Shown here: in pieces, positions 1 to 50,575 of the stretch
How positions within the stretch are numbered: position 1 is the first letter of the stretch
Layout of the letters: each line of letters opens with the position of its first letter
Assembly: GCA_947245485.1 (NCBI GenBank)
Contig: CAMXOH010000003.1
Location: 1 to 50,575 of the forward strand
Reading direction: 5' to 3'
Length of the DNA: 50,575 nt
Source of the DNA: an uncultured Clostridia bacterium
GTDB taxonomy: Bacteria > Bacillota > Clostridia > Christensenellales > Borkfalkiaceae
Program-made: the position numbers and the translations under genes
Notes under the pieces: generated by a model
Databases searched by the model: none
Told to the model about the DNA's origin: nothing
The model's input: the letters and a program-made list of their open reading frames with translations, nothing else

Positions 1-492
1 ATATTTATTCAATTTTAGAACGGAGAAGGAACGAAGGTGATACGGAGGTGATACGGAGAAGTGACGAAAAAGTAGCGGAAAAGCAGTGGAAAGACAAAAA
101 AACAGAATCTTCGGGAAGGCTCCGAAAGGAGATTTTTTTTGTTTTTTTAGCAGTACGTTAACCAAGATTTAACGTCCGGACGAGAACCCTCCGGAGCCTT
201 CTTCTCATAAAAACAGAAAAAGATACTCGAAAACAATTCTCACAATAGTATTGAGCAGAATTTAAACAGGCTCTTAGTAAATCAAACGTTCTTATGAATT
301 CAAATTTGAAACTGAATGTTATGTGTCGGAGACACGAAAAGTAAAGGTACAAAATTTAAAAAGTAACCAATATATAACATTCATTATTTCAGGCGGTTAG
401 AACACATGAATGTTACGCATGGATTGGTCGCACGGGTTACTAATAGTTGGTCGCACATTATGCACACTATTTTTTTAAAGTGTAGCAAAGGT

Positions 493-545
493 AAGAACAT
501 AAAAAAGCACTGATATATTGAATATCAGTGCTTTTTTATGTTCTT
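493..545 (-). terminator. Rho-independent terminator hairpin (long inverted repeat with A/T tracts) in the left host flank
   Basis: AAGAACATAAAAAAGCACTGATAT..ATATCAGTGCTTTTTTATGTTCTT; near-perfect inverted repeat with T tracts. On the minus strand it lies just downstream of the att/tRNA 3'-end copy. Confidence 0.75.
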
Positions 546-556
546 AATTCTCCTTT

Positions 557-569
557 GCGGTGCGTACGG
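557..569. other. Putative left attachment site core (GCGGTGCGTACGG)
   Basis: 13-bp direct repeat identical to 50559-50571; adjacent to the integrase gene. Confidence 0.7.
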
Positions 570-708
570 CTCTAAGCCCAAGATATTCAAATATAATCAA
601 CTGTTATCACATTTTCATAAATAGCCGAATATTCAGGATTTTACGCTATTGATTGAGTACGACCGTACCCAAATAGTAAAGCCATTTTCGGGTACTTTTT
701 CGGGTTTT

Positions 709-2016
709 CTATTTTTTACTATTGCTTCTTCTTTCTTCGGAAAAGGTGTCAAATTTAGACATATTTTCCTCTTTAACCGCATCCACTATTTTTATATACG
801 GCTTCATTGCCTTGTAATCACTATGCCCCGTCCATTCCATAATAACGTTAGTAGGAATACCCAGCCTTATAGCGTTGCAGATAAACGTCTTTCTTCCGCT
901 ATGCGTGGTAAGAAGTTCGCACTTCGGCAAAACATTTTCATAACGTTTGTTTCCCTTGAAAAACACTATTCTAACGGGTTCTTTTATTCCGGCTATTTCG
1001 GCAGCTTCTTTAAGGTATTCATTCATTTTCGCATTACTGATAACCGGAAGGGCTAACCCTTTGGGGAAATGAATGTTTTTGTATTTGTCAAGTATTTGAA
1101 GTGCGTATTTGTTAAGCTCTATATGCAAACGGTCTTCGGTTTTCATAGTAACGATAGATATAAAAGGCTTGTTTGTCGTCCGTTTGACATCGCAGGGACG
1201 TAACCGGGCTACATCGGAATATCGCAACCCGGTAAAGCAGCAGAAGCAAAATACATCACGTACGCACGACAAAGAACTGCGGTTTTCCGGAAATTGATAG
1301 TTTAGAAAGTGTTGCAGTTCTTCCCATGAAAGGAAAATAACTTCTTTGCAGTCTATCCCCTTAAAACGCGGTTTATATTGTTCATGCAAAAGCCCATTAT
1401 AGTAACCGTTGTTACAAGCCCAGCGGAGAAACCAACGTACATAACTCATATACTTGCTTACGGTCGTATTCATTTGTCCCGCGTCTTGCAGGTATTTAAC
1501 AAAGCCTTGTAGCTTTTCCTTTGTCAGTTGGTTAAGTATTTGCTGGGGCATATAAGCGTACAGATGTTTACGCAAACTGCTAAATTTCGTATAGGTAGCC
1601 GGAACCCAGTTATTAGCCGTTCCAGCTTCTACTACAAATTTGTCGAAAACAGTAAAGAAGTCCGGCGTTACTTCCTTCTTCTTCCTTCCGGCGGCTTCAT
1701 CGAAAGCCGCCTTAAATTCTTTCGCCGTTGGCGTTCTGCGGTTGTCGAGTTCAAACCGGGTTAAGACTTCTTCAACAATAGATGAAAGGTTTGTAAGAGC
1801 GCGATTTATTTCGCCTGCCGTTTGGTTGAAACTATTCTTTGCACCGATTTTCACGCAGGCGTTATTATTGTCCCACTTTTCCGCGTCTATTACATAGCCA
1901 GAACGCAAATCCACACGAATGCCTGCAAAAGATACCCGCAAACGTATAGGCACGTTTTCCGTAAGCCTATCCCCTTCCGTTCGCGGCGATAATTGGTACT
2001 TAATAGAGAATTTCAT
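709..2016 (-). CDS. int: Tyrosine recombinase / phage integrase
   Basis: 435 aa; TGLRYSDVARL, HSGRKTF and GHSDYKAMKPYI motifs (catalytic Arg, His-x-x-Arg, Tyr). Confidence 0.95.
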   Translation of the reverse strand: MKFSIKYQLSPRTEGDRLTENVPIRLRVSFAGIRVDLRSGYVIDAEKWDNNNACVKIGAKNSFNQTAGEINRALTNLSSIVEEVLTRFELDNRRTPTAKEFKAAFDEAAGRKKKEVTPDFFTVFDKFVVEAGTANNWVPATYTKFSSLRKHLYAYMPQQILNQLTKEKLQGFVKYLQDAGQMNTTVSKYMSYVRWFLRWACNNGYYNGLLHEQYKPRFKGIDCKEVIFLSWEELQHFLNYQFPENRSSLSCVRDVFCFCCFTGLRYSDVARLRPCDVKRTTNKPFISIVTMKTEDRLHIELNKYALQILDKYKNIHFPKGLALPVISNAKMNEYLKEAAEIAGIKEPVRIVFFKGNKRYENVLPKCELLTTHSGRKTFICNAIRLGIPTNVIMEWTGHSDYKAMKPYIKIVDAVKEENMSKFDTFSEERRSNSKK

Positions 2017-2318
2017 TATTCAATAAGCATTTTACCGCGCCCGGTTATAAGCCAGCGTGAAGAAATTGGATAATTAACGACCAGCGAATAGATCGCTTCT
2101 ACTTCTATATTCTTGTAACGTGATTGGTAGCCGGGCTTCGGAGAAACGCCATAAGTAAGCCGCATTTCCCTATAACGCGGCGCACTTAAATCGTAAAGCG
2201 TACAAAACGCTTCCAACGCGCTAACCTTACCCAAACTTACAATCGCTTCGATTGCTTCAAAAAAACGGCGGTTTATCCCTTCGCTTATAGTCGAAGGCTT
2301 GGCTATTGTACGGGGCAT
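2016..2318 (-). CDS. Hypothetical protein, possibly DNA-binding (SSRWLITGRGKML tail resembles phage repressors)
   Basis: ORF overlapping the integrase start; 100 aa. Confidence 0.6.
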   Translation of the reverse strand: MPRTIAKPSTISEGINRRFFEAIEAIVSLGKVSALEAFCTLYDLSAPRYREMRLTYGVSPKPGYQSRYKNIEVEAIYSLVVNYPISSRWLITGRGKMLIE

Positions 2319-2488
2319 AAATTCGCACGTTTAAGGTTAGACATCATTGTATTATATTCCCCTTCCGGTATTCGGGCACATTCATTCCCGGACAAGTAGG
2401 CAGCTTCCAACGCATCAAACACAGCCTCCGGGATAAATGGATACAAAGCCCGGTTACTATAAAACTTATCTACATTTACTTCTACCAT
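2303..2488 (-). CDS. Hypothetical protein
   Basis: 61 aa ORF, overlaps the next gene in a minus-strand operon. Confidence 0.45.
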   Translation of the reverse strand: MVEVNVDKFYSNRALYPFIPEAVFDALEAAYLSGNECARIPEGEYNTMMSNLKRANLCPVQ

Positions 2489-2604
2489 ATAGCTAATAGT
2501 TATTTTTATTGATTTTTCAATTTAAGCGCGTTTCGTTCCAAAATGGTATAGTTATAAGGCGAAAATAAAATAACGCGAAAATGGGCTTAAAATCGCCTTG
2601 TTTT

Positions 2605-2621
2605 CGTATCACTTTAATACG
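2605..2621. promoter_or_regulatory. Palindromic operator copy CGTATCACTTTAATACG
   Basis: Matches the 17-bp recurring element at 4146, 18912, 24213, 29488 and 45027. Confidence 0.55.
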
Positions 2622-2713
2622 GCGATTGTATGATATTATTATCATATAAGTACGTGCGTGTGATACTACTTTATGAAAACCTTTTCAGTATTTAGGAACT
2701 TTGCGACCAAATA

Positions 2714-3145
2714 CTAAACGGCATTTGCACATCCAGCATGTTCTACCGTCTGGGCATTGGCTTTTTTGCTTAAATCCGTAAGGCTTTCTATTGTACGCTG
2801 CTGGCTTTCTATAATTGAAAGCAAACGCGACTTTTCGTTATTGGCTTCTTCCAGCAACTTAGCCAACAGTTCGGAAGAAGGCAACTCGCCTGCGTTCTGC
2901 CGTTGTTCGCCTTCCTTCTTTTCGTTAGGTAACAACATTTCCCCCTGCCCCAGCAAAAGCCAAAGCGGATTAAGTTCCGGGAACTGTATGCTAATAGCTT
3001 GCATTTTATCCGGTTGAATAGACTTTTTTATAGACATAACATAAGAAGAAGACACACCTATGCGCCTGCAAAATTCCCTTTCGCTAATGTTTAGCGTATC
3101 TATAAATTGTTTAAGTCGCTCTTTTACACTTGTTTCCATAAACAT
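2714..3145 (-). CDS. XRE-family HTH transcriptional repressor (CI-like)
   Basis: N-terminal HTH (LNISEREFCRRIGVSSSYVMSIKKSIQPDKM), NPLWLLLGQGEML motif typical of Bacteroidales phage repressors. Confidence 0.8.
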   Translation of the reverse strand: MFMETSVKERLKQFIDTLNISEREFCRRIGVSSSYVMSIKKSIQPDKMQAISIQFPELNPLWLLLGQGEMLLPNEKKEGEQRQNAGELPSSELLAKLLEEANNEKSRLLSIIESQQRTIESLTDLSKKANAQTVEHAGCANAV

Positions 3146-3200
3146 AACTGTTTCTAAAAGTTAAAAATCGGCTTTCAGCTAAAAATATGAACACTTTTAG

Positions 3201-3232
3201 TTTGCATATTGTATGCTTTTACTATACATTTG
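3201..3232 (+). promoter_or_regulatory. Early rightward promoter, Bacteroides-type (TTTG-N20-TACATTTG)
   Basis: TTTG at 3201-3204 and TACATTTG at 3225-3232, matching the -33 TTTG / -7 TAnnTTTG consensus, divergent from the repressor gene. Confidence 0.65.
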
Positions 3233-3326
3233 CATTGTGTTAGTTGTTCAGTTGCAAAGGTAAGCAAAAAGCGGACACTTAGCAATGACAAAAACACGCT
3301 AATTTACAGAAATTTATAAAAGCTAT

Positions 3327-3551
3327 ATGATACATACAAGTAAATTCATTAACAAGAACTTCCGCATTAAGGTAAGCGGAATAGACAACGAAGGCAACCG
3401 TATTAACAAGTTGGTAGGCGTTAGCGGTCTTCTGAATTTGATTGGCGAAACTTTAGCCGATAAGTTTGTAACACGCGCTTTGAAAGCCGGATTAGACAAA
3501 GTTAAGTGCTGCCTTCGTCGCGGGCTTCGCGTTACTTTCTACGTAAAATAG
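3327..3551 (+). CDS. Hypothetical phage protein
   Basis: 74 aa ORF downstream of the early promoter; CAGCTATATG-like start context. Confidence 0.65.
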   Translation: MIHTSKFINKNFRIKVSGIDNEGNRINKLVGVSGLLNLIGETLADKFVTRALKAGLDKVKCCLRRGLRVTFYVK

Positions 3552-3581
3552 TTCACTCAATTACTTTTAATATTCAGCTAT

Positions 3582-4145
3582 ATGGATAAAGATTTTGAAA
3601 GCATTAGAAGCAAGGTTCTGAAACTACAAGCCCTTGCGGAACGCGGCGAGAAAGGCGAAGCCATAAACGCAAGGCGTTTGTTAGACCAACTGTTAGCCAA
3701 ATACGGTGTTTCGTTGGAAGAAATAGTAGAAGCGCAGGAAGAAAAACAACCGTACACTTTCAACGTAAAGGAAAACGGGTACGGATTTACCTTGTTTACC
3801 CAATGTTATTTCAATGTAACAAACGAAAAGCGGATGAGTTACCGCCAGCGCAGAAGATACGTTACCGTTGAATTAACCAAAATGCAGTACGTAGAATTGC
3901 AGGCTTTGTACGATTGGCACTATAAACAGCTTACAAAGGATATGAAGCGGATGCAAAAGGAGTTCACGGAAGCGTACATACAAAAGCATAGGATATTCGG
4001 AAAGCATGGCGACGACAATAGCGAAGAAGAACGGGAATTAAGCCCGGAAGACCTGCAAAGACTTTTGCGTATGCTTAACTACATGGACAGCATGGAAGAT
4101 ACCAGCTATTACAAGCAGATAGGTAACGCTTCTTCTTCCGATTAA
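3582..4145 (+). CDS. DUF2786-like domain protein
   Basis: N-terminus KVLKLQALAERGEKGEAINARRLLDQLLAKYGVSLEEI resembles DUF2786. Confidence 0.7.
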   Translation: MDKDFESIRSKVLKLQALAERGEKGEAINARRLLDQLLAKYGVSLEEIVEAQEEKQPYTFNVKENGYGFTLFTQCYFNVTNEKRMSYRQRRRYVTVELTKMQYVELQALYDWHYKQLTKDMKRMQKEFTEAYIQKHRIFGKHGDDNSEEERELSPEDLQRLLRMLNYMDSMEDTSYYKQIGNASSSD

Positions 4146-4162
4146 CGTATTACCTTAATACA
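4146..4162. promoter_or_regulatory. Palindromic operator copy CGTATTACCTTAATACA (one end-base mismatch)
   Basis: Matches the recurring 17-bp element. Confidence 0.5.
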
Positions 4163-4315
4163 AATCAGAGGAACTATATATAAGCCAGCGGAAAAGGAAT
4201 CCCCTTTGTAAAGGCTATAAACCGATGACTGCGGAAACAGACCGCGCGCGGGACGCTACGGGCGTACGAAGGGCGAACCTTCCCCCGCGCACTATGAATT
4301 TTAAATTTTACAATT

Positions 4316-4555
4316 ATGGTAGTAACAACAGAAAATAAGAAAAAAAGCAGGGGCTTCCTTAGCGGGTTGAACCAATTACGTGTAGGCGATTACAAAATAG
4401 CGGTAACGGAAATTAAAGCCGCTTTGGGAATAAATAACCGGAACAGTTTCTACGCATACCGGGACGGAAAGATAGAACCTAAAGTAACGCAAGCGAAAGC
4501 CGTAGAAGGCGTATTCAACAAATACGGAATAACAGCTAACATTTGGGACGTATGA
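4316..4555 (+). CDS. Small HTH DNA-binding protein
   Basis: 79 aa; ITEIKAALGINNRNSFYAYRDGKIEPKVTQAKAVEGVFNKYGI-type regulator pattern. Confidence 0.6.
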   Translation: MVVTTENKKKSRGFLSGLNQLRVGDYKIAVTEIKAALGINNRNSFYAYRDGKIEPKVTQAKAVEGVFNKYGITANIWDV

Positions 4556-4953
4556 AACTAAACGTGGAACTAAGCAGGCGGGAAACCGAAGTAGCACACT
4601 TGCTGGCGTGGGGAGCTTCCAAGAAAGAAGTAGCGGACATTCTGTTTATTTCTACCCGCACCGTAGAGAATACAGCCCGGAACATCTACGCGAAAGTAGG
4701 CATACAAAAGGCTACGGAACTTTGCGTTTGGTGGTTCTGTACAAAGCATAATGTTCCGGTAAGCCTTGACCCGTTAAAACGCACATTCGTAGCGGTAGCC
4801 CTTCTTCTGCTTATACTCCCGAAGGAACTTACCGGGAACGGCGATTTTTTCAGAGTAGGAAGACGCGCGCAGATTACACGGATTGTCAAAACGACGGGAA
4901 GGCGCAAAGGCGAAAACGATTATAACCCTTTTGAAGTTTGCAGTTATGACTAA
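4552..4953 (+). CDS. LuxR/GerE-type HTH protein
   Basis: LSRRETEVAHLLAWGASKKEVADILFISTRTVENTARNIYAKVGIQKATEL is a canonical GerE HTH; ATG at 4552 preferred over upstream TTG. Confidence 0.85.
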   Translation: MKLNVELSRRETEVAHLLAWGASKKEVADILFISTRTVENTARNIYAKVGIQKATELCVWWFCTKHNVPVSLDPLKRTFVAVALLLLILPKELTGNGDFFRVGRRAQITRIVKTTGRRKGENDYNPFEVCSYD

Positions 4954-5167
4954 GATTTTTAAAGCCATCGGCATAGAATTTACGAAACCGCTAAAGTGGT
5001 ATAACTGGCTTACCCTTGCTTGGGTTGCCGTTTCCTTTATACTTCTAAGCATTGACACTGAAACCGAGCCTATATGGGCAGTATTCCTTGTAGTTGCGAA
5101 TTTCGCCCTTTCAATAAAGGTTGCGGCGAAGACAATACCGGACATTAAAGACGACGAAAACAGTTAG
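4946..5167 (+). CDS. Small membrane protein
   Basis: ATG at 4946; two hydrophobic segments. Confidence 0.5.
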   Translation: MTKIFKAIGIEFTKPLKWYNWLTLAWVAVSFILLSIDTETEPIWAVFLVVANFALSIKVAAKTIPDIKDDENS

Positions 5168-5170
5168 ACT

Positions 5171-5455
5171 ATGGACACAAAGAAACGAATAATAGACCTT
5201 ACGCTCGGCGAACTTATGGACGCGATAGACGAACGTATAGAAGTTGCGGCACAGAAGCCGGAAAAGCCTAAAGCGGCGAAACGTTACGTGTACGGTTTGA
5301 AAGGGCTTGCAATTCTATTAGGGTGTTCCAAGACAACCGCAGCACGGTTGAAGGCTTCCGGGCGGATTGATGCAGCGATAACGCAAGTAGGCGCGCTACT
5401 GATTATTGACGCTGATTTAGCGTTAAAGCTGGCAGCAGGAAACAAAAAGAAATAA
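5171..5455 (+). CDS. DUF3853-like (excisionase-type helix-turn-helix) protein
   Basis: YVYGLKGLAILLGCSKTTAARLKASGRIDAAITQVGALLIIDADLAL. Confidence 0.75.
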   Translation: MDTKKRIIDLTLGELMDAIDERIEVAAQKPEKPKAAKRYVYGLKGLAILLGCSKTTAARLKASGRIDAAITQVGALLIIDADLALKLAAGNKKK

Positions 5456-5473
5456 CTTTTAAAACACAGCTAT

Positions 5474-6154
5474 ATGATTAAAAACATTTGGATTAACATT
5501 CCCGGCTTTTCTAAATATGAAATAAATAGGGAGAGCAGGCAGATACGAAGTTACTGCCGGGGAGTAGAACCGCGTATATTGAAACCATGCAATAACGCAT
5601 TGATATTAAAGGCGGATAACGGGGAAAAATACACCGGAAGCCTTAAACGTTTCCTTTATTCGGCGGAAAAGAACATAGACCCGCGCGAAATTAGCCGAAA
5701 ATACTGTATAGTTGAAACAACCAGCGGGCAGATAGAACTAATAGATCGTAACACATTTCAAGAACGGATTAGGGAGCGTTTGAGAAAGAGAACAAGCGTT
5801 TCCAATATACAAGAAGAATATTTGAACGCCATCCAATTTTGCGCGATTGTATTGCAGGCATACCGGACAGGTGATTTTTCAATGGTAATAACCGAGATTG
5901 AAAGCCGCAAGGCAAAAGTAACGGAATATATCATCCGGCACAGAATAGCGGTACAGCCGGAACGCGTACGGGAAGTTTGGGAAGCCGTCTTAGACGTAGC
6001 CCTAAACTGCATCATAGAGAAGCGCACCTACATAGTAAACCTTACGGGCTACCTGAACAGCATAGCACGCTCCTATGCAGCCCAAAAGAAGAAATTAGAG
6101 AAAATAACCGTAAGTCTTGACGCGGGATTTTATTCACTTCAAAAATATCAGTAA
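5474..6154 (+). CDS. Protein with NUMOD4-like N-terminus
   Basis: IWINIPGFSKYEINRESRQIRS resembles the NUMOD4 motif; no HNH/GIY-YIG seen. Confidence 0.6.
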   Translation: MIKNIWINIPGFSKYEINRESRQIRSYCRGVEPRILKPCNNALILKADNGEKYTGSLKRFLYSAEKNIDPREISRKYCIVETTSGQIELIDRNTFQERIRERLRKRTSVSNIQEEYLNAIQFCAIVLQAYRTGDFSMVITEIESRKAKVTEYIIRHRIAVQPERVREVWEAVLDVALNCIIEKRTYIVNLTGYLNSIARSYAAQKKKLEKITVSLDAGFYSLQKYQ

Positions 6155-6155
6155 T

Positions 6156-8207
6156 ATGAGCAAAAAAGCAATCATCAAACGTCTAAGCCTTGTAAATTTC
6201 AAAGGCTTGCGCAACGTCGTTATAGACTTTAACGACACAGTTACAACCATAAGCGGACGGAACGGCACGGGAAAGACTACCATAATGGACGCTTTTACAT
6301 GGCTTCTTTGGGGCAAAGACAGCGAAGGCAACGTAGATAGTAAGTTCGGAATTAAGACCAACGACGCAGAAGGTAACTTTATTCCCGACCTTGAACACGA
6401 GGTAGCCGGAACGTTGGAAATAATAGATACCGAAACGGGAAGTGTTGAAACCGTAGAACTCCGTCGCGTATTGGTTGAAGAATGGAAAACAGAGAAGGGA
6501 AAGACGGAAAGGAAGTTAAAGGGACATCATACCGACTACTTCTATAACGGAGTACCATTAAAAACAAAAGGCGAATACGACGAACGTATAAACGCAATTA
6601 TACCCGAAGCTGTTTTCAAGATGATTACCAACCCCTACTATTTCCTTTCCCTTCATTGGACGGCACAACGCGAAATGCTTTTGCAGATAGCCGGGGGCGT
6701 AAGCTACGAAGACATAGCGAAGGGAGATACCGCCTTTGCCGCATTGATAGAACGGCTTAGTGGGAAAACGGTAGAAGACTATAAACGCGAGATTGCAGCG
6801 CAAAAGGAGAAGATAACGAAGGAATTGGAAAAGATACCTACGCGTATTGACGAAATAACGCGTGCTACCCCGCTTACACCGGACTATGCCGCCCTTAACA
6901 CCGAAAAGGAGCAACTTACAAAAGAATTGAACGACATAGACGAAGCCGCCGCATCAGCAGCAGAAGCCAACCGTATCGCCTATGAAGCTGCCGCTAAGGT
7001 ACAAACCGCCATAAATGACAAACGTAGCAGCCAGCACGCATTAGTATTTAAGGCAAAGGAAACGGCAAGGAATGAAGCATTCAAGAAGAACGAAACTTAC
7101 AATAATGCCGACCGTAAGTTACAGCAGGTTATAAACGACGAACGCAGCGAAGCCAGCCGTTACCGTAGTGAATACGACCGTTTGACGAACGAGAAGAAAC
7201 GGACGCAAAGCACAATAGAAGGCTACAAGCAAATGCAGAACGAACTACGCGAAAGATGGTACAAAGTAAACGCCGAAGAATTTACCGCTACGGAAAGTCT
7301 TGTTTGCCCGTTGTTTAAGCACGCTTGCGCCGACCCGGTAGCATTAGCAAAATATAACACCGACCGGGAAGCCGCTCGCGAAAAATTCTATGCAGACCGG
7401 GAAGAACGCCTTAACAAGATTAACACGGACGGTCAGCGGTTAAACGAAATGATAACATCGCAGGAAGAAGAAGCCAACCGGATAGACAAAGCGTTAGCCG
7501 AATTGGAAACCAGCCACACTACCGCCGTAGCAAAGGCGAAAGAAGACCGCGAAGCGTTGCAAAAGGTTTTGAATGACAATCCCCGCGTAAATACCGAACC
7601 GGATATTAACGGAGAAGACCTCCCGGAATGGGTTGCGCTTGAAAAAGAAATAAAGGAACTTTCCGAACAGCTTCCAGCCTTCAACGCGGATGACGCGGCA
7701 AGCAGAACAGAGATACGCCAACGGAAAGCCAACCTTACTGCCCGGCTTGATGAAGTAAAGCGTAAACTAAACCTTCGCACCATTATAGAAGCCAACGAAA
7801 AGCGCATAGCCGAACTAAACGGGGAAGCCGCAAAATTGGCGCAGGAACGCGCCGAAATACAAGGCTGCGAAATAGTAATAGCCGACTTGATAAAAGCCCG
7901 TATGACGGAAGTGGAACGCCGCGTAAACGGATTGTTTAGCCGGGTTCAGTTCAAGATGTACAAAACGCTCGTAAACGGCGAAAAAGAACCGGATTGCATT
8001 TGCCTTATTGACGGGGTAAAATACGCGGATAAGAACCAAGCCGGGAAAGTTAATGCCGGGCTTGACATAATAAACACCCTTTGCACGTTCCACAACGTTA
8101 GCGCGCCTATTTTCGTGGATAACGCAGAAAGTATTAACGAGTTTATCCCGGTTGTTAGCCAGCTTGTAAAGTTGGTAGTAACTACCGAAGACTTCAAAGT
8201 AGAATAA
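6156..8207 (+). CDS. SbcC/Rad50-like AAA ATPase
   Basis: Walker A GRNGTGKTTIMDAF, coiled coil, CPLFKHAC; ATG at 6156. Confidence 0.88.
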   Translation: MSKKAIIKRLSLVNFKGLRNVVIDFNDTVTTISGRNGTGKTTIMDAFTWLLWGKDSEGNVDSKFGIKTNDAEGNFIPDLEHEVAGTLEIIDTETGSVETVELRRVLVEEWKTEKGKTERKLKGHHTDYFYNGVPLKTKGEYDERINAIIPEAVFKMITNPYYFLSLHWTAQREMLLQIAGGVSYEDIAKGDTAFAALIERLSGKTVEDYKREIAAQKEKITKELEKIPTRIDEITRATPLTPDYAALNTEKEQLTKELNDIDEAAASAAEANRIAYEAAAKVQTAINDKRSSQHALVFKAKETARNEAFKKNETYNNADRKLQQVINDERSEASRYRSEYDRLTNEKKRTQSTIEGYKQMQNELRERWYKVNAEEFTATESLVCPLFKHACADPVALAKYNTDREAAREKFYADREERLNKINTDGQRLNEMITSQEEEANRIDKALAELETSHTTAVAKAKEDREALQKVLNDNPRVNTEPDINGEDLPEWVALEKEIKELSEQLPAFNADDAASRTEIRQRKANLTARLDEVKRKLNLRTIIEANEKRIAELNGEAAKLAQERAEIQGCEIVIADLIKARMTEVERRVNGLFSRVQFKMYKTLVNGEKEPDCICLIDGVKYADKNQAGKVNAGLDIINTLCTFHNVSAPIFVDNAESINEFIPVVSQLVKLVVTTEDFKVE

Positions 8208-8239
8208 CATTATTATTAACTTTTTTAAATAACAGCTTT

Positions 8240-8977
8240 ATGAATACAGAAAAGAAAATCGCGTCTTACGAGGACGCTTGTAGAGTTTTGAACATTCAAC
8301 CGATTAACGAAGAAGCGTTTAACATATTCCCGAAGGAAGACCAAAGAAGCATGTTAGCCTACCACAAGCTGACAGTAATAACCCGCGCACTTAATAACGG
8401 TTGGAAGCCGAATTGGGACGACCAAAACGAATGGAAGTATTACCCGCTATTCCGTTATGTAAATGCCGGGCTTTCGTACGCGTATACGAATAACTCGGCT
8501 ACGTATACGATCGCGTATATCGGCTCTCGGCTTTGCTTTCCCACGTCCGCGCTCGCGAAATACGCAGCCGAACACTTTGCGGACTTGTATCGTGACTATT
8601 ATTGCTTTGCTTCGGGAAACGGAGAAACGCAACAAGCGGAAAGCAGCCAAGAAGAACCCCAAAGCGACTTTTTGAAGACCACCACAGAAGTAATGCAAAA
8701 GCATTTAGTACCATTATGTAACGGAAGCAGTTCACGCGGTCTTATCGTAGTAGGTTGCGACACAGATACGAAAGATAAAAACGGCGAAGACAGTACCGGA
8801 GTAATGGTAGGTTTTTGCGGAAATTATGGAGCCATAATAAAGGGCTTGAAAGAACTTCTTACCGGAAAGCAGTCCGCGCCGATAGTAGAACGGGCAACCC
8901 GCGAAATAGCTTTTGAAAAGATGATTAAAGGCGGTGGAATAGAGAGCTTTTTAAAGGACATAATGAACAACAATTAA
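8240..8977 (+). CDS. DGR target protein 1 (early region), YEDAC...GSRLCF domain with internal VR1 and a C-terminal extension
   Basis: Contains VR1 (AGLSYAYTNNSATYTIAYIGSRLCF); paralogous to 10997-11545. Confidence 0.85.
   Translation: MNTEKKIASYEDACRVLNIQPINEEAFNIFPKEDQRSMLAYHKLTVITRALNNGWKPNWDDQNEWKYYPLFRYVNAGLSYAYTNNSATYTIAYIGSRLCFPTSALAKYAAEHFADLYRDYYCFASGNGETQQAESSQEEPQSDFLKTTTEVMQKHLVPLCNGSSSRGLIVVGCDTDTKDKNGEDSTGVMVGFCGNYGAIIKGLKELLTGKQSAPIVERATREIAFEKMIKGGGIESFLKDIMNNN
8462..8537 (+). repeat. DGR variable repeat VR1
   Basis: Aligned ungapped to TR 47141-47216: 5 adenine-position substitutions and 1 T->C outside the IMH; shares the IMH GGCTCTCGGCTTTGCT with VR2/VR3. Confidence 0.88.
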
Positions 8978-8988
8978 CTAACGATAGT

Positions 8989-9816
8989 ATGAATACCAAC
9001 ACTTTACCCGCTACCATATTGGCAGCAAAAGAAAAGTTTGAATTAGCCTGCAAGGACGCTTCGGCTTTGCAGATCGTAAGCAACTTCGGTGCGGCATTTA
9101 CAGCCGTAAACGTAATAGCACTTCTTCGCGAAGCCATGACCGACGAAGTAATGGATAAGGTTTTCATGCCTTTGATGAACACGAAAATAGGATTTCTTAC
9201 AGACCGAAACGGGCGTGCAAGAAGCGGCGGGCGCGCCCCGCTTCCGCTTTACACCCGCGACATAGTACGCGATTGCATCATAGACGCGGTTACTATCGGC
9301 TTGCTTCCGACCGGAAACCAGTTCAATATAATAGCCGAAAGGATGTACCCCACTAAGGAAGGTTATACTTCGCTTCTTCGCAAGCTGGGCGTAAAATACT
9401 TCATTGATACCTCATACGACAAGGGGCAAACGCAGAACTTCGCCGAAATACCTTGCAAAATAAACTATGAGTATAACGGAGAAAAAAACGGCTTTAGCAT
9501 TATTGCAACCGTAAAGAAGGATGATTACAGCAGCCACGACCAACTGCGCGGAAAAGCCGAAAGAAAGGCTAAGAAAGCCCTATACGAGTACATTACGGGG
9601 TGCGACTTCGGCGATGCAGACGAACAAAGCAGCGTACCGATAGTGGATGCGGTAGCCGAAGAAATAAAAGAAGAAGCGAATGCCGCGCCTACTATTGGAG
9701 TTATCGACGGGCAACCCATACAAGCACAGCAGGGACAAACGGCGCAAAGCGAGCCAGCTAACCCGCCGCAAGCACGGGAAGGTCGCGGAAGTAATAACGC
9801 TAAACCATTGTTCTAA
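8989..9816 (+). CDS. RecT-like ssDNA annealing/recombination protein
   Basis: Position between SbcC-like ATPase and MBL-fold protein; overall RecT-like pattern (GLLPTGNQFNIIAERMYPTKEGYTSLLRKLGV ... RGKAERKAKKALYEYITG). Confidence 0.6.
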   Translation: MNTNTLPATILAAKEKFELACKDASALQIVSNFGAAFTAVNVIALLREAMTDEVMDKVFMPLMNTKIGFLTDRNGRARSGGRAPLPLYTRDIVRDCIIDAVTIGLLPTGNQFNIIAERMYPTKEGYTSLLRKLGVKYFIDTSYDKGQTQNFAEIPCKINYEYNGEKNGFSIIATVKKDDYSSHDQLRGKAERKAKKALYEYITGCDFGDADEQSSVPIVDAVAEEIKEEANAAPTIGVIDGQPIQAQQGQTAQSEPANPPQAREGRGSNNAKPLF

Positions 9817-9818
9817 AT

Positions 9819-10571
9819 ATGGAATTAACCGTATTAGGTTCAAGTTCAGAGGGTAACGCCTACGTTTTGCAAAACGCGGGCGAAGCCCTTCTACTTGAAG
9901 CTGGAATACCATTCAAGAAGGTATTAGCAGCGTTGGGCAACAACGTAAAGAAAATAGTAGGCTGCCTCATTACCCATGAACATGGCGACCATGCCGGGCG
10001 TATTAATGAGGTTTTAAACTACGTTGTTCCGGTTTACGCTTCCAAAGGCACGATAGAAGCCGCTAAGATTAATTCTTGCTGGCGACCGACCCACATAAGG
10101 ATGGAAAACGGAAGTTACCAGCATTTACGGCTGGGCGGTTTTACTATCATTCCCTTTCCCACGAAGCACGACAGCCGCGAACCGTTGGGCTTCTACGTCT
10201 GGCATGAAGAAACGGGCGGCGTATTGTTTGCTACCGATACTTTCTATTTGCCTTGCACATTTGCCGGGTTGAACAACATATTAATTGAATGCAACTACGA
10301 CCCGGATATATTGGAACGCAATGTAACAGAAGGTTATATACCGGAAGTATTGAAAGAACGAGTACGGAGAAGCCATTTAAGCTACTATACTTGTTTGGAC
10401 GCGTTGAAGGCTAACGACCTAACACGGGTTAATAACATAGTATTGATACATATAAGCGAAGGGAACGGCGACGCGGTAGCCTTCCGGGACGGAATAGCAA
10501 AAGCCACCGGAAAAACGGTACACGTCGCAAAACCCGGACTACGGATTAGTTTCAACAAAACACCTTTTTAA
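9819..10571 (+). CDS. MBL-fold metallo-hydrolase (YycJ/exonuclease-like)
   Basis: LITHEHGDHAG motif. Confidence 0.88.
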   Translation: MELTVLGSSSEGNAYVLQNAGEALLLEAGIPFKKVLAALGNNVKKIVGCLITHEHGDHAGRINEVLNYVVPVYASKGTIEAAKINSCWRPTHIRMENGSYQHLRLGGFTIIPFPTKHDSREPLGFYVWHEETGGVLFATDTFYLPCTFAGLNNILIECNYDPDILERNVTEGYIPEVLKERVRRSHLSYYTCLDALKANDLTRVNNIVLIHISEGNGDAVAFRDGIAKATGKTVHVAKPGLRISFNKTPF

Positions 10572-10582
10572 TTGCAAGCACT

Positions 10583-10978
10583 ATGATTAAAGGGTTTTCA
10601 GAAGAAACGCAACCGCTGACAGAATACGAAAGGAAAGTAATACTTCCGATTATTCTTGAAGGCTTGAAAACCAAGATAGGCAAAGCCAACGCGGTAACGA
10701 ATAAGTATATTATTTCCCGGTTACGTGACAGCTACAAGATAGACGCGGCACGGCTAAGGAAGATAATAAACCACATTCGTACAAACGACCTTCTACCGGG
10801 ACTTATAGCAACTTCCGAAGGCTATTTCTTAGCTACGACCGAAAGCGAACTTTTGGAATACGAAGAAAGCCTGAAAGGACGTGAAGAAGCTATAAAAGCA
10901 GTACGGTTGAGTATCGCAAGGCAAAGGCGCATACTTTACGAAGACGCGCACAAGCCCAAGCAGGGAACATTATTTTAA
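10583..10978 (+). CDS. Hypothetical protein (winged-helix-like)
   Basis: 131 aa ORF in early operon. Confidence 0.6.
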   Translation: MIKGFSEETQPLTEYERKVILPIILEGLKTKIGKANAVTNKYIISRLRDSYKIDAARLRKIINHIRTNDLLPGLIATSEGYFLATTESELLEYEESLKGREEAIKAVRLSIARQRRILYEDAHKPKQGTLF

Positions 10979-10996
10979 TATTTAAATTTTAGTGAC

Positions 10997-11545
10997 ATGA
11001 AAAAGATTTGTTTATACAGAAAAGAGAACGGGAACGAGAATTTACAAGGCAGATACGACAACGTAGAAGAAGCGCAAGACACCGTAAAGAAACTTACCGA
11101 AGACGAAGGGAACGGTAGTATTTTCGATTACTTCTACAAGGAAGAAGACTACGAGGAAATAACCGACCGGGTAAAGACCTACGAAGACGCATGTAAGGTA
11201 TTAGGCGTAGAACCGATAAACGAACAAAACGCGAAGGCGCAAGGCTTCAGATCGGACGAAATAGCACGCCGCAAATTGGAAACTATTGCCGCAGCACTTA
11301 ACGAAGGCTGGAAACCGGATTGGAACAATACCGACCAATACAAATACTACCCTTACTTCTATATACAAGAAAACGCGAAAGGCAAAGGTTCTGCCGGGCT
11401 TTCGTTCGCGTATACGAATCGCGCGGCTTCGTATACGTTTGCGGTTATCGGCTCTCGGCTTTGCTTCTACGCTTCACGTTTGGCACGGTACGCGGGCAAC
11501 CAATTTACAGACTTATACGAACAAATTTTAATTGAGAAGCTATGA
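10997..11545 (+). CDS. DGR target protein 2 (early region), YEDAC...GSRLCF domain with VR2
   Basis: Contains VR2 (AGLSFAYTNRAASYTFAVIGSRLCF); paralogous to 8240-8977. Confidence 0.87.
   Translation: MKKICLYRKENGNENLQGRYDNVEEAQDTVKKLTEDEGNGSIFDYFYKEEDYEEITDRVKTYEDACKVLGVEPINEQNAKAQGFRSDEIARRKLETIAAALNEGWKPDWNNTDQYKYYPYFYIQENAKGKGSAGLSFAYTNRAASYTFAVIGSRLCFYASRLARYAGNQFTDLYEQILIEKL
11390..11465 (+). repeat. DGR variable repeat VR2
   Basis: Aligned ungapped to TR 47141-47216: 13 substitutions, all at TR adenines, plus the shared IMH. Confidence 0.93.
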
Positions 11546-11814
11546 CAAAGCAGGAATTAGTGAACTCGGTAGCGGAACAGACCGGATTAAACAGCTATCA
11601 AGTAAAGGAAGTATTAGAACGTACATTTGATGTTATTCGGGACGAAGTGACGGGCGGCGATACGGTAACTATTCGCGGCTTCGGTACTTTCCAAACGAAG
11701 CAACGCAAGGCGAAACCAGCCCGGAACATAAATACGGGCGAAACCCTATTAGTTCCAGCCCGCAAGGTTGTTGTTTTCAAACCCTCAAAAGACTTTAACG
11801 CGGATAGGATATGA
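11542..11814 (+). CDS. HU/IHF family DNA-binding protein
   Basis: VTIRGFGTFQTKQRKAKPARNINTGE signature. Confidence 0.96.
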   Translation: MTKQELVNSVAEQTGLNSYQVKEVLERTFDVIRDEVTGGDTVTIRGFGTFQTKQRKAKPARNINTGETLLVPARKVVVFKPSKDFNADRI

Positions 11815-12659
11815 AACAGAACGAAAAAATACAGACCCGGAAAGACGAAGTACGCTTCAAAACTTCGGACATACGCCGAATAATAGGAAAATACTTAGCG
11901 GCAAATGTTTTGCGCACATGGAACGAGGACTTTGTGGACGATGATACGGGAGAGGTTGTAACTATTGAGCGCAACGAAATTCTGTTTGAGCGCGGGAAAT
12001 ATATAGATAACGATTTGGCGACCGAGATAAATTTCTATCTGCAAAGCGAAGACGTTAAAGAAGTGGAAGTAAGTAACCAACGAAGACTCGCTTACGAAAA
12101 CAAGCGAACCAGCCTTTACCCGTTCAAGATTTCCGCTACCATTGGCGGTAAGCGGCATAACTTCATATTGCAGGCGCAAAACATAATAAAAGCCTATGAG
12201 GTTGCGACCGACTATATAGAATTGAATTTTACCCAGCCGTTCGACATAGTGGGCATAAAGTTGATGGATAGGATTATAATTCTTAACGACCGCCTGCGGA
12301 AACACGTTGAAGCGCAGGAAGGCGCAAACGAAGAAGGCGAAGAAAGCAACGACGGGGAAGATCAGCGCAACGATACGAAGTATTACAAGGTTGAAGCCGA
12401 CGTAGTAATACAATCGGAAGACGAAGAAGAACCGAATAAGCAGAACTACGATTTTGTTGTAAAAACACGCGACGTGGATACGGCTAAGGTCGTTATTACC
12501 GCATGGATAAACAGCAAGATAAAAGAGCGTATAGAAAAAGAAAACGAAGAATGTAAGGTAGTGGATATTTCCATACTTGCGGCTTCGCCTTTCGCTTGCA
12601 ACGCGATTGTAGAAAAAGCCTTTTGTTTGGCATACAAAGAACAAGAAGAAAGTTATTAA
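11811..12659 (+). CDS. Hypothetical protein
   Basis: 282 aa ORF, overlaps HU stop by 4 nt. Confidence 0.7.
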   Translation: MKQNEKIQTRKDEVRFKTSDIRRIIGKYLAANVLRTWNEDFVDDDTGEVVTIERNEILFERGKYIDNDLATEINFYLQSEDVKEVEVSNQRRLAYENKRTSLYPFKISATIGGKRHNFILQAQNIIKAYEVATDYIELNFTQPFDIVGIKLMDRIIILNDRLRKHVEAQEGANEEGEESNDGEDQRNDTKYYKVEADVVIQSEDEEEPNKQNYDFVVKTRDVDTAKVVITAWINSKIKERIEKENEECKVVDISILAASPFACNAIVEKAFCLAYKEQEESY

Positions 12660-12704
12660 CTAACCGGGGCGCGCCTTCGGGCGTGTCCCTAAAATATACC
12701 TATC

Positions 12705-13565
12705 ATGGGCGATAAAAATTCATTCGTATTATATATGGATTTGCTTTCAGTGCTTGATGAACTTGACGACGAAGAAACGGCTATGTTGTTCCGCGCGATT
12801 AGAGCCTATAACCAATTAGAGAGCGAAAACGAAGCTATACGGACGAAGGCTGCGGAAGATTTGGAAGCAATGACGGCGAACAAAACCGTTAGGATAGCAT
12901 TTGCACCCATCCGAAAACGTCTTGAAGCTGATAACAAGCGTTACGCGGAAACAGTGCAGTTGAATAAAGCTAACGGCAAATTAGGGGGCGCGCCTAAAGG
13001 TAATCAGAACGCACGAAAGAAGAAAAAGAATACGGAAACCGAGGAAACAAGCCAAAACAACCCAAACAACCGGGCGGTTGATTTTTCAACCGAAACAACC
13101 GAAGGGTTGAAAAAACAAGCGAAAACAACCGAAAACAACATTGATATGATATGTAATGATGTTGATATGATTAATAATAATTCTCCTTCTCTTCTTTCTC
13201 TTGATGGCGTGCGCGAGAAAAAAAACATAAACGGCAAGGAAACCGAAAACAGTAAGTTTCTAACCGAATTTTTCAGCGAAAACAAAAGGGCGCAGATAGA
13301 AACCATTTGCATGCAGCTTTATGTCACTCCCGAACGATTGCGCAAGGAAGCCGAAGAAGTTATAGACGAATGGGAACTAACCGGAGATACCCACATAAAT
13401 TATACCGAATGGGCGCGGCATTTGATTAATCATCTAAGAATTAAAATAAGGAAAGACAATGGGAACAACAGAGAACAAAAAGCAGGAGCAACCGATACAA
13501 CGGATAGACATAGTGGCATTTGCGAACCTGCTACGCAAAAGAAGCCCCGCCGTAGCACGCTTTAA
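12705..13565 (+). CDS. DUF6291-like replication-associated protein
   Basis: N-terminus SFVLYMDLLSVLDELDDEETAMLFRAIRAYN; followed by a DnaC-like gene. Confidence 0.7.
   Translation: MGDKNSFVLYMDLLSVLDELDDEETAMLFRAIRAYNQLESENEAIRTKAAEDLEAMTANKTVRIAFAPIRKRLEADNKRYAETVQLNKANGKLGGAPKGNQNARKKKKNTETEETSQNNPNNRAVDFSTETTEGLKKQAKTTENNIDMICNDVDMINNNSPSLLSLDGVREKKNINGKETENSKFLTEFFSENKRAQIETICMQLYVTPERLRKEAEEVIDEWELTGDTHINYTEWARHLINHLRIKIRKDNGNNREQKAGATDTTDRHSGICEPATQKKPRRSTL
13050..13223. repeat. Iteron-rich direct repeat, copy 1 (within CDS 12705-13565)
   Basis: Near-identical to 29133-29297; multiple AACAACCG-type motifs. Confidence 0.85.
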
Positions 13566-14175
13566 GATTGACCGTTATACGCAGGACGTACCCGCCATGC
13601 TACGCGAATGTTACCGTTTCCAAGTTGAAAACCGGGGCTATTCTTACCAAGAAGACGAAGCGACAAGGCAGCATCTTACAATGGCGGCGCGTTGGCTCGT
13701 TGGCGAAAGCATGAAACCGGGGTTATTCATGTACGGAACACCCGGATGCGGAAAGACAACATTAGCGCGTGCAATTTCCCAGCTAATAAATACGATTTAC
13801 CATAGCGATATATCGTTTGAACGTAAAGGCGTTTCCTTTATTCCGGCTTCCGCACTTACGGAAGCAGCGAAGGGGGAAAAGCAGGAACTTTTAGCGGACT
13901 TGAAAAATACCGAGCTTCTTTGCATCGACGACGTAGGGACGGAACCAGCAAGCCTAAAGGTTTGGGGAAACGAGGTTAGCCCGTTGGTAGATTTGCTATA
14001 CCACCGTTACGACCGCCAGTTATTCACGATTATAACCTCAAACTTGGAAGGCGACGAAGATATAGCCAAGCGTTACGGGGTTCGTGTAGCCGACCGATTT
14101 GTAGAGATGTTCGACCTTATAGGCTTCGATAATTCAAGTTACCGACCAAGACTAACAAAGCTAACACCGCGATAG
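13459..14175 (+). CDS. DnaC-like AAA+ ATPase / helicase loader
   Basis: Walker A GTPGCGKTTLARAI, Walker B LLCIDDVG. Confidence 0.88.
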   Translation: MGTTENKKQEQPIQRIDIVAFANLLRKRSPAVARFKIDRYTQDVPAMLRECYRFQVENRGYSYQEDEATRQHLTMAARWLVGESMKPGLFMYGTPGCGKTTLARAISQLINTIYHSDISFERKGVSFIPASALTEAAKGEKQELLADLKNTELLCIDDVGTEPASLKVWGNEVSPLVDLLYHRYDRQLFTIITSNLEGDEDIAKRYGVRVADRFVEMFDLIGFDNSSYRPRLTKLTPR

Positions 14176-14278
14176 CTGTACAAATGAACCCCGATATTCA
14201 ACTATCGTATTTCAGACGGTAAGATGTAAGGGAAACAATATAATAACGCCTTAACGGGCAAAAAAACGATTAAAAGAC

Positions 14279-14887
14279 ATGAAGAAGCATAAAGTATATA
14301 TAAGCGGGCAAATAACCGGGCTTCCGGTAGCCGAATACGTGGAAAAGTTCAGCAAAGCGGAAGCGGAACTAAAAGCAAAGGGTTACGAGGTTGTAAACCC
14401 ATTGCGGTACGAATTAAAGCCGGGTTCGCGCTGGAACGAACAAATGAAGGTGGATATTCGCCTTTTGCTTGATTGCGACGCGATTTATATGCTTTCTAAT
14501 TGGGAACGCAGCACGGGCGCAGGGCTGGAACTATATATAGCCGAAGGTTTGGGACTGATTATAAACTATGAGAAACCACCCAAACACCGGGATATAAAGA
14601 CGGCTATACTTACGGCTATGGGGGTTAGCTTCGCTTCCATTTCAGAAGACAGCCGTAACCGCTGGCACGTTTACGCCCGGATGATTTACGCGCATCATTG
14701 CAAGAAACGCGGCGAGAATACCCAACGTATAGCGGAAGAAACCTTACACGACCAAAGTACGATATGTTATTACCTTCGGCGGTACGATAGCGAATATAAG
14801 TATAACAAGGAGTTTCGCGCAGCAGCCGAAAAGGTTGCTACCCTATTGAGTAAAAAGTTAAGTGTTCCAAAGGACGTATTAAAATAA
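14279..14887 (+). CDS. DUF4406-like domain fused to a DnaA domain IV-like HTH
   Basis: KVYISGQITGLP...GYEVVNPLRYE then ARMIYAHHCKKRGENTQRIAEETLHDQSTICYYLRRY. Confidence 0.7.
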   Translation: MKKHKVYISGQITGLPVAEYVEKFSKAEAELKAKGYEVVNPLRYELKPGSRWNEQMKVDIRLLLDCDAIYMLSNWERSTGAGLELYIAEGLGLIINYEKPPKHRDIKTAILTAMGVSFASISEDSRNRWHVYARMIYAHHCKKRGENTQRIAEETLHDQSTICYYLRRYDSEYKYNKEFRAAAEKVATLLSKKLSVPKDVLK

Positions 14888-14901
14888 GACGGTTCGTTAA
14901 T

Positions 14902-15156
14902 ATGAGATTTGCACTAAGAAATAAAAGCAAGCTAATAAAGGCTTTCGGGGAAGACTACTACAAGCTATTGATAAGCAGCTTAACAGCCTTCGCTAAAAGC
15001 AACCGGGAAATAGCCGCCTATACCATTGAAGGGTACACTTACGAATTTATAAACATTCCCAACGTTCAACCGAGCGCAGATAGTAATTTTCAATTTGCGA
15101 TAGTAGGAAAGCAGTACGACGTACTACACGTAGCCTATTATAGCGCAATAGGATAA
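14902..15156 (+). CDS. Hypothetical protein
   Basis: 84 aa ORF. Confidence 0.55.
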   Translation: MRFALRNKSKLIKAFGEDYYKLLISSLTAFAKSNREIAAYTIEGYTYEFINIPNVQPSADSNFQFAIVGKQYDVLHVAYYSAIG

Positions 15157-15166
15157 GAAAAACAGC

Positions 15167-15388
15167 ATGGAGCAACTGACATTTGATTTCATAAAGGAAA
15201 TAGTACCTATACCGGATTGTAGCTTTTTGATGGACGTAACCGGGTTAGGAACCCCTATCGAGGTTGCAAACGAAATGGTAAGGGAAGCACGAGTTTGGCA
15301 AGAAAATAATCCGGGCAAAGACGTGATGGACGTTATAACCCCGGAATGGAAAGAATATATTAACCATAAAATTAAACATTTATGTTAG
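15167..15388 (+). CDS. Hypothetical protein
   Basis: 73 aa ORF overlapping ssb start. Confidence 0.55.
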   Translation: MEQLTFDFIKEIVPIPDCSFLMDVTGLGTPIEVANEMVREARVWQENNPGKDVMDVITPEWKEYINHKIKHLC

Positions 15389-15810
15389 CAGTAACAGTAA
15401 TAGGAAACATCGGCAACGATGCGGAAATTAAAGAGTTCAACGGGCAAAAGTTTATAGCTTTCAACGTTGCGAGTACAGAACGTTATAAAGACGGGCAGGG
15501 CAACCAGCACAGCCGTACAACGTGGGTTAGCTGCTTGAAACCCGGTGAAAGTTCCGTAGTAACTTATTTGAAGAAAGGAACGCAGGTATATGTACGTGGT
15601 AGCCTTTCCGTTAAAACATTCAATTCCGGGAACGGAGTACAAGCGGGCGTTAATTGCCTCGTGCGTGAACTTCAACTATTAGGCAGTAAGCAGGAAACAC
15701 AAAACGAGCAACAACAGCCAGCTACTACCAGCACGCCGCCAACCTATACCCCGGCGGGAAGTGCGTCGCCGTTTCCACCGGAAAACGAAAAAGATGATCT
15801 TCCTTTTTAA
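15382..15810 (+). CDS. ssb: Single-stranded DNA-binding protein
   Basis: OB-fold pattern, TTWVSC, Pro-rich tail ending DDLPF. Confidence 0.96.
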   Translation: MLAVTVIGNIGNDAEIKEFNGQKFIAFNVASTERYKDGQGNQHSRTTWVSCLKPGESSVVTYLKKGTQVYVRGSLSVKTFNSGNGVQAGVNCLVRELQLLGSKQETQNEQQQPATTSTPPTYTPAGSASPFPPENEKDDLPF

Positions 15811-15831
15811 AAACATTCAGCTAACAGAAAA

Positions 15832-16185
15832 ATGAATAGAAAAGAAGAAATAAAAAGATTGCCTTTTGTCGTTTCAGCCTATAAGCAAATTTACCGTTCT
15901 GAAAGTTGTTGCGGGATTTGTAATTTGCCTTGGTCGGTTTGCGGTCATGAACATATAGACATTACCGATAAATACGGGGTGTTCTACGTTTGCCCATATT
16001 GCTGGGAAAACAACGATTTACAGACTATTTTAAAAGCGACGACACAAGGTTATTTAAGTCAGTTCCATTCATGCTCTACAGATGAAGATAAGGCGCATTT
16101 TCTTGAAGAACATAAGTTGGTTGATATATTGATGAAAACAGAACAGAAATATATATCAACCCATTCTGAAAAACAAGAAAAATAA
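15832..16185 (+). CDS. Hypothetical Cys-rich (Zn-binding?) protein
   Basis: CCGICNLPWSVCGHEH ... CPYCWEN. Confidence 0.6.
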   Translation: MNRKEEIKRLPFVVSAYKQIYRSESCCGICNLPWSVCGHEHIDITDKYGVFYVCPYCWENNDLQTILKATTQGYLSQFHSCSTDEDKAHFLEEHKLVDILMKTEQKYISTHSEKQEK

Positions 16186-16217
16186 AAAACTATACAAACT
16201 TTAAAAGTAGTAAGACA

Positions 16218-16505
16218 ATGAAACCAAAAAAATTTCAAGAAGCAAACGTAGTTTACGGCGAGGGACAACCCGAATACAAGCCATTACCAGCACATAAGAC
16301 GAAAGAAGGGCAGGCTATTTTCTGTTTCGAATTGGACGAAGCAGAACGAAAAAAAATAGCCGAAACGGGCGAATTATGGGTAAGCCTTCTAACCTTCAAC
16401 CAACCGTTGCAACCCATTTTTATAACTATAAACAAGTCGGATTTATTCATACAGCCCGACGCAACCCAACAGACCGATAATGAAAGCAGTAGTATTATTA
16501 AGTAA
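16218..16505 (+). CDS. Hypothetical protein
   Basis: 95 aa ORF. Confidence 0.6.
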   Translation: MKPKKFQEANVVYGEGQPEYKPLPAHKTKEGQAIFCFELDEAERKKIAETGELWVSLLTFNQPLQPIFITINKSDLFIQPDATQQTDNESSSIIK

Positions 16506-16932
16506 GAAGTTCTTCCCGGCACATTTCCGGGCAGGCGAAGCAACCGATTTTAAGACAAAGGTTCTTAACGGTCAAAAGCGGCACACATGCCGATGCAATT
16601 ATGAGTATTGGAAGAAAAAAATAACCGCCTTGCAGGAAAAAAGCGGTACGTTATGCCTACGACAATGGGCGGACAAACCGTATAGAAGCCCGCAGGAAAG
16701 TATTTTAGAAGTTCCGGCTAACATGTGCATAGTTCAGCCTTTAATATTACGAAGGAACGGCTTAAACTTTACCGCAGAAGTTGAAGGACACCCGGTTAGG
16801 TTGGAAGATTTGGCACGTAACGACGGGCTGACACCTTCGGAGTTTGCAGCATGGTTTATCCCGGTATTCGATAAAGCGCAGGAAAACGCGCTAACCTTTG
16901 CTATTATTCAGTTTACAACATTCAGATATTAG
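16480..16932 (+). CDS. ASCH/PUA-like phage protein
   Basis: FFPAHFRAGEATDFKTKVLNGQKRHTCRCNYEYW pattern. Confidence 0.6.
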   Translation: MKAVVLLSKKFFPAHFRAGEATDFKTKVLNGQKRHTCRCNYEYWKKKITALQEKSGTLCLRQWADKPYRSPQESILEVPANMCIVQPLILRRNGLNFTAEVEGHPVRLEDLARNDGLTPSEFAAWFIPVFDKAQENALTFAIIQFTTFRY

Positions 16933-16935
16933 CTT

Positions 16936-17448
16936 ATGGCACAAGAAACAGACATAGGCAAAAGCTGGGAAGAAATCGTAAGAGCGTACGCAAAGGCAGA
17001 ACGGGAATTAGGCGTAAAAGTGTATTGCGTACTTCGCATTTGCAAGAAAGTAAACGGCGAAGAAATTGTATTACACCGTTACGATATGCCCCGCGAAATT
17101 TTACAGCGTTGGCGGTGGGTTATAAATTGGCGTATGGCTAAATTAACGTGTGAAGACCCGCGAGCGCATCTCTATGAAACATTATCTTTTTACGATAAAA
17201 CAAGCGGAGAAGCATACGGTTTTAATTCCGATTTATCAAGACTAACCGCATTAAAGGGGCGGATAACTTTGCAAGAGAATAGGATAAAAGACTACATCGA
17301 AGCAAATAAAGATAATTTATTCTTTGACGAAACCAACGACCCACAGTTAGTTAAGGTTCGGAAAAAGCTGGAACGTGCGAGAAAGAACGTAGCCAATGCA
17401 GAAGCGAGATTAAGAACAAAGGTAGAACAAAAAATAGCAGGGAAATGA
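16936..17448 (+). CDS. Hypothetical protein
   Basis: 170 aa ORF. Confidence 0.6.
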   Translation: MAQETDIGKSWEEIVRAYAKAERELGVKVYCVLRICKKVNGEEIVLHRYDMPREILQRWRWVINWRMAKLTCEDPRAHLYETLSFYDKTSGEAYGFNSDLSRLTALKGRITLQENRIKDYIEANKDNLFFDETNDPQLVKVRKKLERARKNVANAEARLRTKVEQKIAGK

Positions 17449-17693
17449 AAGTAAACGGTAACGGCTTGGTAGAGATATACGGCGAAAAGACCCAAGAACG
17501 CGGTTTTTTCTGCATGAAGTTGTTAGCCTTCTTAAATACAGAAGCAGAACCGGGAACGGAAGCCTATGCGGAACTTTGGGAACAACGATTTAACGAAGCC
17601 AAGTTAGGGGCTTGCGCCTATCGGGACAAATGCCCGATTTACGCAAGAACCGCGAAGAAGGGAATACAACAAAATTTATTTGCACAGCTATGA
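17445..17693 (+). CDS. Hypothetical protein
   Basis: 82 aa ORF with 4-nt overlaps on both sides. Confidence 0.6.
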   Translation: MKVNGNGLVEIYGEKTQERGFFCMKLLAFLNTEAEPGTEAYAELWEQRFNEAKLGACAYRDKCPIYARTAKKGIQQNLFAQL

Positions 17694-17920
17694 CCCCAAA
17701 GGAGTTTTACGACAAAGTTGTAGAGATGCGGAAGGCACAAAAAGAGTACTTCCGTTTCCGCGCACCTTCCGCGCTAAGCAAATCGAAGCAATTAGAAGCC
17801 GAAATAGACGCGGAAATAAAGCGGGTAGAACAACTTCTAAGCGAGAAGGAAAAAGCCCGGCAAACTTCGCTTTTCGGGGCTTTTGACGAAGATTTATTAA
17901 ACCGTAGTAGTAACGATTAA
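17690..17920 (+). CDS. Hypothetical coiled-coil protein
   Basis: ATG at 17690 preceded by CAGCT. Confidence 0.6.
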   Translation: MTPKEFYDKVVEMRKAQKEYFRFRAPSALSKSKQLEAEIDAEIKRVEQLLSEKEKARQTSLFGAFDEDLLNRSSND

Positions 17921-17930
17921 AGGCTATTCG

Positions 17931-18107
17931 ATGAAAAGTTACCAATTTGAGGAAATAACATTCTGGCTTTCGCTTATTGCGTGCTTGTTGGCTAACGAAG
18001 CAAAAATAGATTGGCTTACAAGAATACTTGTAGTAGTCAGCATTGTAAATTTTGCCAGCGCAATAGTGACGGCTTGGATTGATGTAAAACGTAAAAATAA
18101 AAATTAG
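17931..18107 (+). CDS. Small membrane protein (58 aa, not in the supplied ORF track)
   Basis: MKSYQFEEITFWLSLIACLLANEAKIDWLTRILVVVSIVNFASAIVTAWIDVKRKNKN*, read directly. Confidence 0.55.
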   Translation: MKSYQFEEITFWLSLIACLLANEAKIDWLTRILVVVSIVNFASAIVTAWIDVKRKNKN

Positions 18108-18111
18108 CATT

Positions 18112-18468
18112 ATGGTTAATGTAGAGATTGACGCGCGTATATTGGAAGATAAGAAATTCAATACGCAGGTAGAAAACATTATAACAGAAACAAGAGAAGC
18201 CCGCAGAAATGTACAGATAGGCGGGGCACAGTTAAAATCTTCCCCGGTTATCCGGTTGATGGACGAAGGCAACCTTTCGCTTTCCTTCATCCTTTCAGAG
18301 TTCCCGAAGATAGCCAACAAGGAAAGCCGACTACCACGCGGGCAACGCGATGTAGTAGCGAACATTGTTTTTGAAGCCGCCCGACGGGTTGTTTTCCTTA
18401 ACCAGCAGGAACGCGCCCGGAAAGCAGCGGAAAAGGCTAACGAAAAAGCGGCGGGAAATGACATTTGA
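18112..18468 (+). CDS. Hypothetical protein
   Basis: 118 aa ORF. Confidence 0.6.
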   Translation: MVNVEIDARILEDKKFNTQVENIITETREARRNVQIGGAQLKSSPVIRLMDEGNLSLSFILSEFPKIANKESRLPRGQRDVVANIVFEAARRVVFLNQQERARKAAEKANEKAAGNDI

Positions 18469-18874
18469 GGAAATGAAGGCAATAGCCAACAAGACCACTA
18501 CCCGAAAAAAGTCCAGGCACATAGAAAGCCAAATACAACAAAGTTGCGTTAAGTGGTTCCGTTTGCAGTTCCCGGAAATTGGATTACTACTTTTTGCAGT
18601 ACCCAACGGCGGAGCGCGGAACAAACGGGAAGCCGGGATATTGAAGGGCGAAGGTGTTACCGCCGGGGTAGCCGACATGATACTGTTAAAACCTTCGGGC
18701 GGCTTTGCTTCCCTTTGTATTGAGTTCAAGACCGAAGAAAAAGGCAGTACACAGCGCGAAACACAAAAGCAATGGCAGAAGGCAGCGGAAGCCGCCGGAA
18801 ACAAGTATGTTATTTGCCGTTCTTTCGATGATTTCAGAAAGGAAGTAATAAGTTACTTATTCCCGAAAAAGTAG
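18458..18874 (+). CDS. VRR-NUC domain nuclease
   Basis: FAVPNGGARNKREAGILKGEGVTAGVADMILLKP...CIEFKTEEKGSTQRETQKQWQ. Confidence 0.85.
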   Translation: MTFEEMKAIANKTTTRKKSRHIESQIQQSCVKWFRLQFPEIGLLLFAVPNGGARNKREAGILKGEGVTAGVADMILLKPSGGFASLCIEFKTEEKGSTQRETQKQWQKAAEAAGNKYVICRSFDDFRKEVISYLFPKK

Positions 18875-18911
18875 GGAGCGTGAAGTTTTGGCGAAGTATT
18901 TTAGGGTTTAG

Positions 18912-18946
18912 CGTATCACTTTAATACGCTAAACCTTTTATTTTTG
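18912..18946 (+). promoter_or_regulatory. Late-operon promoter: operator CGTATCACTTTAATACG (in a longer TTTAGCGTAT..ATACGCTAAA palindrome) plus TATTTTTG -7 element
   Basis: Operator 18912-18928; -7-like TATTTTTG 18939-18946. Confidence 0.6.
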
Positions 18947-19080
18947 CAGCAAAACCAAAACGAGGGCAATAACGGGGATTGTTCGCCGGGTCGCGTTACC
19001 GCCGTTGTTGGTTTGTTTATTCAGGCTTTACAAAAGCATCATATAGCTGATAGCAACGGCTAAGAGCCGAAGCGGGGCGC

Positions 19081-19106
19081 GGCGTAAAAGACCACGCCCT
19101 TTTTTA
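19081..19106 (+). terminator. Leader terminator upstream of the late operon
   Basis: GGCGT AAAAGACC ACGCC followed by CTTTTTTT-like U tract. Confidence 0.6.
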
Positions 19107-19122
19107 TTAAAAACGATTTGAT

Positions 19123-20679
19123 ATGGCAAAGATTAAAAAGACAAAAATAGAAGACCTTATACCGGACGACTTGAATTTCAACAAGGGTACGCAGTTCGGG
19201 CAAAGCATGATAGAAAAAAGCCTGCGCACATTCGGCGCGGGGCGTTCAATCCTGCTCGACAAAAACAACAAGATTATAGCAGGAAACAAAACTACCGAAG
19301 GCTTTGCAAGTGCAGGCATGGAAGATGTTATTATAATAGAAACAACCGGAAACGAACTTGTAGCCGTAAAGCGCAACGATATAGACTTAGATACAAAGGA
19401 AGGGCGCGAACTTGCGTTAGCAGACAACGCGACAGCCGCCGCTAATCTTGATTGGGACGAAGAAGCCATAGCTAAGGCAAAAGAAGACTTCGGTATAGAT
19501 AACGAAGCATGGGGCGTTCCGGTAGATTTTGGGGAAGACAGCGAAGGGGATGAAAATCCGGAAAAACAACTTAAACGCCTTAAAGACGACTTTATTTTGC
19601 CGCCGTTTTCTGTATTGAATACCCGTACCGCCGAATGGCAGGAACGCCGCCGGGCATGGCTGGAAATAGGCATAAAAAGCGACGAAGGTAGAAGCGAAGA
19701 TTTGACTTTTGCAAAGACAGCGCAACCGCCAATATTTTACGATACCAAGAACGCATTACACGAAACTTTAGGCAGAGAACCACAGACGGAAGAAGTGATA
19801 GCGGAAATTGAGCGTTTAGGGCTTAAAACAATGACTACTACAAGTATATTCGACCCGGTATTAACCGAACTTTCTTACCGTTGGTTCAACATTGAAGGCG
19901 GGCGGATATTAGACCCGTTCGCTGGGGGCAGCGTTCGCGGTATAGTAGCGGCAAAGTTGAACATGCCTTACGTCGGCAATGATTTAAGCGAAGCCCAAAT
20001 TAGAGCCAACAAAGCAAACGCGGAAGAGGTGTTAGGCATAAGCTACCCATTCTTTCCCCAATGGACGGTAGGCGATAGTTCCCAGCTTGAAGACGTTCTT
20101 AGCACGAATGGGATAAGTGGCGATTTCGATATGATTTTCTCCTGCCCACCCTACGCGGATTTGGAAGTATATAGCAATGATCCGCGCGATATTTCAAACA
20201 TGGACTATGCGCAATTCATTGAAGCGTACAAACGTATTATAAAACAATCCTGCTCCCGGTTGAAGAATAACCGTTTCGCGGTTTTTGTCGTCGGGGATAT
20301 ACGGGATAAGAAGGGCATTTACAGAAACTTTGTAAGCCACACAATAGAAGCGTTTACGGGGTGCGGTCTTCATTATTACAATTCCCTTATCCTTGTAAAC
20401 CAAATAACCAGCCTTGCAATAAGGGTACGGCGGCAGTTTAACGGTACGCGCAAGGTAGGAAAGGTTCATCAAAACGTGTTAGTCTTCTGTAAAGGCAGCG
20501 TAGAAGAAACAATAGATAGTTTTGAAGAATTGCAGGTTAAAAAAGCGTTGGAAATATTCAACAAGAGCCGGGAAAATAGCAACCTGCATGATGATGTATT
20601 AGTATTCTACAAAGGCGACCCGAAAAACATTAAAGAAGATTTCGGGGAACTTCATATAAGCGACGAATTACCACAATAA
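19123..20679 (+). CDS. ParB/Srx-like N-terminal domain fused to DNA methyltransferase
   Basis: KIEDLIPDDLNFNKG...AGNKTTEG; PFAGGSVRGIVAAKL and CPPYADL. Confidence 0.88.
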   Translation: MAKIKKTKIEDLIPDDLNFNKGTQFGQSMIEKSLRTFGAGRSILLDKNNKIIAGNKTTEGFASAGMEDVIIIETTGNELVAVKRNDIDLDTKEGRELALADNATAAANLDWDEEAIAKAKEDFGIDNEAWGVPVDFGEDSEGDENPEKQLKRLKDDFILPPFSVLNTRTAEWQERRRAWLEIGIKSDEGRSEDLTFAKTAQPPIFYDTKNALHETLGREPQTEEVIAEIERLGLKTMTTTSIFDPVLTELSYRWFNIEGGRILDPFAGGSVRGIVAAKLNMPYVGNDLSEAQIRANKANAEEVLGISYPFFPQWTVGDSSQLEDVLSTNGISGDFDMIFSCPPYADLEVYSNDPRDISNMDYAQFIEAYKRIIKQSCSRLKNNRFAVFVVGDIRDKKGIYRNFVSHTIEAFTGCGLHYYNSLILVNQITSLAIRVRRQFNGTRKVGKVHQNVLVFCKGSVEETIDSFEELQVKKALEIFNKSRENSNLHDDVLVFYKGDPKNIKEDFGELHISDELPQ

Positions 20680-20690
20680 CAACGTAAGCC

Positions 20691-21248
20691 ATGAACTCTA
20701 AAGAAGGTAACAATAATACGGCAAAGAAAGGCAGAAAGACCAAATACACGCCCAAAATAGTAGAGCGTATTTGTGAACTTGTAGCAAAGGACACTTACAG
20801 CGTCCCGGAACTTTGCCGCGCCGTTGGCATTGACGAAGCGACCTTCTACCGTTGGAAGAATGATAAAAGCGAGTTTTGCGAAGCATTAGAAAAGGCAGAA
20901 GATAAACGTTTAGCCTTCTTTGCCACAGAAGCAAAACGAAGCCTTTTAAAAAAGATACAAGGCTATACGGTGCAGGAAAAGCACATAGTAACCGTAGGAA
21001 GCGGAAAGTTCGATGTAAACGGGAAGGAAATACCGCGTATAAAGGAGCAAAAAACAGTAGATAAGCATTTCCAGCCGGACACAGCGGCGATAATATTCAC
21101 GCTTACCAACGCAGAACCGGAACGCTGGCGCAACCGACAAAACGCGGAAGTTACCGGGAAGGACGGCAAAGACCTTATACCGCCCGCCCGTACATTGACG
21201 AAAGAAGAAGCTAAAGAACTATTTAAAAAGTTGGATAGTGAGTGCTAA
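20691..21248 (+). CDS. Terminase small subunit
   Basis: HTH YSVPELCRAVGIDEATFYRWKNDKSEFCEALEKA. Confidence 0.85.
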   Translation: MNSKEGNNNTAKKGRKTKYTPKIVERICELVAKDTYSVPELCRAVGIDEATFYRWKNDKSEFCEALEKAEDKRLAFFATEAKRSLLKKIQGYTVQEKHIVTVGSGKFDVNGKEIPRIKEQKTVDKHFQPDTAAIIFTLTNAEPERWRNRQNAEVTGKDGKDLIPPARTLTKEEAKELFKKLDSEC

Positions 21249-22701
21249 AGGGATAAGGGATATAGACGTAATACGTACCTTTGTTTTGCAGGGAACGTTA
21301 AACTTTACGCGGTACTTCTTCAAGATTAGGCAGAAGCGAAAGTTTGTTATAGGCAAACATCATAGGGAAATAGCTGCCGCGCTTGATAAAGTGCTTTGTG
21401 GGGAAATTACGCGCCTTATCATAAACATTGCGCCGCGATACGGAAAGACCGAATTAGCGGTTAAGAACTTCATAGCGGAAGGGTTGGCTATAAACCCGAA
21501 GGCTAAGTTTATTCATCTTTCCTATTCCGACGACTTAGCCCGCGACAACTCGCGCGGCGTGCAGGATATTATAAACGAACCGGAATACAGACGCATTTTT
21601 CCGGCTACTATACCGACTTCCACCAATACAAAGAAGTGGTACACGACCGAGGGCGGCGGCTTGTATGCCGTTTCTTCCGCTGGGCAGGTTACGGGATTCG
21701 GCGCGGGGTTGGTTGATGAAGAAGAAAACGACGAATTGGCAAAAGAAGTTGAAGAACTTGATGGGTTGAACGCTGACGGCTTCGGCGGCGCAATTATTAT
21801 AGACGACCCCATAAAGCCGGACGACGCACGTAGCGCACAAGTTCGCGAGAAAGTAAACAACAAGTTTGAAACAACGATACGAAACCGCGTAAACAGCCGA
21901 AAGACCCCGATAATAATTATTATGCAAAGGTTGGACGAAGACGACCTTTGCGGTTATCTGCAACGCCTTGAACCGGACGAATGGACGGTATTAAGCCTTC
22001 CGGTAATAGAAACGGGCGAAGACGGAAAAGAACACGCGTTATGGGAGTTCAAGCATACACTACAAGAACTCTATAACCTTCGCGAGAAGAACGTTTACGT
22101 TTTTGATACCCAGTATATGCAGAACCCGACACCATTAACCGGGCTTATGTACGAACGCGAATTTAAGACCTACGAGGTACAGCCCGTTACCCGGAAGCGA
22201 AAGGTAAAAGCCTACATAGATACGGCAGATACGGGCGCGGACTTTCTTTGCTGTATTATCTACCTCGAAACGGAAATAGGAAACTTCATCATTGACGTGT
22301 ACTATACGCAGGCTGCAATGGAAACAACCGAACCGGAAACAGCGCGCAGGCTTACCAAGTATAAGGTAGAAGAAGCCATAATAGAAAGCAACAATGGCGG
22401 GCGCGGCTTCTCCCGGAACGTTGAAGCGCAATGCCGCATATTAGGCAACCGGGAAACTTCCTTTACGTGGTTCCACCAATCAGAAAACAAGGAAGTGCGC
22501 ATATTCAACCACTCGGCGGAAGTGCAGAACCTTACTTACTTCCCGAAAGGTTGGGAACATCTTTTCCCACAGTTCTATAAAGCGATAACCCAATACAAGA
22601 AGACCGGAAAGAACGCACACGACGACGCGCCGGACGCATTGACGGGAACGATAGAGAAACGCGGAAGCCAACCCCAAAAACTTAATAGAATATTTCGATA
22701 A
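21238..22701 (+). CDS. terL: Terminase large subunit
   Basis: APRYGKTELAVKNF, HLSYSDDLARDNSRGVQ, DDAPDALTGTIE. Confidence 0.93.
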   Translation: MSAKGIRDIDVIRTFVLQGTLNFTRYFFKIRQKRKFVIGKHHREIAAALDKVLCGEITRLIINIAPRYGKTELAVKNFIAEGLAINPKAKFIHLSYSDDLARDNSRGVQDIINEPEYRRIFPATIPTSTNTKKWYTTEGGGLYAVSSAGQVTGFGAGLVDEEENDELAKEVEELDGLNADGFGGAIIIDDPIKPDDARSAQVREKVNNKFETTIRNRVNSRKTPIIIIMQRLDEDDLCGYLQRLEPDEWTVLSLPVIETGEDGKEHALWEFKHTLQELYNLREKNVYVFDTQYMQNPTPLTGLMYEREFKTYEVQPVTRKRKVKAYIDTADTGADFLCCIIYLETEIGNFIIDVYYTQAAMETTEPETARRLTKYKVEEAIIESNNGGRGFSRNVEAQCRILGNRETSFTWFHQSENKEVRIFNHSAEVQNLTYFPKGWEHLFPQFYKAITQYKKTGKNAHDDAPDALTGTIEKRGSQPQKLNRIFR

Positions 22702-22718
22702 CTTAAATATTTACAGCT

Positions 22719-24203
22719 ATGACAATAGAAGAACTATTACAAAGCGAAGACATTAGCAAAGTCGTTAGTGAATTGAGAAACGGACGTTTGAGTGTAGAAC
22801 CGAACACAAAGGAACACGCCGCGCAGTACGACCCGAAGCTGCACGATATAAATGACACGCAAAAGCGACCGGACAAACTTGTAGTAATTGATAAGGACAG
22901 CGACGAATACGGCGAAGTCAAAAACGTGAACCCGAACGTAGAACAGACTACGGAACAAGGGTTCAGAATAGAACCCGTAGCGCGTATAGCATTAGCTATT
23001 CAAAAGTTGATAGTAAAACGCGCCGTAGCTTTCACATTCGGCAACCCGGTTACTTATGGAAGTAACCCGGAAGGGGAAGACGAAAAAGCTCTTTTGAAGG
23101 CTATAAACCGAGCCTTCCACGACGTTAAGGAAAAGACACTTAACAGACGGATAGCGCGAAGCCTTTACAGCATGACAGAAGTAGCCGAACTTTGGTATCC
23201 GGTAGAAGTGCCTGAACACGAAACCTACGGCTTCAAAACTACGAAAAAATTTAAGGTAGCCATATTCAGCCCGATGTTTGGCGATAGGCTTTACCCCTAC
23301 TTTGACGACACGCGCGATATGGTTGCGTTTAGTCGCCAATTTACGCGCAAAGACCGGGATATGATTACACGTACCTACTTTGAAACCTATACGAAAGACA
23401 AACATTATTTATGGTGTTGCGACGGTTTGGACGGGGAAGTAGCGGGTAAAAATTGGACTCTGGTAGAAGGCTTCCCGAAAGAATTAACAATAGGAAAGAT
23501 ACCCGTTATTTATGCCTGCCAGCCACAAGTAGAATGGGAAGACGTTCAAAGCCTTATAGACCGATTGGAAAAGCTGCTTTCCAACTTCGCCGACACGAAC
23601 GACTACCACGCCAGCCCTAAGATTTTCGTACAAGGAAAGGTTATAGGATTTGCCCGGAAAGGGGAAGCCGGGGCTATCATTGAAGGGGAAAACGGGGCTA
23701 CCGCGCAATATTTGGCATGGCAAAACGCGCCCGAAAGTGTTAAGCTGGAAATAGAAACGCTCCTGCGCATGATTTACACCATTACGCAAACGCCCGACAT
23801 TTCGTTTGATACCGTCAAAGGAATAGGTGCTATTTCCGGCGTAGCCTTACAACTCCTTTTCATGGACGCACATTTAAAGGTGCAGGATAAAAGCGAAATA
23901 TTTTCAGACTATTTGCAGCGAAGGGTAAACGTACTAAAAGCCTTCTTCAAACAAGCGCATTTGGAATGGTCTAAGGCTTGCGACAATCTAATAATAGAAC
24001 CCGAAATAGTACCTTACATCATCGAAGACGAACTTAGTAAGATAAACATTCTTACATCAGCAAACGGAAACAAGCAGATTGCAAGCCGACGCGCCACTAT
24101 TCAGCGTTTGGGATGGGCGGATAACGTGGACGAAGAAGAAAAGGCTATAATTAACGAAGAAGATCGGGAAAATAGCTATTATCAGAACGAACCGACTATT
24201 TAG
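22719..24203 (+). CDS. Portal protein (SPP1-type)
   Basis: Position after TerL and overall portal-like pattern. Confidence 0.88.
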   Translation: MTIEELLQSEDISKVVSELRNGRLSVEPNTKEHAAQYDPKLHDINDTQKRPDKLVVIDKDSDEYGEVKNVNPNVEQTTEQGFRIEPVARIALAIQKLIVKRAVAFTFGNPVTYGSNPEGEDEKALLKAINRAFHDVKEKTLNRRIARSLYSMTEVAELWYPVEVPEHETYGFKTTKKFKVAIFSPMFGDRLYPYFDDTRDMVAFSRQFTRKDRDMITRTYFETYTKDKHYLWCCDGLDGEVAGKNWTLVEGFPKELTIGKIPVIYACQPQVEWEDVQSLIDRLEKLLSNFADTNDYHASPKIFVQGKVIGFARKGEAGAIIEGENGATAQYLAWQNAPESVKLEIETLLRMIYTITQTPDISFDTVKGIGAISGVALQLLFMDAHLKVQDKSEIFSDYLQRRVNVLKAFFKQAHLEWSKACDNLIIEPEIVPYIIEDELSKINILTSANGNKQIASRRATIQRLGWADNVDEEEKAIINEEDRENSYYQNEPTI

Positions 24204-24212
24204 CTTTAACTA

Positions 24213-24229
24213 CGTATTAAAATAATACG
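24213..24229. promoter_or_regulatory. Palindromic operator copy CGTATTAAAATAATACG
   Basis: Perfect 17-bp palindromic element upstream of 24327. Confidence 0.55.
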
Positions 24230-24326
24230 CTTTTCTTTGATTTGTGCGCGTTTCTACCTTTCGGACATACAAACTAACGCAAAAGGAAAGAAACGCGCTT
24301 AAACGCGATTTTTCAAGAAAATAACT

Positions 24327-26594
24327 ATGGCAAAAGAAAACCAGCTTATAATACAGCTTCGTGGATTTGACGCGAAACACTACATAAGAACCGAACGCTA
24401 CGCAAAGCAAGTAGCCAAGCTATACCAAACGGCGGCGGATGAATTTGCCAGCCTTGCGGGAAAGATTAACCTTCCGGCTGGTGGAACGTTTAACTTTGAC
24501 GACTTCCCGAAAGCCAAGAAGCAGGCGCGCGGCATTGTTACCCGACTTGCTGGAAAGATTGAAGCCGTAGTTACTTCCGGGCAACGCTCCGAATGGCTGG
24601 CAGCATGTCAGAAGAACGACGCTTTTTTAGCTTCCATACTTCGGACTTCCAAACTAACCAAAGAAGAAGCCGAACGTTACCAAGCGCGTAACCTTGAAGC
24701 CCTTAGTGCATTTCAGAAACGTAAAGAAAACGGTTTGAACCTTAGCCAAAGGGTTTGGAAGTATGCCGAAGAATTAAAAGACGCTATGGAATTGGGCATA
24801 GACGTAGGATTAGGGGAAGGAAAAAGCGCACAGCAATTAAGCCGTGATTTACGACAATACTTGAATGAACCCGACCGACTTTATAGGCGAGTACGCGATA
24901 AAGGCGGCAACCTGCGACTAAGTAAGGCGGCAAAGATGTACCACCCCGGACAAGGTGTTTACCGTTCTTCAGCAAAGAACGCCCAGCGATTGACACGCAC
25001 CGAAATAAACATGGCGTACCGGGAAAGCGAATACTTACGATGGCAACAGCTTGATTTTATTGTGGGTATTCGTGTAATGCTTAGCAACAACCACACTATA
25101 AAGAACTCCAAAGGCGAACCCGTTCCGTTTGTGGACATTTGCGACACGTTGGCAGGGGATTACCCGAAAACATTCAAATTCGTAGGGTGGCATCCACAAT
25201 GCCGCTGTTTCGCCGTTCCCATCATGGCGGATTACGACGAATACAACAAGAACCGGGCTAATAGGCTAAAAGCGATTGTTAAAGGCGCACAGTATAAAAG
25301 CCTTCCTTCACGACGGACAGTTAAGGACGTACCTAAAGCCTTTCGGGATTACATCAGCAGCATTGAAGAACGTGCGAAGGGCTGGAAGTCTATGCCTTAT
25401 TATATTCGCGATAACTTCAACGGCGGAAAGATTAGCGGCGGGTTGAAGACTGGGATAGCAAGTAAAGCAATGAATACCGTAGAACCATGTACGGATTTCG
25501 ACAGCGATATAGCTTATTACAAGCGTTGGGCGTATTCCTTTGGTTTGGATGTTTCCTCTTTAGACACTTTGCGCAATTCCGGTAACAGAGCCGCATTAAC
25601 CGGAGAAATAGATAAAGTGGATAACGTTCTACTTCAACGAAAGCGTGAATGGCTTAGGGCTATAAGCGACCTACGGGATTTTATAGATAAAGACATGAAA
25701 GGCTTTGCCGATCTGCAAAAGGAATACACAAATATTATAAATGCTAACGAAGTACATACTTCAAACTATTACGGCGATTGCATCCCAAAGCTACAACAAG
25801 CATTATCCAAAGCTAAGACAGATTTACAGAAGGCTAAAGCGGAAGTAGCCAAAGGCGGAGATAACCCGCATCCGGCATTAAGAACCGCCTACACTTCGGA
25901 TGTACAAGTAGATGAAACCTTTGCAAAGATAAACAAGGAACTTACCGAAAAATGGTTTGAGAACGGAGATTTAAAACTAACTCCAACGAGAAGAACGGGG
26001 GTAAACGGTTTTACGTACATGGACGGGCGTTTATCATTAACGCCGGATAGATTAGCCGGGGTAAAATCTGCATTAGCCAAGATAGCTACAAGACATTCGG
26101 CAGACATAACAAAAGGAGAAGCAGACGCTATGGCTACCTTTTGGCATGAGATTACACATAATAGGAACAAACCGGGAAATATGTATCTTACCGATACGCA
26201 ACGGCGTTATATGGAATTGGCAAACGAATTTGTATCACGTAAGACCCTACCGGAGTTTTACAAGAAATTAGGATGTTCCAAAACACCTTATCCCGAATTT
26301 ATTACGAACCGTAATTCTACCGGATATAATACAATGGTTAATAATTACGATTGGGTTATAAGTAACTTCGGGCTTGACGCTAATAAAGTATTAGCTACGG
26401 TAAAAAGAAATCTATATAACGAAGTTTATTCCGACCAATTAACCGGATTGAAACAAGGTTTGTTAGATGGTGGGTTAAAACGCTTAGACGGTAAGAAGGT
26501 TAGTAAATCAGACTTAAACAATATATTAAAATGCTGTTGCTGCGGACGGGAAACGCTTGAAAATTGGCTAAAGCAAAACGGATATATGAACTAA
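24327..26594 (+). CDS. MuF-like minor head protein with C-terminal extension containing HEITH (metalloprotease-like)
   Basis: LTRTEINMAYRESE ... GWHPQCRCFAVPI is MuF-like; C-terminal TFWHEITHNRN. Confidence 0.85.
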   Translation: MAKENQLIIQLRGFDAKHYIRTERYAKQVAKLYQTAADEFASLAGKINLPAGGTFNFDDFPKAKKQARGIVTRLAGKIEAVVTSGQRSEWLAACQKNDAFLASILRTSKLTKEEAERYQARNLEALSAFQKRKENGLNLSQRVWKYAEELKDAMELGIDVGLGEGKSAQQLSRDLRQYLNEPDRLYRRVRDKGGNLRLSKAAKMYHPGQGVYRSSAKNAQRLTRTEINMAYRESEYLRWQQLDFIVGIRVMLSNNHTIKNSKGEPVPFVDICDTLAGDYPKTFKFVGWHPQCRCFAVPIMADYDEYNKNRANRLKAIVKGAQYKSLPSRRTVKDVPKAFRDYISSIEERAKGWKSMPYYIRDNFNGGKISGGLKTGIASKAMNTVEPCTDFDSDIAYYKRWAYSFGLDVSSLDTLRNSGNRAALTGEIDKVDNVLLQRKREWLRAISDLRDFIDKDMKGFADLQKEYTNIINANEVHTSNYYGDCIPKLQQALSKAKTDLQKAKAEVAKGGDNPHPALRTAYTSDVQVDETFAKINKELTEKWFENGDLKLTPTRRTGVNGFTYMDGRLSLTPDRLAGVKSALAKIATRHSADITKGEADAMATFWHEITHNRNKPGNMYLTDTQRRYMELANEFVSRKTLPEFYKKLGCSKTPYPEFITNRNSTGYNTMVNNYDWVISNFGLDANKVLATVKRNLYNEVYSDQLTGLKQGLLDGGLKRLDGKKVSKSDLNNILKCCCCGRETLENWLKQNGYMN

Positions 26595-26608
26595 GGGGCT
26601 ATTACCCC

Positions 26609-26890
26609 TTAGTCTATAATATAGCCTTTCTTCATAGCCTTACCGTTTTCTTCATCCCGTTCCTTTTCCAATTTGACAGCATAAGAAGCCGCCGCCGCTT
26701 CTAATTGCTTATCGCCAATTTTATAAGCAAGGTATTCAATATCACGTGCTTTATTTATTGGATGACATGTTTTTTTATAATATTCCACGCGATCACTATC
26801 TTTAATACTTATCCCGGTTATTTCTTCAATAATAGCCGGATAGTCGGAAAAATCAAATACGGTTTTGTTTTTTAGTTCTTTTGTTTTCAT
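26609..26890 (-). CDS. Hypothetical protein (reverse accessory cassette)
   Basis: 93 aa ORF, opposite to surrounding late genes. Confidence 0.6.
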   Translation of the reverse strand: MKTKELKNKTVFDFSDYPAIIEEITGISIKDSDRVEYYKKTCHPINKARDIEYLAYKIGDKQLEAAAASYAVKLEKERDEENGKAMKKGYIID

Positions 26891-26901
26891 AACAACGTGT
26901 T

Positions 26902-27210
26902 TTAATTCAGTTCTTCGGATGGTTGGGGCGTTCCGGGAACAGACGGATAAAAGGAAGAAACTAATTCATCAAGTTTGCCTATTTCCTTATACAGTTTGCG
27001 GGTATAGTACCAGCGAGTAAGAAAACAAGCCTTATTAACTTTATCAGTCAGTTTTTCTATATAAGCCAATTGAATGGAAACTACTTGCTTTTTAATACTA
27101 TCGGTAACTATATTACATGCTTCCCCAAATTCGGAAGCAGCTTTAGCCATATCACTAAAAGCATTAACAAAACCGTTAGCCAATTCTTCTACGTTCATAT
27201 TTTCATCCAT
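26902..27210 (-). CDS. Hypothetical protein
   Basis: 102 aa ORF overlapping the next. Confidence 0.6.
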   Translation of the reverse strand: MDENMNVEELANGFVNAFSDMAKAASEFGEACNIVTDSIKKQVVSIQLAYIEKLTDKVNKACFLTRWYYTRKLYKEIGKLDELVSSFYPSVPGTPQPSEELN

Positions 27211-27694
27211 ACCTTTTAAAAGAGTTATAAAATAGTTCTACAAATTGTTCCGGCGTATTGATTTCACATTTTTGAAACCTTACCGCCTTAATATACTCCG
27301 GCTTCGACAAAGAGATATTAACGCCGGGTTTTTCTTCTTTCCATTCCATACCTACCCTAAAGCCGTAACCGTCAAAACTACCAGATACCCGGTAAACCTT
27401 ACCGCCTTCCAACCATTCCAAAGAGAAAGCCCCGTTCTGCGGGTTCATAGAAATACTGTTAAGTGGTTGCTTCTTAATTACACGCAGAAAATCGCCTTTA
27501 AATATCTGCCAGCGACAACGGTTGTACGCTTCATCAAGACGAAGCCCGCCCCATTCGATATTTACGCGCCCGGCTTCCACATCTGCATTATTTATCCAAT
27601 TATCAGCAACCAAACGTTCAGACCAGCCGTTAGCGTTTAAATATTGCTTCTTTTCAGCGTTGGAAGTTGCAGTAGGTGTTATTATATGCTTCAT
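27203..27694 (-). CDS. Hypothetical protein
   Basis: 163 aa ORF. Confidence 0.6.
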   Translation of the reverse strand: MKHIITPTATSNAEKKQYLNANGWSERLVADNWINNADVEAGRVNIEWGGLRLDEAYNRCRWQIFKGDFLRVIKKQPLNSISMNPQNGAFSLEWLEGGKVYRVSGSFDGYGFRVGMEWKEEKPGVNISLSKPEYIKAVRFQKCEINTPEQFVELFYNSFKRYG

Positions 27695-27912
27695 CCTTGA
27701 CTATATTTAGTTTCTACTTCTACATGAGAAATACGCGTATCTATAACCTTCCCCGTTTCAGATACATACGGTTGTACCTCTACGCAACCTTTGAAGATTA
27801 CGGACGTACAGAACTTGGCGGCAAATTCTTTCAGTTGCGCCGTTATAGCAAGTTCTAAATTAGCCTTAGCACTAAAGAAGGCTTCTTCCGGTGTGATTTG
27901 TTTCTCTTCCAT
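27691..27912 (-). CDS. Hypothetical protein
   Basis: 73 aa ORF, 4-nt overlap. Confidence 0.55.
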   Translation of the reverse strand: MEEKQITPEEAFFSAKANLELAITAQLKEFAAKFCTSVIFKGCVEVQPYVSETGKVIDTRISHVEVETKYSQG

Positions 27913-28112
27913 ACAAATAACTATTTATCAGTCACAAAAGTAAACCTTAGTTTCGAGATAACCAAAATTGAAGACCAAAGGCAGGGGCACAAAAAAGGGA
28001 CAATAGCAGCCATGCAATAGCAGGCGTTACCGTCCCAAATGGTACGACCATAACCAAACGTTACCAAGAATTACCAACCGGAAAAAGCAATAGCAAAAAT
28101 TACTCAAACGTA

Positions 28113-28364
28113 TTACTTTAATTCGCCTTCTTCTTTTTTCGATGAATTACTATCTTCCTCAAGCCAACGCGTTCGACGTTCAAGCCCGGAAATTTTCAAC
28201 CGTTGTATAGCAGTATTAACATAGATACGGGTTAGTTCTTCGGCTTTTTCTTTCCTTTTAGCTCTGTTCCGCCTTGCGCTTGCTATACGAGCCGTAAGAA
28301 CAATGAAAAGAGCCAGCACAAAGCACACAAGCAAAACAAAGCCCAAAATAGCTTCTACTTCCAT
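28113..28364 (-). CDS. Small membrane protein
   Basis: N-terminal hydrophobic helix VEAILGFVLLVCFVLALFIVLTA. Confidence 0.55.
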   Translation of the reverse strand: MEVEAILGFVLLVCFVLALFIVLTARIASARRNRAKRKEKAEELTRIYVNTAIQRLKISGLERRTRWLEEDSNSSKKEEGELK

Positions 28365-28813
28365 TATTCCGCGCCTATTACTTCTACAATACTTTCAACT
28401 TCAACCCATTTGTTATGGTCTTTACTTGAAAGGTCAAACGATACGCTTAATGTACATTGCCCGGATTTCTTAGGAGAATACGAGATAGTAAAAGGCTGGG
28501 TGGTAGAAACGCCGATTACTTCATTTCCAACGTTGGGGGTGTTTAAGTAGTAGGTAACTTTTTCAACAGAACCGTTTATAATTTTCATTAATTCAGTGTC
28601 AGACAAACAGAACGGCGCAAAATTCACAGAATACGTGCGCCCAACATAAACGCTATTCAGTTGTTCAATACTCCCAACTTCACTAAAAAAGGCAGAAGCC
28701 CGGACGGTTGTAGAAAGGTAGTTTGGTTCTTCTTCGGGTTCATTGTTTGAGTTTGAACAACCGGAAAGCAACAAACCCGGAAGTAGTAGGAAGGAAAGTA
28801 ATAACTTCTTCAT
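28364..28813 (-). CDS. Secreted lipoprotein (accessory/moron candidate)
   Basis: MKKLLLSFLLLPGLLLSGC lipoprotein signal peptide. Confidence 0.7.
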   Translation of the reverse strand: MKKLLLSFLLLPGLLLSGCSNSNNEPEEEPNYLSTTVRASAFFSEVGSIEQLNSVYVGRTYSVNFAPFCLSDTELMKIINGSVEKVTYYLNTPNVGNEVIGVSTTQPFTISYSPKKSGQCTLSVSFDLSSKDHNKWVEVESIVEVIGAE

Positions 28814-29132
28814 TTTATTTGCTAACTTTGCACCCACCGCCCGAAGCAGATATTACACTTTACTACATAAAGAAAGCGCGGACTATATAGGTTTACATAT
28901 TTGAGGCATCGCCAAACGCCCAACGAAAATAAACCGTATAGCCGCGCTTAGCCGATATATCAAGCATAGATATACGACACCAGCGCGTTAAAAGGCTCTT
29001 TTCGTTATTTGTTAATTTGGCGATTTTCAAATATAAAGACCTAACGCTTTCCATTCATTACCGGATTTCTCCCCGATAACAAGCGCAAAGTTATCAAATA
29101 ATTAGCACATTGCAAACAAAAAATATACAATT

Positions 29133-29297
29133 AGCCAAAACAACCGAAAACAACCGGGCGGTTGATTTTTCAACCGGAACAACCGAAGGGTTGAAAAAAC
29201 AAGCGAAAACAACCGAAAACAACATTGATATGATATGTAATGATATGATTTAATAATTATCTTTCTCTTCTTCTTAATGGTGTGCGCGAGAGAAAAA
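29133..29297. repeat. Iteron-rich direct repeat, copy 2 (intergenic)
   Basis: Near-identical to 13050-13223, with out-of-frame indels. Confidence 0.85.
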
Positions 29298-29487
29298 CGC
29301 AAAGGGGAAATGAAGCGATTTAAAGCGCGTCCGTATTACCGACTACTAAACACACGCAGAAGCTAATTAATTTCAATGTCGGGCAAATGAACAGGCAATG
29401 CGGCGGTTTTATACGCCTATTTCTTACCGCCTACTCTTTTTCAAAATTGGAAGTTTCGGTGAAGTGTTTGCTTCCTATTTCTTAATC

Positions 29488-29513
29488 CGTATTACCTTAA
29501 TACGCTACCTTTG
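29488..29513 (+). promoter_or_regulatory. Capsid-operon promoter: operator CGTATTACCTTAATACG plus TACCTTTG -7 element
   Basis: Operator 29488-29504, TACCTTTG 29506-29513, upstream of 29536. Confidence 0.6.
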
Positions 29514-29535
29514 CTTCGGTTTAACAAAATAGTTT

Positions 29536-30246
29536 ATGAACGAATTACAAGAACAAATCTTAGCACTACTTGTGGCAAAGTTCCAAGGCGTGCGCAAAGA
29601 CGGGTTACAGCATTTGGCAGCCGCTATCGGCTTACAAGTCGCTACCATAGAAGAAGCTAACGGAGTTGTAGATAAACTTACCGCCGACAAAGTTAGCCAG
29701 TACGTAACAGATTGGCGTAAGGTTGCAGACGCGGAAATAAGCAAAGCGAACCAAACCTACGAAAACGGACTGAAAGAAAAGTACGATTTCGTGGAAAAGG
29801 GAAAGCAAACACCGCCGACACCCCCCACGCCACCAGCAGGCGGAGCGATAACGCTTGACGCGATCAGCAAACTTATTGATGAAAAACTTTCGGGCGTGCA
29901 AAGTAGCATTACCGAGATTAACGCAAATAAGGCGGCTGCTTCGCGACGTGAACTATTTGTAGCGGAATTGGACAACGCGAAGATTGAGGGAAAGACCCGC
30001 GACGTGATGTTAAAGAACTTCGACCGGGCTAACACCTTTGCGAGCGACGAAGATTTCAACAGCTACTTGACCGAAGCGAAAGGCGACATCGCAGCCTTAG
30101 CGCAAGAACGCGCAGACGCAGGACTGCAAGGACACGATAAGCCGATTTTTGGAGCCGTGAACAAAGAAGGCGTAAGCAGTGGCGTAGCAGACTACATCAA
30201 AGCGCAAACCGAGAGTAAGACAGCCTTAACGGGCAAAGAAGTTTAA
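29536..30246 (+). CDS. Putative scaffolding protein
   Basis: Coiled-coil-rich 236 aa protein just before capsid genes. Confidence 0.6.
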   Translation: MNELQEQILALLVAKFQGVRKDGLQHLAAAIGLQVATIEEANGVVDKLTADKVSQYVTDWRKVADAEISKANQTYENGLKEKYDFVEKGKQTPPTPPTPPAGGAITLDAISKLIDEKLSGVQSSITEINANKAAASRRELFVAELDNAKIEGKTRDVMLKNFDRANTFASDEDFNSYLTEAKGDIAALAQERADAGLQGHDKPIFGAVNKEGVSSGVADYIKAQTESKTALTGKEV

Positions 30247-30266
30247 CCGTAAATTCATTCTTTACA

Positions 30267-30854
30267 ATGGGATTGAAGATAGACAGAAAGCAGGACAAAC
30301 GTGTAGTACACGCTTGTACGCACATGCTGGCGGACATTCCTAACGGCGTTACCGTTTGCTCTTCCGAATTGGTTGCGGGCGGTATTTTGCAGGAAGGGAC
30401 GGCATTAGGCGGCAAAGACGCTGCCGGGCTTTACCACGTAGTAAAGACCGCAAGGCTTACCGAAGACGCTACCGCCACTACAAAAGCCTACAAGGTGGCG
30501 AAAGGACATCATTTCAAAGTAGGCGATTTTATCATGTTGAAGGTAGGCGCAAAGGCTTACAAGATTACATCTATCAACACGTCGGAAACGCTTTACGACA
30601 CCATCAACGTAGGCACTACTTTAGGAGAAGCCGCCACAGCAGGCGCAGCCCTTGTACTTGCCGCCGCTGAAAGCGCGGACACTACAAGCGCGTTCAAGTA
30701 CGTGCCTAAAGCCATGACGGGCGACAGCTACGACGTGGAAGCCCTTAATAACCACTTTGTAACAGCGGTTACTATCGGGCAGTTCAAAGAGAGTGTTATC
30801 CCGGCAGTAAGCGACGACATTAAAGCCGCTTTACCCGGTATCAGTTTAATTTAA
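30267..30854 (+). CDS. Putative head decoration/head fibre protein
   Basis: Between scaffold and major capsid genes; Ala/Thr/Gly-rich 195 aa. Confidence 0.6.
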   Translation: MGLKIDRKQDKRVVHACTHMLADIPNGVTVCSSELVAGGILQEGTALGGKDAAGLYHVVKTARLTEDATATTKAYKVAKGHHFKVGDFIMLKVGAKAYKITSINTSETLYDTINVGTTLGEAATAGAALVLAAAESADTTSAFKYVPKAMTGDSYDVEALNNHFVTAVTIGQFKESVIPAVSDDIKAALPGISLI

Positions 30855-30868
30855 TTGGGCTCTAAGTT

Positions 30869-31972
30869 ATGATTAAGACTTTAATGCGCGGTCTTGTAGA
30901 GAAAGATATGCAAGCCGTGATTAATACTTACGATTTGAAGCCCTACTACTATCCTACGCTTTTCCCGTTGAAGGAAACTTATACCTTGACATGGAAGGCT
31001 TTGGAAGCGCAGGTAGGGCTTAAAATAGCCGCCGACTTGGTGGCACGCGGGGCGACAATTGACAAAAAGACCCGCGATGCGATTGCACGTTTGCAGGGGG
31101 ACATCCCGAAAATTGCCGTAAAGCGTACCAAGAACGAAGACGAACTTACGGACTACGAAGTAATGTTAGCCATGACTTCGCAGAACCCCGACCTTCGCGC
31201 ATTGGTTGAAGCATGGGCAGAAGACACTAATTTCTGCTGGACGGCAGTAGCCGCCCGTTTGGAATGGATGGCTTTGCAGGAAATCTCTTTGGGTAAGATT
31301 ACACTTACCAACGAAAACAACGGTTCAGTAATCAGCGAATACGATGTAGATTACCAAATCCCAGCCGAAAGAAAGTTAGGCTTCCAAACCGGCTCGGCTT
31401 CTTGGGCTACTTCCGCTTCCGCGAAACCTATATCTAAGGACTTCAAGAACGTTGTAAAGGCAGCGAAGAAAGAGGGCGTATCTTTGAAATTCGCGTTTAT
31501 GTCCCTTGACACGTTCGCGACTTTCGCGGAAACCGCAGAAGTACAGAAAATCTGCGCTTCTTTCGCCGTGAACGCCTTGAACCTCCAGCAAACGCCAAGC
31601 CTTGAACAAGTAAACAGCGCAATGAAAACGCTTCCCTACTTGAAGGGCTTGCAACTTGTTGTGATTGACCAAGATATTACCGTAGAACTTCCCAACGGTG
31701 ACAGATACACCGGAAACCCGTTTACCGAGAACGTGGTACTGTTCACAGAAAGCAAAGTATTGGGACAAACTTACTGGAAGAAGCCCGCAGACATGAACGT
31801 AAAAGGTTCAGTAGCGATTAAGGCTTTGAACGGTCACACCCTTATAAAGAAGTTCGCTAACGAAGAACCTTTGGAAGAGGTTACTATGGGTATCGCAAAC
31901 GCTTTCCCGGCGTGGCTTTCTTCTTCTCGTTCTTGGTTGATGGCTACCAACAGCAACACATGGAATCACTAA
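30869..31972 (+). CDS. Major capsid protein (gpE-like)
   Basis: 367 aa, position and overall pattern. Confidence 0.8.
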   Translation: MIKTLMRGLVEKDMQAVINTYDLKPYYYPTLFPLKETYTLTWKALEAQVGLKIAADLVARGATIDKKTRDAIARLQGDIPKIAVKRTKNEDELTDYEVMLAMTSQNPDLRALVEAWAEDTNFCWTAVAARLEWMALQEISLGKITLTNENNGSVISEYDVDYQIPAERKLGFQTGSASWATSASAKPISKDFKNVVKAAKKEGVSLKFAFMSLDTFATFAETAEVQKICASFAVNALNLQQTPSLEQVNSAMKTLPYLKGLQLVVIDQDITVELPNGDRYTGNPFTENVVLFTESKVLGQTYWKKPADMNVKGSVAIKALNGHTLIKKFANEEPLEEVTMGIANAFPAWLSSSRSWLMATNSNTWNH

Positions 31973-32019
31973 CCGATACCGGAAAGGCTTAGCGGTCTTT
32001 CCGGTTAATAACTTAGCTT

Positions 32020-32331
32020 ATGACGTACAAAGAATGGTTTACCCGGACTACGGTGCGTTTCGACATTGAAAGCGCGGACGTGGAGCTAATTTTAGCCAAC
32101 CAGCAGAATACAATCCCCAACCCGGAAGAAGCGGTAGATGTAGTAACCGCCAAACGTGCGCTTTGCGCCGAATTTGGGACTATCATACCACTTGCCAACG
32201 TCAGCGAAGGGGGGTATTCCGTAAGTTGGAACTGGGAAGCTATAAAGTTTTGGTATAACCAGACTTGCGGCGAATTGGGCATAACCCCGGTTACTACGCC
32301 GAAGGTCAGAAACAGAAGTAACAGATGGTAA
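32020..32331 (+). CDS. Head-tail connector-type small protein
   Basis: Position after MCP; 103 aa. Confidence 0.55.
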   Translation: MTYKEWFTRTTVRFDIESADVELILANQQNTIPNPEEAVDVVTAKRALCAEFGTIIPLANVSEGGYSVSWNWEAIKFWYNQTCGELGITPVTTPKVRNRSNRW

Positions 32332-32720
32332 CGGACGTAGCAAGCAGACAATACCCGCATTACCTATACAAGCGTACAAGCAACGGCGAAGCCGTGCAGG
32401 ACGCTAACGGTAGTTGGCAGGCTTCCGGCGCGGAATGGACGCTACACAGCGTTTGCCGCGAGGAAACCAACGGGAAGGGTACGCAGATACAAGCCGCGAA
32501 CGGGAAGTTTGTTACGTTCGCTTCGCTAATACAGATACCTAAAGGCGTGCAGCGCATACCCGAAGGCATGGAAATAGCGGTAGCGGATGAGCCGTTAGAG
32601 CCTTCACAGTTGCTTAACCAAGAAACAATGGAAGAAGCTAAGATTTCGGGAATAATTAGGATTTCCGGCGTGTGCTTGAAATTCGATAAAGGGCGTTTGC
32701 ATTGCAGGCTATGGGTTTAG
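32325..32720 (+). CDS. Hypothetical head-tail joining protein
   Basis: 131 aa, overlapping ORFs in the connector region. Confidence 0.5.
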   Translation: MVTDVASRQYPHYLYKRTSNGEAVQDANGSWQASGAEWTLHSVCREETNGKGTQIQAANGKFVTFASLIQIPKGVQRIPEGMEIAVADEPLEPSQLLNQETMEEAKISGIIRISGVCLKFDKGRLHCRLWV

Positions 32721-33172
32721 AAGCGAAATTCACGGGAGATATAGACGGCATGTTTAAAGCCTTCCTTCTTGAAGTGGAAAGGCAGATAATAGAAAGCCTT
32801 TGCCGTATAGGGGAAGAAGCCGTAAGCATGGCGAAGACCATACCGCCGGAACGCGGTTTTACAGACCGTACCGGAAACTTACGGTCTTCAATTGGCTACG
32901 TAGTCTTCAAAGACGGCAAGCCCGTTAATATCGCCTTTGAAGCGGTAAAGGGCGGTCACGTCGGAGTACACGAAGGACAACGTTTAGCCCAGCAGATCGG
33001 CGAAAACTATACCGACGGTTATACGCTGGTTGTAGTAGCCGGAATGAACTACGCCGTTCACGTGGAAAGCAAAGGGCGCGATGTTCTTACTTCCGCCGAG
33101 AAACAAGCCGAAAAAGCCATAGCTAAGGAACTTGCAGATTTAGTTACTAACATTAAAGACGCTTTCAAATGA
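32711..33172 (+). CDS. HK97 gp10-like head-tail/tail component
   Basis: DRTGNLRSSIGYVV ... GMNYAVHVE pattern. Confidence 0.75.
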   Translation: MGLEAKFTGDIDGMFKAFLLEVERQIIESLCRIGEEAVSMAKTIPPERGFTDRTGNLRSSIGYVVFKDGKPVNIAFEAVKGGHVGVHEGQRLAQQIGENYTDGYTLVVVAGMNYAVHVESKGRDVLTSAEKQAEKAIAKELADLVTNIKDAFK

Positions 33173-33585
33173 AACATTGCAGCAGCATAGATACGGACGA
33201 CATTCTTTTTAAGATTGTTTCGGAAGCGGTCACTTCCGGCAAAGTTGTTATAAACGGCGGCGTTTTCACACAAGGCGAAAGACCGGACGACAGCGAAGCC
33301 GAAGACATCGTGATAAATACCATTACGGTAACGCACGACAAACCGCAAACGGGCACTTCCAACGTGAATATTTACGCGAATGATTTGAAGCTGCGGATTA
33401 AGGGTAAAGAACAGCGCAAGGCAGATAGGGAACGCTTGCGAACCATCGGCGACGCGCTTGTAGCCTATTTGGACGCGCAAAACATTGCAGACCTCGAATA
33501 TTGGATAGAGAGCGACATCGTAATAAAAGAGCTTGAAGTAAACCAGCATTACCGGAACATTAGAATAAGTTGGAATATTCATTAA
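33169..33585 (+). CDS. Putative tail terminator protein
   Basis: 138 aa, position between gp10-like and major tail protein. Confidence 0.5.
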   Translation: MKHCSSIDTDDILFKIVSEAVTSGKVVINGGVFTQGERPDDSEAEDIVINTITVTHDKPQTGTSNVNIYANDLKLRIKGKEQRKADRERLRTIGDALVAYLDAQNIADLEYWIESDIVIKELEVNQHYRNIRISWNIH

Positions 33586-33597
33586 ATTTTTATCAGT

Positions 33598-34122
33598 ATG
33601 GCAACATTAGTAACATTGGGTCTTTCCAAGATTTTGGGTAAGGTGGGAGAACCTACGGCTTTGAACTTTACCGAAACGGGCTATACGGCATTCGGACTTA
33701 CCTACGAAGATACCTGCAAAATGTCGCAGGAAGACCCGGAAGTAACCGAGTTCTACGCAGAGGAAGAAGACGACCCGGTAGAAACCGTAGAGAAGCAGGG
33801 CAAAATAACCTTTTCCTTCTCAATCATGAACCCCGACCTTCCCGTACTTAAACGGCTTTTCGGGGGCGAAATAGCTTCCGACGTTTGGAGTTATCCCGAT
33901 GCGGTAAACACCGTAGAGGAATCTATTATCATCCTTCCGAAGAAAGGTTTGAAGTTCCAAGTTCCACGTATGAAACTTGTAGCCAAAATTAACGGCGAGT
34001 TCAGCAAAAAGGGCTTGCTTCTTATTGAGGTTACGGGAACTGTTATGAAACCCACTACTTCGGGGTTAAAGAAAATGGCAGTAGGCAAAGTTTCAGCTTC
34101 TACGGCTTCCGTTTCTTCTTAA
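33598..34122 (+). CDS. Putative major tail protein
   Basis: 174 aa, position before chaperone/tape measure genes. Confidence 0.65.
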   Translation: MATLVTLGLSKILGKVGEPTALNFTETGYTAFGLTYEDTCKMSQEDPEVTEFYAEEEDDPVETVEKQGKITFSFSIMNPDLPVLKRLFGGEIASDVWSYPDAVNTVEESIIILPKKGLKFQVPRMKLVAKINGEFSKKGLLLIEVTGTVMKPTTSGLKKMAVGKVSASTASVSS

Positions 34123-34154
34123 TACCGGATTGATAACATCATTTTCATTAACCG

Positions 34155-34190
34155 GAAGCCCCGTTTACTTTGTTTTCGGGGCTTCTTTTA
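34155..34190 (+). terminator. Hairpin terminator after major tail protein gene
   Basis: GAAGCCCCG..CGGGGCTTC followed by TTTTA. Confidence 0.6.
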
Positions 34191-34200
34191 TATTCAGACA

Positions 34201-34773
34201 ATGGACTACAACGATAAGTTAGAAGCCTTAGAACGCGAACAAAGCGAATTAAGGCAGATGATAGGCGAAGGCATAACGTTTGACGTTGAAGTAACCTATA
34301 CCCGCCGGAAGCCCGGCTTATTGGGCTTCTTCCGTAAACGCGAAAAGATTACCGAAAAGAAAGTATTCCGGGTTCAAGAGCCTACGCTGGCAACGCTTGA
34401 CCGACTTAGCGCGCTTTGGCTGCAAATGTCGATAGACGAAACCAAATTGGGCGACGAAGACTATTTCAAGACCGCAAAGAAAATGGCAGCGCAGGAAGCC
34501 CGGAAACTTGCGCAGGTAGTAGCGGTTGCAGTATTGGGCGAAGACTATTACGACGTAACGGACAAAGGCGGCTATTTGGTACGCAAGCCCAATGAAACCC
34601 GCTTAGCCCGGCTTACTTCCCTTTTCCTTCATACCGTAACGCCTTCCCAACTTCTTACGCTCGCGATATTGATTACCAACGTAAGCAATTTAGGGGATTT
34701 TATAAACTCTATAAGATTGATGAGCGCAACGCGCACAAGCGACCCGACACAACTTATAGAGCAACCGGGCTAA
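34201..34773 (+). CDS. Tail assembly chaperone, upstream frame (G-like)
   Basis: Upstream of tape measure; followed by a start-less open frame. Confidence 0.65.
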   Translation: MDYNDKLEALEREQSELRQMIGEGITFDVEVTYTRRKPGLLGFFRKREKITEKKVFRVQEPTLATLDRLSALWLQMSIDETKLGDEDYFKTAKKMAAQEARKLAQVVAVAVLGEDYYDVTDKGGYLVRKPNETRLARLTSLFLHTVTPSQLLTLAILITNVSNLGDFINSIRLMSATRTSDPTQLIEQPG

Positions 34774-34988
34774 AAAGCCCACACGGTCGCCGGGGGTCGG
34801 TTTGCGCGCACTTCGGATGGACGTTGGATTACCTTCTACACGGGATTTCGTGGGGAACGGTTCAGAGAATGATAGTAGATGCACCGGGAGCAGAGGAAGA
34901 AGACACGAAACCGGGAACGACGGAAGTAGTGCTTACCGAAGAAAACGCGGGCGAAGTATTGGACTTAATAAATAAACTTAACCGATAA
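34760..34988 (+). CDS. Tail assembly chaperone, downstream frame (T-like; likely expressed by frameshift)
   Basis: Frame encodes ...SVCAHFGWTLDYLLHGISWGTVQRMIVDAPGAEEEDTKPGTTEVVLTEENAGEVLDLINKLNR* with no suitable start upstream of the conserved part. Confidence 0.65.
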
Positions 34989-37900
34989 TGAACATACAAG
35001 GTGGCGGTTTGTCCTTTGAGATTTCGGGAAGCAACGATAAGTTGTTATCGGTACTTAACGAAAGCAAGAAGGCAATACAGAATTTTAGTACGGCGGCAAT
35101 TTCCGGCGGCAAAGGCATAGATAGAGCCTTTGAGAATGCAGCTGCCGCTATTGAAAAAGGCTTTGCAGACATTGACCGGATTGTAGATACGAACAAGGCT
35201 TCATTAGCTAAGTTGCAGGAAGAATACAAACGGTTAAGTTCAGAAGCTGCAAAGGCTTTCAGCGAAGCGCGGGATGCGGACTACCGACGTTACACGGAAG
35301 CCGCAAAAAACATACAATCGGAAATAACCCTACGCGAAAAACTGATTAACGAAGCGCAGGCTTCCGCCGACCAGCTTCTGCAAGAAGAAAAGGCATTGAA
35401 GAAGCAAAAGGAAGCAGCCGAGAAGAATGTGAGCACACAGATTTCACTACGAACCCAGCTACGCAACGTTCGCGAAGAACTTGCACTTTTGGAAGCCAAC
35501 GGACAACGCGGAACGGAAGCCTTCAAGAAGTTGCAGCAGGAAGCCGGACGGCTTACCGATGCGATAGGTGACGCTACGACACAAGCGCGTATATTCTCCC
35601 ATGACAACCGAGGATTGCAGGGTATGATTTCCGGGCTTAGCGGCGTAGTAGGCGCGTTCAGTGCGGCACAAGGCGCGGTAGCGTTGTTCGCCGGAGAAAA
35701 CGAAAATTTGCAGAAAGTAATGCTAAAGGTTCAAAGCCTTATGAGCATTACGATAGGTTTGCAGCAAGTAGCGAACACTATAAACAAGGATAGTGCCTTT
35801 ATGCTTACGACCGTAGCGAAAGCAAAGGAACTGTTAGCGGCGGCAACCAACAAGCTAACCATAGCTTTAGGAGGTTCAACCATTGCTGCAAAAGCGTTGA
35901 TGGCTACGCTAACTTTGGGGCTTTCCGTCGCTATTACCGTAATTATAGCGGCACTTTCCAAACTTCAAAGCAAGCAGGCGGAAGCCAAGAAAGCACAAGA
36001 AGAATTTAACAAGAAAGTATCGGAAGCAGCCGGGAAACCCGTAGCGGCTTACCGGGCATTGCAAACGGAATGGATTAGCCTTAGCGGATCACTGAAAGAA
36101 CGCGAAAAATGGGTACAGAACAATGCCGACAAATTCAAAGAATTAGGCTTTTCAGTCCGTGACGCGAAGGAAGCCGAAGAACTATTAGTTAGTAACAGCT
36201 CCAAATTTGTTGAAGCGATGATGTTGCGAGCTAAAGCCGCTGCTACAAGCGAACTTGCGATAGAAAAGTACAAGGCTGTAATAGAAGCGCAAAACAAGCT
36301 GGATGCAACCCCTAAAGCATACGTTTCTAAAAAAGGCACATATACGGACGGGTACGGGGTAAAACGGAAAGGTACGGTATTGGAGAAAAGCGACACATGG
36401 AAAGAAGCCGAAGAAACCTTAGAGAAAGCCGAAGCCGAATATAACAAACTTATCAACCTGCAAGTAAACTTTACCCAGCAGGAAAAGCAGATATTAGAGC
36501 AGATAGGCAACCAAGCCGGGCAAATTATAGCCGGAAGCGTGGAAGCAGCCGAAAAGGAGTTGGCGCGGTTGCAGGAACTATACAAGAAGGCAGGTTCTGA
36601 CCAAGAACGCGCCAGCTTGAAAAAACAGATAGAAGCACAGCAAAAGGAAGTAAACCGAATAAGCCTTTCTTCCGGTAACGGCAGTAAGCAAAATGACCCA
36701 TATTTAGACATGCTGACGAAGCGAAAAGAAAAGTATGCGGATTATTTAAAATGGGTCACAAGCAAAGACGAAACGTTGAGAAAGGCAGCAAACACCGAGT
36801 TTGCCACATTGTTGAAGGAAGGTACAAGCTACCTCGATTATCTGGAAAAGAAACGCGCGGATATTCAGGCGAAAGCAACCAAGACAACAACCGACCTAAA
36901 GAACCTTAGCACGCTTAACAACGAAATAGCCAAGACCACGAAGGAAGCGGTTATTTCGGACTTTGACAAAAAGCTGCAAGAAGAATTAGCGGCATGTCAA
37001 ACAATAGGCGCACGTTTAGACCTGCTGGAACAACGAAGGAAGGAACTTAGCGGCGATAATTCCGACGTGGATAACGCCAAGAAGGATATTATAGACGACG
37101 CCAAAAAAGACACCGTAAAACAAGCTAAGGAAGAAACCAAACAGTTGCTAAGGGAATACGCCGGGTATTTGTCCGATAAGCTGGATTTTGAAGAAAGCTA
37201 CGCATGGAAGAAACAAGCGATTACGGATAAGTTAGCCAAAGCCACTACCAGCAAGGACAAACAAGTAGCCGAAGCCGCTTTAGCCGCATTGGAAAAGAAA
37301 CGGGCGGAGTATTCAAAGCTGACCGGAAACGAGCAATACGACCAGCTTTTGCAGCAATACAAGACGTACCAGCAGCAACAGACCGAAATAATGAAGACGT
37401 ACGCGGCGCAACGTGTTGAAGCCGAAAAACAGGGCAATATAGCGATGATAGCGCAAATAAACGCGAAGGAACAAGCCGAGTTAAGCAAACTTGCAGCTTC
37501 CCGCCTTATGGCTTCCGATAGCTGGAACCAGCTTTTCAGCGACCTAAGCACACTTACGACCAACACGATAAACAAGCTGATTACAGACATAAACAGCAAG
37601 AAGGTATCACTTTCCGCACAGTTCAACCCGGCAGACTTGAAAGCCATTAACGACCAGTTGGAGAAAGCGAAGGACGAATTACACGAACGTAACCCCTTCC
37701 TCGCTTTGAAAGACAGCTTAGCGGAATTGCGTGCCGCCATGAAAGCCGACAAACTATTAGAAAGTGACGACCCGTTTGTTAAGAGTTTGGAAGAAAGGAA
37801 AAAGCAGTACCAAGCCTATACGGACACCATAAACAGCGGCGACGAAATATTAGCAGGCGCGGCAAAAGAAGCGTTCGCGGAACTTCTTAGCGAAGGTTCT

Positions 37901-39187
37901 TCCTATGTTGATTACCTGCGCCGGAAGATAGCCGAACTTAATAAACAGAAAGCTACAATAAAGCTGACCGTAGAAGGCGAAGAACAGTTAGCCGTGCTTA
38001 ACGCCGCATTGTCAAAGGAAGAAGGCACGACGAAAAGCGTTTCAGCAGCTTTTAAGGAATCCTTTAAAAGCATAGGAAGCAGCATAGACCTTGTTTCCGG
38101 GGCATTTGACAGCGTTATAAGCGGAATAAAGAAAATGGGTGTTTCAATGGACGAAGAAACGGACGCTATTTTAGGGGACATCGGCGGAATGCTTGAAGGT
38201 GCAGGACAGTTCGCCGCAGGTTACGCAAGCATGAACCCGGTACAAATGGTTTCCGGTGCGGTAGGCTTCCTTTCTTCCGCCTTCGACCTATTCAACACCC
38301 GCGACCGGAAAGCCGAGAAGTCCATAAAGAGACACCAAGAAGCCGTTACCAAATTAGGCTATGCCTATAACGCATTGGAACACGCCGTAGATAGTGCTTT
38401 GGGCGAAACCGTTTATCAGAACCAAAATGCCATGATACAGAACCTGCGCGCCCAGCAGAACGAGATACAAGGCATGATAAATGATGAAATCAGCAAGAAG
38501 AAAACCGATTGGGGCAGAGTGGACGAATTTAGGGAGCAATACGCCGAAGCCGGAAGGCAGATAGAAGACCTAATAAAAGAGATTACCGAGAGCATTACGC
38601 AAACTTCGGCTACGGAATTGGCGGACGAATTGGCTAACGCGCTGGTAGAAGCCTTTGAAGGTGGGGAAAACGCGGCTAAGGCTTTCGGGGAAGTAGCAAA
38701 CGACGTGATAAAAAACGCCGTTGTAAATGCCTTAAAATTGCAGTTCTTGGAACAACCTTTACAGAAGGCTATAAAGCAGCTTCAAAAAGACATGGGGTTT
38801 GATGAAGAAGGAAACGGTTCTTTTAACGGATTGACGGAAACGGAGCAGGCGCGCTTCAAACAAGCCATACAAGCAGCCGGGGCGAACTTTGCCGCTGCTA
38901 TGGATATGTACAAAGACCTATTTGAACAGTTGGACGAAGACGACCCCAGCACGTTAAGCGGTGCAATAAAGGGCGCAAGCCAAGAAAGTATAGACCTTTT
39001 GGCTGGGCAAACGAACGCGGTACGGGTAAACCAAGTAACATCGCTCCAACTTTTGCGGCAACAGCTTACGCACCTTGCGAACATGGACACCACGTTAGGC
39101 GTGATAAGCGGGCGGCTGCTTACCATAATAAACAAGATTACCAACACCCCTACGGATGATTTACGTTCGCAGGGCATAACCGATTAA
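34988..39187 (+). CDS. Tail tape measure protein
   Basis: 1399 aa coiled-coil protein with hydrophobic segments. Confidence 0.9.
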   Translation: MNIQGGGLSFEISGSNDKLLSVLNESKKAIQNFSTAAISGGKGIDRAFENAAAAIEKGFADIDRIVDTNKASLAKLQEEYKRLSSEAAKAFSEARDADYRRYTEAAKNIQSEITLREKLINEAQASADQLLQEEKALKKQKEAAEKNVSTQISLRTQLRNVREELALLEANGQRGTEAFKKLQQEAGRLTDAIGDATTQARIFSHDNRGLQGMISGLSGVVGAFSAAQGAVALFAGENENLQKVMLKVQSLMSITIGLQQVANTINKDSAFMLTTVAKAKELLAAATNKLTIALGGSTIAAKALMATLTLGLSVAITVIIAALSKLQSKQAEAKKAQEEFNKKVSEAAGKPVAAYRALQTEWISLSGSLKEREKWVQNNADKFKELGFSVRDAKEAEELLVSNSSKFVEAMMLRAKAAATSELAIEKYKAVIEAQNKLDATPKAYVSKKGTYTDGYGVKRKGTVLEKSDTWKEAEETLEKAEAEYNKLINLQVNFTQQEKQILEQIGNQAGQIIAGSVEAAEKELARLQELYKKAGSDQERASLKKQIEAQQKEVNRISLSSGNGSKQNDPYLDMLTKRKEKYADYLKWVTSKDETLRKAANTEFATLLKEGTSYLDYLEKKRADIQAKATKTTTDLKNLSTLNNEIAKTTKEAVISDFDKKLQEELAACQTIGARLDLLEQRRKELSGDNSDVDNAKKDIIDDAKKDTVKQAKEETKQLLREYAGYLSDKLDFEESYAWKKQAITDKLAKATTSKDKQVAEAALAALEKKRAEYSKLTGNEQYDQLLQQYKTYQQQQTEIMKTYAAQRVEAEKQGNIAMIAQINAKEQAELSKLAASRLMASDSWNQLFSDLSTLTTNTINKLITDINSKKVSLSAQFNPADLKAINDQLEKAKDELHERNPFLALKDSLAELRAAMKADKLLESDDPFVKSLEERKKQYQAYTDTINSGDEILAGAAKEAFAELLSEGSSYVDYLRRKIAELNKQKATIKLTVEGEEQLAVLNAALSKEEGTTKSVSAAFKESFKSIGSSIDLVSGAFDSVISGIKKMGVSMDEETDAILGDIGGMLEGAGQFAAGYASMNPVQMVSGAVGFLSSAFDLFNTRDRKAEKSIKRHQEAVTKLGYAYNALEHAVDSALGETVYQNQNAMIQNLRAQQNEIQGMINDEISKKKTDWGRVDEFREQYAEAGRQIEDLIKEITESITQTSATELADELANALVEAFEGGENAAKAFGEVANDVIKNAVVNALKLQFLEQPLQKAIKQLQKDMGFDEEGNGSFNGLTETEQARFKQAIQAAGANFAAAMDMYKDLFEQLDEDDPSTLSGAIKGASQESIDLLAGQTNAVRVNQVTSLQLLRQQLTHLANMDTTLGVISGRLLTIINKITNTPTDDLRSQGITD

Positions 39188-39196
39188 CAACGGAAT

Positions 39197-39700
39197 ATGA
39201 GTTTTGAAGAATTGAAAAGGGCTTTAGCCGCCGAAGCGCAGGCTAAGGGCATTTGCTCGGAATGGTATAGCTTTATTCTTCGGGCGACATCAAAAGAAAG
39301 GCTTCTTACGCTTTTTGTGAAAGGGCTTGATTTTGTTTTTGACAACGATTTTCCCAGCGCGGAACTGCGTGCGGAGTTCAAAGGCTTGCATGAACATTAC
39401 GGTGTGTTCATCGACGAACCTTTCAGCGTTGCAGACATGCGCCGTATTGTAGCTTTCGGAACATCGGAAGGCGAAGCCCGGTTTTCGGGGTTCTGCGCGG
39501 CGCAAGTATGGGCGCGGGATGATACAAAGCTGGTTGTAGAGGTTGAAGATAACGCCTTTGTCTGCATTGACATAACCAGCCGGGCAAAAGTGGAGATAAC
39601 AGCAAGCGGGACGGCAAAGGTTACTGTCTTCCAACACGGCGGGGAGTGCATTAACCGGGCTTCCGGCAACGCGAATATAAAAGTAATTGATAAACGTTAG
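39197..39700 (+). CDS. Hypothetical tail-region protein
   Basis: 167 aa ORF. Confidence 0.6.
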   Translation: MSFEELKRALAAEAQAKGICSEWYSFILRATSKERLLTLFVKGLDFVFDNDFPSAELRAEFKGLHEHYGVFIDEPFSVADMRRIVAFGTSEGEARFSGFCAAQVWARDDTKLVVEVEDNAFVCIDITSRAKVEITASGTAKVTVFQHGGECINRASGNANIKVIDKR

Positions 39701-39705
39701 CAGTT

Positions 39706-40923
39706 ATGGCATTAGAACAGAATTTAATTTTAGACTTACCTTTCGACGAAGCGAATGGTTCTACCGTTGCATACGACTTTGCGCAGAACCGCCACGACGC
39801 AACCGTAGTAGATTGCAGTTTTGTAGCAGGTAAGCAGGGAAACTGCATAAATTTTGACGGCGAAGGATATGCAGACGTAAACTATAACGTTGTGCCCCTA
39901 TCCGGCAGTTTTACCATATTGGCATGGGTAAAAGCCAATAAATATCCGGACGGCTATACGGGCAAAAGAATAGGGTTGTTCTGCAATACCGACCAAGTGG
40001 AAGGCTACCGCACCTTTTGGATAGACGTAGAACCGGATAGCTGGGGCTTCTTCGCTATAAAGAAGTCCGGTAACAGAGTTTTGGTTTACTTAGACACGCA
40101 GTTAATAGAAACGATTGTACTTCCTTCCACGCTTACCGGGATAGCGTTAATACAAGACATTTACGGCATAAGTTACGGTTACGCCGATTTAGACAGCGTG
40201 AAGGTGTATAACGTCGTATTGAGAGACGCGGAAATAGGCGAAGAACTTAACTCCGTTGCACAGCTTGAATATTATTTGGATGGTAAGAACTTCCGCGATT
40301 TCGGAATACGCGTAGAAAGTTCTACGGGCGTTCTTGACCTTCCAAAACTGAAAACCCCGGCTTCCGTTGATTGGGCGGACTATCACGGGAAAGTTATAGA
40401 CCTTACCGAAAAGCGATACCAAGAACGCGAAATAACGCTTAATTGCTGGCTAAAGGCTTCTGGCAAAATGGATTTTGTAGAACGGGTTAATACCTTGTAT
40501 GACCGTTTCCGGCAGGACGGCACACAGCGTCTTATGATTTCCATACACCCAACTAAACCGCTTGTTTACGAGGTTTACTGCGAAGACGGGGTAGCCCCTT
40601 CCAAACGTTGGCACGATGATAAGATGATAGGTACTTTCTCCCTGAAGCTGAAAGAACCCGACCCGGTTAAGCGTGTCGTAAGACACCAGCGATTAAACAG
40701 CGGTTCGGCTTCGGTAAGCGTAGCTTTCAAATCGGATAAGATGGTTAATATCTATTGGGGCGATGGTACGGTAGATACAGACGTTTACGGGGATTGCACC
40801 GGAAAGAACGCCATTAGCCACACCTACACGGATAACGGAATTTATTACATAATTGTAGCCGGGGTAATTGAAGACATAACGGACTTTGAAACTAACGGTA
40901 TTGTAGTATGGAACAGATTATAA
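39706..40923 (+). CDS. Distal tail-like protein with N-terminal LamG/concanavalin-like domain
   Basis: LDLPFDEANGSTVAYDFAQNRHDATVVDCSFVAGKQGNCINFDGEGYADV...SGSFTILAWVKA is LamG-like; phage distal-tail position. Confidence 0.65.
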   Translation: MALEQNLILDLPFDEANGSTVAYDFAQNRHDATVVDCSFVAGKQGNCINFDGEGYADVNYNVVPLSGSFTILAWVKANKYPDGYTGKRIGLFCNTDQVEGYRTFWIDVEPDSWGFFAIKKSGNRVLVYLDTQLIETIVLPSTLTGIALIQDIYGISYGYADLDSVKVYNVVLRDAEIGEELNSVAQLEYYLDGKNFRDFGIRVESSTGVLDLPKLKTPASVDWADYHGKVIDLTEKRYQEREITLNCWLKASGKMDFVERVNTLYDRFRQDGTQRLMISIHPTKPLVYEVYCEDGVAPSKRWHDDKMIGTFSLKLKEPDPVKRVVRHQRLNSGSASVSVAFKSDKMVNIYWGDGTVDTDVYGDCTGKNAISHTYTDNGIYYIIVAGVIEDITDFETNGIVVWNRL

Positions 40924-43900
40924 TAAACCATGCCGACGGAAGCAAAACACCGTTATTCAGCAGGAAGAATATAAGCGCAGTAAGCAAGGCGACGCAAAAA
41001 ATCGCCTTGCTTTCCGAGGACGTGGTAAATATTACCATAACCACCGCTACGCCTTTGGATTTGATGATAGGCGATACCACGCTGATATACGGCAAAAAGT
41101 ACAAACTTAACCAGCTTCCGCAAATAACCAAGAACGGCGAAAGGAACTATACCTACGAACTGACCTTAGAAGGGGCGCAATATGACCTTATAGATGTTCA
41201 GTACCATTTGCCCGAAGATTGCTACGGCGATACGTTCTACTCGGATTTGGGCGGGCATTTGGAAGTATTGATGTGGAACATAAGCCGCGTATATCCGGGG
41301 CTTTGGAAGCTGGGGAACTATCCCAAAGATACGGAGTACACAAACTTTACAGCCACCGAAAAGAATTGTTTGGCGGCATTGCAGGAACACTGTACCAACT
41401 ACGGCGTAGAATTTGAGATAACCAGCGACGGGAAGACCAACACGCTCAACATAAAAGCCAAAGCGGGAATAACGCATACTTTCACGTTGAAGTACGGGCG
41501 CGGGCGTGGTCTGTACCAGCTTAGCCGTACCAACGTGAACAATTCCGGGATAACAAACCGCCTTTTCATTTACGGCGGAACGGAGAATTTAGGCAAGAAC
41601 TACGGGCATACAAAGCTATGCCTTCCCGGAACTACGCGCCTTACTTCCTATTTGGAAGATGCGGAATCAATAGCCGCCTACGGGATAAAGGAAAACGAGA
41701 AGAACTATACCAACATCAAACCGGGACGTATAGGCACGGTTACGGCATTGGGTACGGATAAGATTACCTTCATCGACAATACGATGTTTGACCTTAACGC
41801 GAAAGAAGCGGACGGGAAAACAACGAAGTATCTGATAGAAGGAACGAACGCAAAGATTAAGTTTGAAAGCGGGCAACTTGCAGGCTACGAGTTTGACCTG
41901 CACAGCTACGAGCATGGAACGCATAAGTTTGTAATAAACAAGTTCCAAGACGAAAACGGTACGGTATTCCCTTCCGAAACTTCCGGCGCGTTTCAGATAA
42001 GCGTAGGCGACAAATACAGCATTTTAGATATTCAGTTACCGCAGGAATACATAACGGAAGCCGAAAAGGATTTGAAGGAAGCCGGGACAAAGGATTTTGA
42101 AACCATGACACAGCCGCAAGTAAGTTACAAACTTGCACTAACCGAAGGCTTCTTTATTTCGCTTTGGGGCAAAGAAGTGGAAACCGAAATCCTGCACGTA
42201 GGCGATTTCATACCGATTGAGGACGAACAGATAGGCGTAAATAAGGCGGTAAGGATTACTCGCATAGAGCGCGATCTGCTAAAACGGCATAGCTACGACA
42301 TAACGTTAAGTGACACCGTAACGAAAAGCACTACCGTACGCGTTCTAAACGAAATAGAGGACTTGAACGAAGTTATTACCATAAACAAGCTGGCAGACCC
42401 CGCAAGGGCGCGCCGCCGTTGGCTGGCTACGCAGGAACTTCTAAACATGGTATTTGACCCCGAAGGCGACTATTACAGCGAGAAGATAAAGCCGCTTTCC
42501 ATTGAAACGCAGATGTTAAGCGTTGGGGCTAAAAGCACACAGTTCACACTGCAAAACATTACGTTCCAGCCGAACTATGGCGGCAACCCTAATAGCCTTT
42601 ACGTTTCTTCCGGTACATTGGTTCATTACGCGATAGAACCGGACGCATTGAAGTTGTGGGGGCTTTCTTCGGCAACATTTACTAACCTAACATCCGCTAC
42701 GGCGTATTACATCTACGCAAAATGTCCTAAAAACGGGGATAGTGGAACTATTGTACTATCCGCTACGGCTAAGACGGTAGAAGCGGAAGCGGGCTATTAC
42801 AATTTCCTTGTAGGGGTTCTTAATTCGGTTGTTACAGATACGAACGGGAAGAATCCCGGTAGACTTGTTTCATTGACTTACGGGAGCAGTACCATAAACG
42901 GGCGTTTCATCCGTACCGGAAGGATAGAGAGCAGCGGTGGCGGTAAATGCTACTTCGACCTCGACAACGACGAAATAGGCGGCGTTATTCACTTTGTAAG
43001 CAGCGACGGAACGACAAAGAACGTTTCAGACCTCGACCAGATAGCGAACGAAACAAAGAACTACATAAATAATACCCTGCCCGGTATTCTGAACGAAATA
43101 CAAGCGCAATTAGACGGGCAAATAGAGCAGTTCTTTGAAACATACGACCCGACGCTGACAAACGCGCCCGCGAAGGATTGGAACACAACCGCGCTGAAAG
43201 ATGAACATTTAGGCGACCTTTTCTATAACACTTCAACGTGTAAAGTTTTCCGTTTCGTAAAAAACGGTTCTACTTACAGTTGGCAGGAACTACAAGACAG
43301 CGAAGTAGCGCAAGCGTTGGCACTTGCTAACGACGCGTTAAAACTTGCCGGGACAAAACGGCGTATTTTCGTGGCACAACCTACAACGCCTTACGACGTG
43401 GGCGATTTATGGGTACAAGGCAGTACGGGCGACATCATGCGATGCAAGACCACCCGCACTTCCGGTTCTTATAATTCCGTAGATTGGGTAAAGGCTTCCA
43501 AATATACGGACGACACCGGGCTAACCAACTTTATAAACAACAACTTTACACCAACTGTAAACGACCTTACGGCACAGATAGACGGAAAAATAGAAAGCTG
43601 GTTCCAATCATCCGACCCGGCGACTAATTGGACGACTACGGCACTAAAGAAAGCGCACGTAGGCGATATGTGGTACAGTTCATCAACAAAGTTGTTGAAA
43701 CGCTATACCGTTTCCGGTTCTGCATATTCATGGACTACGATAGAAGACCAAAAGGCGATAGACGCATACACGGCAGCAAGCAAGGCACAGGACACAGCGG
43801 ACGGGAAAAGGCAGGTATTTGTAACCCAGCCCAAACCACCGTATGATATAGGCGACCTTTGGCTGACGGGTGGAAAAACAGACGGAATACTAAAACGTTG

Positions 43901-44933
43901 CATAACTAAACGTACTTCTGGTTCTTACGTCGCTAACGATTGGGTGGAAGCCGTTTATTACGATAACACCCAAACCACGATAGACGGTGGCATAGTAACA
44001 GCCGGAACGGTTCAGCTTGCAGGTAGCGACGCGAGTATAAAAGCAGGAATAACAGGGGAAGGCACAGCCGACACAAGCGTAAGGTTTTGGGCTGGCGCAA
44101 GCAAGGGAAACCGGGCTACCGCACCTTTCCGCGTACTGCAAGACGGTAGCTTTGTAGCTACGAAAGGAACTATAACGGGAACAATCAACGCAAACGCCGG
44201 AAGTATTGGCGGCTTTGCGATAGCAAGCGGACGAATAGGCGTAGCGGCTTCATCCGGCGACACAAGCGGAAGCGGTTTAGCATTGCTTAGCAGTTTTATA
44301 AAGTTCTCGGACTCTTACCGCTGGGCTTCCATTGGAACGAACGTATTACCAGCTTCTACCGGGTTGGTCGGCGTTGGACGTTTTACCAACAAGACACCAA
44401 ACAGCTACGGAACTAACTACGGGCTACTTATTGAAGCGTCCGGCGCGCTGGTTAATTTGGGTATAGTGAGCAAAGGCGCGATAGTTTGCGACAGCTACGT
44501 AGCGGATTACGGCATATCAAAACTTTTGCCTTCTGTAAATACCTGCCTTACGCCGGGCGACGCTACCAAGCCTACGTTATTCAAGTTAATGCCGCGCTTC
44601 ATTTATAGCAACAGCGGCATAGGGCTACCGCGTCGTGATTCCATTTGTACTGTGTTAGGCATTAGTAATTATACAGCCTTTGCCGTAAGGATTACTATTA
44701 TTTGTGATAGAACGAGCACGCAGACCGGGTACGTTTGCGGGCGTAATACATTCGTAAAGAACAGTTCCGGCGGCAACGCTATGGATAGCAACTACTACCC
44801 GTACCGTATGAACAACAACGCGGGAAACGAAACCGGAAAGTGGAACATGGCGGCGGGCGACATACGCGAGTTTCTTTTAGTTTGGGACGGAAGCAGCGGA
44901 TATTACGCCTATTTATTGAACATAAGAGAATAA
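40908..44933 (+). CDS. Large tail/baseplate-fibre protein
   Basis: 1341 aa, with ~150-aa internal repeats. Confidence 0.8.
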   Translation: MEQIIINHADGSKTPLFSRKNISAVSKATQKIALLSEDVVNITITTATPLDLMIGDTTLIYGKKYKLNQLPQITKNGERNYTYELTLEGAQYDLIDVQYHLPEDCYGDTFYSDLGGHLEVLMWNISRVYPGLWKLGNYPKDTEYTNFTATEKNCLAALQEHCTNYGVEFEITSDGKTNTLNIKAKAGITHTFTLKYGRGRGLYQLSRTNVNNSGITNRLFIYGGTENLGKNYGHTKLCLPGTTRLTSYLEDAESIAAYGIKENEKNYTNIKPGRIGTVTALGTDKITFIDNTMFDLNAKEADGKTTKYLIEGTNAKIKFESGQLAGYEFDLHSYEHGTHKFVINKFQDENGTVFPSETSGAFQISVGDKYSILDIQLPQEYITEAEKDLKEAGTKDFETMTQPQVSYKLALTEGFFISLWGKEVETEILHVGDFIPIEDEQIGVNKAVRITRIERDLLKRHSYDITLSDTVTKSTTVRVLNEIEDLNEVITINKLADPARARRRWLATQELLNMVFDPEGDYYSEKIKPLSIETQMLSVGAKSTQFTLQNITFQPNYGGNPNSLYVSSGTLVHYAIEPDALKLWGLSSATFTNLTSATAYYIYAKCPKNGDSGTIVLSATAKTVEAEAGYYNFLVGVLNSVVTDTNGKNPGRLVSLTYGSSTINGRFIRTGRIESSGGGKCYFDLDNDEIGGVIHFVSSDGTTKNVSDLDQIANETKNYINNTLPGILNEIQAQLDGQIEQFFETYDPTLTNAPAKDWNTTALKDEHLGDLFYNTSTCKVFRFVKNGSTYSWQELQDSEVAQALALANDALKLAGTKRRIFVAQPTTPYDVGDLWVQGSTGDIMRCKTTRTSGSYNSVDWVKASKYTDDTGLTNFINNNFTPTVNDLTAQIDGKIESWFQSSDPATNWTTTALKKAHVGDMWYSSSTKLLKRYTVSGSAYSWTTIEDQKAIDAYTAASKAQDTADGKRQVFVTQPKPPYDIGDLWLTGGKTDGILKRCITKRTSGSYVANDWVEAVYYDNTQTTIDGGIVTAGTVQLAGSDASIKAGITGEGTADTSVRFWAGASKGNRATAPFRVLQDGSFVATKGTITGTINANAGSIGGFAIASGRIGVAASSGDTSGSGLALLSSFIKFSDSYRWASIGTNVLPASTGLVGVGRFTNKTPNSYGTNYGLLIEASGALVNLGIVSKGAIVCDSYVADYGISKLLPSVNTCLTPGDATKPTLFKLMPRFIYSNSGIGLPRRDSICTVLGISNYTAFAVRITIICDRTSTQTGYVCGRNTFVKNSSGGNAMDSNYYPYRMNNNAGNETGKWNMAAGDIREFLLVWDGSSGYYAYLLNIRE

Positions 44934-44963
44934 GCCATGCATCACGGCGCAAGGCATTAAATA

Positions 44964-45011
44964 GAAGTGTTGTAACGCCGAATTTCACGGCTTCGGCTAA
45001 ACAAACACTTC
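44964..45011. terminator. Intercistronic stem-loop after the tail protein gene
   Basis: GAAGTGTT..AACACTTC with inner GCCGAA..TTCGGC. Confidence 0.4.
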
Positions 45012-45026
45012 ACGAGTATTTCACGA

Positions 45027-45060
45027 CGTATTAAACTAATACGATAAGAAAGTATTTTTG
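45027..45060 (+). promoter_or_regulatory. Promoter of the tail-tip/DGR operon: operator CGTATTAAACTAATACG plus TATTTTTG
   Basis: Operator 45027-45043; -7-like TATTTTTG 45053-45060. Confidence 0.6.
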
Positions 45061-45081
45061 TAACGACTTAAAATTAAGCGT

Positions 45082-45342
45082 ATGGAAAATAGAAACGGCG
45101 ATTTAGTGAGCGCGCAAATTTCGGTAGCCGGGAACGTGGACTTTTCCGGTGGCAACTTCCGAAAAGACACGCCTTTTTGCTTAAAAAACGATGGCGAAGC
45201 GGCGGTAGTATTGGAAGTAAACCTTTGGGGAATGCCCGAAGGCGAATTTATAAGCACGCGCTTTGAAACGGGATGGAACCCCGAAATTATCAGAGAGATA
45301 AAAGAAACGAGTTCAGTAACCGCCCTGATTTGGGGCTATTAA
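45082..45342 (+). CDS. Hypothetical protein
   Basis: 86 aa ORF in the tail-tip operon. Confidence 0.6.
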   Translation: MENRNGDLVSAQISVAGNVDFSGGNFRKDTPFCLKNDGEAAVVLEVNLWGMPEGEFISTRFETGWNPEIIREIKETSSVTALIWGY

Positions 45343-45353
45343 AAATTATAACT

Positions 45354-46688
45354 ATGGGTTTAATTATTGCAGCGGGCAACACAAAGCCCGCGTTTCCTTA
45401 TGATTACTATTACGGCGTAAAGATTAATATAAACGTGGCAGATACCGCGTTAGAACGCGTAGGAAGACCGGAACTACATGTTTCGCTCCCGGTTCAATCC
45501 CTTATGCGCCGTTGTTTGCTTAACGATGCCGGGCAGGTTGTTACCTACCTTCATCAAACCGACAGTACGAAGACGGACACCGGGGCAGCGGCAGACCTTA
45601 CCGGAGCTTCCGGCATGGTAATGGTAGAAATACCGAAGCACTACCGTAAGTTTGAATTTGACGGTACTACGTTTACCTGCCTTATTTCGCAATACCAGCT
45701 ACCGGGCTTTATCGAAGTACCGAAAATGTACCGGAGCGCATACGAAGCCACGATAGACCGAACTTTATCGGCTACTCCCAAACTTGCCAGCGTGGTAAAT
45801 ACTACGGCTGCTTTCCGGGGCGGCAACAATAATACGGCATGGGACGGAACTTATAGAACCCTATTAGGTCGCCCGGCTACCGCCACATCGCTAACCAACT
45901 TCCGAAAATACGCACGAAACAGAGGTGCAGTAGGATTGAACGGCGCGGGCTGGAACTGCGATTTATACGCGGCACAAAACGCGACCTATTGGCTTTATGT
46001 GGTTGAATACGCCAACCTTAACTGCCAGCTTGATTTTAACGCGCAGCCTACAAGCGAAGGCTACAAGCAGGGCGGATTAAGTGCGGGCGTTACGACGCTT
46101 AACAGTACGAAGTGGAACACATTCAATAGCTACTACCCGTTTGTCCCCTGCGGTACTACAAATTCATTAGGCAACGCTTCGGGCGTAGTTGAATTTACCA
46201 TGCCGGACGAATACGATACGGGCGTAGTAGTTAAAGTAAAAGTACCTTCATACCGGGGAATAGAAAACCCGTTCGGGCATATTTGGAGTTGGACGGACGG
46301 ATGCAAATGCGCTATTGAATCGGATGCGGACGGCGGCGTAAGTTCTTTCTATACTTGCGACAACCCAGCAACCTACCAAGATACCAACTATGACAATTAC
46401 GTAAAACGCGGCGAACTTCCACGTAAGGAAGGTTATGTTAAGCGCATGATGATAGGCGAATACGGGGAAAATATGCCTACGGAAGTGGGCGCAGGTTCTA
46501 CTACCTACTTTGCCGACTACTTCTATACCAACATACCAGCCAGCGGCGTAGCACAAAGGGGTGTCTTGTTCGGCGGTTCTGCGCATAGCGGCGCGTATGC
46601 CGGGCTTTCGTACGCGTATACGAATCACGCGGCTACGACTACGGCTGCGCCTATCGGCTCTCGGCTTTGCTTTATCCCCGCCGCGTAA
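45354..46688 (+). CDS. DGR target protein 3, receptor-binding-type protein with C-type-lectin-like C-terminus
   Basis: ATG at 45354; C-terminal VR3 FGGSAHSGAYAGLSYAYTNHAATTTAAPIGSRLCFIPAA. Confidence 0.9.
   Translation: MGLIIAAGNTKPAFPYDYYYGVKININVADTALERVGRPELHVSLPVQSLMRRCLLNDAGQVVTYLHQTDSTKTDTGAAADLTGASGMVMVEIPKHYRKFEFDGTTFTCLISQYQLPGFIEVPKMYRSAYEATIDRTLSATPKLASVVNTTAAFRGGNNNTAWDGTYRTLLGRPATATSLTNFRKYARNRGAVGLNGAGWNCDLYAAQNATYWLYVVEYANLNCQLDFNAQPTSEGYKQGGLSAGVTTLNSTKWNTFNSYYPFVPCGTTNSLGNASGVVEFTMPDEYDTGVVVKVKVPSYRGIENPFGHIWSWTDGCKCAIESDADGGVSSFYTCDNPATYQDTNYDNYVKRGELPRKEGYVKRMMIGEYGENMPTEVGAGSTTYFADYFYTNIPASGVAQRGVLFGGSAHSGAYAGLSYAYTNHAATTTAAPIGSRLCFIPAA
46559..46671 (+). repeat. DGR variable repeat VR3
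   Basis: Aligned ungapped to TR 47104-47216 (offset 545): 14 substitutions, all at TR adenines, plus the IMH. Confidence 0.96.
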
Positions 46689-46731
46689 CACGTCACGAAA
46701 CGGAATGTTTAACAATTAAAAATACAAGAAA

Positions 46732-47076
46732 ATGACTTCAAACAATAATAGCACAGATGATGGTAGCCTTTCGTTCTTGAACATTCAACCGGACGAAGCG
46801 AACAAACATTTTAACTGCCCGGAAACCACCCAGCAGAAACTAATCAATTTGCAGTTTTGGTTAATTGATTTTATCGAAGACGTGAAAACGAAATTCGGTG
46901 CGAACCGTTTCCTCGTGAAAATAAAGTTCAAGAAGGACGACCCCGAAAGCGAAGCAAAGAAGTTCTTTACAAATTCCAGCGAAATAAAATACATTTTGCA
47001 GGAAATAAAGAAGCGTAACGCCTTCCCGCGAAAGGTAACTATGCGGGCTTCGGGAACGCGCTATTATTTTGAGTAG
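46732..47076 (+). CDS. Small protein between target and TR; candidate DGR accessory protein
   Basis: 114 aa, Lys-rich, in the usual accessory-gene position; no recognisable Avd signature. Confidence 0.65.
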   Translation: MTSNNNSTDDGSLSFLNIQPDEANKHFNCPETTQQKLINLQFWLIDFIEDVKTKFGANRFLVKIKFKKDDPESEAKKFFTNSSEIKYILQEIKKRNAFPRKVTMRASGTRYYFE

Positions 47077-47103
47077 GAAGATTTTCACGGTTGTTTGTCC
47101 TTC

Positions 47104-47216
47104 GGGTGTCTTGTTCGGCGGTAATGCGAATAACAGCGCGAATGCCGGGCTTTCGTACGCGAATACGAATAACACGGCTACGAATACGAATGCGAATATC
47201 GGCTCTCAGCTATACT
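47104..47216 (+). repeat. DGR template repeat (TR)
   Basis: AAY/ACG-rich; source-like for VR1-3; ends with IMH*-like GGCTCTCAGCTATACT; immediately upstream of RT. Confidence 0.96.
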
Positions 47217-47334
47217 GATTTTTTTTGTAAAGCTAATAAGGACAAAGACCGCTCCGGAAGGCGGAAAATATTAACCATTAACGGGGTTTGGTAGGGAAAC
47301 CGAAGAACACCATTTAATCAGCAAAGAAATTACT

Positions 47335-48369
47335 ATGAAAAGGTTAGGCAACCTTTACGACCAAATAATAAGTTTGGATAATTTGCACCTTGCGGACGAA
47401 CGCGCCCGCAAGGGCAAACTACATTCCTACGGCGTAAAGTTACACGACCGCAACAAGGAAGCCAACCTTTTGTCTTTGCACGAAGCACTGAAAGCAGGAA
47501 CTTACAGAACTTCGGAATATAGTACCTTTACGATATACGAGCCTAAAGAACGCGAGATTTTCCGTTTGCCATACTTTCCCGACCGGATTGTACATCATGC
47601 CGTAATGAACATTTTAGAGCCTATATGGGTGTCTATTTTCACGGCGGACACTTATAGCTGCATCAAAGGGCGTGGCATACAAGCGGCGGCAAACAAGTTA
47701 AGGCACGTTATCGACAAAGATAAGGCAGGCTGCGCGTATTGCTTGAAAATAGACATACGCAAATTTTACCCTTCCATAGACCATACCGTACTAAAGTCCA
47801 TTGTTCGCCGGAAGATTAAGGACACACGGCTACTCAACCTTTTGGACGAAATAATAGACAGTGCGGAAGGCTTACCGATTGGCAACTACCTTAGCCAATA
47901 TTTAGCAAATCTTGTACTTACCTACTTTGACCATTGGGTAAAGGAAGTAAAGCGGGTAAGGTACTATTTCAGATACGCTGACGACATTGTAGTATTACAT
48001 AGCGATAAAAAGACGCTTCACGCTTTGCTGGCAGAGTTTGAAAGCTATTTGACGGCTAACGTAAAGCTGGAAATCAAACAGAACAAACAAGTTTTTCCGG
48101 TGGCACGCGACCACCGCGACAGCTTCGGGCGTGGTATTGATTTCTTGGGCTATGTATTCTATTTGAACGAAACACGGCTTAGGAAGCGTATCAAACAGAA
48201 CCTTTGCCGCAAGATAGCTAAATTACGGAAACGGAAGAAACCGTTAAGCGAGGATGAATTTAAGCAGACGTTAGCCGCGTGGTGGGGTTGGGCTAAATAC
48301 AGCGACAGCGAATATTTAATTAACAAGTTAAACAAAATTACACCTTATGAAATCAAGTTCAAACGTTAG
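47335..48369 (+). CDS. DGR-type reverse transcriptase
   Basis: LKIDIRKFYPSIDH, GLPIGNYLSQYLANL (IGxxxSQ), YYFRYADDIVVL (YADD), FLGYVF; 344 aa with no maturase domain seen. Confidence 0.97.
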   Translation: MKRLGNLYDQIISLDNLHLADERARKGKLHSYGVKLHDRNKEANLLSLHEALKAGTYRTSEYSTFTIYEPKEREIFRLPYFPDRIVHHAVMNILEPIWVSIFTADTYSCIKGRGIQAAANKLRHVIDKDKAGCAYCLKIDIRKFYPSIDHTVLKSIVRRKIKDTRLLNLLDEIIDSAEGLPIGNYLSQYLANLVLTYFDHWVKEVKRVRYYFRYADDIVVLHSDKKTLHALLAEFESYLTANVKLEIKQNKQVFPVARDHRDSFGRGIDFLGYVFYLNETRLRKRIKQNLCRKIAKLRKRKKPLSEDEFKQTLAAWWGWAKYSDSEYLINKLNKITPYEIKFKR

Positions 48370-48718
48370 ACCCGCGATTATTTTACAGTTGGGTAATGGC
48401 TCTTACCACTATAACTACAACATAGTGGAAGAAAAGGTAGAAGACCCGGAAACGGGCGAAAAGACCGTTTACAACTACGATACGGTGCAGGTTTGGCAGA
48501 AACCGGACTACGAAAACCTTACACATGCGGTTATCCGTAGCGAAATAGACGAAACCGAAGAATTTTCTTTGATTAACGACTATTACGCCGCACAGTTGGG
48601 TATAGAAACGGACGAAGACCGCAAAGCGAAAGCGGTAGCGGACTATAAAGCACACCTTAGCAGGGTTATTGCTATTAAAACTATGGTAAAGAACGATTTA
48701 TTAACGGAAGGTTACTAA
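48347..48718 (+). CDS. Hypothetical phage protein
   Basis: 123 aa ORF overlapping RT stop. Confidence 0.6.
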   Translation: MKSSSNVRPAIILQLGNGSYHYNYNIVEEKVEDPETGEKTVYNYDTVQVWQKPDYENLTHAVIRSEIDETEEFSLINDYYAAQLGIETDEDRKAKAVADYKAHLSRVIAIKTMVKNDLLTEGY

Positions 48719-48719
48719 T

Positions 48720-49190
48720 ATGTTGGAATTGATACAGCAAGAAGACTGGCACGGCTTGACGGTTTACGTGGCGGTGCGCGTAGCCATTGTGCTAATTTGC
48801 TGGGTATTCTTGGCGATGGCTACTTTCATAGATATGTACTACGGGCGCAAGGCGGCGAAGGCGGCAGGGGAAGTACTGCGAAGCAGGAAGTACCGCCGGA
48901 CATTCAACAAAATTGGGGACTACATACGGGTTATGGTATTCGCCCTCATGTTTGACTTCTTAGCCGGATTGTTCACGTGGTACGTCGCTCCATTCGCTAC
49001 CATTGTCTATACTATCAGCGCGGTATTGATAGAATTTGTTTCCGTACGTGAGAAGTTGCAAAAAATCAAAGTAAACGCGGCGGAAGTACCGGACATAATA
49101 CGGCAGATTGTGCAGGCGGCAAGCGCGAAGGACGCGGAAAAAATTGTAGAGTTGATAACGAATAAACATTCAGACAATGGCACGGATTGA
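48720..49190 (+). CDS. Putative holin / membrane protein
   Basis: Multiple hydrophobic helices directly upstream of the lysin. Confidence 0.65.
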
Positions 49191-49752
49191 AATATTATCC
49201 CCCTTTATTTTGAGTTGGGAAGGTGGATTTACCAATCACCCGGCAGACAAAGGCGGGACAACTAACAAAGGGGTAACTATCGCCACTTGGAAAGCCGTAG
49301 GGTACGACAAAGACGGTGACGGCGATATAGATGTGGAAGATTTGCGTTTGATAACCGAAGAAGACGCGGTTAGCCGCGTGATGAAGCCGCACTATTGGGA
49401 CAGATGGAAGGCAGACCGGATAAAAAGCCAGTCCGTCGCCAACTTGGTAGTGGATTGGGTTTGGGCTTCGGGAAAGAACGGCATTACCGGGGTACAGCGA
49501 ATTTTAGGGGTAAGCGTGGACGGCATAGTAGGCGAAAAGACCTTAGCCGCGATGAATGGAAGGAACGCCCGCGAACTGTTTGCAGACATAAAACGCGCCC
49601 GTATTTCCTTTATTGAAGGAATTATAAAGCGCGACCCTTCGCAGATGGTTTTCAAGAAAGGGTGGTTATCCCGGCTTAATTGTATAAACTACGGAAGCCT
49701 TTCCCTTAACAAGAAGGGGAAGGACAAAATTCTAAATTTCACAGACGTATGA
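49177..49752 (+). CDS. GH108-type lysozyme/endolysin
   Basis: [28 protein letters not shown]; peptidoglycan-binding-like [22 protein letters not shown]. Confidence 0.9.
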
Positions 49753-50453
49753 GAAGATTTGTTTTAGCCATGCTTTCCCTATTCTTGCTTCTGTTGGTTT
49801 TCGGGTGCGCAAGTACCCGAAGTACCCGTAAGGGAAAGCTGGCGGCGGAAAGCCAGCTAACAGCAACTACGGAAGGAAGCCGGAGAACGAAAGACCGGAC
49901 AGCCACCAACACTACGGCTACTACCGGAAGTAACGAGAAGCAGAACATAGTTATAGAGTTTACAAAAGTGGAGTATTACCCGGAAGGACAAAAGCCGAAC
50001 CGCTTTGCAGAACAGTTTCAAAAAGCCGACAGCGCGTTTAATGAAGACATGCGCAAGGCATTGGAAATGACAAACGGAGAACCAACCCGGAAAGCCAGCG
50101 AAACGGCAGAAGGGCAATCAGACACCCCCCTGCGGCATAATACGGATTTGTTCCCGGCTATTGAAGGATTGAAGAAACCGCCTAACGTAAAGTCGCTGAC
50201 TACCGGACGCATCGTTATAAACGGCGATAAGCAAGAAACGACAGAAACAAACGTTACTACCGCTACGGAAACGGAAGTTACCGAAACACAGAAAACGACG
50301 GCGGAAGCGGAAACAAAGGAAACCGCGCAGACCGAAGAAGAAAAGTACCCGAAAACGAACCCGTTTCTTTGGGTACTTAGCGGGATAGGGTTAGCGGCGG
50401 TTCTTGCGGCGGGCTTTTACATCCGCTATAAAATTGTTAAAAATAGAAGGTAA
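49749..50453 (+). CDS. Lipoprotein with C-terminal TM segment, unimolecular-spanin-like
   Basis: N-terminal lipobox LLLVFGC; C-terminal [20 protein letters not shown]; last gene of lysis cassette. Confidence 0.6.
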
Positions 50454-50481
50454 GCCGAGAGTTCCGGCAGAAAAGCAGACA

Positions 50482-50529
50482 AAAAACACCCGGAAAAGTG
50501 AATAACGGGTACTTTTCCGGGTGCTTTTT
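50482..50529 (+). terminator. Rho-independent terminator at end of late operon
   Basis: CACCCGGAAAAGT..ACTTTTCCGGGTG followed by CTTTTTAT. Confidence 0.85.
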
Positions 50530-50558
50530 ATAAAACTTCCTTATTATAAGTGTTATAC

Positions 50559-50575
50559 GCGGTGCGTACGGGACT
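50559..50575 (-). other. Right attachment site core and likely 3' terminus of a tRNA gene truncated by the window edge
   Basis: Minus strand AGT-CCCGT-ACGCACC-G fits T-loop end, T-stem, acceptor strand and discriminator; core identical to 557-569. Confidence 0.5.

Follow-up and report, generated by a model that had tools for sequence, protein, structure and literature searches.

A gut-bacterial prophage-like region whose DGR has a target in a tail gene and two remote targets in early-region genes of the phrog_11581 family

The window, i.e. the whole stretch of 50,575 nt that was analysed, contains within a prophage-like region a DGR cassette (45.3-48.4 kb), in which a tail gene ending with a VR, a small gene, the template repeat (TR) and the reverse transcriptase (RT) follow one another:

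45354..46688, + strand: tail protein gene with VR3 at its C-terminal end (phrog_5302 'tail protein', E=5e-130)
46559..46673, + strand: VR3, full-length, about 115 nt, with 18 of 31 A positions changed and 1 other change
46732..47076, + strand: small DGR-linked gene adjoining the TR (phrog_19665, E=5.5e-34)
47104..47218, + strand: TR with IMH*; only the 3' ~76 nt (47141-47216) serve VR1 and VR2
47335..48369, + strand: DGR-type RT (PF00078, E=1.4e-19; motifs YADD and LPIGNYLSQ, the latter of the GxxxSQ type)

The hallmarks of a DGR are met here: an RT with YxDD and GxxxSQ motifs, a TR near the RT and VRs changed almost only at TR adenines. The IMH/IMH* pattern is present as well, CTCGGCTTTGCT being common to VR1, VR2 and VR3 and the TR having CTCAGCTATACT. 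Searches of Pfam and PHROG gave no match for an Avd-type accessory protein, and the cassette has the phrog_19665 gene instead. Genes of this family, the function of which is unknown, were found beside RTs not only in the window (46732-47076) but also in loci L150 (9540-9833) and L223 (9991-10305), where they come after the RT; their product may be an accessory protein of these RTs, replacing Avd. A hairpin downstream of the VR is a feature of the BPP-1 DGR that is not universal among DGRs, and near VR1-3 no perfect stem of at least 6 bp (loop of 3-12) was found within 120 nt. A 13-bp direct repeat, GCGGTGCGTACGG, lies near both window ends (557-569 and 50559-50571), with an integrase gene at 709-2016, and the similarity of a Phocaeicola contig (L304) to the window ends at about 555. 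These repeats are possible att sites, in which case the prophage would be complete and about 50.0 kb long.

The remote targets lie in two genes, hereafter gene 1 and gene 2, of another part of the window (L001 and L138 are the near relatives described below):

6156..8207, + strand: SbcC-like ATPase gene, upstream of gene 1 (phrog_77, E=4.4e-64; AAA_23, E=1.2e-18)
8240..8977, + strand: gene 1, remote DGR target, 245 aa (phrog_11581, E=1.2e-35); core of residues 1-125 plus a lineage-specific C-terminal domain
8462..8537, + strand: VR1, codons 75-99 of gene 1; ungapped TR match, A-directed divergence from L001 and L138
8989..9816, + strand: gene at the RecT position of a recombination operon; no family match, placed by gene order relative to phage Versailles
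9819..10571, + strand: metallo-beta-lactamase-fold hydrolase (PF12706, E=1.9e-9; phrog_392, E=2.5e-73)
10997..11545, + strand: gene 2, remote DGR target, 182 aa (phrog_11581, E=2.8e-36), paralogue of gene 1
11390..11465, + strand: VR2, in gene 2; 53/53 non-A positions as in the TR, 16/23 A positions changed, divergence from L138
11542..11814, + strand: HU-like DNA-binding protein, directly after gene 2 (phrog_379, E=2.5e-26)
13459..14175, + strand: DnaC-like helicase loader, same early region (phrog_50, E=1.1e-33)

This order, from the SbcC-like gene through gene 1, the RecT position, the hydrolase, gene 2 and the HU-like gene to the helicase loader, is kept in relatives. An earlier note made from the DNA letters alone had placed gene 1 between an SbcC-like and a RecT-like gene. 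The first neighbour is indeed SbcC-like (phrog_77, E=4e-64), but the second matches nothing in Pfam, PHROG or NCBIfam and is not significantly similar to the phage Versailles RecT, so that 'RecT-like' can at best be a putative name, resting only on its position in the conserved gene order. Gene 2 is 50% identical to gene 1 over residues 6-120, and orthologues of gene 1 are present in L001, L138, G203-G205 and G207. No known domain was found in gene 1 by searches of Pfam, NCBIfam, PADLOC, PDB sequences and PDB folds, its matches in PHROG and in the viral library being restricted to phrog_11581 and uncharacterised phage proteins; gene 2 likewise has no match in Pfam, NCBIfam or PADLOC. The C-terminal domain of gene 1 has no match in the phage collection and, among viral contigs, only that in L001, while relatives of the G205/G207 type have a comparable extension. 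A hydrophobic segment was found in neither protein, a plasmid search gave no match, and in an alignment of 16 sequences (A1) no stretch was sufficiently conserved for scanning collections. The genes next to the two targets are recombination genes, with no recognisable counter-defence gene among them.

The match of VR1 to TR 47141-47216 is ungapped, with 67 of 76 positions identical and 52 of the 53 non-A positions retained. VR2 is identical to the same segment at 60/76 positions (53/53 non-A), and the corresponding segment of VR3, starting at 46596, at 64/76 (53/53 non-A). When the window was scanned without gaps, this part of the TR found exactly three further places, 8462, 11390 and 46596, the next best reaching 37/76. 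Chance similarity of VR1 to the TR is excluded by the same scan, with 67 identities against the 37 of the best unrelated place in the window. Upstream of the IMH, VR1 has exactly five A-position changes and one non-A change (AAT->ATC), while three more differences fall in the IMH/IMH* stretch, every one opposite a TR adenine. Its 3' end (about 8518-8537) is an in-frame IMH, translated IGSRLCF. The similarity of VR1 and of VR2 to the TR begins at the same TR position (about 47141-47143), from which we deduce that the early targets are both limited to the 3' 76 nt, whereas VR3 uses about 115 nt. The description given in the earlier note was accurate in most respects: its count of five A changes, one non-A change and a shared IMH is exact up to the IMH, the reading frame of VR1 is that of VR3 (relative to the TR, all three VRs share one frame), the distance to the template, given as ~38.7 kb, is 38,679 nt, and VR1 is internal, codons 75-99 of 245 being followed by 146 aa where ~145 had been announced. 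It nevertheless understated the case, as there is a second remote target, VR2, in a paralogous gene and with all 53 non-A positions kept.

Two near relatives of the phage were compared with the window: L001 (IMGVR_UViG_3300005461_001023), a viral contig from another sample that is 99.4% identical over 10,393 bp, and L138, a Phocaeicola MAG, 95.6% identical over 16.6 kb. Among the three, natural VR variation is limited nearly to A sites. Between the window and L001, VR1 differs at 9 of 21 TR-adenine sites, at 1 of 47 other VR sites and at 4 of 670 sites in the rest of the gene, an enrichment at A sites with a Fisher p of 4.9e-5 relative to the other VR sites and of 2.1e-12 relative to the rest of the gene; over the whole L001 contig, 10/68 VR1 sites differ vs 55/10,324 elsewhere. 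For L138 the corresponding figures are 10/21, 2/47 and 32/670 in VR1, and 11/21, 0/47 and 9/340 in VR2 and gene 2. The VR changes are nearly all nonsynonymous (11 nonsynonymous and 0 synonymous in VR2 vs L138). Outside the VR, comparison with L138 gives 2 nonsynonymous and 7 synonymous changes for gene 2 and 16 of each for gene 1, which is only moderate constraint. Judged from these genomes, VR1 has demonstrably been diversified in nature, and the comparison of orthologues that the earlier note had proposed as a check comes out as it expected, the two relatives differing in VR1 almost only at TR adenines. A likeness of VR1 to the TR due to ancient paralogy or to a chance repeat, without any DGR activity, for which the one non-A difference of VR1 could be invoked, can be practically dismissed, since the recent divergence between near-identical phages is restricted to A sites and the non-A change is peculiar to the window, the TR base being kept in L001. 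Ancient paralogy without recent A-directed change was also the outcome that would have refuted the earlier note; it is contradicted by the A-directed divergence of VR1 and VR2 from L001 and L138. We therefore take it as almost certain that genes 1 and 2 are DGR targets. The RT of neither relative could be seen (L001 ends before it and the bin of L138 is without one), so DGR activity in these strains is inferred.

A near relative of the phage occurs in a Phocaeicola MAG and none in the genomes from the family or order of the window's own assembly (G000); among the other genomes around the window's bin, 200 at the family level and 395 at the order level, none has a match to gene 1 or to phrog_11581. 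The window contig may be a rare prophage or may have been misbinned. The flank of L001 at 1702-1901 is an inverted copy (84.6%) of window 1-188, which remains unexplained.

Both proteins fit the phrog_11581 family by their profile match and by a conserved layout, KYYPWF, VR, GSRLCF, then a helix. In the family alignment, the columns flanking the VR (KYYPWF, GSRLCF and ELAxYAGxQF) are conserved, and the positions of the TR AAT codons rank with the most variable ones. The conservation of GSRLCF may be due in part to the DNA requirement for an IMH. The full-length AlphaFold model of gene 1 (pLDDT 59) was set aside, but the core model (residues 1-125, with 129 sequences; pLDDT 84, pTM 0.78) is usable except in the VR loop: it has helices at 10-17, 24-27, 32-52 and 103-121, and the VR is a low-confidence loop (residues 72-95). 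The core model had no PDB fold match at E<=0.001, no PDB sequence was matched either, and the top matches in the viral structure library were uncharacterised phage proteins. As for a C-type lectin fold, what can be said is that the core model is helical, that the VR loop is of low confidence and that no fold match exists in the PDB. Homology between the tail protein and the early proteins is not detectable outside the ~26 VR residues, the only columns aligned by hhalign, and gene 1 matches phrog_5302 only at residues 74-103. A common origin of tail and early proteins was accordingly rejected.

Scans of genomes and viral contigs for the family yielded 158 loci with 282 family ORFs, 103 of the loci having a DGR-type RT. 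With a TR accepted at no more than 2 non-A mismatches over 63 nt and at least 3 A changes, a TR was found in the locus for 194 of the 219 family ORFs near such an RT (median of 13 A changes), against none of 523 random control windows; the TRs lie at a median of 170 nt upstream of the RT match, and 86/103 RT loci have at least two targets. As the survey took the family itself as its seed and some of its loci overlap or nearly duplicate one another, it tells how often RT-adjacent members are targets and not how frequently DGRs use the family. Eight of the 282 members exceed the TM-like cut-off. In three Mu-like loci (L150, L174 and L223), MuA and MuB are followed by two family genes and then the RT, with head genes further on and on the opposite strand. 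In six contigs scanned, three complete (G220, G223, G594) and three gapped (G224, G225, G226), TR-linked VRs occur only in family genes, with four of them, all in such genes, in the Dyadobacter prophage G223. In G594 (IMGVR_UViG_3300010206_000044), a stretch at 30763-30882, within a 513-aa frame, matches the family profile in its VR part alone and is not linked to the known TR of that phage. Eight relatives that do have an RT (G203, G204, G205, G207, G209, G210, G215 and G219) have an early family gene with a VR matching their own phage's TR, with 0-1 non-A mismatches over 60-nt stretches; in the data fetched for them, a tail VR is also seen in all but G203. The gene 2 orthologue of G207 (L116:9637-10188) is out of register with the TR, having 12/40 non-A mismatches and a motif that now reads ITQRL, and on this sequence evidence is a natural example of a putatively lapsed DGR target. 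In phage Versailles, a prophage induced from Bacteroides caecimuris I48, a laboratory consortium strain, there is an early target, WAK79127 (L301:7881-8462), between NinB and a replisome organizer, with 0 non-A mismatches over 60 nt; it is annotated 'tail protein', probably because its VR resembles the tail VR. In the crAss-like phage cr56_1 (NC_055890.1) the hypothetical protein gp09 (L299:5070-5477) is a DGR target, again with 0 non-A mismatches over 60 nt; its gene is at the genome end opposite the RT, and the tail protein of this phage is also a target. The family recurs across Bacteroidota phages and seems to exist for diversification.

How can these data be explained? In the most straightforward reading, one prophage DGR would serve three targets, VR3 of the tail protein, VR1 of gene 1 and VR2 of gene 2. 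The RT, erring at adenines, would make cDNA from the TR transcript, and this cDNA would replace the matching segment at any locus with an in-frame IMH (read GSRLCF). Mutagenic retrohoming of 3' TR cDNA to an IMH that is internal and in frame would let the 3' 76 nt of the template diversify an internal loop of two small paralogues encoded in a recombination/replication operon. That the transfer is performed by this RT is inferred. Roux 2021 suggests that VRs are C-terminal because cis-acting elements can then be non-coding (PMC8144416); in the early targets of the window, by contrast, the IMH is coding.

The earlier note had gone on to propose the diversification of an intracellular early protein. 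That the diversified proteins are early and non-structural is supported by the gene order in the window and its relatives, by the Mu-like phages, which place targets and RT between MuA/MuB and the late genes, and by the phage contigs whose only detected targets belong to the family. Their intracellular nature is only inferred, from the absence of hydrophobic segments and from the location, and packaging into the virion is not excluded; likewise, as no expression timing is known, it is an inference that they act in the cytosol early in lytic growth. The function of the diversified early proteins is unproven. Most likely, the variable loop binds a changing host molecule in a phage-host conflict, for example by blocking a defence protein, and not the cell surface, but this too is inferred, with no ligand or phenotype to support it. 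A cytosolic binder is favoured by the lack of a membrane-like segment, the early location and the conservation across phage types, and host conflict by Quimby-like family members that lie near methyltransferases and a tRNA ligase.

Other roles have to be considered. One possibility is that the products of genes 1 and 2 are minor virion or adsorption proteins, merely encoded early, so that diversification would again serve cell-surface binding. The tail protein uses the same VR, and annotation pipelines do label a family member (WAK79127 of Versailles) 'tail protein', but this label is plausibly due to the VR, which is all that gene 1 shares with phrog_5302; given, in addition, the absence of homology to tail proteins outside the VR, the absence of a signal or membrane segment and the early location in integrase-type, Mu-like and Quimby-like phages, we consider this role unlikely. 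It could also be that the early protein is itself sensed by host defence, diversification being then a means of escape (antigenic variation) and not of binding. Confinement of hypervariation to one loop with conserved flanks would fit, as would the multiple copies in many phages (86/103 RT loci with at least two targets); yet gene loss would be an easier escape, whereas the family is kept and multiplied, and DGR targets of known function, such as Mtd of BPP-1, are binders, which makes escape an improbable reason. Finally, VR1 and VR2 might be passive by-products, IMH-bearing sequences hit by collateral homing without selection for diversity. Transfer requires only an IMH and homology, and gene 2 of G207 was not lost although out of TR register (12/40 non-A mismatches). 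Selection for diversity is nevertheless suggested by a target family multiplied and kept with the DGR across Bacteroidota, by phages with no other detected target, and by the preservation of frames, the AAY codons of the TR being unable to turn into stops by A changes alone; there is, in our opinion, very little chance that homing here is purely collateral. We thus retain, as the best explanation and with a little more confidence than doubt, that one DGR has three targets and that its early proteins bind a changing host molecule. Only tentatively do we extend this to phrog_11581-type proteins in general as Bacteroidota-wide early intracellular proteins dedicated to DGR diversification, a mutable repertoire against host defence, and often the sole targets. 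If true, there would be a whole class of phage DGRs unrelated to tail tropism, Mu-like phages included.

The usual explanation of phage DGRs is that they serve to change the host receptor. Here, one template serves a tail protein and two early proteins, so the mutator serves more than host choice, and some phage DGRs appear to serve the phrog_11581 family alone. If the early proteins do bind host factors, phages would possess a directed-mutation system for intracellular conflict. In the literature, to the exclusion of most subscription journals, we found no recognition of one family uniting these targets, no two-paralogue arrangement in a recombination operon and no Mu-like phages whose only detected targets belong to the family.

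The DGR of the Bordetella phage BPP-1, with Mtd as its target, resembles that of the window in RT, TR, A-specific mutagenesis and IMH/IMH*, but has one C-terminal VR, in a tail protein, and its brt is only 34% identical to the RT of the window. Two targets under one DGR are known from the Bacuni phages of Bacteroides uniformis (PMC8143477), where one is distant, and from the tentaclin phages (PMC10743442), where the VR is not C-terminal; unlike those of the window, these targets are described as C-type-lectin, adhesin-like proteins. A survey of induced gut prophages (Nature 2025, PMC12629997) reports, in the part of it available to us, four species of phage in which a VR is distant from the RT and near counter-defence genes, and that part contains no account of the phrog_11581 family, of multi-copy targets or of Mu-like early-only cassettes. 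The closest precedent is Quimbyvirus ('Quimbyviridae'), for which a second, non-structural DGR target, ORF 80/84, was described in a defence-like island (Benler 2021, PMC8008677). As in the window, one TR serves a tail-side target and a remote non-structural one, and the uniqueness that the earlier note implied was too strong, even if the gene itself is borne out as a target. Genes in the same context as the Quimbyvirus target are gp84 of the Quimby-like phage BI-TP1 and gp58 of PV4-TP1. By tblastn (E=3e-8) the former belongs to the same family as gene 1, and it carries an A-only copy of the BI-TP1 TR. Its neighbours include a TIGR02757 gene, methyltransferases and a tRNA ligase, a setting much like that published for Quimbyvirus; the equivalence of gp84 to the Quimbyvirus ORF is inferred from this context, not from sequence. 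A remote non-structural DGR target is thus not unprecedented, and what the window adds are variant features: unlike Quimbyvirus, it has two remote paralogues, placed in a recombination/replication operon and not in a methyltransferase island, their VRs draw only on the 3' 76 nt of the TR, and gene 1 is extended by a further C-terminal domain.

Follow-up and report, generated by a model that had tools for sequence, protein, structure and literature searches.

Phage DGRs are mostly regarded as switches of tail tropism. A small gene among the recombination and replication genes of a temperate phage, carrying what looks like a copy of a DGR template that lies far away beside the tail genes, raises two questions: whether it is a genuine and active target, and what its hypervariable product might do. 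The window analysed here is the whole of contig C3 (50,575 bp), part of a 1.87-Mb bacterial bin, and it carries a temperate, siphophage-like prophage. From the left, an integrase and a repressor are followed by recombination and replication genes and then by terminase, portal, tape measure, tail and lysis genes. Homology to two near-identical phage copies starts at about position 547-555, so the prophage boundary may lie there, with host DNA making up the ~550 bases to its left. The DGR lies at the right end of the prophage, in the order tail gene, template repeat (TR), reverse transcriptase (RT), with the following features.

45273-46688, plus strand: tail protein (phrog_5302, profile match) containing VR3
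46559-46671, plus strand: VR3, the RT-proximal variable repeat, in which every difference is at a TR adenine
46732-47076, plus strand: small ORF (phrog_19665), 114 aa, between the tail target and the TR
47104-47216, plus strand: TR, of which 47141-47216 is the portion common to VR1 and VR2
47335-48369, plus strand: DGR-type RT with motifs GNYLSQ and YADD (RVT_1, 1.4e-19; phrog_1423)

The RT ORF is intact, and its motifs are the GxxxSQ-like and YxDD motifs by which DGR-type RTs are recognised. Relatives of the phrog_19665 ORF were found directly beside DGR RTs in loci L008, L009, L092, L099, L102, L110 and L161. Among the ORFs scanned there was no family match to the accessory protein Avd, and the RNA downstream of the TR showed no unusual fold (z = 0.53). 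The ORF at 46732-47076 is possibly an unrecognised DGR accessory factor.

A search of the whole bin with the TR returned exactly four matches, namely the TR itself and three variable repeats (VRs), all on the window contig. VR3 is in the tail gene, and the two remote repeats, VR1 and VR2, are in the early gene run at the left. "Early" is applied to their genes from gene order and is probably correct. A terminator and promoter scan of 4900-13600 gave no signal above chance, and the operon structure therefore rests on gene spacing. The relevant features of this run are as follows.

6117-8207, plus strand: SbcC-like ATPase, upstream of the VR1 gene
8240-8977, plus strand: VR1 target gene, 245 aa, a phrog_11581 N-terminal part with an extra C-terminal domain
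8462-8537, plus strand: VR1, the second early variable repeat, with one non-A change (8512) that is absent from two near relatives
8989-9816, plus strand: ORF without a family match; by position only, it stands where L029 has a RecT-like annealing protein and phage Versailles a recombinational repair protein
9819-10571, plus strand: MBL-fold metal-dependent hydrolase, lying between the VR1 and VR2 genes
10997-11545, plus strand: VR2 target gene, an ORF of 182 aa, phrog_11581 family
11390-11465, plus strand: VR2, variable repeat
11446-11466, plus strand: probable IMH at the 3' end of VR2 (predicted site), identical in all three VRs
11542-11814, plus strand: HU-family DNA-binding protein, whose start codon overlaps the VR2 gene stop
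13459-14175, plus strand: DnaC-like helicase loader, downstream of the VR2 gene in the same gene run

The MBL-fold hydrolase gave a weak, sub-threshold match to the anti-Pycsar protein Apyc1. The window also holds a 97-nt direct repeat, 99% identical, whose copies are 16 kb apart, one (13064-13160) inside a DnaD-like/DUF6291 gene and the other (29148-29244) intergenic.

Aligned without gaps, TR positions 47141-47216 and VR2 share 60 of 76 bases, and all 16 differences are at TR adenines. This agrees with an earlier note on this DNA, which had described VR2 as a remote DGR target with adenine-only variation. Its count of 13 substitutions in VR2 stands only with three further differences set aside (11457, 11461 and 11463). 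These three are the same in VR1, VR2 and VR3 and differ from the TR, and are for this reason read as the distinction between IMH (initiation of mutagenic homing) and IMH* and not as mutagenesis. The other 13 changes are at 11390, 11391, 11406, 11411, 11420, 11421, 11423, 11429, 11432, 11438, 11439, 11444 and 11445. In this mutable part 13 of 20 adenines and none of 46 other sites were changed (hypergeometric P = 3.8e-9). The codon changes quoted earlier (TAC->TTC, AAC->CGC, AAT->TTT, AAT->GTT) were correct. All VR2 changes affect codon positions 1 or 2, and in the VR frame stop codons cannot arise from changes at TR adenines. The homology with the TR does not continue upstream of 11390, where 10 nt already contain 5 non-A mismatches. 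The gene lies 36 kb from the TR and RT, on the strand of the tail genes, outside the structural genes and within the recombination and replication genes. It adjoins HU, with which it shares 4 bases, and precedes DnaC (13459) and SSB (15382); the earlier note had likewise placed it next to HU and upstream of the replication genes.

The closest relative carrying VR2 was L156, a prophage in a Phocaeicola MAG (CANPVZ010000006.1, isolate 'Lapin-001') that is 95.5% identical to the window over 20.5 kb. Its VR2 differs from that of the window by 11 substitutions in 66 nt, all of them at TR adenines and at codon positions 1 or 2 (P = 1.6e-7; scored against the window's TR, that of L156 being missing from its assembly). 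In the flanks (11253-11389 and 11456-11545) none of 227 bases differ (P = 4e-8). The 5' part of the gene (11026-11118) is also divergent in L156 and is unrelated to the TR. VR2 is thus not the sole variable stretch, and it is the substitution pattern that sets it apart. The earlier note had named beforehand a comparison of VR2 across phage copies, in which an equal share of substitutions at template A, C, G and T would have spoken against it; against L156 no such spread was seen, and the 11 of 11 differences at TR adenines bear out its suggestion of recent or ongoing mutagenic retrohoming. At the level of sequence, the comparison demonstrates that VR2 is rewritten at the adenines of a template lying 36 kb from it, and that this happened recently in terms of a divergence to 95% identity.

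A corresponding variant was found for VR1. The contig L180 (IMG/VR 3300005461) is 99.3% identical to the window over 8.3 kb, with 55 differences, 10 of which fall inside the 76-nt VR1; nine of these 10 are at TR adenines. This contig reaches as far as window position 10939 and so narrowly misses the VR2 gene. When viral contigs were scanned for a VR2-flanking 35-mer and for the exact TR, neither gave a match, so that the comparison covers one near-identical VR2 (that of L156). Among 398 genomes of the window bin's family and 396 of its order, VR2 was found in the bin itself only, and among 399 genomes of the family of the L156 genome, in that genome only. It is doubtful which bacterium hosts the window phage: no further genome in the bin's family yielded the VR2 gene, and the most similar prophage was found in Phocaeicola.

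More distant orthologs could be compared with templates of their own. The VR2 ortholog of G003 (the same locus as in Barnesiella sp. WM24, L157) has 12 changes at adenines of its own TR and none elsewhere. That of G002 has seven and none, scored against the TR of L049, another contig from the sample that yielded G002 and presumed to belong to the same phage. Against the TRs of other phages, the same two orthologs show 2-9 non-adenine mismatches, and the TRs of more distant phages differ at non-adenine sites. By these alignments, the VR2 orthologs in G003 and G002 track their own phage's TR. The VR2 of L005 was left out as evidence, because the one TR available for it, from another contig (L039) in the same sample, fits worse than the TRs of other phages. 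In ten active early VRs pooled, 110 of 196 A sites were changed, compared with 3 of 464 other sites. The ortholog in G014 (L146:8637-9197, minus strand) had 12 A and 18 non-A mismatches, with GSRLC replaced by TQRLC and the ORF intact; its sister VR1 gene is still actively targeted. As it is no longer a target, it serves as a control that shows ordinary divergence. Judged by this pattern, the VR2 of G014 is a natural case of target loss, and targeting is not universal.

Two explanations would deny VR2 an active role. It might be a fossil, or owe its sequence to recombination with another VR such as VR3, with reverse transcription no longer acting on it; the IMH and some of the substituted bases are indeed common to VR2, VR1 and VR3. 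However, some VR2 changes are absent from both VR1 and VR3, the near-identical phages differ in VR2 at 11 adenine sites only, the RT is intact with its motifs, and a real fossil, the VR2 of G014, looks quite different. We consider this explanation very improbable. Ordinary diversifying selection on a host-interaction gene could likewise produce changes at codon positions 1 and 2, but selection does not single out the positions at which a template 36 kb distant has adenine (P about 4e-9), nor does it fit the finding that old paralogs agree with the TR at almost every non-A site of their VRs (see below), and it can be practically dismissed. VR2 is, on the comparisons above, almost certainly a true remote target of this temperate phage's DGR, and one that is still in use.

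The rewriting can be pictured as follows. The RT would copy the TR transcript with errors at adenines, and the cDNA would replace VR2 in trans, 36 kb away. Replacement would be guided by the ~21-nt initiation site at the 3' end, identical in the three targets, and by 5' homology extending to about 11390. Up to 13 codons could be rewritten in each event, within ~25 aa of a small protein of the early operon, and no stop codon could result. From established DGR biology we infer the dependence on the RT and the retrohoming of cDNA into VR2, in trans via the shared IMH. In a reconstitution in E. coli, proximity to the replication origin and a co-directional orientation both favoured efficient DGR editing (PMC12875486).

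The VR1 and VR2 proteins both match phrog_11581, the latter with an E-value of 2.8e-36 over residues 30-178. In a tree built without the VR segment they formed two separate, well-supported clades, which indicates that their genes are old paralogs and not a recent duplication; in both, almost every VR site outside the TR adenines still agrees with the TR. The C-terminal domain of the VR1 protein (8630-8977) was found solely in the VR1 proteins of close relatives and had no relatives in the phage collection. The fetched IMG/VR and genome loci in which a DGR RT occurs together with phrog_11581-type genes contain ~70 such genes. In nearly all of them a VR differs in an adenine-directed way from a TR close to the RT, and the genes often stand two or three in a row; the exceptions, with mixed mismatches, include L020 and L164. 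Where examined, the neighbourhoods were early: SbcC, RecT and MBL genes in L029, Mu-like transposition genes in L018, and replication initiation and DnaC genes in L165. We here identify phrog_11581, from these repeats and neighbourhoods, as a widespread DGR-target family, often located in early recombination and replication operons.

Inspected by eye, the VR2 protein has no apparent signal peptide or membrane segment. The 28-aa VR segment is all that it has in common with the tail protein. It had no structural-family match in the profile search, no defence-family match and no sequence match to solved chains. Two AF2 models (pLDDT 86.6 and 85.7, with the VR segment poor) gave no lectin-like or otherwise informative PDB match in fold searches, and in a viral structure library they matched only uncharacterised homologs and small DUF7336-like proteins, the latter through the N-terminal domain. 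Family and fold searches thus returned no match indicating what the protein binds. The N-terminal domain (11064-11108) resembles the N-terminus (29648-29692) of the gene at 29536-30246 (phrog_5824).

Going by gene position, the VR2 protein may be a hypervariable intracellular binder of a factor that varies among hosts or rival elements, acting early in infection or on induction, in counter-defence or host takeover. We hold this reading, tentative and short of an even chance as it is, to be the most likely of the three weighed here. The early VR proteins could instead serve superinfection exclusion or sensing, being expressed from the prophage or early and binding variable factors of competing phages, not of the host. 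Such a role would suit a temperate phage with an integrase and a repressor, whose early paralogs lie between the repressor and the replication genes, and cellular DGRs are known to diversify putative conflict-system sensors (PMC10907252). However, the recombination and replication run that holds the VR2 gene would normally be repressed in a lysogen, and no defence family was matched; we regard this role as unlikely. Less probable still is that the VR2 protein belongs to the virion or is injected, for instance as an extra adhesin, and is diversified for adsorption as in the tail gene. The usual DGR targets are tail proteins, and the record of phage Versailles calls its homolog a "tail protein", but that label is accounted for by the homology limited to the VR segment. 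The VR2 gene has neither the structural location nor the homology beyond the VR that mark a tail receptor-binding protein, the lack of a structural-family match also speaks against a virion role, and homologs in unrelated phages sit in early recombination, replication or transposition neighbourhoods.

If the intracellular binder is the right reading, one TR might diversify both entry, through the tail, and an intracellular early step, and the early family might be a fast-evolving counter-defence binder on a scaffold that is perhaps not the C-type lectin fold usual in DGR variable proteins. We consider this extension possible but doubtful. That DGRs rewrite an early-operon protein family in many phages of Bacteroidota, in some of them over distances of tens of kilobases, suggests targeted hypermutation inside the infected cell and not at its surface only. 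Since the cultured phages Versailles and BI-TP1 have a similar arrangement, what such an intracellular hypervariable protein would bind is directly testable.

Distal non-structural DGR targets have been published (PMC8008677, PMC12629997), and VR2 is therefore not a new kind of target. A large global survey of DGRs stated that remote targets would escape it, its contigs being short (PMC8144416). The DGR of Quimbyvirus ("Quimbyviridae") has a tail target and a distal non-structural one (Benler et al. 2021, PMC8008677), and, as in the window phage, one tail-side TR and RT serve both. The Quimbyvirus distal target lies on the opposite strand, in a counter-defence island of methyltransferase and tRNA-ligase genes, whereas the window phage has two early targets, on the strand of the tail genes and in a run of SbcC, MBL, HU and DnaC genes. 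In BI-TP1, a LoVEphage-like phage with a Quimbyvirus-like neighbourhood, the distal target gp84 belongs to the VR2 protein family. It is a VR (14 A changes, no others) beside methyltransferase and tRNA-ligase genes as described for Quimbyvirus, and by this gene content gp84 is probably the counterpart of the Quimbyvirus target in that publication. A second, distal VR is also present in four inducible species of gut prophage (PMC12629997, 2025); theirs is described as one extra VR near counter-defence genes, in contrast to the two in the early recombination and replication run found here. The isolated Bacteroides phage Versailles (ON453897) resembles the window phage in having a phrog_11581-type gene between recombination genes and DnaC, and this gene is a VR (15 A, 1 T) of a distant TR beside the tail genes. 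Unlike in the window phage, one early family gene was found, labelled "tail protein", and the RT is only 42% identical. In tentaclin DGRs (PMC10743442) one TR likewise serves two different target genes, but both lie within the DGR cassette and the tentaclins are interpreted as receptor-binding proteins. Set against the open-access literature searched, what is new here is the combination of two ancient early paralogs and a tail gene on one TR, with natural variants for both early VRs, and the recognition of phrog_11581 as a widespread DGR-target family that tends to occur in early operons.
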